Shown piece after piece: positions 1 through 64,000 of a stretch of 64,000 nt of DNA; position 1 is the stretch's first letter; every line of letters begins with the position of its first letter. Position numbers and translations under genes: made by a program. Origin of the DNA: an uncultured Paracoccaceae bacterium. Lineage in GTDB: Bacteria > Pseudomonadota > Alphaproteobacteria > Rhodobacterales > Rhodobacteraceae. A model generated the notes under the pieces. It had not been told where the DNA came from. It searched no databases and was given only the letters and a program-made list of their open reading frames with translations. The DNA lies in the NCBI GenBank assembly GCA_947497065.1, contig CANMEQ010000001.1, positions 262,208 through 326,207 on the forward strand. The letters are read 5' to 3'.

Positions 1-552
1 GACGATGAAGGTGGGGACCGATTGGATGCCCATTTCGCGGCTGTGGGTGTCACGGGCGCGGATGTCGTCGATGTCGGCGTCGGATTTGAGCAGTTTGCCG
101 ATGACGGCTGCGTCGAGCTCACAGCCGTCCGCGATGTCGAGGAGGACGTCGTGGTCGCCAATGTCGCGGGCATCGCGGAAGTAGGCTTCGAAAAGACGTT
201 GGACCACGAAGGATTGACGCTGTTCGATACCAGCCCAATGGATCAGCCGGTGGGCGTCCATTGTGTTGGGGGTGCGTTTCATGCCTTCGAAGTTGATGGA
301 CAGGCCGACCTTTTCAGCCATGTCAACGATTGGGGCATAGGCGCGCACGGCGCCTTGTTTGCCACCGAATTTGGTTTCGAGATATTCGCGACGGTCCATC
401 CCGGCGGCAGGCATCTCGGGGTTCAATTGGAAGGGGTGCCATTCGATGGTGAGCGGGTGGTCGCCAATTTGTTCCAGCGCACGGTCGAGGTTGGTTTTGC
501 CGATGTAGCACCAGGGGCAAATTGGGTCGGAGAGGATGTCGAGTTTGACCAT
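1..552 (-). CDS. DsbA-family (FrnE-like) thiol oxidoreductase, C-terminus cut by window edge
   Basis: The minus-strand frame is open from an ATG at 552 to the first base of the window, so 184 codons are present and the C-terminal end is missing. The N-terminus has a thioredoxin-fold CPWC active site at residues 12-15, followed by the helical insertion region typical of FrnE and 2-hydroxychromene-2-carboxylate isomerase-like DsbA proteins. No signal peptide is visible, so the protein is probably cytoplasmic, as expected for FrnE-type disulfide oxidoreductases. Its substrate cannot be told from sequence. It is transcribed away from the cupin-HTH regulator at 723 across a 170-bp gap. The family call is firm; a specific role is not. 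Confidence 0.88.
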   Translation of the reverse strand, partial: MVKLDILSDPICPWCYIGKTNLDRALEQIGDHPLTIEWHPFQLNPEMPAAGMDRREYLETKFGGKQGAVRAYAPIVDMAEKVGLSINFEGMKRTPNTMDAHRLIHWAGIEQRQSFVVQRLFEAYFRDARDIGDHDVLLDIADGCELDAAVIGKLLKSDADIDDIRARDTHSREMGIQSVPTFIV

Positions 553-722
553 GGTGTGATCCTTTATCAATAGGTTTGGCGTTCTTGGTCTATCACATGG
601 GGCGCGGTGTAAAGGGGGCGTGCGTGGGAAAAAGGCCGCAAATTTTGAAGCAATGATTTGAGATTTCGCAATGACCGTTGTGAGCATTGCCAGAGCTTTG
701 GTCGCTGGCGTATATCGGAAGG

Positions 723-1346
723 ATGAACACATCTGATCCCAGACGCCTCATCACCATCGCCCGCGAGACCGGGGAAACCGAAATGGCGCAGCCGCTGGAT
801 TTGGCTCAGCGCGTGCGCGATTTGCGCAAAGCCCAAGGGTGGACGTTGGAGCAGGCGGCAAACCAAGCTGGGTTGGCGCGCTCTACGTTGAGCAAAATTG
901 AGAATGGGCAGATGTCGCCCACCTATGATGCGTTGAAAAAGCTGGCCGTTGGGTTGCAGATTTCGGTGCCGCAGTTGTTTACCCAGCCCAAGCGTGAGCA
1001 GGTGAATGGCCGGATGGCGGTAACGCGGTCGGGTGAGGGCACGGCCCATGCCACGACGACCTATGAGCATGAGTTGCTGGCCGAGACGCTGACGAAAAAG
1101 CAAATGCTGCCGTACCGCGCGCAGGTGCGTGCGCGCAGTGTGGACGAGTTTGATGGGTGGGTTCGCCACGATGGTGAAGAATTTCTCTATGTGCTGACCG
1201 GCACGATCAAGCTCTACACGGAGTTTTACGAACCCGTTGAGATGCGTCGGGGGGACAGTGCGTATTACGATGCCTCAATGGGGCACAACGTTATTTCCAC
1301 ATCATCTGAGGATGCGACGATTTTGTGGGTCACTTCGCTGGCTTGA
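723..1346 (+). CDS. XRE-family HTH regulator with C-terminal cupin domain
   Basis: About 207 residues. A helix-turn-helix of the Cro/CI type lies near residues 27-85 (ARSTLSKIENGQMSPTYDA is the recognition part). A single cupin barrel follows at about 125-200, with the GEEFLYVLTG core and a GDSAYYD strand. Such fusions are one-component regulators in which the cupin senses a small molecule; relatives control amino-acid, polyamine or aldehyde catabolism. The effector here is unknown. The start is uncertain. ATG 723 gives a 20-residue leader, while ATG 783 places the HTH almost at the N-terminus and is preceded by GGGGAAA; a longer TTG start at 687 is unlikely. The gene stands alone, divergent from the FrnE-like gene. 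Confidence 0.88.
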   Translation: MNTSDPRRLITIARETGETEMAQPLDLAQRVRDLRKAQGWTLEQAANQAGLARSTLSKIENGQMSPTYDALKKLAVGLQISVPQLFTQPKREQVNGRMAVTRSGEGTAHATTTYEHELLAETLTKKQMLPYRAQVRARSVDEFDGWVRHDGEEFLYVLTGTIKLYTEFYEPVEMRRGDSAYYDASMGHNVISTSSEDATILWVTSLA

Positions 1347-1397
1347 TAAGCGGTCTTAAGAGATGGGTACGCACTGGTCCGATGATTTGGAGCGCAG

Positions 1398-1625
1398 TTA
1401 TGCGGCCAGACGCAGGTTTTGTGCGGCGTGTTGGGTAAGCGCCCAATCTTGAAGCGCTTCTGAGGCTTCGGACGGGGTGAGATCGTGGGCCTGTGCAAGC
1501 GGCCCTGCTAGATCGTTCAGGGTGGTCACAGTGTCGGGCAGGTGGTGTCGGTTGAGTTCAGAAAAATCAGCGCACAGTTGGTCGAGAAGCGGCGCGGTGA
1601 GGGCGGTTTTTGGTGTCTCGTGCAT
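1398..1625 (-). CDS. Small hypothetical protein, 75 aa
   Basis: I do not recognise this protein. It is included because the ATG at 1625 is preceded by a strong Shine-Dalgarno (TTTTAGGAGACATC) at ideal spacing and the frame has ordinary codon use for this genome. The product is soluble, with no signal peptide, membrane segment or cysteine, and is predicted mostly helical (LDQLCADFSELN and SEASEALQDWAL segments). It converges on the cupin-HTH gene (51 bp between stops) and faces away from the YHYH gene, so it is probably monocistronic. An overlapping plus-strand frame at 1477-1719 lacks a ribosome-binding site and was dropped. Confidence 0.6.
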   Translation of the reverse strand: MHETPKTALTAPLLDQLCADFSELNRHHLPDTVTTLNDLAGPLAQAHDLTPSEASEALQDWALTQHAAQNLRLAA

Positions 1626-1805
1626 GATGTCTCCTAAAAGGTTCGCGTTCCTTAACGTTTGGGGGCGGAAAGTGTTCCGCGGTCGGGTGTCGCGGGGATC
1701 AAACAGCAGGAGCCTTTAGAAAGTGTGAACGGTTTGCGGTGTATGCTTTGCGACGGAACGACAGGCCTGGCGCGTATAACGGCTTTAGGTGTCTGGAGAG
1801 GCGTC

Positions 1806-2564
1806 ATGAGACGATTGATTGTAGGGGCCGCCATTTGGGCGGGTTTGACCGGTTCGGCGCAGGCCCATGGGAATGTGTCGCAGGTCACGCAAGCGGGCCC
1901 GCAGACCTGTATTTCATCCAATGATACGCCAAATCACGAGATGGGCGTGTTTCCCAATCGCGCCAATCCTAATGCGTTTCGCGCGCAACATTTGACGTTT
2001 TGTTTCTCGACACATCCGCAAATGGCGGAGGAGGTGACAGAGGGGCTGATGACGGTTGGTGTGACGCTGACGGGGCTGCCAATTCGGCCCTACACGGCTG
2101 GATATTATGACCCAGAGGGGCGACGCGGGCTGAGCCAGAAGCCTGAGAGCGGTTGGCGACAGCAGGCGATGTTTGCGCCTCGGTCCTTGGGGATGGATGC
2201 GGAGAATGCCCACGTGGATCGGTCGGGGTTGTATCATTATCACGCGGTTTCGCCGTCGTATTTTGCATCTGTTGAGGGCAGCCATATTGGGTATGCGCCT
2301 GATGGGTTTGAGCTGCATTACGCGGGGGATGCGGTCACGTCGTCTTGGCGGTTGAAGACCGGATCGCGGCCTGCGCCCGTTGGTGGGACCTATGATGGGG
2401 CCTTTGAGCAGGATTTTGAGTTTGTAGATGGGGCCGGTGATTTGGATGCCTGCAATGGCCGGATGGAAGACGGCACCTACCGCTATTATGCGACGGACAG
2501 CTACCCCTATTTCCCACGGTGTTTTGTGGGTGTGATCGACGGGACGTTTATGCGCCGCCAGTGA
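1806..2564 (+). CDS. Exported YHYH-domain protein
   Basis: 252 residues from ATG 1806, chosen because GGAGAGG sits just upstream and the product then begins with a clean signal peptide (MRRLIVGAAIWAGLTGSAQA, cleavage near 20-21). The name-giving YHYH motif is at residues 143-146 (SGLYHYHAVSP), followed by the conserved IGYAPDGFELHY strand and a C-terminal CNGRMEDGTYRYYAT block, all diagnostic of the YHYH family. The function of that family is not established. The protein should be periplasmic or surface exposed; three cysteines (residues 36, 69 and about 223) may form disulfides. It has no operon partner and converges on the solute-binding protein gene. Confidence 0.85.
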   Translation: MRRLIVGAAIWAGLTGSAQAHGNVSQVTQAGPQTCISSNDTPNHEMGVFPNRANPNAFRAQHLTFCFSTHPQMAEEVTEGLMTVGVTLTGLPIRPYTAGYYDPEGRRGLSQKPESGWRQQAMFAPRSLGMDAENAHVDRSGLYHYHAVSPSYFASVEGSHIGYAPDGFELHYAGDAVTSSWRLKTGSRPAPVGGTYDGAFEQDFEFVDGAGDLDACNGRMEDGTYRYYATDSYPYFPRCFVGVIDGTFMRRQ

Positions 2565-2605
2565 GGTAGCGTAGGATGCAACGCCCAAGGGGTGGGCAGG
2601 CCAAT

Positions 2606-2636
2606 GGAAAAAGGGCGCCCCGTTTGGGACGCCCTT
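2606..2636 (-). terminator. Rho-independent terminator of the solute-binding protein gene
   Basis: Stem AAGGGCG/CGCCCTT at 2611-2617 and about 2630-2636, extended inward by C-G pairs. Read on the minus strand it is followed by TTTTTCC. It lies directly after the stop of the minus-strand gene ending at 2641, and probably also limits read-through from the YHYH gene. Confidence 0.85.
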
Positions 2637-2640
2637 GTGT

Positions 2641-4473
2641 TTAGTTTTCTGCGTACCACCAGGCGTCTGGCTGCCAGCCCGGCCAATCGCCAAAGATCGG
2701 CATGGTGTCCGGGAAGTGCAGGTTTTTGTCATGTGCGATGCGGCTGATGTTCCACTGATAGATCGGGATCACGTAGCGCCCTGATGTGAGCAGACGGTCG
2801 AGCGCTTGGGTGGCGGCGACGAAGTCTGTCTGGCTCTCAGAGGTCAGCAATGTGTCGATCATTGCGTCAATCGCAGGAGATTGGACGCCCATCATGTTGC
2901 GACCGCCTGTGGTATCCACGGCCTCGGACCCCCAGTAGAGGTACTGCTCGTTGCCCGGTGAAAGCGAGACCCCACGGCGGTAGTAGGTCATGTCGAAGTC
3001 ATAGACATCAGTGCGTTCTTTGTATTGTGCACCGTCTACCATGGTGATCGACGGGGTGATGCCTAGGCGCGAGAGGCTTTCGGTGAACATGTCGATGATG
3101 GCTGTGTTCTCGGACGAGCCACTTTCGAGCAGAATGTCGAAGGTGAACGGCGTGCCGTTGGCGTCTGCCATCACACCGTCTTGGATGGTGTAGCCGGCCT
3201 GTTCCATGAGGCCCAGCGCGGTGGCGATGCCGGCGCGGTTGCGCTCGGATCCATCAGACACGGGCAGGGCGTAGCCGCTGATCGCATCTGCGGGAATGTC
3301 ATCCGCGAAGGGTTCGAGGAATTCGAGCACACGGCCCGTGGCGGGGCCGTCTTGCATGGCGAGGGGCGAATTCGAGAAATACGACGTGATGCGCGGCTGC
3401 GCGCTGCCTGTGATCGTGTCGTTGATGAATTCAAAGTTGAAGGCATGCATCATGGCATCGCGCACATTGATGTCATCAAATTGGTCTGTGCGGGTGTTCA
3501 TCACAAAACCGGTCATGCCAGATGGGCGGGAATGGGAGAGCACAGATTTCACGAAATCGCCCTGTTCGATCAGGTCGAAGTTGTACTGTTGCTCCCAGCG
3601 GACCACGTTGAATTCGCGGTTCGAGTTGATCTCGCCGACCTTGAAGGCTTCGAATGCGGCCACTTCGTCGCCGAAGAATTCGATGCGGATCGTGTCGAGG
3701 TTATGCAAGCCGTTTACGAAAGGCACCACGTCGTTGCCCCAATAATCGGGGTTGCGGGTGAATTCGATGAACCGGTTGGGTTCATAGGAGGTGATGGCAT
3801 AGGGCGAGGAGACGATCGGAATTTCGTCGAGTTCTGAATTTTCGAAATCCAGGCCGTCCCACTGGGATTTTTGCAAGATCGGGCGCAGGCCCGCCAGCAG
3901 CGCCAATTCGCGGTCTTCGACGTTGAAGGTGAAGCGGACTGAGCGGTCGCCGGTTTGCTCGATGCTGTCGACTTTGGCGTAAAAGCCGCGGTAGCGCGGG
4001 TGGCCGATGGTGCCCAAAGTCTCGTAGGACCAGATCACATCCTCGACGGTGACAGGGCTGCCGTCAGAGAATCGGGCCTCTGGACGGAGGGTAAATTCGA
4101 CCCAAGAGCGGTCTTCTGCGGTCTCGATTGTCTCTGCGAGCAGGCCGTAGAGAGAAAAAGGCTCATCCAAAGAGCGGGCCATGAGGCTTTCGCCCATCAA
4201 AAAACGCAGCTGCCAGAAGACGGTGCCTTTGGTGATGAAGGGGTTGAGGCTATCAAAGCCGCCGACCGAAGATGTGATGATTGCGCCGCCTGTTGGCGCA
4301 TCGGGGTTCGCGTAGGGTAGATGCGCAAAATCTGGGGGTAGGGCGGGGTCACCATACATAGCTATGCCATGTTGTGGTTGCGCCTGCGCCAGCGTTGCCA
4401 GAAGGCTGACGCCTGCGGCCAAGCCCCATGAGCGCAAATGTGCGCCCGATTTGGTCAGATAAGAAATGGTCAT
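2641..4473 (-). CDS. ABC transporter extracellular solute-binding protein (SBP family 5, YejA-like)
   Basis: 610 residues with a Sec signal peptide ending near residue 31 (LLATLAQAQPQ), then a family 5 solute-binding fold. The GGFDSLNPF segment, the RPEARFSDGSPVTVEDVIWS block and the C-terminal YVIPIYQWNISRIAH are characteristic. The length and the FDSLNPFI motif resemble YejA-type proteins that feed oligopeptide or microcin C importers. The protein would bind a peptide-like ligand in the periplasm. Unusually, no permease or ATPase gene lies next to it; it is monocistronic with its own terminator at 2606-2636, so it either serves a transporter encoded elsewhere or has a sensing role. The ligand cannot be inferred. 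Confidence 0.9.
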   Translation of the reverse strand: MTISYLTKSGAHLRSWGLAAGVSLLATLAQAQPQHGIAMYGDPALPPDFAHLPYANPDAPTGGAIITSSVGGFDSLNPFITKGTVFWQLRFLMGESLMARSLDEPFSLYGLLAETIETAEDRSWVEFTLRPEARFSDGSPVTVEDVIWSYETLGTIGHPRYRGFYAKVDSIEQTGDRSVRFTFNVEDRELALLAGLRPILQKSQWDGLDFENSELDEIPIVSSPYAITSYEPNRFIEFTRNPDYWGNDVVPFVNGLHNLDTIRIEFFGDEVAAFEAFKVGEINSNREFNVVRWEQQYNFDLIEQGDFVKSVLSHSRPSGMTGFVMNTRTDQFDDINVRDAMMHAFNFEFINDTITGSAQPRITSYFSNSPLAMQDGPATGRVLEFLEPFADDIPADAISGYALPVSDGSERNRAGIATALGLMEQAGYTIQDGVMADANGTPFTFDILLESGSSENTAIIDMFTESLSRLGITPSITMVDGAQYKERTDVYDFDMTYYRRGVSLSPGNEQYLYWGSEAVDTTGGRNMMGVQSPAIDAMIDTLLTSESQTDFVAATQALDRLLTSGRYVIPIYQWNISRIAHDKNLHFPDTMPIFGDWPGWQPDAWWYAEN

Positions 4474-4552
4474 ATGTGCGATTATCCCCCGCGTTATGTT
4501 CTTGGTTTTGAGACTAGCCTAGAGGGGGAAACAAACCATTTCAAACTTTTAG

Positions 4553-4581
4553 CTTGGATGCGGGCAAGCAATTGCTTATAA
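4553..4581 (+). promoter_or_regulatory. Candidate sigma70 promoter of the small RNA
   Basis: TTGGAT at about 4553-4558, a 17-bp spacer, then TATAAC at about 4576-4581 (5 of 6 matches to the -10 consensus). Expected start is near 4588, so the transcript would run straight into the two hairpins at 4599-4657. Confidence 0.55.
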
Positions 4582-4587
4582 CAAGGG

Positions 4588-4662
4588 CACTGCTCGATAG
4601 GTTTCTTGCCTGTATGAAACCTGCCTCAATGACTTAACCCCTGCTTCGGCAGGGGTTTTTTT
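4588..4662 (+). ncRNA. Candidate small RNA of about 75 nt
   Basis: A short stretch with no convincing ORF has its own promoter-like hexamers, a first hairpin (AGGTTTC 4599-4605 with GAAACCT 4616-4622, 10-nt loop TTGCCTGTAT) and a very strong intrinsic terminator (4636-4662). No plus-strand gene precedes it: the upstream gene is on the minus strand and starts at 4473. The terminator therefore must belong to a transcript starting within the gap. A trans-acting small RNA is the simplest reading, and Hfq is encoded at 57679-57912. It could also be the remnant leader of a lost gene. I do not recognise the family. Confidence 0.55.
4636..4662 (+). terminator. Strong intrinsic terminator of the small RNA
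   Basis: AACCCCTGC (4636-4644), UUCG tetraloop (4645-4648), GCAGGGGTT (4649-4657), running into seven T residues. Nine perfect base pairs closed by the exceptionally stable C(UUCG)G loop. Confidence 0.9.
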
Positions 4663-4923
4663 CTGCCCAAGTTTTATTGAGGTTTTTGCAGGTTTCCGGC
4701 GGTCAAATTCATGTTTTGTTAACCTCGATCTAGGCATGGAGAATCGGCCCGGAATCATGGGGCGATTCTTTAGGGGGAAAGACCGCGATTTTTACCCTTG
4801 GGCGTCAGGTGACGACAAATGCGAGCCTTGCGGTGGGTGGCGCAGGGGCGTGATCACCAAAGTGAGAGTTGCCGCAGTGCAGCAACGGGCTATGGTAGAA
4901 GTGAATGTAAGGAGACCAGCATC
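4663..4923 (+). other. Leader region of the bdhA operon
   Basis: 261 bp between the small-RNA terminator and the bdhA start. It holds a PhaR-like dyad at 4868-4886, a weak dyad GAATCG (4741-4746)/CGATTC (4763-4768), a TATGGT at about 4891 that could serve as a -10, and an AAGGAGA ribosome-binding site just before ATG 4924. I see no further gene; in-frame extensions of bdhA into this region have no coding character. Confidence 0.5.
4868..4886 (+). promoter_or_regulatory. PhaR-like operator upstream of bdhA
   Basis: GTTGC (4868-4872) and GCAAC (4882-4886) flank CGCAGTGCA. Read on the other strand the core is CTGC-ACT-GCGG, one mismatch from the CTGC-N3-GCAG site described for PhaR, the polyhydroxybutyrate-sensing repressor of Paracoccus and relatives. 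The position, about 40 bp before a 3-hydroxybutyrate dehydrogenase gene, fits that regulon. Inference from motif and context only. Confidence 0.45.
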
Positions 4924-5697
4924 ATGACGTTAGCAGGAAAAACAGCAGTTATCACCGGGTCGAATTCCGGGATTGGATTGGGTGTGGCCCGTGAAATGGC
5001 AAAGGCCGGGGCCAATGTCGTTTTGAATTCATTTACCGACCGTGAGGAAGATCACGCGCTGGCCGCTGAAATCGCAGACAACTTTAATGTGGATGCGAAA
5101 TATGTGGCGGCTGATATGTCCAAGGCGGAGGATTGCCGCCGTTTGGTTGTGGCCGCGGGGGGCTGCGATATTTTGATCAACAACGCGGGCATCCAGCATG
5201 TGGCGCCGATTGAGGAATTCCCGACCGCCAAATGGGACGCGATTATCGCGATCAACATGAGCTCTGCGTTTCATACTTCGGCTGCGGCTGTGACGGGCAT
5301 GCGCGAGCGGGGCTGGGGCCGTATTATCAACATCGCGAGTGCCCATGGTTTAACGGCGTCCCCCTATAAGTCGGCCTATGTGGCGGCAAAGCATGGTGTG
5401 GTTGGGATGACGAAGGTTGTGGCGCTGGAAACCGCGCAGGAGCCAATCACCTGCAACGCGATTTGCCCGGGCTACGTTTTGACGCCTTTGGTGGAAGAGC
5501 AGATCCCTGACACGATGAAAGAATACGGGATGGACCGTGAAACCGTTGTGAAAGACGTGTTGTTGAAGCGCCAGCCCTCGAAAGAGTTTGCCACGGTGGA
5601 ACAGCTTGGCGGTACGGCTGTGTTTTTGGCGTCTGATGCGGCAGCGCAGATTACGGGGACAACGATCAGCGTGGATGGTGGCTGGACCGCGCTATGA
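4924..5697 (+). CDS. bdhA: 3-hydroxybutyrate dehydrogenase (SDR)
   Basis: 257-residue short-chain dehydrogenase that oxidises D-3-hydroxybutyrate to acetoacetate with NAD, the step after polyhydroxybutyrate depolymerisation. The dinucleotide motif TGSNSGIG is at residues 11-18, NNAG near 85-88, and the catalytic Ser139, Tyr152 and Lys156 are all present. The end PGYVLTPLVEEQIPD and VDGGWTA tail match bdhA rather than generic SDRs. ATG 4924 has AAGGAGA upstream; the longer frame from 4819 is not supported. Its TGA overlaps the ATG of the pentapeptide gene (ATGA), so the two are translationally coupled. Probably controlled by the PhaR-like site at 4868. Confidence 0.95.
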   Translation: MTLAGKTAVITGSNSGIGLGVAREMAKAGANVVLNSFTDREEDHALAAEIADNFNVDAKYVAADMSKAEDCRRLVVAAGGCDILINNAGIQHVAPIEEFPTAKWDAIIAINMSSAFHTSAAAVTGMRERGWGRIINIASAHGLTASPYKSAYVAAKHGVVGMTKVVALETAQEPITCNAICPGYVLTPLVEEQIPDTMKEYGMDRETVVKDVLLKRQPSKEFATVEQLGGTAVFLASDAAAQITGTTISVDGGWTAL

Positions 5698-6077
5698 CGC
5701 AAGATGGCACGCCGAAGCCTGTTCATTTTGAAAATGCTTTTCTGCAGGGCTCGACTTTTACCAAGGTCAGCCTTGCGCAGGCGCGGATTTCGGACAGTCA
5801 TTTGATGGGCGCTATGGTGCAGGATGTGAATGCATCGGGCATTGCGTTTGATGATGTGAATCTGAGCATGGCAGATATCGCGAACGTCAATATGAGCCTT
5901 GCGAAGGTAAGGAATGCGAACATGACGGGTGTGACGGTCGAAGATGCGAATATGACGGGTGTGGCGCTCCGTCAGGTGAATTTGACGGGCGCACAGATTT
6001 CAGAGGCTGACATGACGGGTATGACGATTGAAGGTATTTTGGTGACGGACCTGTTGGCGAAGTGGAACAGCGCATGA
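5694..6077 (+). CDS. Pentapeptide-repeat protein
   Basis: 127 residues. From about residue 45 to 114 the chain is built of seven ten-residue units, each two pentapeptides, with central N-M/L-T/S-G steps (ANMTGVTVED, ANMTGVALRQ and so on). This predicts a right-handed quadrilateral beta-helix of about three and a half coils, capped by a short C-terminal helix. No signal peptide. It overlaps bdhA and the patatin gene by ATGA at each end, so its product is made in step with both. Pentapeptide proteins act as scaffolds, membrane or DNA-gyrase binding proteins; here a link to polymer granules or lipid turnover is only suggested by the operon. Confidence 0.85.
   Translation: MTQDGTPKPVHFENAFLQGSTFTKVSLAQARISDSHLMGAMVQDVNASGIAFDDVNLSMADIANVNMSLAKVRNANMTGVTVEDANMTGVALRQVNLTGAQISEADMTGMTIEGILVTDLLAKWNSA
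5916..6035 (+). repeat. Four imperfect 30-bp tandem repeats inside the pentapeptide gene
   Basis: Four consecutive 30-bp units encode the best conserved decads (residues 75-114), each starting GC/CA-G-AA-ATGACGGG-like (A/V/D-N/D-M/L-T-G). The DNA similarity points to recent duplication or gene conversion of the coil unit. Confidence 0.6.
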
Positions 6078-7090
6078 AGCGGATCAATTTGGCCTTGCAG
6101 GGGGGCGGTGCCCATGGTGCGTTTACCTGGGGTGTGCTGGACCGCATTTTGGAAGACGAGCGGATCGAGATTGCGGGTATTTCCGGCACATCAGCTGGGG
6201 CTATGAATGGGGCCGCACTCAAGGCGGGTCTGGTACGCGATGGGCGGCGAGGTGCGAAAGAGAACCTTGATTGGTTCTGGAGCGAAGTTGGCGCCGTGAC
6301 AGATGATGCGCTGGTTGCGTGGATGGATATGGTCGCGCCGACCTCGCCTATTTTGTCCCAAGCGATCACCTATTCACCAGCCTTCGCGGCTGTCGATATG
6401 ATGACGCGTATGATGTCGCCCTACAGTGTGGGCGCGTTATATTCGAACCCGCTGAAGCCTATCGTCGAAGGGTTCCGGTTTGACGAAGTGTGTTCCGATG
6501 AGGGCCCGACGTTGCACGTCTGTGCCACGAATGTACGGACGGGCAAGATCAAGCTGTTTACGGGGGACCAGATCACCGGGGACGCCTTGATGGCGTCGGC
6601 CTGTTTGCCGACCATGTTTCAAGCGGTCGAGATCGACGGTGAGGCCTATTGGGATGGCGGATATATGGGGAACCCTGCGTTGTTCCCTTTGTTCGATGTT
6701 GAACTGCCGGATGACATCGTGGTGATCAACATCAACCCTCTTTACCGCGACGAAGTACCGACGGACCCGCAGTCGATCGCGAACCGGATCAATGAGATCA
6801 GTTTCAATTCATCATTGCTGCGCGAGTTGCGCGCGATTGATTTTGTGAAGCGGTTGATCAAATCGGGCAAGGTGGGCGACGGCTCGATGAAGAATGTTTT
6901 GGTTCATATGGTGTCTGATGACACGCTCATGAACCAGCTTGGGGTGGCGACCAAACAGGTGCCGAACCCTGTGGTGCTGGCGCGTCTGAAATCGGCAGGG
7001 CGCGCTGCGGCGGATACTTTTTTAACCACCCATTTCGACGATCTGAACGAACGCGATACGGTGGATTTAACGGCTATGTTTGCCGATTAG
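6074..7090 (+). CDS. Patatin-like phospholipase
   Basis: 338 residues with every patatin signature: the oxyanion glycine loop GGGAHGAF at 10-17, nucleophile Ser40 in GTSAG, and the second dyad residue Asp194 in DGG. It is expected to hydrolyse acyl esters (phospholipid or neutral lipid); no signal peptide, so cytoplasmic. ATG 6074 overlaps the stop of the pentapeptide gene, making it third in a coupled operon with bdhA. That setting raises the possibility of action on granule-associated lipid or on polyhydroxybutyrate itself, since some intracellular depolymerases have a patatin fold, but the sequence alone cannot decide. Confidence 0.92.
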   Translation: MKRINLALQGGGAHGAFTWGVLDRILEDERIEIAGISGTSAGAMNGAALKAGLVRDGRRGAKENLDWFWSEVGAVTDDALVAWMDMVAPTSPILSQAITYSPAFAAVDMMTRMMSPYSVGALYSNPLKPIVEGFRFDEVCSDEGPTLHVCATNVRTGKIKLFTGDQITGDALMASACLPTMFQAVEIDGEAYWDGGYMGNPALFPLFDVELPDDIVVININPLYRDEVPTDPQSIANRINEISFNSSLLRELRAIDFVKRLIKSGKVGDGSMKNVLVHMVSDDTLMNQLGVATKQVPNPVVLARLKSAGRAAADTFLTTHFDDLNERDTVDLTAMFAD

Positions 7091-7102
7091 GACGTTTGCC
7101 GG

Positions 7103-7861
7103 TTAGGGCTGTTTTGGCTGGTTGATGATTTTGCCAGCCAATTCGCCCACGCCAGCGGGCAGATCTGCGTCTTTTTCGCCCGGGTACACGAGGCCTGCAG
7201 AGATGACCAATTTGGCCGCGTCTTCGACGCTCATTTCAAGTTCGATCAGGTCTTTGGTCGGAAAGAACAGCAAAAAGCCGGATGTTGGGTTCGGTGTGGT
7301 TGGCACGAAGACGGAGGTCATCGGCTCGCCGCCGGTTTTCTGGACCAATTCGCCTTTGGTGGTGGTCGAGATAAATCCGATCGCCCAGACCCCTTTGCGC
7401 GGGTATTCGAACAGGCAAGCCTTGTCGAAGCTGGTTTCGGTTTGGGCAAACACGGTTTCCGCGATTTGTTTGACGCCATTGTAGATCGAGCGGACGACGG
7501 GCATGCGGCCCACAAGCCCTTCACCCCAGCGCAAGAAGCTGCGCCCCAAAAGACCTTTGCCGACCCAGCCCACCAACATGGTGAAAACCAAGAAAATGAT
7601 CACCCCGATGCCGCGCACGTTGACCTCGACCCAGCCGGGATCGGCGGGGGATGAGTAGCCCAGCACGCGGTTCAGCAGCTCTTCTGGTTGGTAGGCATCC
7701 GGCACGAAGGGCCAGACAAAGCTGTCGACCCAGCCCACGACTGTCCAGATCAGCCACAAGGTGAGGCCGATGGGGGCGATGACAATCAAACCTGCGATAA
7801 AGTTATTGCGCAGTCCGGCAATAAAACCGCGGCGTGGTGTCGGGTCTAGGGTATTGGTCAC
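7103..7861 (-). CDS. DUF502 family membrane protein
   Basis: 252 residues. Two transmembrane helices are clear: about 20-45 (IAGLIVIAPIGLTLWLIW) and 87-107 (GIGVIIFLVFTMLVGWVGKG). A cytoplasmic beta-rich domain follows with the family motifs VRSIYNGVKQIAETVF, TSVFVPTTPNPTSGFLLFF and EDAAKLVISAGLV. DUF502 proteins are conserved in many bacteria and plants but have no assigned biochemical activity. ATG 7861 lies 88 bp downstream of the psuG stop on the same strand, so it may be co-transcribed with psuKG. It converges on the patatin gene with 12 bp between stops. Confidence 0.9.
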   Translation of the reverse strand: MTNTLDPTPRRGFIAGLRNNFIAGLIVIAPIGLTLWLIWTVVGWVDSFVWPFVPDAYQPEELLNRVLGYSSPADPGWVEVNVRGIGVIIFLVFTMLVGWVGKGLLGRSFLRWGEGLVGRMPVVRSIYNGVKQIAETVFAQTETSFDKACLFEYPRKGVWAIGFISTTTKGELVQKTGGEPMTSVFVPTTPNPTSGFLLFFPTKDLIELEMSVEDAAKLVISAGLVYPGEKDADLPAGVGELAGKIINQPKQP

Positions 7862-7949
7862 GATGTGTGGGCCCTTAACAATGTGTTGTCGTTATGTAGG
7901 GGGTGGCGCTGCATTGCACAATGAAACGGCACATAAATCAGGTGTTTGT

Positions 7950-8852
7950 TTACATGGCGCCCGCAATTTGAGCAGCCAAGCGGGCATTGTTGCGCACGAG
8001 GGCAATGTTTGCAGTGAGTGAGGCCCCGTTCGTCAGCTCGAAAATGCGGCCCAGCAAGAAGGGGGTGACGGATTTTGCGGCGATGCCTTGGGCATCCGCT
8101 TCGGAGAGGGCTTGGCCGATGATCGGGGCCAGTGTCTCTGCGGGGATTTGCGCGTCGGACGGGATGGGGTTGGCGACCAGTTGCCCACCGGGCAGCCCCA
8201 TGAGGCCCCGCATTTTATGAGCGTCTGCGATGTCGGCCGCGCTGTCCATGCGCAAGGGCGCGGGCAGGGGCGAGGTGGCAGACCAGAAGGCGGGCAGGCT
8301 GTCTTGGCCGTAGGCGATGACGGGCACTCCGTTTGTCTCAAGGACTTCGTAGGTTTTTTCCAGATCAAGGATCGCTTTGGCGCCCGCGGCCACAACGGTG
8401 ACAGGGGTTTGGGCCAGCTCATTGAGGTCGGCGGAGATATCGAAGGTCGTTTCGGCCCCTTTGTGCACGCCGCCGATGCCGCCTGTGGCAAAGACATGGA
8501 TGCCCGCAAGATGGGCCGCGATCATGGTGGCAGCCACTGTGGTGGCGCCTGTGCCGCCGGTGGCGATACAGGCCGCGATGTCCGCACGGCTGAGTTTTGC
8601 GACGTTTTGCGCTTGGGCCAAGCTGTCCAGTTCCGCATCGGTCAGGCCGATGTGCAGGGTGCCGTTCATGACGGCGATGGTGGCGGGGGTCGCGCCAGCC
8701 TCGCGCACGTCTGCCTCGACGAGGCGCGCGGTTTCCACGTTTTGCGGGTAGGGCATGCCGTGGGTGATGATGGTGCTTTCCAGTGCGACGATGGGGTTGC
8801 CCGCATCAAGAGCGGCTTGCACATCGGGGGCATAGGTCATTGGGATCGTCAT
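7950..8852 (-). CDS. psuG: Pseudouridine-5'-phosphate glycosidase
   Basis: 300 residues. It reversibly cleaves the C-C glycosidic bond of pseudouridine 5'-phosphate to uracil and ribose 5-phosphate. Family residues are in place: Glu25 in VALESTIITHG, Lys159 in GAKAILDLEKT (the Schiff-base lysine), the glycine-rich ATGGIGGVHKGAETTFD block and C-terminal NNARLAAQIA. The start at 8852 overlaps the psuK stop by four bases (ATGA), and an upstream frame extension merely shadows psuK. With psuK it forms the two-gene pathway for salvaging pseudouridine from RNA turnover. No dedicated nucleoside transporter is adjacent. Confidence 0.95.
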   Translation of the reverse strand: MTIPMTYAPDVQAALDAGNPIVALESTIITHGMPYPQNVETARLVEADVREAGATPATIAVMNGTLHIGLTDAELDSLAQAQNVAKLSRADIAACIATGGTGATTVAATMIAAHLAGIHVFATGGIGGVHKGAETTFDISADLNELAQTPVTVVAAGAKAILDLEKTYEVLETNGVPVIAYGQDSLPAFWSATSPLPAPLRMDSAADIADAHKMRGLMGLPGGQLVANPIPSDAQIPAETLAPIIGQALSEADAQGIAAKSVTPFLLGRIFELTNGASLTANIALVRNNARLAAQIAGAM

Positions 8853-9754
8853 GAGGGGGTCTCTCCGGAAACATAGGTGGCGGCGGCGGTCAACGCGCGT
8901 TCTAGTGCGGGTTGAGGCGCCATGCCTTGGATTTCTGATGCAATATGGGCGGCCATGAAGGTGTCGCCTGCGCCGGTGACGCGGGTGACCAGAACCTCTG
9001 GTGGCTGTGCGCTGCGCAATGTGTCGCCGCAGCATTCGGCGGCCATGTTGCCGCCATCGGTGACCAGCACGCGGTGCACGCCGCGCTTGACAAGGGCGCG
9101 CGCGCCCTCGACGGCGGTGTCGAAGGAGGTTTGGCACAACAGGCCTGCCTCTTCGAGGTTCACGTAGAGCGTGGCTGAGGGGTGGCCCACCAGGGCCAGC
9201 AAGCGTTCGGCCTTGCCCGGTGAGGCGGGGGCCACGCGCAGGTCTGCGTTTGTGAAAAGGGGCGATTTGGCGATATCAGCCAACAGATCGCGGGTCAGGT
9301 TGCCGTCAAGCGCGATAAGGCCTGCCCAAGGGGTGGTTTCATCGCCCAGTGCGCCGTCCGACAGCGGGCGCAGGATTTTGGTGCCGGCTTGTTCCAGCGA
9401 ATGGGCGTCGGCAATGGCTGCGATCAGGCCGTTTGCCCCTTCGATGGCCATATAGGTGTCTGTCGGCAGATCCTCGGAGCGGTATAAATGCTGCGTTATC
9501 ATGCCCATACGGTCGGCCTCTTTGACCAAAACATCACCCTGCGGGTCGCGCCCGACGGCGGACAAAAGGGCGGGAGTCAGGCCAAAGTTGATGCAGGTCA
9601 TGGCGATGTTCATAGCAACGCCGCCCGGGATGCGGGTGATATGGCCCGGCACGTCTGATCCGGCGCGCATGTGGCTGGAGGAACGTCCGATAATGTCCCA
9701 CAAGACGGAACCGATACAGAGAATGTCTGGGCGAGGTGTGTTTGGCTGTGTCAT
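8849..9754 (-). CDS. psuK: PfkB-family kinase, pseudouridine kinase
   Basis: 301 residues of ribokinase/PfkB fold. The N-terminal ILCIGSVLWDIIGR and the IPGGVAMNIAMTCINFG sugar-binding block lead to the anion-hole motif VTGAGDTF with catalytic Asp264. The family includes many sugar kinases; coupling to psuG (ATGA overlap) makes pseudouridine kinase (pseudouridine plus ATP to its 5'-phosphate) the best assignment. ATG 9754 was preferred over a TTG at 9793, although its Shine-Dalgarno is weak. The divergent neighbour is the acyltransferase gene at 9903; the 148-bp gap between them must hold both promoters. Confidence 0.88.
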   Translation of the reverse strand: MTQPNTPRPDILCIGSVLWDIIGRSSSHMRAGSDVPGHITRIPGGVAMNIAMTCINFGLTPALLSAVGRDPQGDVLVKEADRMGMITQHLYRSEDLPTDTYMAIEGANGLIAAIADAHSLEQAGTKILRPLSDGALGDETTPWAGLIALDGNLTRDLLADIAKSPLFTNADLRVAPASPGKAERLLALVGHPSATLYVNLEEAGLLCQTSFDTAVEGARALVKRGVHRVLVTDGGNMAAECCGDTLRSAQPPEVLVTRVTGAGDTFMAAHIASEIQGMAPQPALERALTAAATYVSGETPS

Positions 9755-9902
9755 GGGGGAGTGATGGCCCTGTTGTGCGGCAAGGTCAACCAAAGGGCGC
9801 AGGTCTGGAATGCCTTACCGTGAGATGCGTTGCTTTGGTTCGGGTTTAGGACTATTAATATTTGTGAACGTTGTTCAATAATTGGAATTTGGAAGGTTTG
9901 CG

Positions 9903-10577
9903 ATGAAACGGATGTTGGATAAAACACTTGGGCGCTGGTTGCGCCATATGTTTTTTGTATTGGTGCGGACCTATTATGCGTTGTTCTACAATGTGGGGGT
10001 TTCTGGCAAACATCTGTTGCAGGCGCAGCCCGGCACGTTGATTTTGGCCACGCATGTGAGCCGCCATGACGGACCGTTGATTTCCGCCATGCTTTATTCG
10101 ACGGCGCGGGTCCGCCCAACGGTGCATTACGATGAATATCATCATCCCGCACAATGGTTTCCGCTTTACGTGGCGGGGGCTATTCCGATGTCGTCGCCAA
10201 AGAGCTGGGCCACAGAACGGCGTGCGGCGCGCACGGTCGAGACATTGGGGATCATCCAAAAGGTGCTGAATAACGGCAATTCGGTTTTGGTGTTTCCGGC
10301 GGGAAAGGTGCGCCGACAACCGGAAGAAATCGTGGCCCCACATCTAAAAGGGGTTCAGGAAATTTTGCGCGCGCGTCCTGAGACGCCGGTGATGCTGCTG
10401 CGCACGCAAGGATTGGGCAGGTTCCAAGAGGCCAGCTATGATCTGTTTTGGAGCTTTCTGGGCCGCAAAAAGGGCCGACGCCACGTCCAGATGAACCTTA
10501 CGCCAGTGACAGATTTGGATCCGTCCATGGAATTGGCCGCGTTTAATGCCCGGCTTGAGGAGATGCTGAACAGCTAG
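9903..10577 (+). CDS. Lysophospholipid acyltransferase family protein (PlsC-like)
   Basis: 224 residues with the acyltransferase HX4D box (His51...Asp56, THVSRHDGP) and the downstream FPAGKVR block that corresponds to FPEGTRS in PlsC. The N-terminus has a hydrophobic, membrane-associating helix (residues 11-30). It would transfer an acyl chain to a lysophospholipid or related acceptor at the cytoplasmic membrane. The Glu of FPEG is replaced by Ala, so acceptor handling may differ from canonical PlsC. ATG 9903 follows GGAAGG at good spacing. Monocistronic, converging on the DUF4198 gene with 12 bp between stops. Confidence 0.82.
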   Translation: MKRMLDKTLGRWLRHMFFVLVRTYYALFYNVGVSGKHLLQAQPGTLILATHVSRHDGPLISAMLYSTARVRPTVHYDEYHHPAQWFPLYVAGAIPMSSPKSWATERRAARTVETLGIIQKVLNNGNSVLVFPAGKVRRQPEEIVAPHLKGVQEILRARPETPVMLLRTQGLGRFQEASYDLFWSFLGRKKGRRHVQMNLTPVTDLDPSMELAAFNARLEEMLNS

Positions 10578-10589
10578 GCCGCGTGGTCG

Positions 10590-11396
10590 CTATTCAGGGA
10601 CTTCAAACGTCAGCGCCGCCCAGAGGGTTTCCCAGACGATATCGGCCTCTTCGGCCAATTCGGGGGAGGGTGCGCGCAGATAGACATGATCGACCAGATA
10701 GCTGTGGCCCGGTTTGACGGGCAGGGTCGCGATGCCCTCGTCATCTGTGCGGTGCAAGGTGATGGTGACGGTCCCGTCGGGGGCCTTTTCAAACAGTTCC
10801 ACCTGACCGTCTGATTTCAGGTCATCGAGGAGATAGAGCTGCACGCGCATGCCATCTGATAGGTCATCGGTGTAGGGATTGTCGAGGGCCACATATTCAA
10901 CGGCCAGTCCTGTGCGGTAATCGCGGCCTGTGGAATGGCCCACGCCCACCAAAGTTTTGGCAAAACGCCAATAGCCTTCATCGAAATCCTCGCGCGGCAA
11001 GTTGCGTGCGTCGTGCCGGGCTTCGATGTCTTCAAAGGCTTTGTGATCGGCAAAGGCGAGGAATTTCTCCCACTCGGCATAGCCCACAGTGGCCATGCGC
11101 GATTGGTAGCTGATGATGTTCAACCCTTCGGTCAGGGGCGGCGTGTCGAGGGCAGGGGTCGCGCCAAGGCGGTTTTCGACGTTTGCCTGTCGCAGACCCG
11201 CCGCGATCGAGAACCTTGTGAAACGTTGTGGGAGGTAAGAAATTTCAGCGCCATCAAAGTTTTGTCCGTTGACAAGCGCCCCCTGAACCGTAGCTTCGGG
11301 GCTGATTTGATAGTCGAGGGGCTCTATCCAAAATTCATGGGATGATGCGGGTAGGGCGAAAGCGACAGATGTAAAAAGGGCGGCAAGAATGCGCAT
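10590..11396 (-). CDS. Exported DUF4198 protein
   Basis: 268 residues. A signal peptide (MRILAALFTSVAFALPASS) is followed directly by the HEFWIEP motif that marks DUF4198 (NikM/CbtA-like nickel- and cobalt-associated periplasmic proteins). The C-terminal half (LPVKPGHSYLVDHVYLRAP) has the beta-sandwich repeats of the family. A metal-related periplasmic role is likely by family and by the HupE neighbour. Its start codon lies inside the possible N-terminal coding region of that divergent gene, leaving almost no intergenic DNA. Confidence 0.82.
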   Translation of the reverse strand: MRILAALFTSVAFALPASSHEFWIEPLDYQISPEATVQGALVNGQNFDGAEISYLPQRFTRFSIAAGLRQANVENRLGATPALDTPPLTEGLNIISYQSRMATVGYAEWEKFLAFADHKAFEDIEARHDARNLPREDFDEGYWRFAKTLVGVGHSTGRDYRTGLAVEYVALDNPYTDDLSDGMRVQLYLLDDLKSDGQVELFEKAPDGTVTITLHRTDDEGIATLPVKPGHSYLVDHVYLRAPSPELAEEADIVWETLWAALTFEVPE

Positions 11397-11409
11397 CGTG
11401 AACTCCGGT

Positions 11410-12741
11410 ATGTTTGGACTAAAGGTGACACTCGGATGGATGGTGTCAATGGCTGCTTTGATCTGGCTCACGCTTGCGTCAACAGCGGCCGCGCATGAGG
11501 TACTGCCAACAATCGGCGACATGGAGGTCGTGGACGGGCAGATCACGTTCAGTTTGAACGGCAACTTTGAAAGCATTGTGGCCGGTATTGATTTGGACGG
11601 TCTGGAAGACACCGAAGCGGCACCAGAGGCCGAAGTGTACGACGCGTTGCGGGCTTTGCCGTCTGACGCATTTGCACAGCAATTCCGCGAGGATTGGGCG
11701 CAAATTTCTGGTGAGATCCAGGTTTTGGTCGATGGGGCTCCCGTTGATTTGATGCTGACGTCTGTAGATGTGCCTGCGGTGGGTGATGTTGAGGTTGTGC
11801 GCCAGTCTACGATCACATTTGCCGGTGACATTGCGGCGGATGCCGAAACCGTTCAGATCGATTGGCCCGCCGAATATGGTGTTTTGGTGTTGCGCCAGAT
11901 GGGCGTTGACGCGGGATGGGATGGGTATCTCTCTGGCGGTGGCCTGTCTGAGGAGGTGTCTTTGCAAGGTGGGGACGCCATGACCGGCGCCGAGGCGTTC
12001 GTGCGGTTTATTCCTGTGGGCGTCGAGCACATTGTTCCGCTGGGTTTGGACCATATTCTGTTCGTTTTGGGCCTGTTCTTCCTCAGCTCGCGGATGCGTC
12101 CGTTGTTGTGGCAAGTGACGGCATTTACAGCCGCGCATACGGTGACATTGGCCTTGGCGACCCTCGGGTATGTGAACATCCCCGATGAATACATGTGGAT
12201 TGTCGAGAGCATTATCGCTGCATCTATCGTCTACATCGCGGTGGAAAACATCTTTACGGATGGTTTGAACCCGTGGCGGCCAGCGATCATTTTTGCTTTC
12301 GGCTTGTTGCACGGTTTGGGCTTTGCCTCGGTTCTGGGGGCATACGGCCTGCCCGATGGTGCGGTTTTGCCAGCGTTGCTGGGGTTCAACATCGGCGTCG
12401 AGCTGGGGCAGCTGCTGTGTATTGCCGTGGCATTCATCGTCGTGGTGAGCGCGATCCGGTTGAGCGAGGATGGCCAGAAAAACCCAATGGCGGCAGCGAT
12501 TTACATGGCCGTTGCGATTGTTGTTGTGCCTGTGGCGATGATCCCCGTGTCGGCCATGGGGCCAGACGCTGTAGAGGCCTACCTGCCGCTGTTGTTCATG
12601 GTCGCAGCGCTGAGCGGTTTGTGTGCAGCGTCTTGCGCGGTCGAGCGGTTTGAAACCTACCGCCATATGGTTGCTATGCCTGCAAGCATCGCGATCGCCC
12701 TGATTGGTGCATATTGGGTCGTGGAGCGTGTTTTCCTCTGA
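11410..12741 (+). CDS. HupE/UreJ family membrane protein with periplasmic domain
   Basis: 443 residues from ATG 11410. Domain order: signal peptide (cleavage after AAAA near 28), a periplasmic beta domain to about residue 195, then a six-to-seven-helix HupE/UreJ core. The core carries the metal motif H-x5-GLDH (GVEHIVPLGLDHILFVLG), AAHTVTLALAT and LLHGLGFASVLG. HupE/UreJ proteins carry nickel or related metals for hydrogenase or urease; no such enzyme is encoded here, and the extended form with an N-terminal domain has no assigned substrate. Start choice is open: 11389, 11410 and 11440 are in frame, and AAAGGTG precedes 11440. Paired head to head with DUF4198. Confidence 0.82.
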   Translation: MFGLKVTLGWMVSMAALIWLTLASTAAAHEVLPTIGDMEVVDGQITFSLNGNFESIVAGIDLDGLEDTEAAPEAEVYDALRALPSDAFAQQFREDWAQISGEIQVLVDGAPVDLMLTSVDVPAVGDVEVVRQSTITFAGDIAADAETVQIDWPAEYGVLVLRQMGVDAGWDGYLSGGGLSEEVSLQGGDAMTGAEAFVRFIPVGVEHIVPLGLDHILFVLGLFFLSSRMRPLLWQVTAFTAAHTVTLALATLGYVNIPDEYMWIVESIIAASIVYIAVENIFTDGLNPWRPAIIFAFGLLHGLGFASVLGAYGLPDGAVLPALLGFNIGVELGQLLCIAVAFIVVVSAIRLSEDGQKNPMAAAIYMAVAIVVVPVAMIPVSAMGPDAVEAYLPLLFMVAALSGLCAASCAVERFETYRHMVAMPASIAIALIGAYWVVERVFL

Positions 12742-12846
12742 AACTAAAAGTTTAGAAACTACGGCTGTTTTTCGTAAATGCGTCGTAACCACTTCTTAGT
12801 GACTTGAAGGATAGGTCAAATCATCAAAGCGAAAAGCGGATGTATT

Positions 12847-13965
12847 ATGACCGATGTAATCAAGTTACTCACGACCTTTATTGACTCAGTTGCCTTCCTC
12901 ATGGCGCTGGTTTTAACGCTTAGCCTTATTCACCGCGGGGGTCGCGATAAGTTAATCAACAAGGCTATTATGGGAGGGATTTTTTCAGTCGCGATCATTC
13001 TCACGATGTCAGACCCGATCACACTGCCGAAAAGTAGTGGCATATTTGATATGCGGTCCTTGTTGGTTGGCACAGCGGCTGGTCTTTTGGGGCCTGTCGT
13101 TGGGTTTGTGGCATTTGCAACCGCTGCGGTCTACAGGACGATTATTGCAGGTCCAGGGCTGACAGCTGGGCTTGTTGGGATCGCCGTTTCCTTTGGTGCA
13201 GGGCTCTTTTGGTACTACGCGATCCGTGAGCGCGAGGCGGCGGCTTGGAAAAAATCTATCATGCTGGGGGGGCTGCTTTCATTGCAGGTCTTCGCTATAT
13301 TCTTCACTCCGCAGGCTTTGTGGGGTACGCTGTTCTCGAACTTGGCGCCTTATATGGTCGTGTCCAGCGTTTTTGGCGCGCTGATCATCAACCATTTGCT
13401 GTCGGGCGAATTGTCGTTTCTTTCGGAGGCTAAGGCTTCGAAGATTGATGCGAATACAGATCACTTGACCGGGCTGTTGAACCGTCGTGGACTCGATCTG
13501 GTGTATCCTGAAATGATGAAAGGTAATCGGAAATCAAAAGGGCAGGCGGTGCTCTATTTTGATATCGACCGGTTCAAAGTTACCAATGACAGTTATGGGC
13601 ATGCGGTCGGTGATGAAGTTCTTCGCCATGTGGTCAACCATGTTGCCGCCAGTCTGCGTCAAAAAGATACGTTTGTGCGACTGGGCGGAGATGAGTTTGT
13701 CGTTATCTTGCCAGATATTGATGCCGAAGAAGCGCATTCTATTGGTGAACGCTGTCGTGCGATCGTTGCAGAGTCCGGGTTTGAGATGGATTGTAAAGTT
13801 TTGCCCCTGACCATCAGTGTCGGTGCTGTCTGGTCGCGCCAGCCCGCGGGGATCGACCGGATGCTGCAATTCGCCGATAAAGCTCTGTATAGAGCCAAAA
13901 ACCTAGGTCGGAACGCGGTTGTATTTTCGTCCGATGAAAACGCCGAAGCGTTGCTTGCTTCATAA
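12847..13965 (+). CDS. Membrane-bound diguanylate cyclase (5TM-LytS-type sensor plus GGDEF)
   Basis: 372 residues. Residues 1-190 form five or six transmembrane helices resembling the 5TMR-LYT sensor; residues 205-360 are a GGDEF domain. The signature RLGGDEF is intact (GGDEF at 280-284), as are DHLTGLLNRRG and FDIDRFKVTND, so it should make cyclic di-GMP. An inhibitory I-site RQKD (271-274) sits exactly five residues before GGDEF, predicting product feedback. No EAL domain is attached. Monocistronic, with a hairpin just after the stop. In Roseobacter relatives such enzymes affect motility and attachment; the signal sensed is unknown. Confidence 0.92.
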   Translation: MTDVIKLLTTFIDSVAFLMALVLTLSLIHRGGRDKLINKAIMGGIFSVAIILTMSDPITLPKSSGIFDMRSLLVGTAAGLLGPVVGFVAFATAAVYRTIIAGPGLTAGLVGIAVSFGAGLFWYYAIREREAAAWKKSIMLGGLLSLQVFAIFFTPQALWGTLFSNLAPYMVVSSVFGALIINHLLSGELSFLSEAKASKIDANTDHLTGLLNRRGLDLVYPEMMKGNRKSKGQAVLYFDIDRFKVTNDSYGHAVGDEVLRHVVNHVAASLRQKDTFVRLGGDEFVVILPDIDAEEAHSIGERCRAIVAESGFEMDCKVLPLTISVGAVWSRQPAGIDRMLQFADKALYRAKNLGRNAVVFSSDENAEALLAS

Positions 13966-13967
13966 AG

Positions 13968-14007
13968 GGTTCACTTCGGTGACCTGCGTATCGCAGGTCG
14001 GTGAACC
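13968..14007 (+). terminator. Hairpin after the diguanylate cyclase gene
   Basis: Outer arms GGTTCAC (13968-13974) and GTGAACC (14001-14007), inner arms GACCTGCG and CGCAGGTC with a TAT loop. No T-run follows, so it may be an mRNA-end stabiliser or a Rho-assisted terminator rather than a classical intrinsic one. Confidence 0.5.
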
Positions 14008-14056
14008 ATGACCAAACGTAGCGCAGTATAGCACCGAAAATCAGATGAGAAATCAC

Positions 14057-14085
14057 TTGCCCTCCAGAGCATAGGCTCCTATACG
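14057..14085 (+). promoter_or_regulatory. Candidate rpsB promoter
   Basis: TTGCCC (14057-14062), 17-bp spacer, TATACG (14080-14085); each hexamer matches 4 of 6 consensus bases. Transcription would start near 14092, giving a leader of about 120 nt. Confidence 0.45.
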
Positions 14086-14102
14086 CGCGCTACGAAATCC
14101 CC

Positions 14103-14184
14103 AGACGGGGGCGGGTTATTTGGGGAGACATCCCAAAGCATCCACCGGTTGGAGGCATAGCTATGCACTCTGATACCTCCGTCT
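14103..14184 (+). promoter_or_regulatory. rpsB: Structured rpsB mRNA leader
   Basis: AGACGG (14103-14108) pairs with CCGTCT (14179-14184), enclosing hairpin TTTGGGG/TCCCAAA (14119-14137) and the palindrome GCATAGCTATGC (14155-14166). In E. coli the rpsB leader is the target of S2 autogenous control; a comparable role is inferred here from position and fold, not from sequence identity. Confidence 0.45.
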
Positions 14185-14212
14185 AAGGCATGAAACCGGA
14201 AAGGAAACGACC

Positions 14213-14992
14213 ATGGCTCTTCCAGAGTTTACCATGCGCCAGCTGCTTGAGGCAGGCGTACACTTCGGCCACCAGACACAGCGCTGGAACCCGAAAATGC
14301 AAGAATTCATCTACGGCGCCCGTAACGGCATCCACATCATGGACCTCACACAGACGGTTCCTATGTTGGACGCAGCGTTGAACGTTGTCCGTGAAACTGT
14401 CGCAAAAGGCGGCCGCGTTTTGTTCGTTGGCACCAAGCGTCAGGCGCAAGCGCCTATCAAAGACGCTGCTGAAAAATCCGCGCAGTTCTACATGAACCAC
14501 CGCTGGTTGGGCGGTACGCTGACAAACTGGCAGACTGTTTCCCAGTCTATCAACCGTTTGAAAGCCATCGACGAAGCGTCTGAGCGTGGCTTTGAGGGCC
14601 TCACTAAGAAAGAGCGTCTTGGCATGGAGCGTGAGCAGGGCAAACTGCAGGCGTCTTTGGGCGGTATCCGTGAAATGGGCGGCGTTCCTGATCTGTTGTT
14701 CGTCATCGACGTCAATAAAGAAGATCTGGCCATCGCAGAAGCGAAGAAACTGGGCATTCCAGTTGTCGCTGTTGTTGATACAAACTGCTCCCCAGCGGGC
14801 GTTGATTACATCATCCCAGGTAACGATGATGCGGCACGTGCGATCGCGTTGTACACAGACTTGGCAGCGCGCGCTGCTTTGGACGGTATGACAGCACAGA
14901 TGGGTGCTGCGGGCATCGATCTTGGCGAGATGGAAGCTTCTGTTGAAGAAGAACTCGCTGCTGAAGCCACCGCTGAAGCTGCTGCTGAATAA
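14213..14992 (+). CDS. rpsB: 30S ribosomal protein S2
   Basis: 259 residues, usual length for the alphaproteobacterial protein. Starts [20 protein letters not shown]; both S2 signatures are evident ([17 protein letters not shown] region and [16 protein letters not shown]), with the [20 protein letters not shown] strand [18 protein letters not shown]. The acidic Ala/Glu-rich tail is typical. AAAGGAAACGACC precedes ATG 14213. Codon bias is strong (high expression). It forms the standard rpsB-tsf operon, with a stable hairpin in the 75-bp intercistronic gap and an intrinsic terminator after tsf. Confidence 0.98.
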
Positions 14993-15015
14993 GACCTTAG
15001 GGTTACATTTCTGAT

Positions 15016-15039
15016 CTGGGCGCGGGAGACCGCGCTCAG
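15016..15039 (+). promoter_or_regulatory. rpsB-tsf intercistronic hairpin with GNRA loop
   Basis: Ten base pairs (CTGGGCGCGG with CCGCGCTCAG, one G-U) closed by GAGA. There is no T-run, so it more likely sets mRNA stability or the S2 to EF-Ts ratio than terminates outright. Confidence 0.55.
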
Positions 15040-15067
15040 CCCACCTTCATTCTTAAGGAGACCAAAG

Positions 15068-15943
15068 ATGGCGATCACTGCTGCATTGGTAAAAGAACTC
15101 CGCGACTCTACAGGCGCGGGCATGATGGATGCGAAAAAAGCGCTGACAGAAACAGCTGGCGACATGGAAGCGGCTGTTGACTGGCTGCGGACCAAAGGTC
15201 TCGCGAAAGCTGCGAAAAAATCCGGCCGTACAGCGGCTGAAGGCCTCGTGGCCGTTGCCGTGTCAGGCGGGAAGGGGATCGCTGTTGAAGTGAACTCCGA
15301 AACTGACTTTGTTGGTAAGAATGCTGACTTCCAAAAAATGGTTGCTGGCATTGCTGATGTTGCGCTGACTGTTTCTGACGTTGATGCGTTGAAAGCGGCT
15401 GACATGGGCGGCAAATCCGTTGAGCAGACTGTGACTGACGCTGTTGCGGTGATCGGCGAGAACATGTCTGTTCGCCGTATGTCTGCGCTCGAAGGCTCCA
15501 CAGTTGTGAGCTATGTTCACAACGCTGCAGCACCTGGCATGGGTAAAATTGGCGTTTTGCTTGCTATGGACGGCGGCGACGAAGCTCTTGGCAAACAGAT
15601 TGCAATGCACATTGCCGCTGTGAACCCGGCTGCCTTGTCTGAAGCGGACATGGATGCATCTGTCGTTGAAAAAGAAAAGCAGGTCCAGATGGACATCGCT
15701 CGCGAATCTGGCAAGCCAGAAGCTGTGATCGAAAAAATGATCGTCGGCCGGATGAAGAAATTCGTCGCAGAAGCTACATTGCTGAACCAATCATTTGTTG
15801 TGAACCCTGATGTAACTGTCGGCCAAGCGGCTGCGGACGCAGGTGCGACAATCACAGGTTTTGCACGTCTTGAAGTGGGCGAAGGCATTGAAGTTGTGAA
15901 AGAAGATTTCGCAGCAGAAGTTGCTAAAGCCGCGCAAGGCTAA
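15068..15943 (+). CDS. tsf: Translation elongation factor Ts
   Basis: 291 residues. EF-Ts is the guanine-nucleotide exchange factor for EF-Tu. The UBA-like N-terminus contains [16 protein letters not shown] (signature 1), followed by [12 protein letters not shown] (signature 2, including the TDFV residues that contact EF-Tu), then the core subdomains and a C-terminal module ending in [27 protein letters not shown] precedes ATG 15068. Second gene of the rpsB operon, ended by the terminator at 15979-16006. Highly expressed codon use matches rpsB. Confidence 0.98.
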
Positions 15944-15978
15944 GCGTTCGCGCTTTAGAAAACTGCGATAAGATATTG

Positions 15979-16006
15979 AAAAGCAGCTCTTTTAGGGCTG
16001 CTTTTT
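15979..16006 (+). terminator. Terminator of the rpsB-tsf operon
   Basis: AAAAGCAGC (15979-15987) pairs with GCTGCTTTT (about 15997-16005) around a short loop, and the 3' arm runs into TTTTT. Confidence 0.88.
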
Positions 16007-16041
16007 AAGTTTGGGGCTGTCTTTAGACTTCGTTTACGAAA

Positions 16042-16266
16042 TCGGCCCCGCCCTTGGGGGGCAGGGCCGAACATTGTTCGCATCTCAGGGATAGGATCAT
16101 GCAGAACAAAGTGTGCTGGCCTGAAACGCGCTTAGCACGTACAGACCAGCGTCCGGAAATCCCGGCACGACAGAGCGAGCCTTGTAATCTCAAGGGGTCT
16201 TTGCCGCTGTTCCCAGGCCTTAGGCCACCACTCACGGAACAAGCTAAGGTTGTCACTTCCCTAAGG
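16042..16266 (-). ncRNA. Structured RNA gene, family not assigned
   Basis: No coding frame here is convincing, but the minus strand folds extensively. A closing helix joins CTTAGGGA (16265-16258) to TCCCTGAG (16091-16084), enclosing 182 nt. Inside are TGTTCC.../GGAACA around GGCC-TAA-GGCC, CCTTG/CAAGG, CCGG/CCGG, and a long arm GCTGGTCTG/CAGGCCAGC with ACGTGC-TAA-GCGCGT at its tip. A GC-rich terminator hairpin follows at 16043-16069. Several helices contain G-U pairs that become C-A mismatches on the plus strand, which fixes orientation. Size and closed form recall 6S RNA, but the multi-branched interior does not fit it well, and no tmRNA, RNase P or SRP signature is present. Confidence 0.6.
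16043..16069 (-). terminator. GC-rich terminator hairpin of the structured RNA
   Basis: Eleven base pairs between 16059-16069 and 16043-16053, with one G-U pair (16049/16063) that is only possible on the minus strand. It is followed by ATTTCG, a poor T-run, so termination may be partial. Confidence 0.6.
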
Positions 16267-16345
16267 TAAACAACAGTCAGGGTTTCCGTACTTTTGACCA
16301 AACGTACAAAAACATTTGTTTCTGAGGGGAATTCGTGCGGCCCGA

Positions 16346-17098
16346 TTAAGAAATATGCGCGTCGACGACAAACATTTGGTTGTAAAACGCTGCCTTTAAG
16401 ACGGCTTGTGCTGTCGTTTCCACGTCGAGGGTTTCACGGGCAAGGCGAAGATGTTTTTCGATGGTTGCAGGTGTCAGTTCAAGCAAGATCGCAATGTCTT
16501 GGGTGGTTTTGCCATCTCCAACCCATTGTAAAACCTCACGTTGGCGCTTGGTGAGGTTCCGTTGGGAATAGGGCAGAGTTTGAATTTTCAGGTGCATGAC
16601 GTTGTTCATCACCGTCAATTCGTTCCCATGTTCTTCCCAAATCGCGTCGACTTCGTTCTGTGTCATGCCAGACTTTGCGGTCAGGGCTATTGCGCCTTTT
16701 GTCCGCTCCGAAGAACTGGGAAAGCTTACAGTGTAACCAGCGGTAACGTCATGGCTTAGATTGAACTGAACGGACAACATTTCTTCACTGGTGATATTCG
16801 ATGCGTCTGCCATCCAGCTCCAGCTGCACGCGCCGGTGTTTTCGATGGCCCAACGGATCATCGGGGCGCGGTAGACATGGCCGTGACTGAGAAATCCTTC
16901 CATGTAGCGGTCGCCGTGGTTCGTTAGCAGAACCCAGTCTTGGGGGTCACCAAAGGAGGCGTTGGAGCGATATCGCGTAAAACCGTAGATGAGGCGATCA
17001 AAGCCAAAGTCATTCATGCGACTGCTGTGCAAATCCCATAGCGCTTCAACGGTTGGAGCGTGTGTGATCGCATTGAGATGGGTTGCAAGACAGGTCAT
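16346..17098 (-). CDS. Solo LuxR-type regulator with altered ligand pocket
   Basis: 250 residues: N-terminal autoinducer-binding domain (about 15-160) and C-terminal LuxR HTH (LTKRQREVLQWVGDGKTTQ, about 180-240). Ungapped comparison with TraR at a constant offset of eight places the six canonical pocket positions as W57 to Tyr65, Y61 to Phe69, D70 to Ala78, P71 to Pro79, W85 to Trp93 and G113 to Gly121. The aspartate that binds the acyl-homoserine-lactone amide is therefore lost. No luxI synthase lies in the window, so it is a solo regulator that may answer another ligand or none. Its promoter at 17188-17214 carries a perfect dyad. ATG 17098 is taken as start. Confidence 0.9.
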   Translation of the reverse strand: MTCLATHLNAITHAPTVEALWDLHSSRMNDFGFDRLIYGFTRYRSNASFGDPQDWVLLTNHGDRYMEGFLSHGHVYRAPMIRWAIENTGACSWSWMADASNITSEEMLSVQFNLSHDVTAGYTVSFPSSSERTKGAIALTAKSGMTQNEVDAIWEEHGNELTVMNNVMHLKIQTLPYSQRNLTKRQREVLQWVGDGKTTQDIAILLELTPATIEKHLRLARETLDVETTAQAVLKAAFYNQMFVVDAHIS

Positions 17099-17187
17099 GG
17101 GAAATTGGTACCATCAATCCAGCTGCGCGCGAATACATTTTATGGCATATGTGGCTGTATTCATCAGTTTATATTGGAATATGTTTG

Positions 17188-17209
17188 TATGTATTTTACA
17201 TAATACATA
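17188..17209 (-). promoter_or_regulatory. Perfect 22-bp dyad over the luxR transcription start
   Basis: TATGTATT (17188-17195), TTACAT spacer, AATACATA (17202-17209). On the minus strand it starts at the last base of a consensus TATAAT (17214-17209), so a bound protein would cover the start site. Size fits a lux-box-like operator, and autoregulation is the simplest inference. Confidence 0.55.
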
Positions 17210-17237
17210 TTATAAGAATTAGCTTAGCATGTTTTGA
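17209..17237 (-). promoter_or_regulatory. Candidate luxR promoter
   Basis: Perfect -10 TATAAT at 17214-17209, 17-bp spacer, weak -35 TCAAAA at 17237-17232. The expected start near 17202 gives a leader of about 100 nt before ATG 17098. Confidence 0.5.
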
Positions 17238-17639
17238 TGTGCCGGGTGATTGGCTTACGGCCCTGCCAATGCCCTAAGCTGCGGTCTCAAATATCAAATC
17301 CTGCTATGAGAAAACGGCGCCCCAGGCTATTTCACGGTACAGATACCGTCGCGCAAAGCCTCTGGTCATTCAGATGAACGGATCGCTGTCGTCTGATTGA
17401 AGTGATGGCTTAGAAGTGTCGCTTAGGTATTTAAGATTGCTGGATTTTATTTGAACTCCGAAGGCGTCGCGCAGTTTGTTTGCCGCCAATCACCCAGCTC
17501 TTCGTTGCGAAACGCGGGCGCAGAGTTGGAGCGGTGAAATGCCAGCGATCCAAAGCTTTCAAGCAGTATGTGAAACAATGATGTGCGCTAAGGGGCCGCG
17601 GAAATACGCTTTCCTGTGCCCTGCCCTTAAATCCTCCCA

Positions 17640-17661
17640 AGCGCCAGCCATATATGGCGCT
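17640..17661. promoter_or_regulatory. Palindromic candidate operator of nadABC
   Basis: AGCGCCA (17640-17646) and TGGCGCT (17655-17661) with a second nested palindrome GCCATATATGGC (17647-17658). It lies 86 bp upstream of nadA. NadQ- or NrtR-type control of nad genes is known in alphaproteobacteria, but I cannot match this site to either. Confidence 0.4.
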
Positions 17662-17747
17662 GAGCGGCGCGTGAAACAGACACTGATTTACAATTTCGTG
17701 CCACTTGAGATAGAGAGAGGTCGGACTTCACAAGGAAAGACGCACAC

Positions 17748-18797
17748 GTGGCAGATCTTCAGACTATTCGTGACACCTTAAGCGCTCACTACGATTTGGC
17801 GCCGTCGCCCCAATTGGCCGAGGACATGGCTGACATTTATGCCAAGATGGACCGTGTTGTGACACCCCCCGATTGGGTGATGTATGCGCCGTATGTCAAA
17901 GCGATCAACGACCTGAAGGCAAAACGTAACGCGGTGATCTTGGGCCACAATTACATGACGCCCGAGATTTTTCACGGCGTGTCCGATTTTGTTGGCGACA
18001 GTTTGCAGATCGCAATGAAGGCACAGGACGTCGACGCGGATGTTATCGTGCAGGCTGGCGTTCATTTCATGGCCGAGACGACGAAAATCCTCTGCCCTGA
18101 AAAGACTGTTTTGATGCCCGATATGGAGGCTGGCTGTTCGCTGGCCGAAAGCATCACCGCGGATGGTATCGACGAAATGCGCGCCAAATATCCCGGTGCT
18201 CCGGTGGTGACATATGTAAACACGACCGCGGATGTGAAAGCGGCGTCTGACATCTGCTGTACATCGTCCAATGCGGTGCAGATCGTGGATGCCATGGAGA
18301 GCGACACTGTGATCATGACGCCGGATCAATATCTGGCGCAGAACGTGGCGAACCAAAGCAAGAAAAACGTGGTGTATTGGCCCGGATCCTGCATCGTGCA
18401 TGAACAATATACTGCCCAAGACCTGCGCGATTTTCGTGAATGGAACCCCGGCACACGTCTGATTGCACACCCTGAATGCCCGCCGGATGTTGTGGCTGAG
18501 GCTGATTTCAGCGGCTCGACCAGCGGGATTATTAAATATGTGACCGATGAGAAGCCTGAAAAGGCAATGCTGATCACTGAGTGTTCGATGGCGTCTAATA
18601 TCGCTGATGAGCTGCCGGAGGTGGATTTTGTCGGCCCCTGCAATATGTGCCCCTACATGAAGAAAATCTCGCTCGAGAAAATTTTGTATGTGCTGCACAC
18701 GATGGAGGGTCAGGTTGAAGTTGATCCTGCCGTCGCGGACAAAGCCCGCGCGTCTGTTCAGAAAATGATCGACCTGTCAAAACAACTGGGGCTGTAA
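17748..18797 (+). CDS. nadA: Quinolinate synthase A
   Basis: 349 residues. NadA condenses iminoaspartate with dihydroxyacetone phosphate to quinolinate using a [4Fe-4S] cluster. Cysteines expected to ligate it are in the LCPEKTVLMPDMEAGCSLAE region, near SDICCTSSNA, and in GPCNMCPYMKK. GHNYMTPEIF and FMAETTKIL are family signatures. The start is GTG 17748 after AAGGAAAG, within a clear leader. First gene of nadABC; 8 bp separate it from nadB. Confidence 0.97.
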   Translation: MADLQTIRDTLSAHYDLAPSPQLAEDMADIYAKMDRVVTPPDWVMYAPYVKAINDLKAKRNAVILGHNYMTPEIFHGVSDFVGDSLQIAMKAQDVDADVIVQAGVHFMAETTKILCPEKTVLMPDMEAGCSLAESITADGIDEMRAKYPGAPVVTYVNTTADVKAASDICCTSSNAVQIVDAMESDTVIMTPDQYLAQNVANQSKKNVVYWPGSCIVHEQYTAQDLRDFREWNPGTRLIAHPECPPDVVAEADFSGSTSGIIKYVTDEKPEKAMLITECSMASNIADELPEVDFVGPCNMCPYMKKISLEKILYVLHTMEGQVEVDPAVADKARASVQKMIDLSKQLGL

Positions 18798-18805
18798 GCA
18801 ACCAT

Positions 18806-20374
18806 ATGACCAACATCACCACCGACCGTATCCTGATTGTGGGCGCGGGCATGGGCGCGCTTTATGCTGCGCTTAAATTGGCGCCGCGCCCTGTTGTGTT
18901 GATCTCGCCTGAGACGTTGGGCGAAGGGGCAAGTTCGGCTTGGGCCCAAGGTGGTGTTGCCGCCGCGATGGACGCGGACGACAGCCCTGACGATCACGCA
19001 CGTGATACGGTCAAAGCGGGTGCTGGCACGGTTGACCCCGCCGTTGCGGATTTGGTCACAGGCGATGCACGACGCTATATTCTGGATCTGACATCCATGG
19101 GAACGCCGTTCGATCGCACCGAAAACGGTGACTATGTGATGTCGCGCGAAGCGGCCCATAGTTTTGCGCGTGTGGTGCGGGTAAAGGGTGATCAGGCGGG
19201 TGCGCAAATCATGGCTGCCCTGATCGAACAAGTTCGGGAAACCCCGTCTATTCAAGCACTTGAAGGTGTGATGGCGGTGGATTTAGAAACAGACAACGGC
19301 CGCGTGACGGGTGTTGTGGTGCAAGCTGCGGGTGATGCACGCTCGGCCCCTATTACGCTGCGCGCGCCTGCGGTGTTGCTGGCGGGCGGCGGGTCTGGCG
19401 GGTTGTACGCGGTCACCACGAACCCACCGCGCATTCGGGGGCAAGTCATCGGCATGGCGGCTCGCGCCGGTGCTCAGATTGCAGATGCCGAATTCGTACA
19501 ATTCCACCCGACCGCCATGGACGTGGGCGAGGACCCTGCCCCCTTGGCCACCGAAGCCCTACGCGGCGAAGGTGCGACGCTGATCAACAAAGACGGCGCG
19601 CGCTTTATGACCGCGATCCACCCCGATGCGGAGCTCGCGCCACGCGACGTGGTAGCCCGTGCGATTTACGCGCAAACACAGGCTGGGCTGCGGCCCATGT
19701 TGGACACGCGTGACGTGTTGGGCGAACGCATCAAAGAATTGTATCCCGCCGTGGCCGAGGCCTGCGCGCGTAATGGAATTGACCCCGCGGTTGAGCCTAT
19801 TCCCGTGGCTGCGGCAGCTCATTACCACATGGGCGGCATCGCCACCGATACAGACGGGAAATCAACGCTCGAGGGCCTGTGGGTCTGCGGTGAGGCGTCT
19901 TCGACCGGGTTGCATGGGGCGAACCGCTTGGCGTCCAACGGTTTGCTGGAGGCGTTGGTCTATGCACGTATCTGCGCTGAGGGGATTTTGAACGAGGTTG
20001 AAGCGGTTAATGAGGCTTCACCTGTTGAGCTGAAGTTTGATGCGGGCGGCACGCCTCCGGACGCTGAGGCTGTGATGGCTCTGCGCCAGTGCATGACCGA
20101 TAATGTCGGTGTGGAACGGGATGCCGCGGGGTTGAAGGCGGCGCTGCGGACGCTGGCGCAGCTTGAGGCGGCCCATGGTGAGAGCCCGTCGTTTTTGAAT
20201 ATGTGTGCGACGGCCACGATGATTGCTGCTGGCGCGTTGCTGCGCGAGGAAAGTCGGGGTGCGCATGAGCGGATCGATTTCCCTGAAACGAACGCTGGCC
20301 CTGCGAAAAGATCGCAGATGCATCTGCGCGAGGCGATGGCGCTACGAGATCAAATTTGTGAGGAAAAACAATGA
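18806..20374 (+). CDS. nadB: L-aspartate oxidase
   Basis: 522 residues, FAD-dependent. It oxidises L-aspartate to iminoaspartate, the substrate of NadA. The FAD-binding IVGAGMGALYAAL begins the protein, followed by GEGASSAWAQGGVAAA, REAAHSFARVVR, the succinate-dehydrogenase-like EFVQFHPTAM and GLHGANRLASNGLLEALVY. All are conserved among NadB proteins. ATG 18806; the stop overlaps nadC by four bases (ATGA). Compared with E. coli NadB the length is normal and no key block is missing. Confidence 0.97.
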   Translation: MTNITTDRILIVGAGMGALYAALKLAPRPVVLISPETLGEGASSAWAQGGVAAAMDADDSPDDHARDTVKAGAGTVDPAVADLVTGDARRYILDLTSMGTPFDRTENGDYVMSREAAHSFARVVRVKGDQAGAQIMAALIEQVRETPSIQALEGVMAVDLETDNGRVTGVVVQAAGDARSAPITLRAPAVLLAGGGSGGLYAVTTNPPRIRGQVIGMAARAGAQIADAEFVQFHPTAMDVGEDPAPLATEALRGEGATLINKDGARFMTAIHPDAELAPRDVVARAIYAQTQAGLRPMLDTRDVLGERIKELYPAVAEACARNGIDPAVEPIPVAAAAHYHMGGIATDTDGKSTLEGLWVCGEASSTGLHGANRLASNGLLEALVYARICAEGILNEVEAVNEASPVELKFDAGGTPPDAEAVMALRQCMTDNVGVERDAAGLKAALRTLAQLEAAHGESPSFLNMCATATMIAAGALLREESRGAHERIDFPETNAGPAKRSQMHLREAMALRDQICEEKQ

Positions 20375-21219
20375 GTTTTGCAGCAGTCCCTGATTTGATT
20401 TTGGAGCCTATGGTGCGCAATGCGCTGCTGGAGGATTTGGGGAGTTATGGGGACATTACGACCCGTACGGTGGTGGATGCGGATACGACCTATACCGCGA
20501 CGATCAATGCTCGTGAGGATGCCGTGGTGTCGGGGATGCAGATTGCGGAGCTGGCGTTTCGGTTGGTGGACCCTGCCCTGAAGGTGACGGTGCACACGCC
20601 TGATGGGACGGCGTGCAAACCGGGCGATACGTTGGTGACGATTGAGGGCTTGGCGCGGTCGATTTTGTCGGGCGAGCGCGTGGCGCTGAACTTCGCGGGG
20701 CGGCTGTCTGGGATTGCGACGAAGACGGCGGGTTTTGTGGAGAAGGCCAAGGGCACGAAGGCCCGTGTGACCTGTACGCGCAAGACGACGCCGGGGTTGC
20801 GGATTGTGGAGAAATTGGCCGTTTTGCACGGCGGCGGGTTTAACCACCGTTATTCGTTGAGCGACGCAATATTGATTAAAGACAATCACATAGCCGCCGC
20901 TGGTGGTGTGCGTGCAGTGCTGGAGGCGGTGAAGGCCAAGGCCAGCCATATGACCGCCGTGGAGATCGAAGTGGACCGTTTGGACCAGCTGGAAGAGGCG
21001 CTGGAGGTGGGCGGCGCGAGCGTTGTTTTGTTGGACAATATGGACAATGAGATGCTGGCAGACGCGGTGAAAATCGTGGACGGGCGGATGCTGACCGAGG
21101 CCAGTGGCAACGTGAAATTGGACCGCATCGCATCGATAGCGGCGACGGGTGTGGATTACATTTCATCCGGTGCCCTGACCCATTCCGCCCAGACTGTGGA
21201 TTTCGGCCTCGATTTCTAA
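20371..21219 (+). CDS. nadC: Nicotinate-nucleotide pyrophosphorylase (carboxylating)
   Basis: 282 residues. NadC converts quinolinate and PRPP to nicotinate mononucleotide, completing the operon's route from aspartate. Key motifs: LLEDLGSYGDITTRTV near the N-terminus, RLSGIATKTAGFV, the CTRKTTPGLRIVEKLAV phosphoribosyl site, LIKDNHIAAAGGV, EIEVDRLDQLEEAL, LLDNMDNEML and EASGNVKLD. GTCCC-free leader; initiation is by coupling to nadB. No strong terminator directly follows, but a dyad at 21321-21345 lies 100 bp downstream. Confidence 0.97.
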   Translation: MSFAAVPDLILEPMVRNALLEDLGSYGDITTRTVVDADTTYTATINAREDAVVSGMQIAELAFRLVDPALKVTVHTPDGTACKPGDTLVTIEGLARSILSGERVALNFAGRLSGIATKTAGFVEKAKGTKARVTCTRKTTPGLRIVEKLAVLHGGGFNHRYSLSDAILIKDNHIAAAGGVRAVLEAVKAKASHMTAVEIEVDRLDQLEEALEVGGASVVLLDNMDNEMLADAVKIVDGRMLTEASGNVKLDRIASIAATGVDYISSGALTHSAQTVDFGLDF

Positions 21220-21320
21220 GTGAGGTTAACGCGGTGCAGCAGATGCGCCCGCCCTGCCCCGATAACACCCGTTAATGCCTTATTTTTAAGGGCAAATCAC
21301 GGGGCATTTTGCGTACACAT

Positions 21321-21345
21321 CCTGTACACAGGGCGTATGTACAGG
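21321..21345. repeat. Perfect inverted repeat between nadC and merR
   Basis: CCTGTACA (21321-21328) and TGTACAGG (21338-21345) around CAGGGCGTA, with an extra GTACA at about 21313. No T-run. It sits between convergent genes, so it may act as an mRNA-end hairpin or be a protein site. The surrounding 263 bp (21220-21482) show no gene. Confidence 0.5.
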
Positions 21346-21482
21346 TGCACGGGATGATCTTGGTTAACGTGCTGTGTGGTGGGTGGTGTTAGGGTTTGAG
21401 TGTGCGGGAGGTTTGGCAGCTTTTCCGAGGCTGCATGATGCCGCCGTTCTTGCCTGCCAGCCCGAAGGCAACAGACGTGTTT

Positions 21483-21899
21483 TCAGTGGTCTTCTTCGCA
21501 GAAGTCGTGGTCGGCCAACGATGCCAAAACGTAGCAGTTTTCTGATACACCGGCACCATCGCAACCTTTCGAAATCCGGCTGAGTTCCTTCTCCAAGGTT
21601 TTGAGCCTTTTGATTTTGGTACGTACCTCTTCCAGCTGCGAGGTTGCGATACTGGTGGCAGCTTCGCATGATCGGTCTGGATGATCTTGTAATTCGATCA
21701 ACGATGAAATCGCATCAATCGAGAAGCCTAGATCACGTGCGTGTTTGATAAAACTCAGGCGCTCTAGCCCTGCCTCGTCGTAGCGCCTTTGGTTGCCAGA
21801 CGTACGTTCTGCTTCAGGTAATAATCCCATTTCTTCGTAGTACCGAATTGTGGGAACTTTGACTTTTGTCTGTTTCGAAAGCGCGCCAATTGAAAACAT
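21483..21899 (-). CDS. MerR-family metal-responsive regulator (ZntR/CadR/PbrR type)
   Basis: 138 residues. Winged-helix DNA-binding half (IGALSKQTKVKVPTIRYYEE, SGNQRRY) and a coiled-coil dimerisation helix (about 80-110). Cys78, Cys113, Cys122 and Cys134 with a His/Asp-rich tail (DHDFCEEDH) form the metal-binding pattern of the zinc, cadmium and lead sensors rather than CueR or SoxR. It faces the cation efflux gene at 21973, with a MerR-type promoter between them. It should twist that promoter into activity on metal binding. AAGGGG precedes ATG 21899. Confidence 0.92.
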   Translation of the reverse strand: MFSIGALSKQTKVKVPTIRYYEEMGLLPEAERTSGNQRRYDEAGLERLSFIKHARDLGFSIDAISSLIELQDHPDRSCEAATSIATSQLEEVRTKIKRLKTLEKELSRISKGCDGAGVSENCYVLASLADHDFCEEDH

Positions 21900-21911
21900 A
21901 AATAAAACCCC

Positions 21912-21942
21912 TTGAACCTCTAGTTACTAGAGACATTACATA
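21912..21942 (+). promoter_or_regulatory. MerR-type promoter with 19-bp spacer
   Basis: -35 TTGAAC (21912-21917), -10 TACATA (21937-21942), spacer exactly 19 bp. Within it is the operator CTCTAGT-T-ACTAGAG (21918-21932), a perfect dyad. The over-long spacer and central dyad are hallmarks of promoters activated by MerR proteins; it drives the cation transporter gene. Confidence 0.9.
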
Positions 21943-21972
21943 GAGAGCAACCAAAATGAATGAGGATTCGAT

Positions 21973-22608
21973 ATGGCTGGTTGCTGTGGACATGACGCCA
22001 AGTTTGACGGTGTTTCAAAGGATTACAAACGACGATTGTGGATTGTTATCGCGCTGAATGCGACGATGTTTTTTGTGGAGATGGCAGCAGGTCATCTGGC
22101 AAAATCTCAGGCGCTACAGGCTGATGCCCTTGATTTTGCGGGCGATGCACTGACCTACGGTATTTCGCTTGCAGTCATCGGCGCGTCGCTTTCCGCGCGA
22201 ACGAACGCAGCCTTGTTCAAAGGTGTCAGTCTGCTTTTGATGGGTGTTTGGGTGTTCGGGTCGACCGTGTATCGCGTCTTCTATGCTGGGGTCCCTACCG
22301 CTGAAATCATGGGGGTCGTAGGCTTTCTTGCGCTGCTTACCAATCTTGCAAGCGTCTTGCTGTTGGTTCGTTACAAGGACGGTGATGCCAATGTTCGATC
22401 AGTGTGGTTGTGCTCGCGCAATGACGCAATTGGGAACGTGGCGGTGTTGTTTGCTGCGGTAGGCGTATGGGGCACGGCGAGCGGCTGGCCTGACCTGATC
22501 GTGGCAACAATTATGGCGGCATTATTCTTATCCTCGGCTTTCCAGATCGTGCGCCAAGCTTTGGCTGAGCGCCGTGAATTGGCTGGCCATGCGCATATGG
22601 AGGGATGA
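21973..22608 (+). CDS. Cation diffusion facilitator-type metal efflux protein (short form)
   Basis: 211 residues, six transmembrane helices. The N-terminus MAGCCGHDAKF offers Cys/His metal ligands, and the intramembrane site is DALDFAGD in helix 2 with SRNDAIGN in helix 5. Membership of the CDF superfamily (zinc or cadmium out, protons in) is clear, but the cytoplasmic C-terminal domain of ordinary CDFs is missing, as in the short MerR-linked branch. Controlled by the MerR promoter at 21912. Its stop overlaps the next ATG (ATGA). Confidence 0.88.
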   Translation: MAGCCGHDAKFDGVSKDYKRRLWIVIALNATMFFVEMAAGHLAKSQALQADALDFAGDALTYGISLAVIGASLSARTNAALFKGVSLLLMGVWVFGSTVYRVFYAGVPTAEIMGVVGFLALLTNLASVLLLVRYKDGDANVRSVWLCSRNDAIGNVAVLFAAVGVWGTASGWPDLIVATIMAALFLSSAFQIVRQALAERRELAGHAHMEG

Positions 22609-23156
22609 TGGAGATGGTTTTGATCATCACGGGCCTTGTGATTGCGGCTGGCACGCTTGCCGCAATACTCTGGTCTATCGCCTATCCTGCTCGCCGTTTA
22701 TGGCCGCCACAACGCTATACACTGGTGACACCTTTCATGGTGTGGGTGCCGACATTCACGTTATTTGGGATTCTGATCGTCCTTGGGGTCACGTACTGGG
22801 GCGGACTTGCGTTCCCCCATTGGCTGCGGTTCGGTGTCGGTATTCCACTGATCGTTTTGGGCAATGTAATCGTGTGGGCCGAGGTCGCGCAATTTGGAAT
22901 AGCGCAGACTGGCGGTGCGAAAGGATCGCTTCGAACGGGCGGCATGTATCGCTATTCACGCAACCCACAATACGTCGGAGATATTGCAATGATTATGGGT
23001 TGGAGCGTGATGAGTGCTTCAGCTGGAGCAGCTATTGTTGGCCTTGCTGGCGTGGCCGTTCTTGTGGTCGCACCTTTTGCTGAGGAGCCATGGTTGACGG
23101 CGCAATACGGGACCGGATTCGAAGACTATAGGGCAAAGGTCAGACGGTTTTTGTAG
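22605..23156 (+). CDS. Isoprenylcysteine/phospholipid methyltransferase-family membrane protein
   Basis: 183 residues, four or five transmembrane helices. The C-terminal SAM-binding signature of the ICMT/PEMT family is present: GMYRYSRNPQYVGDI, then EEPWLTAQYGTGFEDYRAKVRRF. It probably methylates a membrane lipid or small hydrophobic acceptor. Translational coupling to the metal efflux gene (ATGA) places it in a metal-stress operon, an unusual setting. The acceptor is unknown. Confidence 0.85.
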   Translation: MMEMVLIITGLVIAAGTLAAILWSIAYPARRLWPPQRYTLVTPFMVWVPTFTLFGILIVLGVTYWGGLAFPHWLRFGVGIPLIVLGNVIVWAEVAQFGIAQTGGAKGSLRTGGMYRYSRNPQYVGDIAMIMGWSVMSASAGAAIVGLAGVAVLVVAPFAEEPWLTAQYGTGFEDYRAKVRRFL

Positions 23157-23202
23157 GTGCGTAATAGCTGATCAAAAGGGACGTTCGCTGAGGTGGATGT
23201 TC

Positions 23203-23240
23203 ATAAAAAATGCCGGACCCCATTTGGGCTCCGGCATTTC
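23203..23240 (-). terminator. Terminator of the liv-type operon
   Basis: AAATGCCGGA (23208-23217) pairs with TCCGGCATTT (23230-23239). On the minus strand six T residues follow, ending the operon whose last gene stops at 23261. It is symmetrical enough to act on the opposing methyltransferase transcript too. Confidence 0.9.
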
Positions 23241-23260
23241 TATTTTGATTTGACTGACCC

Positions 23261-24451
23261 TTATTGGATCAGTTCGGCAGCCCATGCGCCGTCGACGATG
23301 ACGGATTTGGAGAAGTTGCCGGCGACGTCGCCGTTCTCGTCAAAGTCTTGGTTTCCTGCGGCGCCTTCGTAGTTGATGTCGCCACCGCTCGCGAGGATCG
23401 CTTTGGCTTTTTCCCATTCGCCCGGCAGGATCACTTCGCCTGGGGCGGAGGCAATTGCGCGGAGGCTTTCGGCGATGGTTTCACGGTCGCCGGAGCCTGC
23501 GTGTTCGATCGCCAGAGCCATCATGAAGGTCGCGTCGTAGCCGTTGGCCACGAAGGGGTCAGCCGCTGGTACGCCTGCTTCATCGGCGATGGCTTTCCAT
23601 GCGCCGAACGACGGTGTGCTGTCGTCGGAGGCGGAGGTTGTGAAGGTGGAGGTCATCAGGTTGTCTGCGCCCAGCTGTTCGATCAGCTCGTCTGACAGCA
23701 TGCCGTCTGCGCCGATGAAGTTTGTGAAGGCCGCTGTTTCGAGGGCGTTGCGCATCAGGGTGATGCCGCCGGAGCCGTAGTAGCTGAAGAGCGCGAGGTT
23801 GTCGGAGCCTGCGCCGATTGTGGCCACTTCGGAGCGGTAGGAGGCTTTGTTCGGCTCGTGTGCTTCGTTGGCTGTGACTGTGCCGCCCATGGCCTCATAG
23901 GCTTGGACGAAGACTTCGGCGATGGCGGCGTTGTAGTCATCGTTGGCGTAGGAGACCGCGATGCTGTCCATGCCGTTGGCCATGGCGAGTTCGGCCAGAG
24001 CCACGCCTTGGTAGGCGTCAGAGGCTGCGGCGCGGAACACGAGGTCTGTGCCGTCTTCCATGGTGGAGATGGCGGGCGATGAGGCGGAGACGGACAATGT
24101 GACCACGCCTGCGGGGATGGAGACCGATTCAGCCTGCGCGATGGTGGCGCCGGAGCAGACCGGGCCCACGATGGCGGAAACGGAGTTGACGTTGATTAGT
24201 TTGGTCACCGCATCGACGGCTGCTGTTGGGTCACACGCACTGTCGGCGCGGATGATGTTGAGCGTTTCGCCGTCGGCGAACATGCCGCCTTGGGCGTTGA
24301 CGTTGGCCGCAGCCAGATCAACGGCCGCTGCGATGGGCGCGTTCAGGTCTGGGATCGGGCCGGTCATGGCCATTGGGTTGCCGATGTTGACGTCGGCCAT
24401 GGCTGTTGTGGCCATCAAGGTGGCGGCGGTTGCCAGTAAAGTCGTTTTCAT
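23261..24451 (-). CDS. Branched-chain amino acid-type ABC transporter, substrate-binding protein
   Basis: 396 residues with a signal peptide (cleavage near residue 19, TTAMADV) and a type I periplasmic-binding fold (Peripla_BP_6). NIGNPMAMTGPIPDLNAPIA opens the ligand lobe and AIVGPVCSGATIAQAE the second. The ligand could be a branched-chain amino acid, amide or another small polar solute. It is the last gene of a five-gene operon livG-F-H-M-J, overlapping livM by four bases. SBP genes are more often first, so level control by the 3' terminator hairpin is plausible. Confidence 0.93.
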   Translation of the reverse strand: MKTTLLATAATLMATTAMADVNIGNPMAMTGPIPDLNAPIAAAVDLAAANVNAQGGMFADGETLNIIRADSACDPTAAVDAVTKLINVNSVSAIVGPVCSGATIAQAESVSIPAGVVTLSVSASSPAISTMEDGTDLVFRAAASDAYQGVALAELAMANGMDSIAVSYANDDYNAAIAEVFVQAYEAMGGTVTANEAHEPNKASYRSEVATIGAGSDNLALFSYYGSGGITLMRNALETAAFTNFIGADGMLSDELIEQLGADNLMTSTFTTSASDDSTPSFGAWKAIADEAGVPAADPFVANGYDATFMMALAIEHAGSGDRETIAESLRAIASAPGEVILPGEWEKAKAILASGGDINYEGAAGNQDFDENGDVAGNFSKSVIVDGAWAAELIQ

Positions 24452-25548
24452 GTGTCGTCTCCCGTTGGTCCCGCTGTTGTTTTGACAGCCTTTGGTGATG
24501 CGGGTCTCACCTCTGGTAGAATCCCTCCTGGATAACGTTGGAGGATTACTTGCATCAAAATACCAATCAGCATCATGCGCAAGAACCCAGCACGTGTGGC
24601 CAGAATTGAGGGGTCGAGTGTTTCGAAGGTTGAAGAAATGAGCGCGATGCCGCCTGAGATGAACAATTCCGAAGCCGACCAGATGGTCCAGATCAGAAAG
24701 CCGCCCAAGATGGCGCCACGGTTGTTGCCAGAGCCACCGGCGATCAGCATGACCCAGACAAGGAAGGTGACTTTGCTGGGATCAAACGTGTTGGTGGGCT
24801 CGATCAGGCGCAGGTGTTGGGCGAAGAGCGCCCCGCCCAGCCCCATGATCGCAGCGCCGATGACGAAGGCTTCGATCCGGCGGCGGGTGACGTCCTTGCC
24901 CGCGGCGCGGGCGGCGGATTCATTTTCCCGGATGGCGGTCATCATCCGGCCCCACGGGGACAGGCGCGCGCGCTCGAGCATGCGGTAGAGGATGTAGACG
25001 GTGAGCAGGATGGTGCCCGCGAACAGCGGTTGCCAGTACCAGTTTGGCAGGCTGTCGAAGAAGGCGCCCCATTGTTCTGGTGTGGCGATCCAGCTCATCG
25101 GGGCGCTGGAGTAGAAACGCTCTTCGCTGAAGTGTTCCCATGCGCGGGGGATTTTGTTGATGCCGCGCGGGCCGTTCGTGATGTCGGTCTCGTTTTTGAG
25201 GATCAGTTTGATGATTTCGCCGATACCGATGGTGGCGATGGCCAGATAGTCGGACCGAAGGCGGATACAGATGAGGCCGATCACGCCCGCGATGAGGGCT
25301 GACAGGGCCATGGCGACAGCCATGCCGATGGGCAGTGGCAGGCCAAAGCCGCCGATGTGGAATGGGGACTCTGCGGTGGTGAGCAGCGCGTAGGCATAGG
25401 CGCCGACGGCGGCGAAGCCTACGATGCCTGCGTTGAACAGGCCCGCGAAGCCCCATTGGACGTTCAGGCCCAGGGCGAAGATTGCGTAGATGCCGCCGAC
25501 CGTCAGCAAGGACAGGAGATACAGGAAATAACCGAGATAGGCTTCCAT
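24448..25548 (-). CDS. livM: Branched-chain amino acid-type ABC transporter permease LivM
   Basis: 366 residues, about nine or ten transmembrane helices. The LivM signatures are SDYLAIATIGIGEIIKL and the cytoplasmic EAA-like loop RAAGKDVTRRRIEAFVIGA. The N-terminal LSLLTVGGIYAIFALGLN is the usual first helix. Pairs with LivH to form the channel. Shares one base with the livH stop and overlaps the SBP gene by four bases. The 60-residue periplasmic insert after EIIKL (HFSEERFYSSAPMSWIA) is moderately long for LivM. Confidence 0.93.
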   Translation of the reverse strand: MEAYLGYFLYLLSLLTVGGIYAIFALGLNVQWGFAGLFNAGIVGFAAVGAYAYALLTTAESPFHIGGFGLPLPIGMAVAMALSALIAGVIGLICIRLRSDYLAIATIGIGEIIKLILKNETDITNGPRGINKIPRAWEHFSEERFYSSAPMSWIATPEQWGAFFDSLPNWYWQPLFAGTILLTVYILYRMLERARLSPWGRMMTAIRENESAARAAGKDVTRRRIEAFVIGAAIMGLGGALFAQHLRLIEPTNTFDPSKVTFLVWVMLIAGGSGNNRGAILGGFLIWTIWSASELFISGGIALISSTFETLDPSILATRAGFLRMMLIGILMQVILQRYPGGILPEVRPASPKAVKTTAGPTGDDT

Positions 25549-26495
25549 TAGAACGACCTCCCCTTGAACAGGCCCTGCGGGCGGACGATCAACATAATCA
25601 CCATGATGGCGAAGGCGACGCCGGTTTTATAGCCCGGTGAGAGCAGTGGCGCGTCGCCGATCCAAGGATAGGCGGAGAGTTCTTCGGCGAGGCCAATGAC
25701 CAGCCCGCCAAACACCGCGCCGTAGGGTTTGCCGATGCCCCCCAAGATGGCGGCGGCGAACATGGGCAGCAGCATGCGGAAGCCCATGGTGGTCTCCAAC
25801 ATCTGGGTGTCCATCACCAAGAACACGCCTGCGGCGGTGGCGCAGATGCCGCCGACGATCCATGTGGCGCGGATGACCATATCGACGTTGATGCCGGTGA
25901 CATGGGCCAGATCGGGGCTGTCAGACACGGCGCGCATGGCTTTGCCGATGCGGGTGCGGCCAAGCAGGTAGCCCAAGGCCACGACCAGCACGAGGGTGCC
26001 TGCGAAGATCCAGATGTGTTTGTTTGGCATCAAGATCATCATGCCCATGTCGCCCGTTATGGATTGCAATGTGGCGTTCGGTCGGGCGATGCCCGGCACG
26101 AAGGTGATTTGGTTGGGGCCCCAGATGGCCTGTACGGCGGAGCGGATGATGAGCATCATGCCGAAGGACGCCATGACCACTTTGATCGTGTCGGCCTTGC
26201 GGAAGGGTTTGTAGAAGAACCTGTCGGTGCCGAGGAAGAGGATGATCACAAGGGCGGCGGCGGGCACCATGGCGACAAGCGGGTGCAACGTGAGCCCTGC
26301 TGCCCCTGCGATGGCCATGACTGTCCACGTGAGGTAGGCGCCGGACATCATGATTTCGCCGTGGGCAAAGTTCGCAAAGCGCAAGATGCCGAAGGTCAGC
26401 GTGATGCCGATGGCGCCCAGAGCATAGATGCAGCCCAGCACGAGGCCGGGGATGAAGTAGAAATTGACGAATTCAAAGCCGAATGCATCCCACAT
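25548..26495 (-). CDS. livH: Branched-chain amino acid-type ABC transporter permease LivH
   Basis: 315 residues from ATG 26495, chosen for the GGCGGAGGACACTGAT ribosome-binding site and because the longer frame shadows livF. GCIYALGAIGITLTFGILR and FAHGEIMMSGAYL are standard LivH motifs; GRTRIGKAMRAVSDSPDLA is the loop that docks the ATPases. Eight or so membrane helices. One base separates it from livF. Confidence 0.94.
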   Translation of the reverse strand: MWDAFGFEFVNFYFIPGLVLGCIYALGAIGITLTFGILRFANFAHGEIMMSGAYLTWTVMAIAGAAGLTLHPLVAMVPAAALVIILFLGTDRFFYKPFRKADTIKVVMASFGMMLIIRSAVQAIWGPNQITFVPGIARPNATLQSITGDMGMMILMPNKHIWIFAGTLVLVVALGYLLGRTRIGKAMRAVSDSPDLAHVTGINVDMVIRATWIVGGICATAAGVFLVMDTQMLETTMGFRMLLPMFAAAILGGIGKPYGAVFGGLVIGLAEELSAYPWIGDAPLLSPGYKTGVAFAIMVIMLIVRPQGLFKGRSF

Positions 26496-26496
26496 A

Positions 26497-27213
26497 TCAG
26501 TGTCCTCCGCCCAAAAACATACGCGCGATTTCAGGGTCGGCTGCGAGGCCCGCGCCGGTGCCCTCGTGGCGGTTTGCGCCGTCGACCAGCACATAGCCAC
26601 GGTCGGATACGCCCAAGGCTTGTTTGGCGTTTTGTTCAACGATTAGAATGGGAACGCCGGTGTTCTTAATCTTCTGAATGGTGCTGAAAATCTCACTGCG
26701 GTATTTGGGGGAGAGGCCCGCGGTGGGCTCGTCCAGCAGCAGGATTTTCGCGTCGACCATCAGGGCTTTTGCCATGGCGACCATTTGCCGTTGCCCGCCT
26801 GAGAGCGCGCCTGCGGCTTGGGCGCGTTTTTCGGAGAGGTCCGGGAACAGGTCGAACATCTCATCGAGACGCTGTTCGACCCCTTTGGGCCGTGTCCATG
26901 CGCCCATTTCCAGGTTTTCCTGCACGGACAGGTTGACGAAGACGTTGTTGGTTTGGGGCACGTAGGAGATGCCCCGCTCGATCACCTTTTGGGCGGGCGT
27001 ATCGGTGATGGCCTCGCCGTTGAGTTCAACCGCGCCTTCGCGGATGTTGAGAAGGCCCAGCACGGATTTCATGGCCGTGGATTTGCCTGCGCCGTTGGGG
27101 CCGATGATGGCGACGATTTCGTTGGGCATCACGTGCAAGGACAGATCATGCAGAATTTCGGTTTGGCCGTAGCCTGCCTTCAGGTTTTTGAGCGCTAGAA
27201 CTGGGGTGGTCAT
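26497..27213 (-). CDS. livF: Branched-chain amino acid-type ABC transporter ATP-binding protein LivF
   Basis: 238 residues. Walker A GPNGAGKST, signature LSGGQRQMVAMAKAL, Walker B ILLLDEPTAGL and the switch histidine region VEQN. The short LivF form with ISYVPQTNNVFVNLSVQENL is clear. ATG 27213 overlaps the livG stop by four bases; an in-frame extension upstream shadows livG. Provides ATP hydrolysis with LivG. Confidence 0.95.
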   Translation of the reverse strand: MTTPVLALKNLKAGYGQTEILHDLSLHVMPNEIVAIIGPNGAGKSTAMKSVLGLLNIREGAVELNGEAITDTPAQKVIERGISYVPQTNNVFVNLSVQENLEMGAWTRPKGVEQRLDEMFDLFPDLSEKRAQAAGALSGGQRQMVAMAKALMVDAKILLLDEPTAGLSPKYRSEIFSTIQKIKNTGVPILIVEQNAKQALGVSDRGYVLVDGANRHEGTGAGLAADPEIARMFLGGGH

Positions 27214-27986
27214 ACGACTTCGCCCCCGAAATAGGCGTCGATGACGCGGGTGTCGTTGCGGACTTGGTCCATGGTGCCTTCCATCAGAACTTGGCCTTCT
27301 GCCAGCACGACGACCTTGCCGCACAGGCGGGCGATCATATCCATGTCGTGTTCGATGATGCAGAAGGTGTAGCCGCGTTCTTCGTTTAATTGTTCAATCA
27401 TTTCAGCGACTTTGCGCATCAAGGTGGGGTTGACCCCTGCCCCCGGTTCATCGAGCAGCACGACTTTGCTGTCGTTCATCATGGTGCGGCCGATTTCGAG
27501 GAGTTTTTTCTGGCCGCCAGACAGGTTGCCCGCAAGCTCTTCGCCCACGTGGGTGAGGCCCAAGAACTCCAAGGTGTCGCGGGCCAGGTCGATGACTTCG
27601 GCGTCGCGGCGGCGGACGGATTTTCCGGCGAACCACGTGGACCAGATGCTTTCGCCCGTTTGGTTGGGCGCTGCGACCATGAGGTTTTCGAGGGCGGTCA
27701 TGCGGGCGTATTCGTGGGACAGCTGAAAGGTGCGCATCAGCCCTTTGTGGTAGAGCGTATCGGTGCGCTGGCCGGTGATGTCTTCGCCCAGCAAGGTGAT
27801 CTTGCCGGTTGTGGGGGGCAATTCGCCCGCGATCATGTTGAAGGTGGTGGTTTTGCCCGCGCCGTTGGGGCCGATCAGCCCGACGATTGCGCCGCGTTCG
27901 ACCTCAAAGTCGACACCGCGGACGGCTTGGAGGCCGCCAAAGCTTTTGGTCAGTCCCGCGACGCTGAGGACCACATCATCCGACAT
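27210..27986 (-). CDS. livG: Branched-chain amino acid-type ABC transporter ATP-binding protein LivG
   Basis: 258 residues. Walker A GPNGAGKTTTFN, LivG-specific MRTFQLSHEYARMTALENL, signature NLSGGQKKLLEIGR and the C-terminal VVVLAEGQVLMEGT extension. First gene of the operon. GGAAGG six bases before ATG 27986 decides the start over an in-frame GTG at 27992. The 195-bp gap upstream, before the katG terminator region, must contain the promoter. Confidence 0.95.
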   Translation of the reverse strand: MSDDVVLSVAGLTKSFGGLQAVRGVDFEVERGAIVGLIGPNGAGKTTTFNMIAGELPPTTGKITLLGEDITGQRTDTLYHKGLMRTFQLSHEYARMTALENLMVAAPNQTGESIWSTWFAGKSVRRRDAEVIDLARDTLEFLGLTHVGEELAGNLSGGQKKLLEIGRTMMNDSKVVLLDEPGAGVNPTLMRKVAEMIEQLNEERGYTFCIIEHDMDMIARLCGKVVVLAEGQVLMEGTMDQVRNDTRVIDAYFGGEVV

Positions 27987-28125
27987 ATGCACCCTTCCCT
28001 GTAGGTGTTGTGTGCAAGCGCCCGTCGAACGGTTGCCGATCTTAACGATTGCATACGAATTGGTAGCAACGAAATTTGCAGCGCACTATTGAAAAGTGAC
28101 CTTGAGCGGGAAAATGGGGTCATAA

Positions 28126-28161
28126 AAGGAAAAACGGCGCCCTGAAGTTCAGGGCGCCGTT
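28126..28161 (-). terminator. katG terminator
   Basis: Thirteen base pairs AACGGCGCCCTGA (28133-28145) with TCAGGGCGCCGTT (28149-28161), three-base loop, followed on the minus strand by TTTTTCCTTTT. Confidence 0.93.
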
Positions 28162-28180
28162 CATTTGGCTGTGATTTGGA

Positions 28181-30403
<2,223 letters not shown>

Positions 30404-30459
30404 TTACATTTGAGGTGGGTTTAGCAAGGTAGGCCGATTAGATTAAGTTGTATTTTCTG

Positions 30460-30473
30460 ATTGTCATGATAAT
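30460..30473. promoter_or_regulatory. oxyR: Dyad in the katG-oxyR intergenic region
   Basis: ATT-G-TCATGA-T-AAT, a near-perfect palindrome ending eight bases before the oxyR start. It does not match the ATAG-N7-CTAT OxyR consensus, but LysR-family autoregulation normally uses a T-N11-A type site in this position. AT-rich sequence 30436-30475 is the most likely OxyR region. Confidence 0.35.
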
Positions 30474-30481
30474 TTTACCTT

Positions 30482-31423
30482 ATGAACAGCCTTACCCTAA
30501 AGCAGTTGCGATATTTCGAAGCGGTCGCCGCCCAAAGACATTTTGGGCGTGCGGCCGATGTTGTCGGCATTTCGCAGCCTGCGCTTTCGATGCAAATAAG
30601 AGAGTTAGAGCAGATTTTGGGAATGTCACTTTTTGAGCGGTCTGCGCGCGATATTCGGCTGACGCGATTTGGTGAAGAGTTCGCGCCGCGGGCTCGTGAA
30701 ATTCTGCGCGCGGTGGATGAGATTGGCGATTTGGCGCGGTTGGCGCAGGGCACATTGGCGGGGCGGTTTCGGCTGGGGGTTATTCCGACGATTGCGCCCT
30801 ATTTGTTGCCGTCCTTGATAGGGCATCTGACGCTGGATCATCCGTCGCTGGATGTTCATGTGCGCGAGACGATGACGACAACGTTGATTCAGGAGATTGC
30901 AGAGGGGCGCATTGATGCGGCGATTGTGGCCCTACCCGTGTCGGAGCCTTCGCTGGAGGAGGTTGCGATTTTTGAGGAAGAGTTTGTGTATGTGCGGCCT
31001 GCGACGGATGTTGGCAAACCTGTGCCTGCGGCAGAAGATCTGGCGGAAATGCAGCTTTTGTTGTTGGAGGAAGGGCATTGTTTTCGTGATCAGGCCTTGG
31101 CGTTTTGTGCGCAGCGCTCGGCGTTGGACCGTGATGGGTTAGATGGGTCGTCGCTGGCGACCTTGGTGCAATTGGTGGCCGCGGGGCTTGGGGTGACGTT
31201 GATCCCGCAGATGGCGCGTGCGGTGGAGACCCGTGCGACGGATGTGGATGTGGTGCGCTTCCCTGCCCCGCAGCCCAAACGCAGCATCGGGATGGTGTGG
31301 CGCAAGACGTCGCCGCTGTCGGATCAGTTTCGGTTGATTGCGGCGACTGTGGGCAAAGCAGCGGAGGGCTTGGGGTTAGAGTTTGTCGCGCAGGGCGTAC
31401 CAGAGCATGGCGAGCGCCAGTAG
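30482..31423 (+). CDS. oxyR: Hydrogen peroxide-sensing LysR-type activator OxyR
   Basis: 313 residues. LysR HTH at the N-terminus (LKQLRYFEAVAAQRHFGRAA) and a redox domain with Cys200 and Cys209 in GHCFRDQALAFC, the same nine-residue spacing as Cys199/Cys208 of E. coli. Disulfide formation by peroxide would switch it on and induce katG. ATG 30482. Its last 48 bases overlap the 3' end of the convergent oxidase gene. Confidence 0.97.
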   Translation: MNSLTLKQLRYFEAVAAQRHFGRAADVVGISQPALSMQIRELEQILGMSLFERSARDIRLTRFGEEFAPRAREILRAVDEIGDLARLAQGTLAGRFRLGVIPTIAPYLLPSLIGHLTLDHPSLDVHVRETMTTTLIQEIAEGRIDAAIVALPVSEPSLEEVAIFEEEFVYVRPATDVGKPVPAAEDLAEMQLLLLEEGHCFRDQALAFCAQRSALDRDGLDGSSLATLVQLVAAGLGVTLIPQMARAVETRATDVDVVRFPAPQPKRSIGMVWRKTSPLSDQFRLIAATVGKAAEGLGLEFVAQGVPEHGERQ

Positions 31424-32665
31424 CGGGCTGCGCAGGCGTGGGCCGCCGGGGAACGGGTGGCTTGGGACGGTTGCGAGGCTGTCGAACTGTTCGGCTTGGC
31501 CTTGGATGGCCTGTGCTGCAAGTTTGCCGCCCAAGGTGGCCATGGCCACGCCGTGCCCTGAATAGCCCGAGATGGAGAGCACGTTTTTCGAGAGTTTGGC
31601 GAAATGGGGCATGCGGTTCATGGTGATGCCCAATGTGCCGCCCCATGCGTAGTCGATTTTGACGTCTTTGAGGTGGGGGAAGATCTGCTGCATGGGTTTG
31701 CGGACCGTTGCGGCGATGTCTTTGGGGAAGGTGTAGCCGTAGCTTTCACCGCCGCCAAAAAGCAGGCGGTTGTCTTCGGAGAGGCGGAAGTAATTGATGA
31801 CGAATTTGCTGTCGGCCACGGCATGGTTGTGGCGCAGCACGCGGCTGGGATCGGCCAAGGGTTCGGTGGCGACGATGAAATTGTTGATGGGCATCACATG
31901 GGCTGCGACGGTGCGATTGAGGGTGCCGAGGTAGCCGTTGCAGCACAAGATTGTGTGGGCCGCTTTGATCTGCGCCTGTTCGGTTCGGGTGGTGGCATCT
32001 GGGGCCACGTGGAGGGCTTTGCTGTTCTCGAAGATGCGCACGCCCGCGTTTCGGGCCGCGCGGGCCAGCCCGAGCAGGTAGCGCAAGGGATGAAGGTGGC
32101 CGCCGCCCATATCCAAGCTGCCGCCGTGGTAGGCCGGTGAGCCCACAAGGTCGCGGATTTCGGACGTGTCTAGGGGGCGGATAAGGTCGTAGTTATACTC
32201 GCGGTTTAATTTGGTGACATAGTCGTGGGTGTGTTTGACGGAGCGCGCCCGGTGGTCTGCTTCGATGATGCCGTCGGACCAGCCGCAATCGATTTTGAAA
32301 TCGGCGATCAAACTGCGAACGAGGTGGACGGAGGTTAGGGAGAGGTCCCACAGGGCGCGGGCCTGAGCGGGACCCATCATGTTTTCCAGCTCGTCTTGGC
32401 CCATCCGTTGGCCCACACCCACCTGCCCGCCGTTGCGGCCCGAGGCGCCGAAGCCCACACGCTGGGCGTCGAGCAGCACAACATCGAACCCTGCCTGCGC
32501 CAGATGGAGGGCGGCCGACAGGCCCGAATAGCCGCCGCCCACGACGCAGACATCGCAGGTGATTTGGCCCGTGGCGGTTGGAAAGACCTCCAGCGGGGTG
32601 GCGGTGGCGGCGTAATAGGAGGCCGGGTATTGCCCCTGCTGATCATTCGCGGTGAGCAGATCCAT
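31376..32665 (-). CDS. puuB: FAD-dependent oxidase, PuuB-like (gamma-glutamylputrescine oxidase family)
   Basis: 429 residues, DAO family. GGGYSGLSAALHLAQAG binds FAD; GASGRNGGQVGVGQRMG, GGHLHPLRYLLGLARAA and the C-terminal ISGYSGHGVAMATLGGKL are PuuB-like. Oxidises an amine such as gamma-glutamylputrescine or putrescine to the aldehyde. ATG 32665 shares one base with the stop of the aminotransferase gene (TGATG). Overlaps oxyR by 48 bases tail to tail. No puuA is adjacent, so the exact substrate is uncertain. Confidence 0.85.
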   Translation of the reverse strand: MDLLTANDQQGQYPASYYAATATPLEVFPTATGQITCDVCVVGGGYSGLSAALHLAQAGFDVVLLDAQRVGFGASGRNGGQVGVGQRMGQDELENMMGPAQARALWDLSLTSVHLVRSLIADFKIDCGWSDGIIEADHRARSVKHTHDYVTKLNREYNYDLIRPLDTSEIRDLVGSPAYHGGSLDMGGGHLHPLRYLLGLARAARNAGVRIFENSKALHVAPDATTRTEQAQIKAAHTILCCNGYLGTLNRTVAAHVMPINNFIVATEPLADPSRVLRHNHAVADSKFVINYFRLSEDNRLLFGGGESYGYTFPKDIAATVRKPMQQIFPHLKDVKIDYAWGGTLGITMNRMPHFAKLSKNVLSISGYSGHGVAMATLGGKLAAQAIQGQAEQFDSLATVPSHPFPGGPRLRSPLLALAMLWYALRDKL

Positions 32666-34062
32666 CACGCGGGCTCGTACAATCCTTCGGCACGGATCAG
32701 GTCGTAGGTTTCATCCAGCGATTGGACGGCGCGGTCGATCAGGGTGTCGATTTCGGATGTGTTAATCACCAAGGGCGGTGAGATGATCATCCGGTCGCCC
32801 ACGTGGCGCATGATCAACCCGTTGCCGAAACATTTGCCGCGACAGTGCAGACCGACGGTGCCCACGGGCGATTTGAACGCGGCGCGGCTGGCTTTGTGGG
32901 GCGTGAGGGCCAGTGATCCCATCATGCCGACGATTTTCGCCTCTCCGACCAGCGGGTGATCTGTGAGGGCGTTCCATTTTTCGGCCAGATAAGGGCCGGT
33001 GGTGTCGTGGACGGTTTCGACGATTTTCTCTTCTTCCAAGATCCGCAGGTTTTCCAAGGCGACGGCGCAGGATACTGGGTGGCCTGAATAGGTGTAGCCG
33101 TGGTTGAAATCGCCGCCGTCGTTGATGACCTGAGCAACCTCATCGCAGACCAGAGAGCCGCCGATGGGCGCATAGCCTGAGGACAGGCCTTTGGCGATGG
33201 TCATGATATGCGGGCGGATGCCGTAATATTCTGACCCGAACAAATGCCCTGTGCGGCCAAAGCCGCAGATCACTTCGTCGGCGATCAGCAGAATGCCGTA
33301 TTCATCGCAGATGCGCTGTATTTCCGGCCAATAGGTGCTGGGCGGGACGATCACGCCCCCTGCCCCTTGGACCGGTTCCGCGATGAAGGCGCCCACGCGG
33401 TCTGGGCCAAGGTCGTGGATGGCCGTTTCCAATTGGCGGGCCCGCTCGAGGCCGAAGTCTTCGGGGGACAGATCGCCGCCTTCGGACCACCAGTTGGGTT
33501 GGTCGATGTGGTGAATATCGGGGATCACCGGGCAGCCTTGGTTTTGCATGCCGGACATGCCACCCAAGCTGCCGCCGCCCAAGGTGGAGCCGTGGTAGGC
33601 GTTTTTGCGGCTGATGATGATGTTGCGGTTGGGCTGGCCTTTTTGCGCCCAATAGTGGCGCACCAAGCGGATGTTTGTGTCGTTCGCCTCGGAGCCTGAG
33701 CCGGCATAGAAGACATGGTTGAGGTCGCGCGGGGCGAGCTCGGCCAATTTGGCAGACAGGGCGATGACGGGCACGTGGGTGGTTTGGAAAAACGTGTTGT
33801 AATAGGGAAGTTCGCGCATTTGACGGGCGGCGGCCTCGGCCAGCTCATCGCGGCCGTAGCCGATGTTGACGCACCATAGACCTGCCATAGCATCTAGGAT
33901 GTGCACGCCTTCGCTGTCGGTCAGGGTGACGCCTTTGGCCTGTGTGATGACGCGCGCGCCCTTTTCGGCGAGCTCTGATCCGGCGGTAAAGGGATGCATA
34001 TGATGCGCCGCATCCAGACGTTGCAGGTCTTGGGTGGGCATGTGGTTGGTGATCACATTCAT
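32665..34062 (-). CDS. spuC: Class III aminotransferase, putrescine-pyruvate type
   Basis: 465 residues. PLP Lys291 lies in TIAKGLSSGYAPIGG and Asp262 in LLIADEVICGFGRTG. YAGSGSEANDTNIRLVRHYW and AYHGSTLGGGSLGG identify the putrescine/omega-amino-acid:pyruvate branch, in which SpuC converts putrescine and pyruvate to 4-aminobutanal and alanine. ATG 34062 is the start; the longer frame has no support. Coupled to the PuuB-like oxidase and divergent from potF, so it belongs to a putrescine-use locus. Confidence 0.85.
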   Translation of the reverse strand: MNVITNHMPTQDLQRLDAAHHMHPFTAGSELAEKGARVITQAKGVTLTDSEGVHILDAMAGLWCVNIGYGRDELAEAAARQMRELPYYNTFFQTTHVPVIALSAKLAELAPRDLNHVFYAGSGSEANDTNIRLVRHYWAQKGQPNRNIIISRKNAYHGSTLGGGSLGGMSGMQNQGCPVIPDIHHIDQPNWWSEGGDLSPEDFGLERARQLETAIHDLGPDRVGAFIAEPVQGAGGVIVPPSTYWPEIQRICDEYGILLIADEVICGFGRTGHLFGSEYYGIRPHIMTIAKGLSSGYAPIGGSLVCDEVAQVINDGGDFNHGYTYSGHPVSCAVALENLRILEEEKIVETVHDTTGPYLAEKWNALTDHPLVGEAKIVGMMGSLALTPHKASRAAFKSPVGTVGLHCRGKCFGNGLIMRHVGDRMIISPPLVINTSEIDTLIDRAVQSLDETYDLIRAEGLYEPA

Positions 34063-34214
34063 GGCGGTGCTTTCTGATGATGGCGTACTGAGACTGCCTG
34101 TGTTTTGATCAGCTTTATGCGGTTGTGAAACGGTGTCAAACAAAAGCAGGCAGCCAGTTGTGCAAGATCGATAGGTCCATATTGCCAAATGAAATTCTGC
34201 TATTCATAGTCTTG

Positions 34215-34249
34215 GTCATAAGCGCGGTCTTAGCGCGCATTCTTATGAC
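34215..34249. promoter_or_regulatory. potF: Inverted repeat at the potF leader
   Basis: GTCATAAG (34215-34222) and CTTATGAC (34242-34249), perfect 8-bp arms, 19-bp spacer containing GCGCGG and GCGCGC. The right arm abuts the AGGGA ribosome-binding site. Could be an operator for divergent control of spuC and potF, or a leader hairpin masking potF translation. Confidence 0.55.
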
Positions 34250-34260
34250 AGGGAAAAACA

Positions 34261-35349
34261 ATGAACGTGACAAAGCTGCTGTCCGGTATTGCAACACTGG
34301 CCTTGATGGCTGGATCTGCTGCCGCCGAAGAGGTTCGGGTCTACAATTGGTCCGATTATATTGATGAGGAACTGCTGACGCAGTTTGAAGAAGAGACCGG
34401 GATCGATTTGATCTACGATGTCTTTGATTCAAATGAGATTTTGGAAACCAAATTGCTGTCTGGCGGGTCTGGCTACGATGTGGTTGTGCCCTCTGCGACG
34501 TTCTTGCAGCGGCAAATTTCGGCGGGCGCGTTTCAGCCGCTTGATCTGGCGCAGCTGCCAAACCACGACAACCTTTGGGACGTGGTGCAAGGCCGGACCG
34601 ATCAGTATGATCCAGGTGGTGCCTATTCGGTGAACTACATGTGGGGCACCACGGGGATTGGCTTTAACATCGGTAAAGTGACTGAAATCCTTGGGGAAGA
34701 TGCGCCGTTTGACAGCTGGGATCTGGTGTTTGATCCGGCCAATATGGAAAAGCTGGCCGAGTGCGGTGTGCATTTTCTGGATGCGCCGACGGAGATGATC
34801 CCTGCGGCGTTGAACTACATCGGGGAAGACCCCGACAGTCACGACCCGGAGGTGATTGCCAAGGCGGAAGCCGTGTTTGATGCTGTGCGGCCTTACGTGC
34901 AGAAATTCAACAGCTCTGAATATATCAACGCGCTGGCGAATGGGGATATTTGCGTGGCTGTGGGCTGGTCCGGGGATGTGTTCCTGGCGCAGTTCCGTGC
35001 AGCGGAAGCGGAAAACGGGCATGAGATTGATTATGCGATCCCATCAGAGGGGGCGCAGATGTGGTTTGACCAGATGGCCATTCCGGCGGATGCCCCGAAC
35101 CCTGAGGCGGCGCATACGTTTATCAACTTCATTCTGGATGCGGAAAATGCCGCGGCGGCCACAAACTATGTTTGGTATGCCAGCGGGAATGGTGCGGCGC
35201 AGGCGTTTATCGATCCGGAAATTCTGGACTACCCGGCGGTGTATCCGGATGAGGCCACATTAGAAAACCTGTTCACGACAACGCCTTATGATGCACGGGT
35301 TCAGCGCGATGTGACGCGCCTGTGGACGCGCATTAAGTCTGGCCAGTAA
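34261..35349 (+). CDS. potF: Putrescine ABC transporter substrate-binding protein
   Basis: 362 residues. Signal peptide ends near residue 22 (AGSAAAEE). The polyamine motif VYNWSDYIDEELLTQFEEETGI follows, then GYDVVVPSATFLQRQI and WGTTGIGFN, all typical of PotF/PotD. The acidic pocket residues are spread through DFFIGWSGDVF-like segments (CVAVGWSGDVFLAQ). First gene of potFGHI, but followed by its own terminator at 35357, so it can be made in excess over the membrane parts, as usual for binding proteins. Confidence 0.95.
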   Translation: MNVTKLLSGIATLALMAGSAAAEEVRVYNWSDYIDEELLTQFEEETGIDLIYDVFDSNEILETKLLSGGSGYDVVVPSATFLQRQISAGAFQPLDLAQLPNHDNLWDVVQGRTDQYDPGGAYSVNYMWGTTGIGFNIGKVTEILGEDAPFDSWDLVFDPANMEKLAECGVHFLDAPTEMIPAALNYIGEDPDSHDPEVIAKAEAVFDAVRPYVQKFNSSEYINALANGDICVAVGWSGDVFLAQFRAAEAENGHEIDYAIPSEGAQMWFDQMAIPADAPNPEAAHTFINFILDAENAAAATNYVWYASGNGAAQAFIDPEILDYPAVYPDEATLENLFTTTPYDARVQRDVTRLWTRIKSGQ

Positions 35350-35356
35350 GCGATTG

Positions 35357-35394
35357 ACCCTCCGCACTTTTTAGGTGCGGAGGGTTTTGTTTTT
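35357..35394 (+). terminator. Intrinsic terminator between potF and potG
   Basis: CCCTCCGCAC (35358-35367) with GTGCGGAGGG (35375-35384), then TTTTGTTTTT. Ten perfect pairs; partial read-through would supply potGHI. Confidence 0.93.
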
Positions 35395-35408
35395 CCGAAA
35401 GGTTTAGA

Positions 35409-36557
35409 ATGGCGCAGCCCAAACCGAATGCGATATTCGCACCGTGGCACGACCCTGCTGAAAAGCCATTGATCCAGTTCAAAAACGTCACCAAACGGTT
35501 TGGCGATTTTACGGCGATCGATGATTTGACGTTGGATATTTACGCCAAAGAGTTCTTTGCGTTGCTTGGGCCATCGGGCTGCGGCAAGACCACGTTGATG
35601 CGGATGTTGGGCGGGTTTGAGACCCCGACCGAGGGCACGATTTTGTTGGATGGGGTCGATATTGGCCCCGTTCCGCCCAATGAGCGGCCTGTGAACATGA
35701 TGTTCCAATCCTATGCTTTGTTCCCGCATTTGACGGTTTGGGACAATATTGCGTTTGGGTTGAAGCGGTCTGACATGCCCAAAGATCAGATCGGGGACCG
35801 TGTGGAGCGGATGCTGAAGCTGACCCAGCTTGGCAAGTTCGCAAAGCGCAAGCCGCACCAGATTTCGGGTGGGCAGCGGCAGCGGGTTGCCTTGGCCCGT
35901 AGTTTGGCAAAGGCCCCTAAGTTGTTGTTATTGGACGAACCTTTGGGGGCGTTGGATAAGAAGCTGCGGCACGAGACGCAGTTCGAATTGATGGACATTC
36001 AAGAAACGACCGGCACGACATTTGTGATCGTGACCCATGACCAAGAAGAGGCCATGACGGTGGCGTCACGGGTTGCTGTGATGACCGAGGGCAAATTGGC
36101 GCAAGTGGCGACGCCCGATCAGATTTATGAGGCGCCGAATTCGGCCTATGTGGCTGATTTTATTGGTGATGTGAATTTGATTGAGGGGACCGTTGAGGCC
36201 AAAGCACCCGATGCGCGGGCCACAGATGTGGCGATCAAATGGTCCGCGACGGAGCCTGCTATTATGGCAAGTGCGGAGATACGCCCACCTGCGGCCAGTT
36301 CGGTGACATTTGCGATCCGGCCTGAAAAGGTGACGATTACGGCGCAAAAGCCGGAGGCGGCGAATGTGATGGAAGGGAAAATCCTCGACATTGCCTATCT
36401 GGGGAACCTGTCGACCTATCATGTGGAAGTGGCGCCGGGCGTGATTATCAAGGCCCAAGCGACGAATTCGCGCCGGATATCGCGGCGGAATTTGACGTGG
36501 GAGGATCATGTGTACCTCAGCTGGACCGACACCGCGGGCGTGGTGCTGACCGCATGA
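35409..36557 (+). CDS. potG: Putrescine ABC transporter ATP-binding protein
   Basis: 382 residues. Walker A GPSGCGKTTLM, signature ISGGQRQRVALARSL, Walker B LLLLDEPLGALD, switch THDQEEAMT. The C-terminal TOBE domain begins near residue 290 (FAIRPEKVTI). The polyamine class is supported by the long N-terminal IFAPWHDPAEKPLIQFKNVTK. Coupled to potH by ATGA. Confidence 0.95.
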   Translation: MAQPKPNAIFAPWHDPAEKPLIQFKNVTKRFGDFTAIDDLTLDIYAKEFFALLGPSGCGKTTLMRMLGGFETPTEGTILLDGVDIGPVPPNERPVNMMFQSYALFPHLTVWDNIAFGLKRSDMPKDQIGDRVERMLKLTQLGKFAKRKPHQISGGQRQRVALARSLAKAPKLLLLDEPLGALDKKLRHETQFELMDIQETTGTTFVIVTHDQEEAMTVASRVAVMTEGKLAQVATPDQIYEAPNSAYVADFIGDVNLIEGTVEAKAPDARATDVAIKWSATEPAIMASAEIRPPAASSVTFAIRPEKVTITAQKPEAANVMEGKILDIAYLGNLSTYHVEVAPGVIIKAQATNSRRISRRNLTWEDHVYLSWTDTAGVVLTA

Positions 36558-37660
36558 CGTGGCGGGGCCGTCTTTTGATAGCTGTGCCCTATGTGTGGCT
36601 GCTGGTGCTGTTTTTGGTGCCCTTTGGGATTGTTCTGAAAATTTCACTATCCGACATTGCGCTGGCGATCCCCCCCTATACGCCGACGATGAAAGACGGC
36701 CTGTGGGCGATGCTGTCGGGGCTGGATTTTGAGAACTATGCGTTCATTGGCGCGGGTGCGGTTGTGGCGGGGTTTGCGGGCCTGATCCTGTGCATCGCGA
36801 TGTACCGCATTGTTTTTCCACGCATTCGTCGTGCGATGCTGCCAGACACAGCGACGACGGTGTTTGACACGGCGGCGGCGGCGCTGACGGCGTTGGCCGT
36901 GGCGATTGTGAATGTGGCCGTGGTTGTGGCGGTCTTGGCGTTTGTGCTGCCTGCGCTGAGCGATTTTGTGGATGTGCCGGATTTCCTATATTTCGCGGCC
37001 TATTTATCGTCGCTGAAAATCGCGGCGATTTCTACGTTTTTGACGCTGCTGATTGGCTATCCGGTGGCCTACGGGATGGCGCGCGCGGCGCAACATTGGC
37101 GGCCGACGCTGTTGATGCTGGTGATTTTGCCGTTTTGGACATCGTTTTTGATCCGCGTGTATGCGTGGATCGGGATTTTGAGCACCGAGGGCTATTTGAA
37201 CCAGCTGTTGCTGTCGCTGGGGGTGATTTCTGCGCCGCTGTCGATTTTAAACACGCCCGTCGCGGTATATATCGGGATCGTTTACACCTATTTGCCGTTC
37301 ATGGTTTTGCCGATCTATGCGGCATTGGAGAAGATGGACGACAGTTTGGTGGAGGCGGCTGAGGACTTGGGCTGTACCGCGTTATCGGCGTTTTGGTTGG
37401 TGACGGCCCCCCTGTCGAAACCGGGGGTGATTGCGGGGTGTTTTCTGGTGTTTATCCCGACGTTGGGCGAGTTTGTTATTCCGTCGTTGCTGGGCGGGTC
37501 GGATACGCTGATGATCGGGAAAGTGCTGTGGGAGGAGTTTTTCAACAACCGCGACTGGCCTGTTGCCTCTGCGGTGGCGGTTATTTTGTTGATGATCCTG
37601 ATCATTCCAATCGTTTTGTTTCAGCGCAACGAGCAAAAACAACGGGAGCTTGACGGATGA
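36554..37660 (+). CDS. potH: Putrescine ABC transporter permease PotH with an internal membrane insertion
   Basis: 368 residues, about 50 to 70 longer than usual PotH. The start MTWRGRLLIAVPYVWLLVLF and the EAA-loop DSLVEAAEDLGCTALSAF are standard. Between LDFENYAF (57-64) and FLYFAAYLSSLKIAA (144-158) lies an insertion of about 75 residues with two strongly hydrophobic stretches (about 65-88 and 109-134) that would span the membrane twice. In ordinary PotH these flanking motifs are nearly adjacent. ATG 36554 overlaps potG (ATGA). Confidence 0.92.
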   Translation: MTWRGRLLIAVPYVWLLVLFLVPFGIVLKISLSDIALAIPPYTPTMKDGLWAMLSGLDFENYAFIGAGAVVAGFAGLILCIAMYRIVFPRIRRAMLPDTATTVFDTAAAALTALAVAIVNVAVVVAVLAFVLPALSDFVDVPDFLYFAAYLSSLKIAAISTFLTLLIGYPVAYGMARAAQHWRPTLLMLVILPFWTSFLIRVYAWIGILSTEGYLNQLLLSLGVISAPLSILNTPVAVYIGIVYTYLPFMVLPIYAALEKMDDSLVEAAEDLGCTALSAFWLVTAPLSKPGVIAGCFLVFIPTLGEFVIPSLLGGSDTLMIGKVLWEEFFNNRDWPVASAVAVILLMILIIPIVLFQRNEQKQRELDG

Positions 37661-38448
37661 GGCGGTTTTCCTGGTTCAATGCCACGTCCCTGACATTCGG
37701 GTTCGCGTTTTTGTATTTGCCGATGCTGATTTTGATTATCTACAGCTTCAATGAAAGCCGTTTGGTGACGGTTTGGGCTGGGTTTTCAACGAAATGGTAT
37801 GGGGAGCTGTTTCAGAATGAGCAGTTTCTGGATGCCGCTTGGGTGACGCTGAAGGTGGCGTTCTGGTCATCGACGGTGGCGACTGTTTTGGGCACCTTGG
37901 CGGCTTATATTATGGTGCGCGCGGGCCGGTTTCGGGGGCGCGGATTGTTTTCGGGCATGATTTATGCGCCCTTGGTGATGCCTGAGGTGATCACGGGGCT
38001 GTCGCTGCTTTTGTTCTTTATTGCGATTGGTTTGGACCGGGGTGTTTTGACGATTGTCTTGGCGCACACAACGTTTTCAATGTGTTACGTCAGCGTGGTG
38101 GTGACATCGCGGTTGGTGAGTTTTGATCGGTCGTTGGAGGAAGCGGCGTTGGATTTGGGGTGCACGCCGTTCGATGCGTTTCGCAGCGTGACCTTGCCGA
38201 TCATCATGCCGGCGGTGATTTCGGGGTGGTTGTTGGCGTTTACGCTGTCGTTGGATGATCTGGTGATTGCGTCGTTCACCTCGGGCCCCTCTTCTACCAC
38301 GTTGCCGATCAAGATATTTTCGGCTGTGCGGCTTGGGGTGACGCCGGAGATCAACGCGCTGTCGACGATAATGATCGGGTTGGTGACGTTGGGGGTGATC
38401 AGCGCGTCGCTAGTGTCGCGGGCGACCGCGAAGAAGGAACGCGCTTAA
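37657..38448 (+). CDS. potI: Putrescine ABC transporter permease PotI
   Basis: 263 residues, six transmembrane helices, normal length. FLYLPMLILIIYSFNESRLVTVWAG-like first segment, the EAA loop SLEEAALDLGCTPFDAF and the conserved LDDLVIASFTSGPSSTTLP block identify PotI/PotC. Coupled to potH by ATGA. Its stop is 11 bp from the stop of phoB on the other strand, leaving no room for a separate terminator. Confidence 0.95.
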   Translation: MRRFSWFNATSLTFGFAFLYLPMLILIIYSFNESRLVTVWAGFSTKWYGELFQNEQFLDAAWVTLKVAFWSSTVATVLGTLAAYIMVRAGRFRGRGLFSGMIYAPLVMPEVITGLSLLLFFIAIGLDRGVLTIVLAHTTFSMCYVSVVVTSRLVSFDRSLEEAALDLGCTPFDAFRSVTLPIIMPAVISGWLLAFTLSLDDLVIASFTSGPSSTTLPIKIFSAVRLGVTPEINALSTIMIGLVTLGVISASLVSRATAKKERA

Positions 38449-38459
38449 CAGGGAGCGGG

Positions 38460-39143
38460 TTAGCCCAAGGCGTAGCCTGCGCCACGGACGGTGCGCACAG
38501 GATCTGCGCCGCCCTGTTGGGTGAGCACCTTGCGCAGGCGGCCGATGTGCACGTCAACAGTGCGGGTGTCGACGTAGATATCGCGGCCCCAGACACGGTC
38601 GAGGAGCTGTTCGCGGCTCCAAACACGGCCTGGTTTTTCCATGAAGGTTGTGAGCAGACGGAACTCGGTGGGACCGAGTTTCAGCTCGTTTCCACCGCGG
38701 GTGACCCGGTGGGTTTCTGAATCGAGAGAGATATCCTCGAACGTGAGGATTTGGCCGACGGTGCTGGGGCGCACGCGGCGCAATTGGGTGCGCACACGGG
38801 CCATAAGTTCGGCGACGGCATAGGGTTTGACGACGTAGTCATCGGCACCTGTTTCGAGGCCGCGGACTTTGTCGACCTCTTCGGAGCGTGCGGACAGCAT
38901 GATGATCGGAATGGAGCGCGTGTCGTTGCGCATTTTGAGCTGGCGGCAGACTTCGATGCCGGACACGTTGGGCAACATCCAGTCGAGGACGATGACGTCT
39001 GGTGCGTCTTCGTCGACCATGATCAACCCTTGTTCGCCGTCTTCTGCGCGGGTTGTTCGGAACCCTTCTGCTTCTAGATTGTAGCCCAACACCTCACGTT
39101 GTGCGGGTTCGTCTTCGACAATTAAAACATGGGGTTGCGACAT
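38460..39143 (-). CDS. phoB: Phosphate regulon response regulator
   Basis: 227 residues. Receiver domain with phospho-acceptor Asp54 (IVLDWMLPNVSG), Lys in YVVKPY, then an OmpR/PhoB winged helix with YVDTRTVDVHIGRLRKVL as recognition segment. Length and linker match PhoB. ATG 39143 follows phoU by 4 bp. Last gene of the minus-strand cluster; binds Pho boxes such as 44442-44459. Confidence 0.96.
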   Translation of the reverse strand: MSQPHVLIVEDEPAQREVLGYNLEAEGFRTTRAEDGEQGLIMVDEDAPDVIVLDWMLPNVSGIEVCRQLKMRNDTRSIPIIMLSARSEEVDKVRGLETGADDYVVKPYAVAELMARVRTQLRRVRPSTVGQILTFEDISLDSETHRVTRGGNELKLGPTEFRLLTTFMEKPGRVWSREQLLDRVWGRDIYVDTRTVDVHIGRLRKVLTQQGGADPVRTVRGAGYALG

Positions 39144-39147
39144 GATC

Positions 39148-39852
39148 TTAATCCAATTTGGCTGACGCTGTGCTGTCCATCTTTGGTCTGTCTTCGTCCG
39201 GCATTTCGCCGGTGACCATGTAGATGACCTGTTCGCACATGTTGGTGACCAGATCGCCCATGCGTTCAACGTTTTTGGCGATGAAGTGCATGTGCATGCA
39301 GGCGCTGATGTTGCGGGGGTCTTCCATCATGAAGGTCAGGAACTCGCGGAAGAGCGCGTTGTACATCTGGTCCACTTCCATGTCCCGTTGACGCACATTT
39401 TCCGCCAGTTCCGCATCGCCGCGCACGTATGCATCAAGCGCGTCGGACAACATCAGTTGCACCTCTTTGGACATGCGGCGCAGGGCGGCATCGGTGCCGT
39501 TGATGGATTTTGTTTCGGCCAAGACTGCGGTGCGTTTGGCCATGTTTTTCGCGTAATCGCCCATGCGTTCGAGGCTGGAGGCGAGTTTGAGCACGGACAA
39601 AAGAGAGCGCAGGTCTTTGGAGACGGGTGCACGCAAAGCGATGACGCGGGCGGCCTCTTCGTTGATCTGCTCTTCCAAGGCGTCGATGACTTTGTCGCCC
39701 TTGCGCACGATTTCGGCGCGCTCGACGTCGCGGGCTTCTAGGCTGTTGGCGCCTTCCAGGATGGCGTTTTCCACCAAGCCGCCCATTTTGACGATCAGCG
39801 CCTGAATACCTTCAAGGTCGCGATCAAAAGCGGAGGAAATGTGTTGTGTCAT
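39148..39852 (-). CDS. phoU: Phosphate signalling protein PhoU
   Basis: 234 residues, two PhoU three-helix repeats. HISSAFDRDLEGIQALIVKMG opens repeat one; ASSLERMGDYAKNMAKR and AKNVERMGDLVTNMCEQV are the paired (E)RxGD metal-binding motifs. It connects PstB and PhoR to repress the Pho regulon in phosphate excess. Between pstB and phoB with 12- and 4-bp gaps. Confidence 0.96.
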   Translation of the reverse strand: MTQHISSAFDRDLEGIQALIVKMGGLVENAILEGANSLEARDVERAEIVRKGDKVIDALEEQINEEAARVIALRAPVSKDLRSLLSVLKLASSLERMGDYAKNMAKRTAVLAETKSINGTDAALRRMSKEVQLMLSDALDAYVRGDAELAENVRQRDMEVDQMYNALFREFLTFMMEDPRNISACMHMHFIAKNVERMGDLVTNMCEQVIYMVTGEMPDEDRPKMDSTASAKLD

Positions 39853-39864
39853 TGGGAAAGCTCC

Positions 39865-40662
39865 TTACCCGATACGACCAGAGATGTAGCTCTCTGTGCG
39901 GGGGTCTTCGGGGTTGGTGAAAATCTTGTCTGTCTCGCCGAATTCGACGAGGTTGCCCAAGTGGAAGAAGGCCGTTTTCTGGCTGACGCGCGCGGCCTGC
40001 TGCATGGAGTGCGTGACGATCACGACCGAGTAGCTTTGGCGCAGCTCGTCGATGAGTTCTTCGACCTGTGCAGTGGCGATGGGGTCGAGCGCGGAACAGG
40101 GTTCGTCCATCAGGAGGACTTCCGGTTCGGTGGCCACGGCCCGTGCGATGCACAGACGCTGCTGTTGGCCGCCGGAAAGGCCCGTGCCCGGTGCGTGAAG
40201 ACGGTCTTTGACCTCGTCCCAGATGGCGCCACGGCGCAGGGCCTTTTCGACGATTTCATCAAGGTCCGCTTTGTTGCGGGCGAGCCCGTGAATTTTGGGG
40301 CCATAGGCCACATTGTCGTAGATCGATTTCGGGAACGGGTTCGGCTTTTGGAACACCATGCCCACCTTGGCGCGCAGCTGCACCGGATCGACTTTTGGGT
40401 CGTAGATGTCTTCGCCGTCGATGCGAATGTCGCCTTCGACGCGGCAGATATCGATCGTGTCGTTCATGCGGTTCAGGGTGCGCAGGAAGGTGGATTTGCC
40501 GCAGCCGGAGGGGCCGATGAAGGCGGTGACGGTTTTGTCTTCGATCTCGACGTTGACGTCTTTGATGGCGTGAGTGTCCGCGTAGTAGACCTGTACACCT
40601 TTGGCGGCGATTTTGATGTCGTTCATAGTCACGGCTCTTTCAGCTAAATTAATATCTTTCAT
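39865..40662 (-). CDS. pstB: Phosphate ABC transporter ATP-binding protein
   Basis: 265 residues. Walker [14 protein letters not shown], signature [14 protein letters not shown], Walker [13 protein letters not shown] and [19 protein letters not shown], diagnostic for PstB. ATG 40662 is preceded by AAGGA at eight bases; an internal ATG (40626) gives the conventional shorter N-terminus and cannot be excluded. Confidence 0.97.
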
Positions 40663-40674
40663 CCTAACGGTCCT

Positions 40675-41997
40675 TTACCAGCGACGTTCGAATTTCTTGC
40701 GCAGGAAGATCGCAAGGGCGTTCATCATGAGCAGGAACACCAACAAGGTGATGATCGCGCCAGAGGCCCGTTCGACGAAGGCCGGATCGGAGCGCGTGGT
40801 CCAGTTGAAGATTTGGACCGGCAGCGCGGTGGAGGCTTCGCCGAAGAGGCCAAGCTCGGGCGAATAGGCGGCGGGGTATTCTTTCACGAAGGCCACCATG
40901 CCGATCAACAGCAGCGGTGCGGTTTCACCAAGAGCCTGTGCAAGGCCGATGATCGTGCCTGTCAGGATGCCCGGTGCTGCGAGGGGCAGCACGTGGTGGA
41001 ATACCGATTGCATTTTGGAGGCCCCTACCCCCAGCGCCGCGTCGCGGATGCTGGGCGGGATGGATTTGAGGGCCGCACGTGTGGAGATGATGATTGTTGG
41101 CAGGGTCATCAGCGTCAGCACGAGGCCACCCACCAGTGGGGAGGATTGGTGCAATTCAGCAAAGTTGATGAAGATCGCGAGGCCGAGGATACCGTAGACG
41201 ATGGAGGGCACGGCGGCGAGATTGGCGATGTTCACTTCGATCACGTCTGTCAGCCAGTTCTTTTTGGCGAACTCTTCGAGGTAGATCGAGGCGGCAACGC
41301 CGATGGGCAGTGCGAGGCACAAGACCACGGCCATCATGTAGAGTGAGCCGAGGATCGCGACGCCGAGGCCGGCGGCTTCGGGGCGTTGCACTGAGGCATC
41401 GGGGTTGGTGAAGAAGCTCCAGTTGAAGCGTGTGACCATTGAGCCGTCTTCGGTCATCCGGTCCGCGAGATCCAGCTGGGCGCCGGTGATTTTGGTGTCG
41501 AGGGCTGCGGTTTCGCGGGTCACGCGGCCTTTGAAGTAGCCGTCAATCCGGCCGTTTGCGAGCAGATTGAAGTCGATCTCGGTGCCGATGACAGCGGCGT
41601 TGGCCAGCAGCAAGCGGCGCACATCGGCGGCGGCTTCGCCAGAGATCATGTTTTTGACGTCGTCTTCGGTGGCGTCACCCAACAGATCGTTGGTGGTGAG
41701 ATACTCCGTCAGCGCGGATTGCAGCATTTTGTTGTAGGCGCCGGTTTTCAGGATGGAGCCTTCGGCGGCGTCGAATTCTTCCTGTGAGATGGTCACGGGG
41801 AAGGCCATGTAGGTTTGCTTGAACGAAGACGCGCCGTTGGAGACGATGGAGATCAACAAGATCACCAGCATCAGGCAGGACACGAGGATGGCGCCTAGGC
41901 CGAAGGCCCGGAAGCGACGCTCAGCCGCGTTGCGCTTTTTCGTGCGCTTGTCTTCGGTGAGCAGCGAGTTTGATGGGGTGGAGGACAGATCAGTCAT
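40675..41997 (-). CDS. pstA: Phosphate ABC transporter permease PstA, long form
   Basis: 440 residues. After a cytoplasmic tail and the first helix (LGAILVSCLMLVILLIS) comes a periplasmic region of about 150 residues (DUF3333-like, DEFAA-to-GYFKGRVTRETAAL), then the five-helix permease core with LGVGASKMQSVFHHVLPLAAPG, the EAA loop. This extended PstA is common in alphaproteobacteria. Overlaps pstC by four bases. Confidence 0.95.
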   Translation of the reverse strand: MTDLSSTPSNSLLTEDKRTKKRNAAERRFRAFGLGAILVSCLMLVILLISIVSNGASSFKQTYMAFPVTISQEEFDAAEGSILKTGAYNKMLQSALTEYLTTNDLLGDATEDDVKNMISGEAAADVRRLLLANAAVIGTEIDFNLLANGRIDGYFKGRVTRETAALDTKITGAQLDLADRMTEDGSMVTRFNWSFFTNPDASVQRPEAAGLGVAILGSLYMMAVVLCLALPIGVAASIYLEEFAKKNWLTDVIEVNIANLAAVPSIVYGILGLAIFINFAELHQSSPLVGGLVLTLMTLPTIIISTRAALKSIPPSIRDAALGVGASKMQSVFHHVLPLAAPGILTGTIIGLAQALGETAPLLLIGMVAFVKEYPAAYSPELGLFGEASTALPVQIFNWTTRSDPAFVERASGAIITLLVFLLMMNALAIFLRKKFERRW

Positions 41998-43226
41998 TCG
42001 TACTGTTCCCGGTATTTGCGCACAATGTAGAGGGCGAGAACGTTCAGGCCCAGTGTGATCGCGAAGAGAGTGAGGCCCAAGGCGAAGGCGACGAGGGTTT
42101 CAGGAGATCCGAAATCCGTATCGCCGGTCAATTGGCTGACGATTTTGGCGGTAACGGTTGTCATCGCTTCGAAAGGGTTGAGCGACAGGCGGGCGGCGGC
42201 CCCTGCCCCGAGCACCACGATCATGGTTTCGCCAATCGCGCGGGAGGCGGCCAGAAGAACCGCGCCGACAATGCCTGGCAAGGCGGCTGGGACGATGACC
42301 TGACGGATGGTTTCGGATTGGGTCGCGCCGAGGCCGAGGGAGCCGTCACGCATGGCTTGGGGGACGGCGTTGATGATGTCGTCAGACAGGGAGGACACGA
42401 AGGGGATCAACATGACGCCCATCACGAGGCCCGCTGTCATCACCGATGAGGCGCTGTCGCCCAGACCGAGCGGTTCGGCGAAGACATCGCGCAGAAGTGG
42501 GCCGACGGTGAGCAAGGCGAACAGACCGTAGACGATCGTCGGGATACCGGCGAGGATTTCGATCATCGGCTTGGCGATGGAGCGCAGACGCGGGCTTGCG
42601 TATTCGCTGAGGTAGATCGCGGCAAACAGGCCCACGGGCACCGCAAAGGCGAGCGCGATGAAGCTGATGTAGAGGGTGCCCCAGAGCAGTGGGATGATCC
42701 CCAGCTGGGAGTCGCCACCGCGGCCAGAGAAGCTTGGGGACCATGTGGTGCCGAAGAAGAAGGCTTTCCAATCGTATTGGCCAAAGAAATTCAGCGTCTC
42801 GGAGACCATCGACAGAACGATGCCGACAGTTGTCAGGATCGCGACGGTTGAGGCGAAAATCAAAAGGCCCATGATCCAACGCTCGGAGGCGTTGCGGGCG
42901 CGGAAGTCGCGGGAGATCTTCATCATGGACAGGCCAAGGCCCGCAACAGCGAGCCCGATGAGGATGATGTAGACGAGGGTTGGGTTTTCTGGGGCCAACA
43001 TAACGCCTTTGCGGGACGCGATGCGGGCAGCAAGGGCCCAAACCAACATAACCGCCAGTGGCGGCAGCAGTGTTGAGAAACAGGTGTTGAGACCGTGTTG
43101 GTGTGGCAGCGCGTTGAGAACCCGCATGTCACGTCCGGCAACGGAGATCGCGCGGGAGCGGCCGAGGAAATATCCAAGGGTCGCGAGGCCAATCGTTGCG
43201 AGGAAAGGAATTGTAAGTGGCAGCAC
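41994..43226 (-). CDS. pstC: Phosphate ABC transporter permease PstC, long form
   Basis: 410 residues from GTG 43226. An N-terminal extension with about three extra membrane helices (LPLTIPFLATIGLATLGYFL, LLPPLAVMLVWALAARI and so on) precedes the PstC core; LGLGATQSETIRQVIVPAALPG is the EAA loop and GPLLRDVFAE a typical loop. The start is the weak point: no ATG exists near the expected N-terminus, a TTG at 43280 would start inside the intergenic hairpin, and GTG 43226 agrees with long-form homologues beginning just before PFLATIG. Confidence 0.92.
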   Translation of the reverse strand: MLPLTIPFLATIGLATLGYFLGRSRAISVAGRDMRVLNALPHQHGLNTCFSTLLPPLAVMLVWALAARIASRKGVMLAPENPTLVYIILIGLAVAGLGLSMMKISRDFRARNASERWIMGLLIFASTVAILTTVGIVLSMVSETLNFFGQYDWKAFFFGTTWSPSFSGRGGDSQLGIIPLLWGTLYISFIALAFAVPVGLFAAIYLSEYASPRLRSIAKPMIEILAGIPTIVYGLFALLTVGPLLRDVFAEPLGLGDSASSVMTAGLVMGVMLIPFVSSLSDDIINAVPQAMRDGSLGLGATQSETIRQVIVPAALPGIVGAVLLAASRAIGETMIVVLGAGAAARLSLNPFEAMTTVTAKIVSQLTGDTDFGSPETLVAFALGLTLFAITLGLNVLALYIVRKYREQYE

Positions 43227-43264
43227 GTCGTGTCCGATCGTCGTTCTTTGAAGTGGCAGACGCA

Positions 43265-43294
43265 CGCGGGGGCAGATCAAGCCCTGCCCCCGCG
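43265..43294 (-). promoter_or_regulatory. Perfect hairpin between pstS and pstC
   Basis: CGCGGGGGCA (43265-43274) and TGCCCCCGCG (43285-43294), ten GC-rich base pairs without a T-run, 15 bp after the pstS stop. Such elements protect the upstream mRNA from 3' decay and explain higher SBP than permease output. Confidence 0.7.
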
Positions 43295-43308
43295 ATCGTT
43301 TGAAAGGC

Positions 43309-44343
43309 TTAGTTGCCCATAGTTGTCAGGTTTGCCACAGCTTCCTGTGTTGCTGCAAGCTCTGGATCGGAAACCAGACCGTAGGCCGCCAATGGGCCGT
43401 CTGGGCCAGCAAGTTCGTCAGCAACGAAGAAGGATGCGTATTCCTGCAGACCTGGGATCACGCCAACGTGCTGTGCTTTGATGTAGAAGTACAGCGGACG
43501 GGACACTGGGTATTCGCCAGTTGAGATGGATTCTGTGGATGGAACCACACCAGACATTGTCGCAACTTGCAGTTTGTCCGTGTTGTTTTCGTAGAAAGAC
43601 AGACCGAAGACGCCGATGCCGTTGTTGTCGGCTTCGATGCGGGCCAGTGTTTCTGTGTAGTCGCCGTCGATGTCTACGGAGAGACCATCAGCGCGCACTG
43701 CCATGCAGGCGCTTTCAGCTGCGTCTTCGTCGCCGCCGTTGATTTCCATGAAGGCGTCGTATGCGCCTGTGTCTTCACAGCCCTGAAGAAGTACTTTTTC
43801 TTCGAACACTTCGCGTGTGCCGTGCTTTGTGCCTGGGATGAAGGCGATGATCGGCTGGGACGGCAGATCAGCGTTTGCTTCGGACCAGTTTGTGTTCGGG
43901 TTCGCAACCAGCGCGCCGTCGACTGGAAGTTCAGCCGCGAGAGCGTTGAACCAATCGGATGGTGTGAATTCGAAGCCGTTACCGTTGATGTCGGATGCGA
44001 AGACGATACCGTCGTAGCCGATGCGGACTTCAACGATGTCTGTCACGCCGTTTTCAGCACATGTTGCGATTTCGGAGTCGCGGATCGCGCGGGAGGCGTT
44101 TGCAACGTCGATTGTGTTTTCGCCAACGCCTTCGCAGAAGCGTTTCAGGCCAGCAGAAGAACCGCCAGATTCAACAACAGGTGTTGGGAAATCGGAGTTT
44201 TCGCCGAAGAATTCAGCGATGATGGAGGCGTATGGCAGCACCGTGGAGGAGCCGGCAACCTGAACGTTGTCACGTGCAGCAGCTGTGGTTGCGGAAATCG
44301 TTGCGATCGCCAGTGTTGAGGCGGTCAATTTAAGAAAGGACAT
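43309..44343 (-). CDS. pstS: Phosphate ABC transporter substrate-binding protein
   Basis: 344 residues; signal peptide to about 23 (TTAAARDN). GSSTVLPYASII (phosphate-binding SST loop) and ESGGSSAGLKRFCEG are PstS motifs; SRAIRDSEIATC and PGTKHGTREVFEEKVLL complete the pocket. Four or five cysteines may form disulfides in the periplasm. Preceded by the Pho box at 44442-44459. Confidence 0.97.
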   Translation of the reverse strand: MSFLKLTASTLAIATISATTAAARDNVQVAGSSTVLPYASIIAEFFGENSDFPTPVVESGGSSAGLKRFCEGVGENTIDVANASRAIRDSEIATCAENGVTDIVEVRIGYDGIVFASDINGNGFEFTPSDWFNALAAELPVDGALVANPNTNWSEANADLPSQPIIAFIPGTKHGTREVFEEKVLLQGCEDTGAYDAFMEINGGDEDAAESACMAVRADGLSVDIDGDYTETLARIEADNNGIGVFGLSFYENNTDKLQVATMSGVVPSTESISTGEYPVSRPLYFYIKAQHVGVIPGLQEYASFFVADELAGPDGPLAAYGLVSDPELAATQEAVANLTTMGN

Positions 44344-44441
44344 GTAAATGCTCCAGCGTTTCTTCTTTGGCTGACCTAGCGCGTATCGCTAAGTCTTGCC
44401 GGTCGTCTAAGGGGTTCGCAAAACGCTTTTGTGACACTATT

Positions 44442-44459
44442 GTAAAAGTTATATGACAG
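44442..44459 (-). promoter_or_regulatory. Pho box upstream of pstS
   Basis: CTGTCAT-ATAA-CTTTTAC on the minus strand, close to the CTGTCATAWAWCTGTCAC consensus; the second half keeps CT-T-AC. A further TGTCAC follows at about 44432. Located 99 bp before the pstS ATG and after the phoR stop, so it gives pstSCAB-phoUB its own PhoB-dependent promoter. Confidence 0.85.
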
Positions 44460-44473
44460 TCGGTGATTTGCGA

Positions 44474-45529
44474 TCAATTTTTCGCGGAGCTGTCTGCGTC
44501 GACTGGTAAAATCACTGTAAAATCAGAGCCTTGACCCATTTCACTGCGGATGCGTAAACGGCCGCGGTGGCGAGTGATAATGTGTTTTACGATGGCCAGA
44601 CCGAGGCCTGTGCCGCCAACTTCGCGGCTTCTGTGACTATCGACTCGGTAAAACCGCTCTGTGAGGCGGGCCACGTGGTGCGCGGGGATTCCTTCGCCTT
44701 GGTCGATGACCGAAAAGCGGACCCCCTCTTGCATTAGGGCATTCTGATGGGCGGGCTCAGTGAGCTGCAGTTCGACGGTTTTGCCCGCCCCGCCGTATTT
44801 GATGCCGTTTTCAATGAGATTACTGACGACCTGCCACAGCTGCCCCCAATCGCCGAGCACCTCAACAGGGGTCGTTGGGATAGAGTAGTGAAAGATGACG
44901 TCATTTGCTTTGGCCACGGGGGTGAGGGCCTCGACCACTTCGCTGATCAGCGTGTTGAGCATGACCTTGGTGGTGGGACGGATGCGTTCTTGGTCTTCGA
45001 CGCGGCTGAGCGACAGCAGGTCTTCGACCAAACGGTGCATGCGGCCTGCCTCTTGTTCCATGATGCCGAGAAAGCGGTCTTGGGCGGCGGGATCATTGCG
45101 GGCCGGTCCGCGTAGGGTTTCGATGAAGCCCAACAGAGAGGTCAGCGGTGTGCGCATTTCGTGGCTGACGTTTGCCACAAAATCGCGGCGCATTTCGCCT
45201 GCGTCTTCGACGGCGGTCATGTCTTGGAACGACAGCAAAACGGCGCGGCCTTCTGCCAAGGCCACGCCCGAGACGCTGACATCCCACACTGTGTCGCGCG
45301 CGCCGTCGTTGCCCAGATAGCGTGTGGTGCGGTGGCCGCCGTCTGCCATGGTGGCTTCGACGGCGTCCAGAACGGCGGGTTGGCGCAGGGCTGTGACGTA
45401 GTGCCAGCCGTCGCAATCGTTGCCGACGAGCCGATGCGCGGGGCCGTTGACGCCGCGGATCCGGCTGTCTTGCCCCACGACGATCACAGGGTTGGGCAAA
45501 GACATGATCAGGGCGCGGACGTCAGACAT
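44474..45529 (-). CDS. phoR: Phosphate regulon sensor kinase PhoR, without membrane segment
   Basis: 351 residues: PAS domain (about 10-105), HisKA with phospho-acceptor His123 (NVSHEMRTPL) and a complete HATPase (NLIENGIKYGG, DQGEGIP, GGTGLGLAIVKHI). There are no transmembrane helices, unlike E. coli PhoR, so it must reach PstB and PhoU at the membrane through protein contacts, as in several alphaproteobacteria. Lies 18 bp after the PLP-enzyme gene and 130 bp before pstS. Confidence 0.94.
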   Translation of the reverse strand: MSDVRALIMSLPNPVIVVGQDSRIRGVNGPAHRLVGNDCDGWHYVTALRQPAVLDAVEATMADGGHRTTRYLGNDGARDTVWDVSVSGVALAEGRAVLLSFQDMTAVEDAGEMRRDFVANVSHEMRTPLTSLLGFIETLRGPARNDPAAQDRFLGIMEQEAGRMHRLVEDLLSLSRVEDQERIRPTTKVMLNTLISEVVEALTPVAKANDVIFHYSIPTTPVEVLGDWGQLWQVVSNLIENGIKYGGAGKTVELQLTEPAHQNALMQEGVRFSVIDQGEGIPAHHVARLTERFYRVDSHRSREVGGTGLGLAIVKHIITRHRGRLRIRSEMGQGSDFTVILPVDADSSAKN

Positions 45530-45547
45530 TGTGTGGCCTTTCTTGCG

Positions 45548-46729
45548 TTAGGCTTTTTGGCTTTCGGTGATCGCGTGGGTCAGCTCGTCGATCAGGAGTT
45601 GCGGGTCTTCGAGGCCCACGGAGACGCGGAAGAACCCTTCGGAGATGCCGAGATCCGCGCGGCCCTGTTCGGTGAGTGCGCGGTGGGATGACGATGGGGG
45701 GTGGCTGAGCGTGGTGCCCACATCGCCCAAGGTGGGGGCAAAGGGCAGATCGGGTGCCGCTTTGGTGAGGGCATTGGCGGCGGCGCGCCCACCTGCGATT
45801 TCAAACGACATCATATTGCCGGGCCGGTTGCCCAAGACCTGCGCCACACGGTTGTGGTCGGGGTGGTCGGGGCGGCTGGGGTGGAGCACTTTGGTCACGC
45901 CGGGCACATCCGCGAGGGCGGCGGAGAGCGCTGTGGCGGTGGCTTCGGCGCGGTCATAACGTAGGTCAAACGATTGCAGGCCGCGTTCTGCGAGCCAGCA
46001 GTCAAAGGGGCTTGGGGTGAGGCCCCATGTGACATTGGCCACGTTGATTTTTTCCATCAGCGCGGGGTCTTTGGCGACGGCGTAGCCCAAGGTTGCATCG
46101 GAGTGGCCAGCGAGCAGTTTGGTTACCGAGTGGATGACGATATCTGCGCCGTGGTCAAAGGGCTGATAGCCGCGCGGTGTGGTGAAGGTGTTGTCGACCA
46201 TCAATAAGATGCCGCGGTCTTTGGCCAGTTTGGCGATCCCCTCCATATCGGCCACGCGGATGGTGGGGTTGGAGACGACTTCGACGACAATCATGCGAGT
46301 GTTGGGCTGGATTGCGGCGGCGATGGCGGCGGCATCGGTGGGATCGGCGAGCGTGGTTTCGACGCCGAATTTCGGCAGGTCTTCTGTCATCAGGCGCAAG
46401 GTGCGGCCGTAGAGCTGGTCGGCGCCGATCACGTGATCGCCCGCCTTGAGGACGCCCAAGAAGACCGCGCCCACTGCGGACATGCCGGAGCCTGTGATTA
46501 TGCCGCCTTCGGCGCCTTCGAGGCCATCGATTTTTTGGGCCAGAACGGAGGCGTTCGGGTGGCCTTCGCGGGCATAGGTGAAGCCGGAGCCTTCTTCATA
46601 TTGTTGGTCCAGCCCATCGGGGGTTGGGGAGGAATAGACAACGGAGGGCTGCAAGGGCGTGACCACCGGACGGGAGACGGATGTGGGCCAAGCTGGACGG
46701 CGGGCAAGCGATTTGGGGGGCTGTGTCAC
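45548..46729 (-). CDS. Cys/Met-metabolism PLP-dependent enzyme (cystathionine lyase/synthase family)
   Basis: 393 residues. PLP Lys204 is in HSVTKLLAGHSD; YAREGHPNASVLAQKIDGLEG, ITGSGMSAVGAVF and VVSNPTIRVADM are family blocks. Cystathionine beta- or gamma-lyase, cystathionine gamma-synthase and methionine gamma-lyase share this fold and cannot be told apart reliably here; cystathionine beta-lyase is a good guess. Start is GTG 46729, one base after the carbonic anhydrase stop. Confidence 0.85.
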   Translation of the reverse strand: MTQPPKSLARRPAWPTSVSRPVVTPLQPSVVYSSPTPDGLDQQYEEGSGFTYAREGHPNASVLAQKIDGLEGAEGGIITGSGMSAVGAVFLGVLKAGDHVIGADQLYGRTLRLMTEDLPKFGVETTLADPTDAAAIAAAIQPNTRMIVVEVVSNPTIRVADMEGIAKLAKDRGILLMVDNTFTTPRGYQPFDHGADIVIHSVTKLLAGHSDATLGYAVAKDPALMEKINVANVTWGLTPSPFDCWLAERGLQSFDLRYDRAEATATALSAALADVPGVTKVLHPSRPDHPDHNRVAQVLGNRPGNMMSFEIAGGRAAANALTKAAPDLPFAPTLGDVGTTLSHPPSSSHRALTEQGRADLGISEGFFRVSVGLEDPQLLIDELTHAITESQKA

Positions 46730-46730
46730 G

Positions 46731-47246
46731 TTAGATTTCTTTCAAACCGGTGCGAAAACGCGCGGCGTTTTGTTGATAATGGAGGGCAGACGCCGTGAGG
46801 GCGTTGATGGCCTGAGCGTCTAGTGTGCGGATGATTTTGCCGATGCCCATAACGAGAGAGCCGTCGGGGATGGTTTTGCCTTCGGTGATCAAGGCCCCTG
46901 CCCCGATCAGGCAGTTTTTGCCGATCACGGCGCCGTTGAGCACCGTGGCGCCCATGCCGATCAGGCTGTTGGGGCCAATTGTGCAGCCGTGCAACATGGC
47001 TTTGTGGCCGATGGTGCAATTTTCACCGATGTCGAGCGGGAAGCCCAGATCCGTGTGCAGGACACAGTTTTCTTGCACATTGCTGCCTGCGCCCACGTGA
47101 ATATTTTCGTTGTCGCCGCGCAGTGTCGTGCCGAACCAGACCGAGGCTTTGGCGGCGATGGTGACATTTCCGATCACGTGACAGCCTGGTGCGATCCAGG
47201 CCTGCGGGTCCACTTCGGGGGCGAGACCGTCGAGTGCATAGAGCAT
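46731..47246 (-). CDS. Gamma-class carbonic anhydrase family protein
   Basis: 171 residues, left-handed beta-helix of hexapeptide repeats (WFGTTLRGDNENIHVGAGSN, IGHKAMLHGCTI, IGMGATVLNGAVIGKN). His64, His81 and His86 match the zinc ligands of YrdA/CaiE-like proteins. Activity as a true carbonic anhydrase is not assured for this branch. ATG 47246; an upstream frame shadows gmk. Part of a tight cluster with gmk. Confidence 0.9.
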   Translation of the reverse strand: MLYALDGLAPEVDPQAWIAPGCHVIGNVTIAAKASVWFGTTLRGDNENIHVGAGSNVQENCVLHTDLGFPLDIGENCTIGHKAMLHGCTIGPNSLIGMGATVLNGAVIGKNCLIGAGALITEGKTIPDGSLVMGIGKIIRTLDAQAINALTASALHYQQNAARFRTGLKEI

Positions 47247-47247
47247 C

Positions 47248-47886
47248 CTAGCCCTCCTCGTGAAATTCGTCTTGCAAGGCGCGGACGTGGTCGGCCAGAT
47301 CCGGTTGTTGATCGCGGCGTTGGCGTTCGGCCTCGACGATGGTGCGCAAGCGCGCTTCGGTGGCATCGAGATCGTCGTTCACCAGCACATAATCGTAGGA
47401 GCGCCAGTGGCTGATTTCATCCCAGCTTTGGTGCATGCGTTTGTCGATGGTTTCTGCGGTGTCCTGACCGCGGCTTTCGAGACGACGGCGCAGCTCGGCG
47501 ATGGAGGGCGGCAGGAAAAACACGCTGAGCACGTGTTGGCCGAGGCTGCTGTCCTTGATCTGTTCGGCGCCCTGCCAATCCACGTCGAACAGGACGTCGC
47601 GGCCGGCATCGATGGCCGCTTTGACCGGGGCTTTGGGCGAGCCGTAGAAATTGCCGAACACATGGGCGTGTTCCAACATCTCGTCGTCAGACACCATTTG
47701 GCGGAATTCGGATTCGGTGCAAAAGTGGTAGTCTTTGCCGTCCACTTCGCCCGGACGGGGCTGACGGGTGGTGGCGGAAACAGAAAACCGCAAGGTCGGG
47801 TCCCATGCCATCATGCGTTTGGAATGGGTCGATTTTCCCGCGCCTGAGGGGGAAGAGAGAATGATCAATAGGCCTCGGCGTGCCAT
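47248..47886 (-). CDS. gmk: Guanylate kinase
   Basis: 212 residues. P-loop [10 protein letters not shown] at 11-20, [19 protein letters not shown] (GMP-binding), [14 protein letters not shown] and IFLPPS-like [14 protein letters not shown]. Phosphorylates GMP to GDP. Three bases after the YicC-like gene; the yicC-gmk order is widespread and supports both calls. Confidence 0.97.
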
Positions 47887-47889
47887 GGG

Positions 47890-48777
47890 CTACTCCACGT
47901 TTTGGACTTGTTCGCGCATCTGATCGATCACCGCCTTTAGGGCAAGTCCGATTTGCGTCAGGGTGGTGGCTTGCGCTTTGGAACACAAGGTATTTGCCTC
48001 ACGGTTAAATTCTTGTGACAAAAAATCCAGTTTTCTCCCGATTGGGCCCCCTTTTTTCACCAAATCCTGTGCGGCGGTCACATGGGCCTGCAATCGGTCG
48101 ATTTCTTCGGTGATGTCGGATTTGACGGCGATCAGGGCCAGCTCTTGGGCGATGCGGTCGGGATCGACGGCGGTGGTACTGTCGAGGATGCGGGCCAAGG
48201 CGGCCTCCATTTGGGATTTCACGTTGGAGGTGCGGGTTTGGGCCTCGGTTTGGGCTTGCGCGGTGAGCTGGCCGATCTGGTCGACCTGATCTGTGAGAAT
48301 GGTGGCAAGTTTGGAGCCTTCGGCGGCGCGCATTTCCGTGAGGGCTGCGAGGGCCGTGTCGAAATCGGCCATGATCGGGGCCAGCAGGTCATCGGTGGTG
48401 TCTGTTTGGCGGGTCACGAGGACGCCGCGTTGGGCTAGGACATCGGCGGCGGTGGGCTGGCCGAGGGTGACGCCCTTGTCGAAGGCGCGTTCTTGGATTT
48501 GGTCCAAGGCATCTAGGATGACGTCTAGACGGGCGACATCGACATCAAGGGTGCCTTCGGTTTGGGCGCGGTGCAGGCGCAGGCCCACGGTGATGTTGCC
48601 GCGGGTGAGAACGGCGCCGATTTTGCGGCGCAGGTCCGGCTCAAGGGGGCTGAGCCCCTCGGGGAGACGTAATTTCACGTCCAGCCCGCGCCCGTTTACG
48701 CTGCGCAAATCCCATGTCCAGCTGGTGCCTTCAGCGGCACCTTGCTGGGTTGCAAAGGCTGTCATGGATTGAATCAC
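47890..48777 (-). CDS. YicC/YloC family endoribonuclease
   Basis: 295 residues from GTG 48777, chosen for the GGAGGACAAGAC ribosome-binding site and because YicC proteins start (M/V)IQSMTAF. N-terminal block WDLRSVNGRGLDVKLRLPEGL, C-terminal GPIGRKLDFLSQEFNREANTL and SKAQ are the two halves of the family signature. YicC was shown to be an RNase that acts on small RNAs in E. coli. Conserved upstream of gmk. Confidence 0.93.
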   Translation of the reverse strand: MIQSMTAFATQQGAAEGTSWTWDLRSVNGRGLDVKLRLPEGLSPLEPDLRRKIGAVLTRGNITVGLRLHRAQTEGTLDVDVARLDVILDALDQIQERAFDKGVTLGQPTAADVLAQRGVLVTRQTDTTDDLLAPIMADFDTALAALTEMRAAEGSKLATILTDQVDQIGQLTAQAQTEAQTRTSNVKSQMEAALARILDSTTAVDPDRIAQELALIAVKSDITEEIDRLQAHVTAAQDLVKKGGPIGRKLDFLSQEFNREANTLCSKAQATTLTQIGLALKAVIDQMREQVQNVE

Positions 48778-48993
48778 GTCTTGTCCTCCGGCGGATGATG
48801 ATCGGCTATCTTGTTGCACCTAAAGCGAAATTGGCGATCAGGGCAAGGGCACCGCTAGGTCAGCTTGAGGGGTGGACGGACGTGGTTAACTGAATCCGTT
48901 AACCCGTTAACACTTTGTTTAGAGAAAATTTTCGGAGAATGTGCGAAAAAGACGTCAAGCAATTGATGAAAACCAAAAAGCAAAGGACGGCAG
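48778..48993. other. 216-bp divergent gap with three GTTAAC sites
   Basis: Between the yicC and PAS-protein starts. GTTAAC occurs at 48885-48890, 48898-48903 and 48906-48911. CtrA sites are TTAA-N7-TTAA; here spacings are 9 and 4, so the match is imperfect. An AT-rich stretch (48912-48940) could hold the PAS-gene promoter. Confidence 0.4.
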
Positions 48994-49683
48994 ATGAGCT
49001 TTACATTCGACCCCTACCGTTTAGCCAAAGACGATGTCACCAAAGCGAGTGACGTCTTGATGACAAACCCCACCGCACTGCAGGAGCTGGAAGGCTACTG
49101 GAAGAGCTTGCCCAAACGGTTGGGCGTTCCGAAGCGGACGGATGTGAACCCCACAGCAATGGGCACATTGCTGGAGGATTGTTTCATTCTGGAGCGCGTG
49201 GCGCCCGGTGTGGCGCGCATTCGGGTGGCGGGCCGCAATATTGGGAAGTTGATCGGTGCAGAGCCGCGCGGTTTGCCGATGACCTCATTGGTGTTGCCGA
49301 ACGCGCGCCCTGCTTTGGCGGGCTATCTGGAGATGAGTTTCAACGGGCCGAGTGTGATTGAGCTGACGCTGGAAGCGCCGCGGGCGATTGGGCAGCCGAA
49401 ACTGGACGGTAAGATGCTGTTGTTGCCGCTGCGCGATGATCATGGGCGGGTGAGCCGTATTTTGGGCGCGTTGGTGATGAGCGGTCGCCGGGGCCAAGGG
49501 GCGCGACGGTTCACGATTGTTGAAACGTCAAAGCCAAGGATTGACCCCATTGTCGGCCTGCGGGCGGTTGGGCCTGACGACGTGGTGAAAAAACGCCCGA
49601 GCCTTTTGCACAGCGTGTCGGGCGATGGAACGCAAAAGGCGAAAGGCACGCGTGCCCTTCGCCTTGTTGTCTCGAACCCTTAG
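48994..49683 (+). CDS. PAS-domain (PAS_5) protein
   Basis: 229 residues, no signal peptide or membrane helix. A PAS_5 fold covers about 30-165 (PTAMGTLLEDCFILERV, ARIRVAGRNIGKLIG, LLLPLRDDHGRVSRILGAL). The C-terminal 60 residues are variable and basic. Stand-alone PAS_5 proteins are common in alphaproteobacteria; the Caulobacter relative MopJ links starvation to motility, but orthology is not proved. GGACGGCAG precedes ATG 48994. The last codons double as a terminator hairpin (49636-49665). Confidence 0.82.
   Translation: MSFTFDPYRLAKDDVTKASDVLMTNPTALQELEGYWKSLPKRLGVPKRTDVNPTAMGTLLEDCFILERVAPGVARIRVAGRNIGKLIGAEPRGLPMTSLVLPNARPALAGYLEMSFNGPSVIELTLEAPRAIGQPKLDGKMLLLPLRDDHGRVSRILGALVMSGRRGQGARRFTIVETSKPRIDPIVGLRAVGPDDVVKKRPSLLHSVSGDGTQKAKGTRALRLVVSNP
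49636..49665. terminator. Terminator hairpin embedded in the PAS-protein coding end
   Basis: AAGGCGAA-A-GGCACGCGTGCC-C-TTCGCCTT: 14 base pairs with a single mismatch. On the minus strand it is followed by TTTTG, on the plus strand by TGTTGT, so it better serves the DAHP synthase transcript, 65 bp after that gene's stop, while encoding KAKGTRALRLV in the PAS protein. Confidence 0.65.
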
Positions 49684-49729
49684 ATCAAAGGGTTTTCGTT
49701 TAGCACGTCCCTTTCGGCACCGTCCGCGA

Positions 49730-51100
49730 TTAGGCGGACTGTGCGGCGAGGACTTTGGTGCGGCGTGCGGAGAGTTCTTCGGACACCAAGAACGCCAGTT
49801 CCAAGGATTGGGAGGCGTTCAAACGTGGATCACAGGCTGTGTGATAACGGTCTGACAGGTCTTCGTCTGTCACGGCGCGCACACCACCGGTACATTCGGT
49901 GACGTCTGTGCCGGTCATCTCGAAGTGGACGCCGCCCGGGATTGTGCCTTCGGCGTTGTGAACCGCGAAGAATTCTTTCACTTCACGCAACACGCTGTCG
50001 AATGGACGGGTTTTATAGCCTGTGGAGGATTTGATGGTGTTGCCGTGCATCGGGTCGCAGACCCACGTGACGTTCGCACCTTCTTCTTCGACGGCTTTGA
50101 CCAGACGCGGCAGGTGTTCGCCAACGGACCCTGCCCCGAAACGGGCGATCAAGGTCAGACGGCCTGCTTCGTTTTCGGGGTTCAGTTTGGCCATCAGCGC
50201 CTTGAGGTGGCCTGAGGTCATGGTTGGACCACATTTCAGGCCGATCGGGTTTTGAACGCCGGAGCAGAATTCTACATGGGCACCGTCTGGTTGACGGGTG
50301 CGGTCACCGATCCAGAGCATGTGACCAGAGCCTGCGAGCCATTTGCCGGATGTGGAATCGATCCGTGTAAGGGCCTCTTCGTATTCCAGCAGAAGGGCTT
50401 CGTGGCTGGTGTAGAAATCAACCGTTTGCAGTTCGTGGTTGGTTTCGGTGGTCAGGCCTGCGGCGTTCATGAAATCCAAGGCGTCGGAAATCTGTTCCGC
50501 CATGGCGCGGTATTTTTCCGCTTCGGGCGCGCCTGTGAAGCCCAATGTCCAGCCGTGGACCTGGTGCACATCAGCGTAACCGCCGGTGGAGAACGCGCGC
50601 AGAAGGTTCAGCGTGCCTGCGGCCTGCGTGTAGGCTTGCAGCATTTTCTCAGGGTTCGGGATGCGGGCTTCTGGTGTGAAGTCCAGATCGTTGATGATGT
50701 CGCCACGGTAGCTGGGCAATTCCACGCCATCGATGGTTTCCGTTGGCGCCGAGCGCGGCTTGGCAAACTGCCCCGCCATGCGGCCCACTTTAACAACCGG
50801 CACTTTGGCGCCGTATGTCAGCACCATGGCCATCTGCAACATCACCTTGAAGGTGTCGCGGATGGGGTCCGCTTGGAAGGCACCAAAGCTTTCGGCGCAA
50901 TCACCGCCCTGCAACAAGAACGCTTCGCCCTTGCTGACGGCAGCCAATTCATCGCGCAAGCGGCGGGCTTCACCGGCAAAAACCAGCGGTGGATAGGAGC
51001 TGAGCTTGCCTTCAACTGCGGTCAGCGCCGCGGCGTCGGTATACTCCGGCATCTGTACCCGGGGCTTGTTGCGCCAGTCAGATTTTTTCCAGTCCGTCAT
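49730..51100 (-). CDS. Class II 3-deoxy-7-phosphoheptulonate (DAHP) synthase
   Basis: 456 residues, plant-type (class II) enzyme that condenses phosphoenolpyruvate and erythrose 4-phosphate, first step of the shikimate pathway. QGGDCAES with metal Cys68, [40 protein letters not shown] and [14 protein letters not shown] are all family markers. ATG 51100 follows GGAGCAAGAAC. It is monocistronic with an unusual terminator inside the convergent gene. Confidence 0.97.
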
Positions 51101-51250
51101 GTTCTTGCTCCGATGAGATGTGCCGAGGTTCAGCACGTTGAAAGTAAGTACCGTTAGCGATACCGAACCGTCTTATAGCGCCCTTGTGGATAAGGTCCAA
51201 CGCGAAAAGATATTTACCCCACGGGAAAATCACATTCTTGGGTCTTGAAC

Positions 51251-52306
51251 ATGGGTAAGAAAGGTGGTCAGGCTGCTGGCTTAGGTTCTAGAAAGCGACT
51301 TCTTATGCAGCGGTATAACTCCATTGAGCTGGATAGCACACAGGGCGCGCCGCGGCGGTTCGTCTTTGTTTTGTTGGATCAGTTTACCCTTTTGTCGTTT
51401 GCTGCTGCGGTGGATTGTTTGCGTTTGGCCAATTTGATGGCGGGCGAAGAGCTGTATGCCTGGACATTGATTGGGGATGGTGGCGAAACGTCACAGTGTT
51501 CTATCGGGACCTCCTTTGCGCTGGAGGGGGATTTGGATGTTTTGCACCGCGATGATGTTGTGATTTTATGCGGCGGGCGAGATGTGCAAAGTGCCACGAC
51601 CAAGCGGCTGTTGAACTGGATCCGACGCGAAGCGCGGCGTGGATTGGTGATGGGGGGGCTGTGTACGGCGGCCTTTACGCTGGCGAAGGCCGGGTTGCTG
51701 GATGGCAAGCGCGCCACGATCCACTGGGAAAACCACGACAGTTTCGCGGAAGAGTTTTTGGAAGTGGAGTTGACCAAATCGGTTTTCGTGAAAGACGGCA
51801 ACCGGTGGACCACGGCGGGTGGGACATCGTCGATTGATTTGTTTTTGCAGATCATTGCTGATGAGCATGGGGATGCCCTGGCCAATGCGGTGGCAGATCA
51901 GCAGATTTATTCGGCCATTCGCACGGATCAGGATACCCAGCGTTTGTCGATCCCCACGCGGATTGGCGTGCGGCATCCCAAGCTGAGCCAGGTGATCCAG
52001 GCGATGGAAGACAATATCGAAGACCCGATCAGCCCGTCGATTTTGGCCAAAGATGTCAGCATGTCCACGCGACAGTTGGAGCGGTTGTTTCGGCGGTATC
52101 TGAACCGAAGCCCGAAGCGGTATTACATGGAATTGCGGCTTCAAAAGGCGCGCAATTTGCTGATGCAGACGGATATGTCGGTGATCAATGTGGCATTGGC
52201 CTGCGGATTTGCGTCGCCCTCGCATTTTTCGAAGTGCTATCGGTCGCACTACGACACGACGCCATACCGCGAACGCGGCGCGCATGCGGCGCGGTTGTCG
52301 GTTTGA
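51251..52306 (+). CDS. GlxA-family transcriptional regulator (DJ-1/PfpI plus AraC)
   Basis: 351 residues from ATG 51251. Residues about 35-195 are a DJ-1/PfpI-like domain (VLLDQFTLLSFAAAVDCLRL; GGLCTAAFTLAKAGLLDG at the usual nucleophile elbow), then an AraC double HTH (MSTRQLERLFRRYLNRSPKR, ALACGFASPSHFSKCYR). The family includes regulators of arginine, carnitine and glycine-betaine catabolism (GbdR, CdhR, ArgR types); the ligand is not visible. Start uncertain: 51305 (AGAAAG upstream) and TTG 51245 are alternatives. Confidence 0.9.
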   Translation: MGKKGGQAAGLGSRKRLLMQRYNSIELDSTQGAPRRFVFVLLDQFTLLSFAAAVDCLRLANLMAGEELYAWTLIGDGGETSQCSIGTSFALEGDLDVLHRDDVVILCGGRDVQSATTKRLLNWIRREARRGLVMGGLCTAAFTLAKAGLLDGKRATIHWENHDSFAEEFLEVELTKSVFVKDGNRWTTAGGTSSIDLFLQIIADEHGDALANAVADQQIYSAIRTDQDTQRLSIPTRIGVRHPKLSQVIQAMEDNIEDPISPSILAKDVSMSTRQLERLFRRYLNRSPKRYYMELRLQKARNLLMQTDMSVINVALACGFASPSHFSKCYRSHYDTTPYRERGAHAARLSV

Positions 52307-52380
52307 GGGTTTCGGCCTAGTCTTCGGTTGACGGGTTCGCTATTTGCGGGCTCTGGTTTTTAATTATGTCAGGCGGTGCC

Positions 52381-52815
52381 ATGCCCAAGAATTCCATGCT
52401 TATGCCGATCGTGATGTTGATCGCGATTACCATTGTTATCGGTTTCGTGATGATGACCGAGCGGACGAATGCGCCAACGGTGACTGGGGATGCCAATTAC
52501 CATCACCAGATTTGTACATTCAATCGGTATTGCGCGGGAAGCGCCTGCAGCGATGAACCGATGTCGGTGATTGCGTATTTTGCCCATGCCGATGGGGAGC
52601 CGCGTTTGGAGGTTCCGGGGATGTCCACACAGGCGACAATGGAGCGGCGGAACGGCCGGACCATTTTCTCCTCCACGGGGGGGACATTGTCCGGCAGTTT
52701 GACGATTTATGACACACGCAACATGGATTTTGTGGCGACCGATGATGAGTTCAGCCCACCTCAAGAACATTACGCGTCGGGGCGGTGTGACCGGCCGATT
52801 GTGCCAAGAGGTTAA
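52381..52815 (+). CDS. Hypothetical exported or membrane-anchored protein
   Basis: 144 residues. I do not recognise it. One N-terminal membrane helix (MLMPIVMLIAITIVIGFVMM) is followed by a periplasmic domain of about 110 residues rich in beta strand, with four cysteines: three close together in HHQICTFNRYCAGSACSDE and one in SGRCDRP, suggesting two disulfides. No catalytic motif. ATG 52366 would add five residues; 52381 follows GGCGGTGCC. Downstream of the GlxA regulator on the same strand (74 bp gap) but probably independent. Confidence 0.65.
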   Translation: MPKNSMLMPIVMLIAITIVIGFVMMTERTNAPTVTGDANYHHQICTFNRYCAGSACSDEPMSVIAYFAHADGEPRLEVPGMSTQATMERRNGRTIFSSTGGTLSGSLTIYDTRNMDFVATDDEFSPPQEHYASGRCDRPIVPRG

Positions 52816-52856
52816 GGGCGTGCGGCGCACCGTGGATGTGGCCCGCCGCGGTTGGT

Positions 52857-53729
52857 TTAGGATGGGTCGCGCAGGCGTTTGATCAGGCTTGAGGTGTCCC
52901 AACGGCCGCCGCCTTGGCGCTGAATGTCTTTGTAGAACTGATCCACAAGGGCGGTCACCGGAAGCGAGGCCCCTGTTTCATCGGCGGTGTCGAGGCAAAT
53001 TCCTAAGTCTTTGCGCATCCAATCCACTGCGAAGCCGTGTTCGAATTCATCTGCGAGCATTGTTTTGTAGCGGTTTTCCATCTGCCATGAGCCTGCGGCG
53101 CCTTTGCTGATGACCTCGACCACTGCGGCGCCGTCGAGACCGGATTTTTCAGCGAAATGGAGCGCTTCGGAGAGGCCTTGGACCAAGCCTGCAATCGCGA
53201 TTTGGTTGCACATTTTGGTCATTTGGCCTGCGCCACTGTCGCCGATGCGGCTGCAGATGCGGGCGTAGGCGGCGATGACTGGTTCGGCTTTGGCGTAGAT
53301 ATCTGCATCGCCGCCGCACATCACGGAGAGCACGCCGTTTTCGGCCCCCGCCTGCCCGCCTGAGACCGGTGCATCGACGAAGCCCAAGCCGCGGCTTTGG
53401 GCCTCTTGGTAGAGCTCGTGGGTCACTTTGGCGGAGACGGTGGTGTGATCGACGAAAATCGCGCCGTCGGACATGGTTTCAAACGCGCCGTCTTCGCCCA
53501 GACAGACAGAGCGCAGATCATCGTCGTTGCCCACGCAGGACATGACAAAATCGGCCCCCTTGGCGGCCAGTGCTGGTGTGCGCGCGGAGGTGCCGCCAAA
53601 GTCGGCCACCCATTTGTCCGCTTTTGCGCTGGTGCGGTTGTAGACGGTGACGGTGTGCCCCGCTTTCACCAAATGGCCTGCCATCGGGTAGCCCATGACC
53701 CCCAAACCTAAAAATGCCACATGTGCCAT
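52857..53729 (-). CDS. Beta-hydroxyacid dehydrogenase (3-hydroxyisobutyrate / tartronate semialdehyde reductase family)
   Basis: 290 residues from ATG 53729 after GAGAGGGAAC. Rossmann FLGLGVMGYPMAGHLVKAG; substrate motif DAPVSGGQAGAENG (Ser124-Gly-Gly); catalytic Lys172 in GAGQMTKMCNQ. Oxidises a beta-hydroxy acid with NAD(P); 3-hydroxyisobutyrate, tartronate semialdehyde and similar substrates are all possible. Monocistronic. Confidence 0.9.
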   Translation of the reverse strand: MAHVAFLGLGVMGYPMAGHLVKAGHTVTVYNRTSAKADKWVADFGGTSARTPALAAKGADFVMSCVGNDDDLRSVCLGEDGAFETMSDGAIFVDHTTVSAKVTHELYQEAQSRGLGFVDAPVSGGQAGAENGVLSVMCGGDADIYAKAEPVIAAYARICSRIGDSGAGQMTKMCNQIAIAGLVQGLSEALHFAEKSGLDGAAVVEVISKGAAGSWQMENRYKTMLADEFEHGFAVDWMRKDLGICLDTADETGASLPVTALVDQFYKDIQRQGGGRWDTSSLIKRLRDPS

Positions 53730-53857
53730 GTCGTTCCCTCTCGCTTGCATCACTACCTGTGTTGCGAGATAGGTAACCAACAGCGTGGCTGCGTCAATGG
53801 GTCTGAGTGTGACCGGTACAATGCCGCCGCGAGATTTGGGCAGACAAAGGACGTCGC

Positions 53858-56329
53858 ATGGTTTTGGTGTTTCGCTGGCTTATCAGGCTTGCATCAGCGT
53901 TGGTTTTTTTGGTCGTGGCGGTGCTGGCGTTGGGGTATTATTTCGCATCCCGGTCTTTGCCTGATTATGACGGCACGCTGGATGTGGCCGGTGTGACGGC
54001 CCCTGTTGAGATTGTGCGCGACAATGCCAATGTGCCGCATATTTTTGGCGAAACGGATGAAGACGTGTTTTTTGCGTTGGGGCTGGCCCATGCGCAGGAC
54101 CGGTTGTGGCAGATGACGATGCTGCGGCGCACGGCGCAGGGCCGACTGTCGGAATTGTTTGGCACGCGCACAGTCGAGATTGACAGTTTGATCCGGCGCT
54201 TTGACCTTTATCCGTTGTCGCAACGATCTGTGCGCGCGATGGATGCGGACACGCAGGCCGCGTTGCAGGCCTATTCGGCGGGTGTGAATGCCTGGATCGG
54301 CGAAGTGAATAATGGGGCGCGGGGCCGTGGGGCGCCGGAGATGTGGATGTTCAACCATGCCATCGCACCGTGGCAGCCGGCGGATTCGGTGGCGATTGTG
54401 AAAGTGATGGCTTTGCAGTTGAGCAGCCACCTTGAAGAAGAGGTGATCCGCGCGCGGACCTCGCTGATTTTGAATGATGACGATCGGCTGCGTGATATTT
54501 TGCCTGATTTCCCAGGGGCGGGCACGACCGCCCTGCCCAGCTATGCGGCCCTTGTGCCGGAGGTTCCTGCGTTTACGCCCAACACCCGCATGGCGTTTGA
54601 TGCGCTGTCGCCTGTTGTGCCGCGCGCGCTGGCGGGGGCGTCGAATGCTTGGGCGGCTGCGGTTTCACGCTCGGCCACGGGGTCGACCTTGTTGGCCAAT
54701 GATCCGCATTTAGGGCTGACGGCCCCGTCGATCTGGTATTTGGCGCGGTTGGAGTTGGAAACCGGTGGTGTGATTGGCGGGACGATCCCCGGTGTGCCTG
54801 TGATCATGTTGGGACGCTCGCAAGATATTGGGTGGGGGATCACGTCGTCGTATTTGGATGATCAAGATGTCTACATCGAAGAGGTGAACCCAGCGGATGC
54901 GAGCCAGTACCGCACGCCGGATGGTTGGGCGCCGTTTGTCACGCGCGAGAGCATTATTCGTGTGGCCGACGCGCCGTCTGTGACCATTCAAATGCAGTGG
55001 ACCACGAATGGGCCGGTTTTGCCCCCAGACCAATATGATTTGGCCACGATCCGCCCGCCCGGCCATGTGACGGCGGTGGCGTGGACTGCGCTGTCGGATC
55101 AGGACACGACGTTGCAGGCGGCGATGAATTTGATGCGTGCGACCAATGTGGAAGGCGCGATTGCGGCGGCGGAAGATTATGTTGCGCCCTCGCAAATGTT
55201 GACGGTGGCGGATCGCAATTCGGTGGGGCTGAAACTGATCGGGCATGTGCCCAATCGCAGTGCCGATCATGTGACCCAAGGACGGATGCCGCATTTTGGC
55301 TATCTGCCCCAGAACCGGTGGGACGGGCGACGGGAGTATGCCGAGAACCCCCAACGGATTGACCCGATTGGCGGGATTGTGGGGAACACCAACAACAAGG
55401 TGACGAACGCGCCCTACCCCGCCCATGTGAGTTTTCATTGGGGCGACAGCCAGCGGGTGAACCGCTGGCGGCTGTTGATGCAGGCGCGTGAGGTGCACAC
55501 CCGTGACAGTTTCATCGAAGCGCAGTTGGACACGGTGAGCTACACGGCGCGGTCTATTTTGCCGCTGATCGGGGCGGATTTGTGGTTTACCGGCGAAGCG
55601 GCCCCTGAAGGCACGCCTCAGCGGTTGCGGCAGGATGCGCTGGCGCTTCTGGCGGAGTGGAACGGTGAAATGTCAGAGCATTTGCCAGAGCCGCTTTTGT
55701 ATGCGGCATGGATGCGGGCGTTGCAGGACCGGTTGATCCGCGATGAATTGGGCCCGCTGTCACGTGAATTCACCCATGTTGAGCCGTTGTTTATTGAACG
55801 GGTGTATCGCGACACCGATGGGGCATCGATCTGGTGTGATGTTTTGCAATCGGCGCCGGTTGAAACCTGTTCGGATATTGCGCGGCTGGCCCTGGATGAT
55901 GCGTTGATTTGGGTCGCTGAGCAGCATGGCACGGCGCTAGAGACATTGCGCTGGGGCGATGCCCATGAAGCCACGCACGATCACCCTGTTTTGGGCGATG
56001 CGCCGATTTTGAACTGGTTTGTGAATATTCGCCAGTCGACCTCGGGCGGGGACAACACATTGATGCGCGGGCGCACCTCTGGTGTGGGCGATGATCCGTT
56101 TCAGAATGTGCATGCCGCGGCCTATCGCGGTGTGTATGATTTTGCCGATCCGGACAGTTCGGTGTTTATCACATCCACGGGGCAGTCAGGGCATTTCTTG
56201 TCTCGGTACTACGATGACTTGGGCGATTTGTGGCGACGGGGGGAATATATTCCGATGTCACTGGACCCTGCGCTGGCCCGTGGGGGGGCTGTTGGGGTGA
56301 CTGTTTTGCAGCCTGCTGAGACCGATTAG
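53858..56329 (+). CDS. Penicillin acylase-family N-terminal nucleophile hydrolase
   Basis: 823 residues. N-terminal signal anchor (LASALVFLVVAVLALGYYFAS), alpha subunit to about residue 261, then autocatalytic cleavage before the nucleophile Ser262 (AGASNAWAAAV). NDPHLGLTAPSIWY and GIPGVP-like TIPGVPVIMLGRSQDIGWG are family blocks. Such periplasmic enzymes hydrolyse amide-linked acyl groups, including penicillin V/G and acyl-homoserine lactones; substrate class cannot be fixed. With the solo LuxR at 16346 it hints at quorum-signal interference, but the two loci are 37 kb apart. Four-base 3' overlap with hflX. Confidence 0.92.
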   Translation: MVLVFRWLIRLASALVFLVVAVLALGYYFASRSLPDYDGTLDVAGVTAPVEIVRDNANVPHIFGETDEDVFFALGLAHAQDRLWQMTMLRRTAQGRLSELFGTRTVEIDSLIRRFDLYPLSQRSVRAMDADTQAALQAYSAGVNAWIGEVNNGARGRGAPEMWMFNHAIAPWQPADSVAIVKVMALQLSSHLEEEVIRARTSLILNDDDRLRDILPDFPGAGTTALPSYAALVPEVPAFTPNTRMAFDALSPVVPRALAGASNAWAAAVSRSATGSTLLANDPHLGLTAPSIWYLARLELETGGVIGGTIPGVPVIMLGRSQDIGWGITSSYLDDQDVYIEEVNPADASQYRTPDGWAPFVTRESIIRVADAPSVTIQMQWTTNGPVLPPDQYDLATIRPPGHVTAVAWTALSDQDTTLQAAMNLMRATNVEGAIAAAEDYVAPSQMLTVADRNSVGLKLIGHVPNRSADHVTQGRMPHFGYLPQNRWDGRREYAENPQRIDPIGGIVGNTNNKVTNAPYPAHVSFHWGDSQRVNRWRLLMQAREVHTRDSFIEAQLDTVSYTARSILPLIGADLWFTGEAAPEGTPQRLRQDALALLAEWNGEMSEHLPEPLLYAAWMRALQDRLIRDELGPLSREFTHVEPLFIERVYRDTDGASIWCDVLQSAPVETCSDIARLALDDALIWVAEQHGTALETLRWGDAHEATHDHPVLGDAPILNWFVNIRQSTSGGDNTLMRGRTSGVGDDPFQNVHAAAYRGVYDFADPDSSVFITSTGQSGHFLSRYYDDLGDLWRRGEYIPMSLDPALARGGAVGVTVLQPAETD

Positions 56330-57675
56330 TCGAGCGGGTGATAGTCGTTGTTGGGGTCTTCCTCGGCTGCGACGGGCTGCTCTTGGTTGGGGAGAAGGCC
56401 CGGGAACTGCTTTTCAAACCGTGCGCGTTGTGTGGCGGACCAGCGGACAGTGAGGGTCCAGCCGTGGTCTGTCTGGTCCTCGGCTTCGATCACCTCTTCG
56501 CGTTGGAGCCAGCTTTGGGCAGCGCCCATGGACCAGTCGAGATCGAGGCTTTCGGTTTGGGTTTGAACCCGCAGGTGGCTGGTCACGTCGTTCAATAGAC
56601 GGTCGAGCCCCTCGCCGGTGACGGCGGAAATGCCAAAGACGGTGTCGTCGTCTTTGTGGAGCGCTTGCAGGTAACCTGCGTCTTCGGTGTCAAGCAGATC
56701 GATTTTGTTGAGGACTTCGATCATCGGCACGTCTGGGTTGACGTCGAGCTGGCGCAAGGTGTCCAGCACAGCGCGTTTTTGCTGGGTGGTCTGCGGGTGG
56801 CTGATGTCGCGCACGTGCAAAATGATGTCCGCCTCGAGCACCTCTTCGAGGGTGGCGCGGAAGGAGGCAACGAGTTGTGTGGGCAGATCGGAGATGAAGC
56901 CCACGGTGTCGGACATGATGACCTCGTCACCGTTTGGCAGATCGACCTTGCGCATGGTCGGGTCCAAGGTGGCGAACAACATGTCCTTGGCGAAGACCTC
57001 TGCGCCAGACAGGCGGTTAAACAGAGTCGATTTGCCTGCGTTGGTGTAGCCCACCAAAGCGACGATCGGATAAGGGACTTTGGCGCGCGCCTTGCGGTGC
57101 AATTCGCGGGTTTTGATGACCTTGGAGAGTTGTTTCTTCAGGTTGTTGAGCTGCAGATCAATGGCGCGTCTGTCTGCCTCGATCTGGGTTTCACCGGGGC
57201 CGCCCACAAAGCCAAGCCCGCCCCGTTGGCGTTCAAGGTGGGTCCAGGCGCGCACCAAGCGGGAGCGTTGGTAGCTCAACGCTGCCATTTCGACCTGCAG
57301 CACGCCTTCGCGGGTGCGCGCGCGGTCGCTGAAGATTTCTAAGATCAATCCGGTGCGGTCCAGAAGTTTGACCTTCCATTCCTTTTCCAGATTGCGCTGT
57401 TGCACGGGGCTCACTGGGCCGTCGATGAGCACAAGGCCGGCCTCGGCCTCTTCTAGCCAGTGTTTGATTTCCTCGATCTTGCCGGAGCCGAACAACATGC
57501 CCGCGTGGACCTTGGGCAAAGAGACCACTTGCGCGCCCACAACATCGAGTTCGGGCAAGGCCCGTGCCAGTGACACGCCTTCTTCAAGCGCGGCGTCGGC
57601 ATTGCGACGGTCGCGGTCGGATTTGATTTCCGGATGCAGGACAAAGGCCCGCGTGGCGGACCTTTCGTCGCCCAT
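56326..57675 (-). CDS. hflX: GTPase HflX
   Basis: 449 residues, ribosome-associated GTPase that rescues stalled or hibernating ribosomes. N-terminal HflX domain (AGMLFGSGKIEEIKHW, VLIDGPVSPVQQRNLEKEW) and G domain with G1 GYTNAGKST, G3 DTVGFISDLPTQLVA, G4 NKIDLL. Coiled-coil linker at about 165-205. Sits 3 bp after hfq, the usual order. Confidence 0.97.
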   Translation of the reverse strand: MGDERSATRAFVLHPEIKSDRDRRNADAALEEGVSLARALPELDVVGAQVVSLPKVHAGMLFGSGKIEEIKHWLEEAEAGLVLIDGPVSPVQQRNLEKEWKVKLLDRTGLILEIFSDRARTREGVLQVEMAALSYQRSRLVRAWTHLERQRGGLGFVGGPGETQIEADRRAIDLQLNNLKKQLSKVIKTRELHRKARAKVPYPIVALVGYTNAGKSTLFNRLSGAEVFAKDMLFATLDPTMRKVDLPNGDEVIMSDTVGFISDLPTQLVASFRATLEEVLEADIILHVRDISHPQTTQQKRAVLDTLRQLDVNPDVPMIEVLNKIDLLDTEDAGYLQALHKDDDTVFGISAVTGEGLDRLLNDVTSHLRVQTQTESLDLDWSMGAAQSWLQREEVIEAEDQTDHGWTLTVRWSATQRARFEKQFPGLLPNQEQPVAAEEDPNNDYHPLD

Positions 57676-57678
57676 CGT

Positions 57679-57912
57679 TTATTCTTCGCCGTCGTAAAGG
57701 CTGATCGGTTGACCAGGCATTATCGTGCTGATCGCCGATTTATAGACCAGTTGGCTTTGGCCATCGCGGCGCAGCAGCACGCAAAAGCTGTCAAACCACG
57801 TGATGACGCCCTGAAGTTTAACGCCGTTAATCAAGAAAATTGTTACTGGAACTTTGCTTTTGCGAACGTTGTTTAAAAACGCGTCCTGCAAATTCTGTTT
57901 ATCTGAGGCCAT
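57679..57912 (-). CDS. hfq: RNA chaperone Hfq
   Basis: 77 residues from ATG 57912, preceded by AAGGACGGGGATT. Sm1 motif ([14 protein letters not shown] to [13 protein letters not shown]) and Sm2 ([11 protein letters not shown]), with Gln at the start and Phe-Asp-Ser-Phe in the core (DSFCVLL). The C-terminus is short, as in alphaproteobacteria. The ring would bind small RNAs such as the candidate at 4588-4662. Precedes hflX by 3 bp. Confidence 0.97.
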
Positions 57913-58041
57913 AATCCCCGTCCTTATTGTTATTGTGGCCGCCTTTCGGGCCAATCGATCAAATCAAAGGTACTATGTCGTGCCCGTTGCAGGAATTCCA
58001 CCCCTAAAAGGAACCGCGATTTTTGCAAGCGCGTCAAGCCA

Positions 58042-59598
58042 TTACCGACGCCAAAATTCCGGGTTGAGCAGCGCAATGATGGCCAAGGCTTCGAGGCGCC
58101 CCAAGGCCATGGCCAGCGCCAGAATGACCTTTGCCAGATCCGGCACGCCTGCGTAGGAAATCGGCGATTCCGCTCCGATGGAGGCCAGAGGACCTGTGGT
58201 TGACAGGGCCGAGACCGCCAAGACGAGGGCCGTTTCGAATTGCACGCCTGTGAGGGACAGCAAAACCATCACGCCGGAGATCGAGATCGCGAAAATCATG
58301 AAAAAGACCCATGAAATTTGCGCGCCCTGCCGGCGGATTTGTCGTGCGGATGCGCCTGCCCCGCCAACGGAGGACGGGTGGACGAGACGTTCGATTTCGC
58401 GCTGGCCGTGTTTCCACAAGGCGTAGACCCGCAGCAGTTTGATCCCGCCCGCTGTTGTGGCAACGCCTCCGCCGATCACCGAAAGACCGACCAGAATAAG
58501 CCCCGGCGTGCCTAGGCCTGACCAATCGCGGGTTGTGGTCCATTCAGCAGATTCGAAGCCCGTCGTGGTCAGAAAACTGGTGATCGTGAAGATCGCCCCC
58601 CACATGGCGCGCATGGCGGCGCCGAGTTCGTGGTTGGCGTTCTCATCAAACGCAAACAGCCCGTGTCGCAAAAACAAAACCGCTGTCAGGATGGCGATCA
58701 AGGACAGGGCCATTCGGAATTCTTTGTCTTTGTGCAGCGGGCTGAGCTGCACGCCTGTGAGCCCACGGGAGTAGGACACGCGGGTGAGTGCGAAGACGAA
58801 AAACAACAGGATGACGAATTCGCCGAGAAAGCCCGATGGCGCGTAGATCAGACCATCGACAGGTGAAATGCCCGAGGTCGCCATGACAGACATCGCGTGG
58901 CAAATCGCGACGAAGGGCACCTCGCCCACGGCGATCAGGCACAGCCACAGCAGCAGTGTGAGGGCCGTGTACAGGGGCACGAGTTTGGCACCAAAGCGGA
59001 CCATGCGGGCGGAAGGGTCAGAGGCGCGTCCGATCTGGGAGAGGCTTCTGGAGCTGGCGGATCCGCCACGCAGGGATCGGACCTCGAAACCCCCGATGTT
59101 GAGGGGGGCAAAGATGGAAATGGCGGCGACCCACATTAGCAAGCCCCCCAGCCAGCCCATGATCGCACGCCACAAATGCACCGATGACGGCAAACGGTAG
59201 GGATTGTCGTAGAGGGTGGCGCCGGTGGTGGTGATGGAGGACACGGCCTCGAACCAGGCTTCGATAAAGGTCATCGAAGGGACGGCTTCGAACATTGGGA
59301 CGGCCAGCATCAGGGGCAAGGCCACGAAGGCTGCGAGCAAGGACACCAAGTAGCTGCGCGACAGCGTCAATCTGTAGTTGGCGGTCGCAAATCCGACGAA
59401 CAGGGTGAGCACGAAAAACAGCAAAGCGGAATAGATGAAAGCGCGCGAGGTTGCGTGATCATCCTCGGCCAAGGCATGGATTGCGGGGGCGATCATCGCG
59501 AGGCTGCCGATGCCCATGAGCAGAACAATAAAGGGGCGGTTCAACAGCCGGTGCGCAAGGCTGTCTGGCTGTGCTTGGCCTAGTCCCGTCGATTGCAT
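58042..59598 (-). CDS. trkH: TrkH-family potassium uptake protein
   Basis: 518 residues from ATG 59598. Four pore repeats: SSITTTGATLYDN, VMATSGISPVDGLIY, SFLTTTGFESAEW and SALSTTGPLASIG provide the selectivity glycines. It forms the potassium-translocating channel of the Trk system, regulated by TrkA, whose gene lies 16 bp upstream. Eight or more membrane helices. Confidence 0.95.
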   Translation of the reverse strand: MQSTGLGQAQPDSLAHRLLNRPFIVLLMGIGSLAMIAPAIHALAEDDHATSRAFIYSALLFFVLTLFVGFATANYRLTLSRSYLVSLLAAFVALPLMLAVPMFEAVPSMTFIEAWFEAVSSITTTGATLYDNPYRLPSSVHLWRAIMGWLGGLLMWVAAISIFAPLNIGGFEVRSLRGGSASSRSLSQIGRASDPSARMVRFGAKLVPLYTALTLLLWLCLIAVGEVPFVAICHAMSVMATSGISPVDGLIYAPSGFLGEFVILLFFVFALTRVSYSRGLTGVQLSPLHKDKEFRMALSLIAILTAVLFLRHGLFAFDENANHELGAAMRAMWGAIFTITSFLTTTGFESAEWTTTRDWSGLGTPGLILVGLSVIGGGVATTAGGIKLLRVYALWKHGQREIERLVHPSSVGGAGASARQIRRQGAQISWVFFMIFAISISGVMVLLSLTGVQFETALVLAVSALSTTGPLASIGAESPISYAGVPDLAKVILALAMALGRLEALAIIALLNPEFWRR

Positions 59599-59614
59599 CA
59601 CGCAGCCCTGCCCA

Positions 59615-60991
59615 TTAGAAAAAGTCGATCGAGACTTGGAGCAAGGCTTCCACTTCGGCAACCTGACCGGCCATGGCGAAGATGGCGACGATATCGCCCT
59701 CTTCGATGCGCAGATCGCCCTTGGGTTTGTGGATGACGCCCGCTTTGAGAACGCCGCCGACGAGAACGCCTTCGGGGAATTGAACGTCGCGCAGCAGTTT
59801 GCCCGCGATTGGGCTGGTGGTGAGAACCTGCGCCTCGATCATTTCGGCTTCGGCATCGCCGATGGAGTAGACCGAGCGAACACGCCCGTGACGGATGTGC
59901 TGCAAAATGGAGCTGACGGTGGTGGCGCGGGGGTTGATGTAGGCGTCAATGTCCAAAGGGGTCATCAGCGAGACGAGCGTTGGATCATTGGTCAAACAAA
60001 TCGCCATCGGGCAGCCCATGCCTTTTGCACGCACAGCGGCCAACAAATTGGTTTTATCATCGTCGGTGACGGCCAAAACCGCATCGGCGTTTGCGATGTT
60101 GGATTCCTCTAACAGACTGGCGTCCAAGCCATCGCCGTTCAACACAATGGTGCGTTCCAACTGGTCTGCGGCGGCTTCTGCGATGTCGCGGTCGCGTTCG
60201 ATGACGCGGACGCGCACCCGGTCTGTTCGGGTTTCGAGGGCCTTTGCCACGGCCAAACCAACGTTGCCGCCGCCGATCACAACAACCCGTTCCAGTTTAC
60301 CTTGGGTTTTGCCAAAAATTTCCAACGTGCGGGCCATGTCGTTGGTTTCGGTCATCACGTAGCAATCGTCGCCCGGGAAAATCTGATCGCCCGCGGAGGG
60401 TGCGAAGAGTGTGCCCTTGCGGCGGATGCCCACGACCACGGCTTTCAACGTGGAAAAGAGATCGCTGAGCTGGCGCAGAGGCGTGTTGATGACGGGGCAA
60501 TCCTCTTCGATGGCGATGCCGAGGAGCTGGGCGTTGCCTTCGAGAAAGCTTTCCGTGTCGAAGGCGGCTGGGGCGGCTAAGCGTTGCAAGGCCGCTTCCG
60601 CGACTTCGACTTCGGGGGAAATCACAACATCGATGGGCAGATGGTCCCGCCGGTAGAGGTCTGAATAGATCGCGTTGAGGTAGCTGCGTCCACGCAGGCG
60701 TGCGATTTTACGTTGGACGGCGAAGACCGAGTGCGCCACCTGACAGGTGACCATATTCACCTCGTCCGAATGGGTTGCGGCGATGATCATATCCGCGTCT
60801 TCGGCCCCTGCCCGTTCCAGAACATCCGGGTAGCTTGCGAAGCCTGCGATCCCTTGCACATCAAGAGTATCGGTGGCGCGCCGCACCAATTCAGGGTTGT
60901 TATCAACCACCGTAACGTCGTTGCGTTCTGACGCCAGATGGCGGGCAATTTGCCAGCCCACCTGACCTGCGCCGCAAATGATGACTTTCAT
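59615..60991 (-). CDS. trkA: Trk system potassium transport regulator TrkA
   Basis: 458 residues. Two RCK modules, each with Rossmann GXGXXG (ICGAGQVGWQIA at the start and VIGGGNVGLAVA near 240) and TrkA-C domain. NAD(H) or ATP binding controls TrkH. The ntrX-trkA order is conserved in alphaproteobacteria. Gap of 62 bp to ntrX. Confidence 0.97.
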   Translation of the reverse strand: MKVIICGAGQVGWQIARHLASERNDVTVVDNNPELVRRATDTLDVQGIAGFASYPDVLERAGAEDADMIIAATHSDEVNMVTCQVAHSVFAVQRKIARLRGRSYLNAIYSDLYRRDHLPIDVVISPEVEVAEAALQRLAAPAAFDTESFLEGNAQLLGIAIEEDCPVINTPLRQLSDLFSTLKAVVVGIRRKGTLFAPSAGDQIFPGDDCYVMTETNDMARTLEIFGKTQGKLERVVVIGGGNVGLAVAKALETRTDRVRVRVIERDRDIAEAAADQLERTIVLNGDGLDASLLEESNIANADAVLAVTDDDKTNLLAAVRAKGMGCPMAICLTNDPTLVSLMTPLDIDAYINPRATTVSSILQHIRHGRVRSVYSIGDAEAEMIEAQVLTTSPIAGKLLRDVQFPEGVLVGGVLKAGVIHKPKGDLRIEEGDIVAIFAMAGQVAEVEALLQVSIDFF

Positions 60992-61053
60992 GATTGCATC
61001 CCTGCTGGTTCGTGTTCTTTGTGGTGACAGAAGGTCGCGGCACGGTCAATGCG

Positions 61054-62460
61054 TCACGCGTCAGCGTCATCCTCGACATAGGCGACCCGCGCGCCGGCTT
61101 TGTTTGAGGTTACGACGCCGAGGGTTTTCAATTTCCGGTGCAACGCTGAGCGCTCCATGCCCACAAAACTGGCCGTTCGGCTGATGTTTCCGCCGAACCG
61201 GTTGATTTGTGTGAGAAGGTATTCACGTTCGAACAGCTCGCGGGCTTCGCGCAAGGGTAATGTGGCAAGGCTCCCAGAAAGCAGAACGCGACCTTCTTCG
61301 GACGGGCCATCGGCCTGATCTGGTAGTTCTTTTGCCTCGATCGGGCCTGTGTCGTCGCCCAAGATCAGCACACGTTCCATCACGTTTTTCAGCTGTCGTG
61401 CGTTGCCGGGCCAGCGCATGGTTTGCAGCAAGGCACCGGCCTCTTCACTTAACGTACGCAGGTTAAGGCCTTGTTTCTCGTGGAGTTCTTGGATGAAGTG
61501 CTGAGCGAGCAATGGAATGTCCTCGCGGCGCTCTTCCAGATTTGGCACGTGTATCGGGACGACGTTTAGGCGGTGATAAAGCTCTTGCCGGAACCGTTCT
61601 GCTTCAATTTCGATCTGCAAGTCCCTGTTTGTGCTGGAAATAACCCGCACATCGACTTGGATTTTATCAACGCCGCCGACCCGTTGGAACTTTTGATCGA
61701 CGAGCACCCGCAACAGTTTTGACTGTGTCCCAAGCGGCATGTCCGACACGCCGTCAAAATAGATCACACCACCATTTGCTTCTTCCAGCAGGCCCCGTTC
61801 CACACCGCGGCCTTCTGTTTCGCGGCCAAACAGGGTTTCTTCCATTTGGTCCGGTTCGATCGCGGCGCAATTGACAGAGACGAACGGCATGTTGGCACGA
61901 TCGGAATTGGCGTGGATGAAACGCGCGGCTGTTTCCTTGCCAGCACCGCCTTCGCCTGTGAGCATCACGCGACCGTTGGAGTTGGTGACCTTTTCCAGCT
62001 GGCCGATCAGGATACGGAATGCGGCACTGTCGCCCAGCATATCCATCGGGCCAACGTCTGAGCGTTTGAGTTCGATATTCTCGCGGCGCAGGCGGCTGGT
62101 TTCCATGGCGCGGCGGATAACGACCATCAACTGGTCGATATTAAAGGGTTTTTCGATGAAGTCGTAGGCGCCCTGCTTGATTGCTGCCACGGCGATTTCG
62201 ATATTCCCGTGCCCGGAAATAATGACCACCGGAACCTCTGGGTGTTCTTTTTTGACGTGTTTCAGGATGTCGATCCCGTCCATCCGGCTGTCTTTGAGCC
62301 AGATATCCAAGATCATCAACGCTGGCGGTTCCTTGTCGATTTGCGCCATGCATTCATCGGATGTGCCTGCAAGACGGGTGGAAAACCCCTCATCTTTCAG
62401 GATGTCAGAGATCAGTTCGCGAATGTCGCGCTCATCGTCGGTAATCAGAATATCGCCCAT
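61054..62460 (-). CDS. ntrX: Nitrogen-regulation response regulator NtrX, lacking GAFTGA
   Basis: 468 residues: receiver with Asp52 (ILDIWLKDSRMDG), AAA+ domain with Walker A GEGGAGKE (169-176), and FIS-type HTH (NISRTASFVGMERSALHRKL). The GAFTGA loop that contacts sigma54 is replaced by GRETEGRGV (212-220) and Walker B is FDG rather than FDE. It therefore should not activate sigma54 promoters in the usual way, as reported for NtrX and NtrC of some alphaproteobacteria. Partner kinase NtrY ends 7 bp upstream. Confidence 0.96.
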   Translation of the reverse strand: MGDILITDDERDIRELISDILKDEGFSTRLAGTSDECMAQIDKEPPALMILDIWLKDSRMDGIDILKHVKKEHPEVPVVIISGHGNIEIAVAAIKQGAYDFIEKPFNIDQLMVVIRRAMETSRLRRENIELKRSDVGPMDMLGDSAAFRILIGQLEKVTNSNGRVMLTGEGGAGKETAARFIHANSDRANMPFVSVNCAAIEPDQMEETLFGRETEGRGVERGLLEEANGGVIYFDGVSDMPLGTQSKLLRVLVDQKFQRVGGVDKIQVDVRVISSTNRDLQIEIEAERFRQELYHRLNVVPIHVPNLEERREDIPLLAQHFIQELHEKQGLNLRTLSEEAGALLQTMRWPGNARQLKNVMERVLILGDDTGPIEAKELPDQADGPSEEGRVLLSGSLATLPLREARELFEREYLLTQINRFGGNISRTASFVGMERSALHRKLKTLGVVTSNKAGARVAYVEDDADA

Positions 62461-62467
62461 GTGAACC

Positions 62468-64000
62468 TCATGCAGTTACTTTACTCAGCGCATTTGCTGC
62501 GCTGTCTATTGGAATTTGAATGACAGCCATTGCGCCAAAATGGTCGTCGTCATCAAAGGCGGGTGCGTCTTTTAACGTGAGTGTCCCGCCATGTTCGTCG
62601 ATGATTTTCTTTACGATTGGTAGCCCAAGCCCCGTGCCTTTGTCGCGTGTCGTTACGTAAGGCTCGAACAGCTTGGCTCGATCTTCTGGAAGACCGATGC
62701 CGTTGTCTGCGATCGTGATTTCGGCCAGATCCGCTGTGGATGTCATGCGCACCTTGACTTGCCCGGTGCGGGTGTCATCAGGGTTCTTTATGCCATATGT
62801 TTCAATAGCTTCACCGGCGTTTTTAATTAAGTTGGTCAAGGCCTGCGACATCATTGTGCTGTCAAGGTTTGCCCAAACCGACGTCGATGGTAGATCAAGA
62901 TCGAAGTCCACGTCTGGCTGGCCTGCGGTTTGCAGCGTGACCGCATCGCGCAGGATCTCTGTGATATCATGCATGTGTCGATCGGGTTCGGGCATGCGTG
63001 CAAATTTTGAAAACTCATCAACAATGCGCCGCAAGTCATTGGTTTGGCGGACAATAACATCCGTCAGCTGGGCTAGTGTTTCATGATCCTCAATGGCGCG
63101 GTATTTCCGTTTGATGCGCTCTGCGGACAGCTGGATTGGGGTGAGCGGATTTTTGATTTCATGGGCGATGCGGCGTGCGACGTCGCCCCATGCGGCCATC
63201 CGTTGGGCCGAGACAAGGTCGGTCACGTCTTCAAAGGCGATCACGTAGCCTTCGAGCGCGCCATCGTCGCGCACGCGGTGGGACATGCGGACCAAAAGGC
63301 TTTCTTGTTTGCCGCTGCGCACCAAATCGACCTGCCCCTGGGCAACGGATTTTTCGCCTGTGGTGATTTCATCGAACAAGGTGACGAATTCGGGGACTGA
63401 GATTGCCAGCGCTTGATGTTCGTTGCCTTCGACGTCGAGCAGCCGTTGGGCGGATTTGTTGACGAATGTCACGCGGCCCTGTTCATCGAGCCCTACAACG
63501 CCCGATGAGACGGAGGACAAAACACTGTCGAACAATCTGCGGCGGCGTTCGATTTGGCGGGTGTTGTCGAGCAGTTCTTCGCGCTGATCCCGCAGTTGTG
63601 CGGTCATTTGGTTGAAGTAGCGGCCAAGTTGGGCGATCTCGTCTTCGCCGTCTTCTTCGCGGACGCGCACGGACAGGTCACCGGCACCGACGCGCTGAGA
63701 GGCGCCGACCAGCCGCCCGATGGGGCGCGACAGACGTTCGGCGAACCAAAGGCCGACCCAGACCGCGGCGATGATCAAAATCAACGCAAAGCCCAAGTAA
63801 ATCAGGCCAAATTCAAACAAAACACGCCCGCGTTCGTTTTCCAATTGGCCGTAGAGCGCGACGGTTTCTTGGGTGTCGTCAAGCAAGGCCAAAATCTCGC
63901 CGTCGACTTCGCGGGTCACGTAGAGGTATTTGTCTGGGAAGGCTTCGAGGGGGATGAGCGCGCGGAATTCGTTGTTTGTCCAGTCTTCGATCACCAAGAT
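62468..64000 (-). CDS. ntrY: Nitrogen-regulation sensor kinase NtrY, N-terminus beyond window
   Basis: The frame is open to the right edge: the last 510 codons are seen. In order: end of the periplasmic domain, membrane helix (IYLGFALILIIAAVWVGLWF), HAMP, PAS, HisKA with RRIAHEIKNPLTPIQ, and HATPase with NLIKNAGEAIE, DNGIGLPED and GTGLGLPIV. Typical NtrY. Controls NtrX; signals range from nitrogen to redox state. Confidence 0.96.
   Translation of the reverse strand: MLVIEDWTNNEFRALIPLEAFPDKYLYVTREVDGEILALLDDTQETVALYGQLENERGRVLFEFGLIYLGFALILIIAAVWVGLWFAERLSRPIGRLVGASQRVGAGDLSVRVREEDGEDEIAQLGRYFNQMTAQLRDQREELLDNTRQIERRRRLFDSVLSSVSSGVVGLDEQGRVTFVNKSAQRLLDVEGNEHQALAISVPEFVTLFDEITTGEKSVAQGQVDLVRSGKQESLLVRMSHRVRDDGALEGYVIAFEDVTDLVSAQRMAAWGDVARRIAHEIKNPLTPIQLSAERIKRKYRAIEDHETLAQLTDVIVRQTNDLRRIVDEFSKFARMPEPDRHMHDITEILRDAVTLQTAGQPDVDFDLDLPSTSVWANLDSTMMSQALTNLIKNAGEAIETYGIKNPDDTRTGQVKVRMTSTADLAEITIADNGIGLPEDRAKLFEPYVTTRDKGTGLGLPIVKKIIDEHGGTLTLKDAPAFDDDDHFGAMAVIQIPIDSAANALSKVTA

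Follow-up and report, generated by a model that had tools for sequence, protein, structure and literature searches.

Regulator genes with an sRNA gene as neighbour are known from the pairs OxyR-OxyS, GcvA-GcvB and SgrR-SgrS, in which the operator lies in the sRNA promoter. At the locus described here, a regulator gene is likewise located beside an sRNA gene, and an operator-like site is present in the predicted sRNA promoter. Unlike in the OxyR-OxyS type, a LuxR solo carrying an autoinducer-type domain serves as the putative regulator, the two genes are co-directional and the RNA fold has no Rfam match. LuxR genes beside tsf were described by Subramoni et al. (2015) as group 1 of the solos of unknown function (PMC4338825). 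In the accessible sections of that account, the order with tsf was reported for 25 genera, Octadecabacter included, the substitutions W57Y, Y61F and D70I/G/A were given for the group, aromatic amino acid biosynthesis was suggested from an aroQ neighbour, and no RNA was named (PMC4338825). Group 1 solos occur commonly among roseobacters and are listed there as of unknown function (PMC4338825). An RNA at this locus would give a long-unexplained orphan LuxR sensor a concrete output. StsR and UpsM of Rhodobacter sphaeroides are sRNAs of the same bacterial family; according to the available text, StsR is under RpoHI/II control and UpsM is part of the dcw leader (PMC8307010, PMC8625941, PMC5089854).

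The RNA gene was found in a 64,000-nucleotide stretch of DNA from an uncultured Paracoccaceae bacterium, the whole of which is called the window. Here rpsB and tsf, both on the plus strand, are followed by a gap of 402 nt, then by a minus-strand gene of the LuxR type and by nadA. The RNA lies inside the gap, 3' of the LuxR-solo gene and convergent with tsf. The names rpsB, tsf and nadA are those we presume from the window sequences, whereas the LuxR assignment comes from Pfam domains. The interval does contain a genuine RNA gene, conserved, structured and encoded by the minus strand, with limits and a fold that differ from those of the preliminary description. The features of the locus were as follows:

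15068 to 15943, plus strand: tsf, the convergent neighbour (open reading frame)
15979 to 16007, no single strand: hairpin with T tails on both strands, tsf terminator and possible sRNA end (sequence, fold, genus alignment)
16042 to 16240, minus strand: sRNA body, hairpins H1 to H6 (fold, covariation of H1 to H4, R1 match at 16113-16241, start predicted from the -10-like element)
16042 to 16070, minus strand: H6, G+C-rich hairpin with just three U after it (fold; similar hairpin in the genus alignment)
16071 to 16112, minus strand: H5, hairpin with UAUCCCUGAG exposed, the candidate seed (fold; H5 covariation not counted)
16115 to 16150, minus strand: H4, long hairpin (genus alignment)
16153 to 16165, minus strand: H3, CCGG hairpin (covariation, genus alignment and 101 rows)
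16167 to 16207, minus strand: H2, outer stem and inner CCUUG/CAAGG hairpin (genus alignment)
16209 to 16240, minus strand: H1, GUUCC, GUGAGUGGU internal loop, GGCC-UAA-GGCC and GGAAC (fold, genus alignment)
16247 to 16252, minus strand: -10-like element CAACCT (position conserved in 115 loci among the matches listed)
16275 to 16291, minus strand: inverted repeat GTACGGAAACCCTGACT, starting at -51, proposed LuxR operator (conserved in listed loci)
16346 to 17098, minus strand: LuxR solo, proposed activator (Pfam autoinducer-binding domain and GerE HTH; linkage)

The structure was investigated in a MAFFT alignment of 18 same-genus sequences made without structural information (the genus alignment). 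In helices H1 to H4, 95.6% of the cells pair and two-sided changes occur at 18 of 40 pairs, including all 6 pairs of the H2 outer stem and 11 of the 16 pairs of H4. All five covariation measures were above all 500 shuffles and all slid controls. A covariance model of H1 to H4 (R1) matched 99 of 100 sources, the exception being L060, and two weak extra places. The 101-row alignment, which was fitted to the structure and retains the two weak rows (window 9173-9327 and L091 1623-1735), showed two-sided changes at 35 of 40 pairs and 706 two-sided cells against 201 ± 16 in shuffles. The preliminary description had called for such a covariation check, and H1 to H4 do covary strongly in relatives. 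It had also pointed to G-U pairs of the minus strand that become C-A mismatches on the plus strand, and this asymmetry was upheld over the relatives. G-U cells outnumbered A-C cells by 79 to 1 in the 18 same-genus sequences aligned without structure and by 416 to 37 in the 101 rows fitted to the model, and the RNA is therefore assigned to the minus strand. The folding z-scores of the region were -4.20 for the minus and -2.32 for the plus strand.

The minus-strand fold from the predicted start (16035-16240) had an energy of -93 kcal/mol and a z-score of -4.83, matched by 0 of 200 shuffles. When the window sequence was folded from 16240, the MFE and centroid structures were the same and contained the alignment-based helices H1 to H4. 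The pairings GCTGGTCTG/CAGGCCAGC and ACGTGC/GCGCGT and the hairpin at 16042-16070, all of them noted earlier, are present in this fold. The 182-nt closed fold of the preliminary description has to be replaced by hairpins in a row. Its closing stem, CTTAGGGA/TCCCTGAG, forms 8 of 8 pairs in this genome only and is not conserved: of 20 aligned genomes, two others form 7 of 8 pairs and the remaining 17 form 6 or fewer. The 5' arm of this stem lies upstream of the predicted start, in the putative promoter between the repeat and the start, and the nearest folded stretch that contains it (16078-16266) had a z-score of -2.05, with 5 of 200 shuffles as good. The interval first outlined, 16042-16266, does hold the RNA, but it takes in predicted promoter sequence (16241-16266) and omits both the repeat at 16275-16291 and the LuxR gene, the two elements central to understanding what the RNA does. 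In relatives such as L061 and L038 the H4 loop is A+U-rich, of the GUAUUGAUC type, between G+C-rich arms, and 46 of 117 loci among the matches listed have GTATW in their H4 stretch; the A+U-rich loop of relatives is a possible protein-binding site.

A protein-coding signal had been named at the outset as the observation that would speak against an RNA gene. TTG-initiated frames of 92 codons (minus strand) and 71 codons (plus strand) might suggest a short protein-coding gene, but one- and two-base indels between relatives break the reading frames while the base pairs persist, and the minus-strand TTG is located upstream of the predicted start, which leaves this explanation with next to no probability. 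The proposed Rfam check was also performed. At the gathering level, Rfam 15 gave no match in the whole window or in the loci of 7 relatives, with tmRNA, SRP RNA and RNase P RNA all unmatched there, and ARAGORN reported no tmRNA in the window. Five weak Rfam matches near the RNA (E≤10) were far below the cut-offs and were taken as chance. The RNA thus forms a structured family that is well supported and has no Rfam 15 match in the window and the 7 relatives' loci, and a covariance model for it would help to annotate many genomes.

The first description had seen a resemblance to 6S RNA in size and closing stem. 6S RNA forms a single long stem that opens into a large bubble in the middle; here the likeness is in size only, and covariation backs a series of hairpins. 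RF00013 (6S) had no match at the RNA at the gathering level or at E≤10, and the best 6S match of the genome was on another contig, C6, where a candidate scored 28 bits against a cut-off of 46.4 bits. That the RNA is 6S or another housekeeping RNA, as its size alone might suggest, is hardly conceivable given the lack of Rfam and ARAGORN matches, the 6S candidate on C6 and the absence of the RNA from other families among the 387 class genomes. 6S candidates with 27.6-37.8 bits were present in 4 of 4 genomes of the genus (L025 on G000 contig C6 at 52470-52628, L023, L024 and L026), and standard annotation would miss them because these scores are below the Rfam cut-off.

The RNA is spread widely through the family Rhodobacteraceae. 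R1 matched 141 of 246 family genomes, and R2, a covariance model of H1 to H4 built from the 101 rows, matched 156 of 246. Over the class, R2 matched 5 of 387 genomes, all of the same family and none of other families; a sixth class-level R1 match, in G287 (E 0.007), had no R2 match and was set aside. At the DNA level, the region was conserved in 18 of the 19 genomes of the genus, counting the source genome itself, in 4 of 6 others of the family and in 0 of 16 others of the class. The DNA matches of G019 (25 nt) and G023 (32 nt) were short pieces away from the RNA; the covariance model gave no match in G019 and one on another contig in G023, and these two were the exceptions to the 20 of 22 loci with tsf and luxR on either side of the gap. 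Of 110 relatives among the matches listed, 94 had a convergent tsf ≤600 nt from the RNA start. When named genomes were scanned with an exact pattern, at least 119 stretches were returned, nearly all from Rhodobacteraceae genera or unclassified alphaproteobacteria, apart from L059, titled Sphingomonadales, and L119, titled Nocardioides marinus. The latter has the tsf-RNA-luxR order and a tsf that is 84% identical over the alignment, and looks like a wrong title or a foreign contig. L060 and L126, in which neither tsf nor luxR was seen, were left out of the promoter, linkage, loop, terminator and LuxR-residue counts. A search for plasmid copies gave no match to the window RNA or to a Ruegeria member.

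Ten luxR genes had no RNA match among the matches listed, and nine of them were examined. A diverged RNA was present behind luxR at E≤0.0031 in G121, G195, G217 and G230, G084 had a 12-bit match together with the repeat and a GTTCC hairpin, G175 and G129 had kept parts without a model match, and no RNA version was seen behind luxR in G254 and G256. As diverged versions were found behind several unmatched luxR genes, 156 of 246 is a lower bound.

Promoter-like motifs were found at a fixed spacing from GTTCC in the 115 of 117 loci that had 80 nt upstream (among the matches listed, as are the following counts of this set). Positions -12 to -7 read CAnnnT, with C in 86%, A in 95% and T in 94%, and YAnnnT was present in 95 of 115 loci. 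Further upstream, 107 of the 115 loci matched 8 or 9 of the 9 fixed letters of the 17-nt motif GTAnGGnnnnnCnnACT, the match lying at -54 to -50, compared with 0.65% of shuffles. This repeat is a dyad, GTAnGG-N4-CCnKAC, centred near -43.5, and class II activators such as LuxR sit near -43.5. A degenerate pattern of the repeat had its single match in the genome at the sRNA promoter; in a search for extra sites in 11 genus genomes, the pattern matched 24 times, including 11 matches at the sRNA, and the reversed control matched 13 times, so that extra sites were not in excess. The repeat was also considered as an RNA hairpin, and this was rejected: opposite inner letters do not pair, one such pair reading A-G in 42 of the 107 loci among the matches listed, pair 3/12 is Watson-Crick in 46 against 35 expected, and the outer letters are fixed, so that the repeat acts like a protein site. 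A scan for consensus sigma-70 promoters found none at the locus, which is expected if the promoter needs an activator, yet is no support for it either. Motif position and spacing argue well for a promoter of its own, a start at 16240 (GUUCC) and activation by the LuxR solo; the predicted transcript would contain six hairpins and end at ∼16042 or at a terminator common with tsf near 15978. The copies L058, L142, L071, L105 and L203, which have no repeat, have in common a CTTCCC(C)TA-like run at the -35 place, perhaps a switch to an activator-free promoter type.

luxR (E≤1e-40) was present in 174 of 246 family genomes. Of 150 matches listed, 131 placed the RNA 68-1425 nt (median 117 nt) 3' of a co-directional luxR, and the other 19 had no adjoining luxR among those listed. 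This constant position behind luxR, the lack of a visible terminator between the two and the 3'-UTR-derived sRNAs reported for Rhodobacter in the accessible text of two studies (PMC9779115, PMC8625941) would all agree with a processed 3' UTR of the luxR mRNA that has no transcription unit of its own. We consider this improbable, as the -10-like element and the repeat keep a fixed spacing to GTTCC and the RNA persists where luxR is distant, elsewhere or absent (L058, L084, L096, L142, G138, G215 and G224).

The association between luxR and the repeat was analysed in 91 named loci with ≥1500 nt upstream, among the matches listed. In 87 of the 91 loci a co-directional luxR lay no more than 1.5 kb away, and 84 of these 87 had the repeat. 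In L096 luxR was 4.5 kb off and the repeat was present, and the three luxR-less loci (L058, L084 and L142) all had no repeat. L071 and L105 had a seemingly intact luxR beside the RNA, yet no repeat, and L118 had a partial luxR match and a decayed repeat. Fisher's test gave p 1.6e-4 with few luxR-less loci, a value that overstates independence, since L142 comes from the same genome as G130 and seems to be a near relative of L058. In G138 and G215 luxR was on another contig and the repeat was retained with 8 and 9 of 9 letters, and G224 had neither a luxR at E≤1e-40 nor the repeat. L071 and L105 are what might be expected if the RNA had its own promoter and a different protein occupied the repeat; this is an unlikely explanation, because repeat and luxR are retained or lost jointly in most loci and the layout fits what we take to be LuxR-type class II activation. 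In many Rhodobacteraceae, an orphan sensor of the LuxR type probably activates the RNA encoded beside it. Autoregulation of luxR through the same repeat was not supported: the 91 luxR upstream regions among the matches listed had no full match and one match at 8 of 9 letters, no more than shuffles. An A+T-rich inverted repeat, ATGTATTATGTAAAATACAT, is located upstream of luxR at 17189-17208 and is a possible site for control of luxR.

With the residue register taken from an alignment to RhlR, the window LuxR has Y, F and A at positions 57, 61 and 70. D70 was kept in 0 of 103 relatives among the matches listed, all 103 having A, G, S, T or I, and the HTH recognition region was almost invariant in this set. 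The tsf order, W57Y, Y61F and the loss of D70 are common to this protein and group 1; P71V, which the accessible part of the group 1 account has among the changed residues without requiring it (PMC4338825), was absent, P71 being retained in the window LuxR and in 102 of 103 relatives among the matches listed. The signal may be one other than a classical AHL. We tentatively raise the possibility, against which we would still lean, that for group 1 solos, having lost the AHL-holding acidic residue, the sRNA is the main or only direct target across Rhodobacteraceae. If true, such a one-sensor, one-RNA relay would read out a small-molecule signal via an RNA and not via a set of promoters. The conserved operator with the RNA behind it offers a ready reporter for finding the ligand and the role of the solo.

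The reading that we favour, with a fair margin of doubt, is a trans-acting sRNA activated by the adjacent LuxR solo of the non-AHL type. A LuxR-type dimer, encoded just upstream, would bind the inverted repeat near -43.5. Acting from there as an activator of class II, it would recruit RNA polymerase to a promoter whose -10 element (CAnnnT) is weak, with transcription from 16240. The product would be a stand-alone sRNA of ∼200-260 nt with its own promoter that folds into the hairpin row, with the H1 internal loop GUGAGUGGU and the C-rich H5 loop exposed, and it might pair with target mRNA, most likely via the H5 loop. The H5 loop of the window is UAUCCCUGAG, and much of the family has AUCCCC at the matching place. 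AUCCCC was found behind H4 in 77 of 114 relatives among the matches listed, compared with 6% in shuffles, and was unpaired in 57 of 78 local folds among the matches listed. Complements of the genus H5 loop in 5 genomes gave 19 matches, of which 5 were at the sRNA gene itself. Among the other 14, two pairs alone had shared surroundings, one in what is presumably an rRNA region and the second within a coding frame, and nothing was convincing as a target.

This outcome of the target search, together with the strong fold and an H1 internal loop GUGAGUGGU that is kept in most members, is in line with an RNA that holds a protein or a small molecule and does not pair with mRNA. The conservation of the H1 loop is overstated among the at least 119 stretches, because the search pattern selects for it; diverged versions alter the H1 loop, several of them still with CATCCCC, and the C-rich, exposed H5 loop resembles what we take to be usual in pairing sRNAs. 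We regard the holding function as rather unlikely and retain the trans-acting sRNA as the preferred reading.

At the 3' end, the terminator hairpin of the preliminary description (16042-16070, H6) exists as a fold, but its role as a terminator is doubtful because only three U follow on the 3' side. A simple terminator scan reported neither this hairpin nor the one at 15979-16007. A T-tailed hairpin was present in 34 of 111 relatives among the matches listed, compared with 0.4% in shuffles; the median end of the first such hairpin was +213.

In searches of the open-licence literature, no paper could be tied to an RNA at the tsf-luxR locus. The RNA-seq study of Ruegeria pomeroyi, in its accessible part, lists riboswitch82, of 188 nt and set against the LuxR autoinducer-binding regulator SPO1974, and trans54, of 207 nt and with no predicted target; its text also refers to a cobalamin riboswitch homologue (PMC4809877), possibly the same RNA as riboswitch82. 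Ruegeria has the RNA of the tsf-luxR gap (L100, L104), and the transcript of this RNA may have been seen before in these data.

A second, unlinked copy of the RNA was observed in G242 (L197, contig C31, 38109-38238), away from tsf. Its repeat is complete and spaced as at the tsf-linked copies, and its H1 stem is compensated to GUUUC/GAAAC. A LuxR relative with 41% identity is located nearby in convergent orientation, and for this reason another LuxR protein might act at the second copy.
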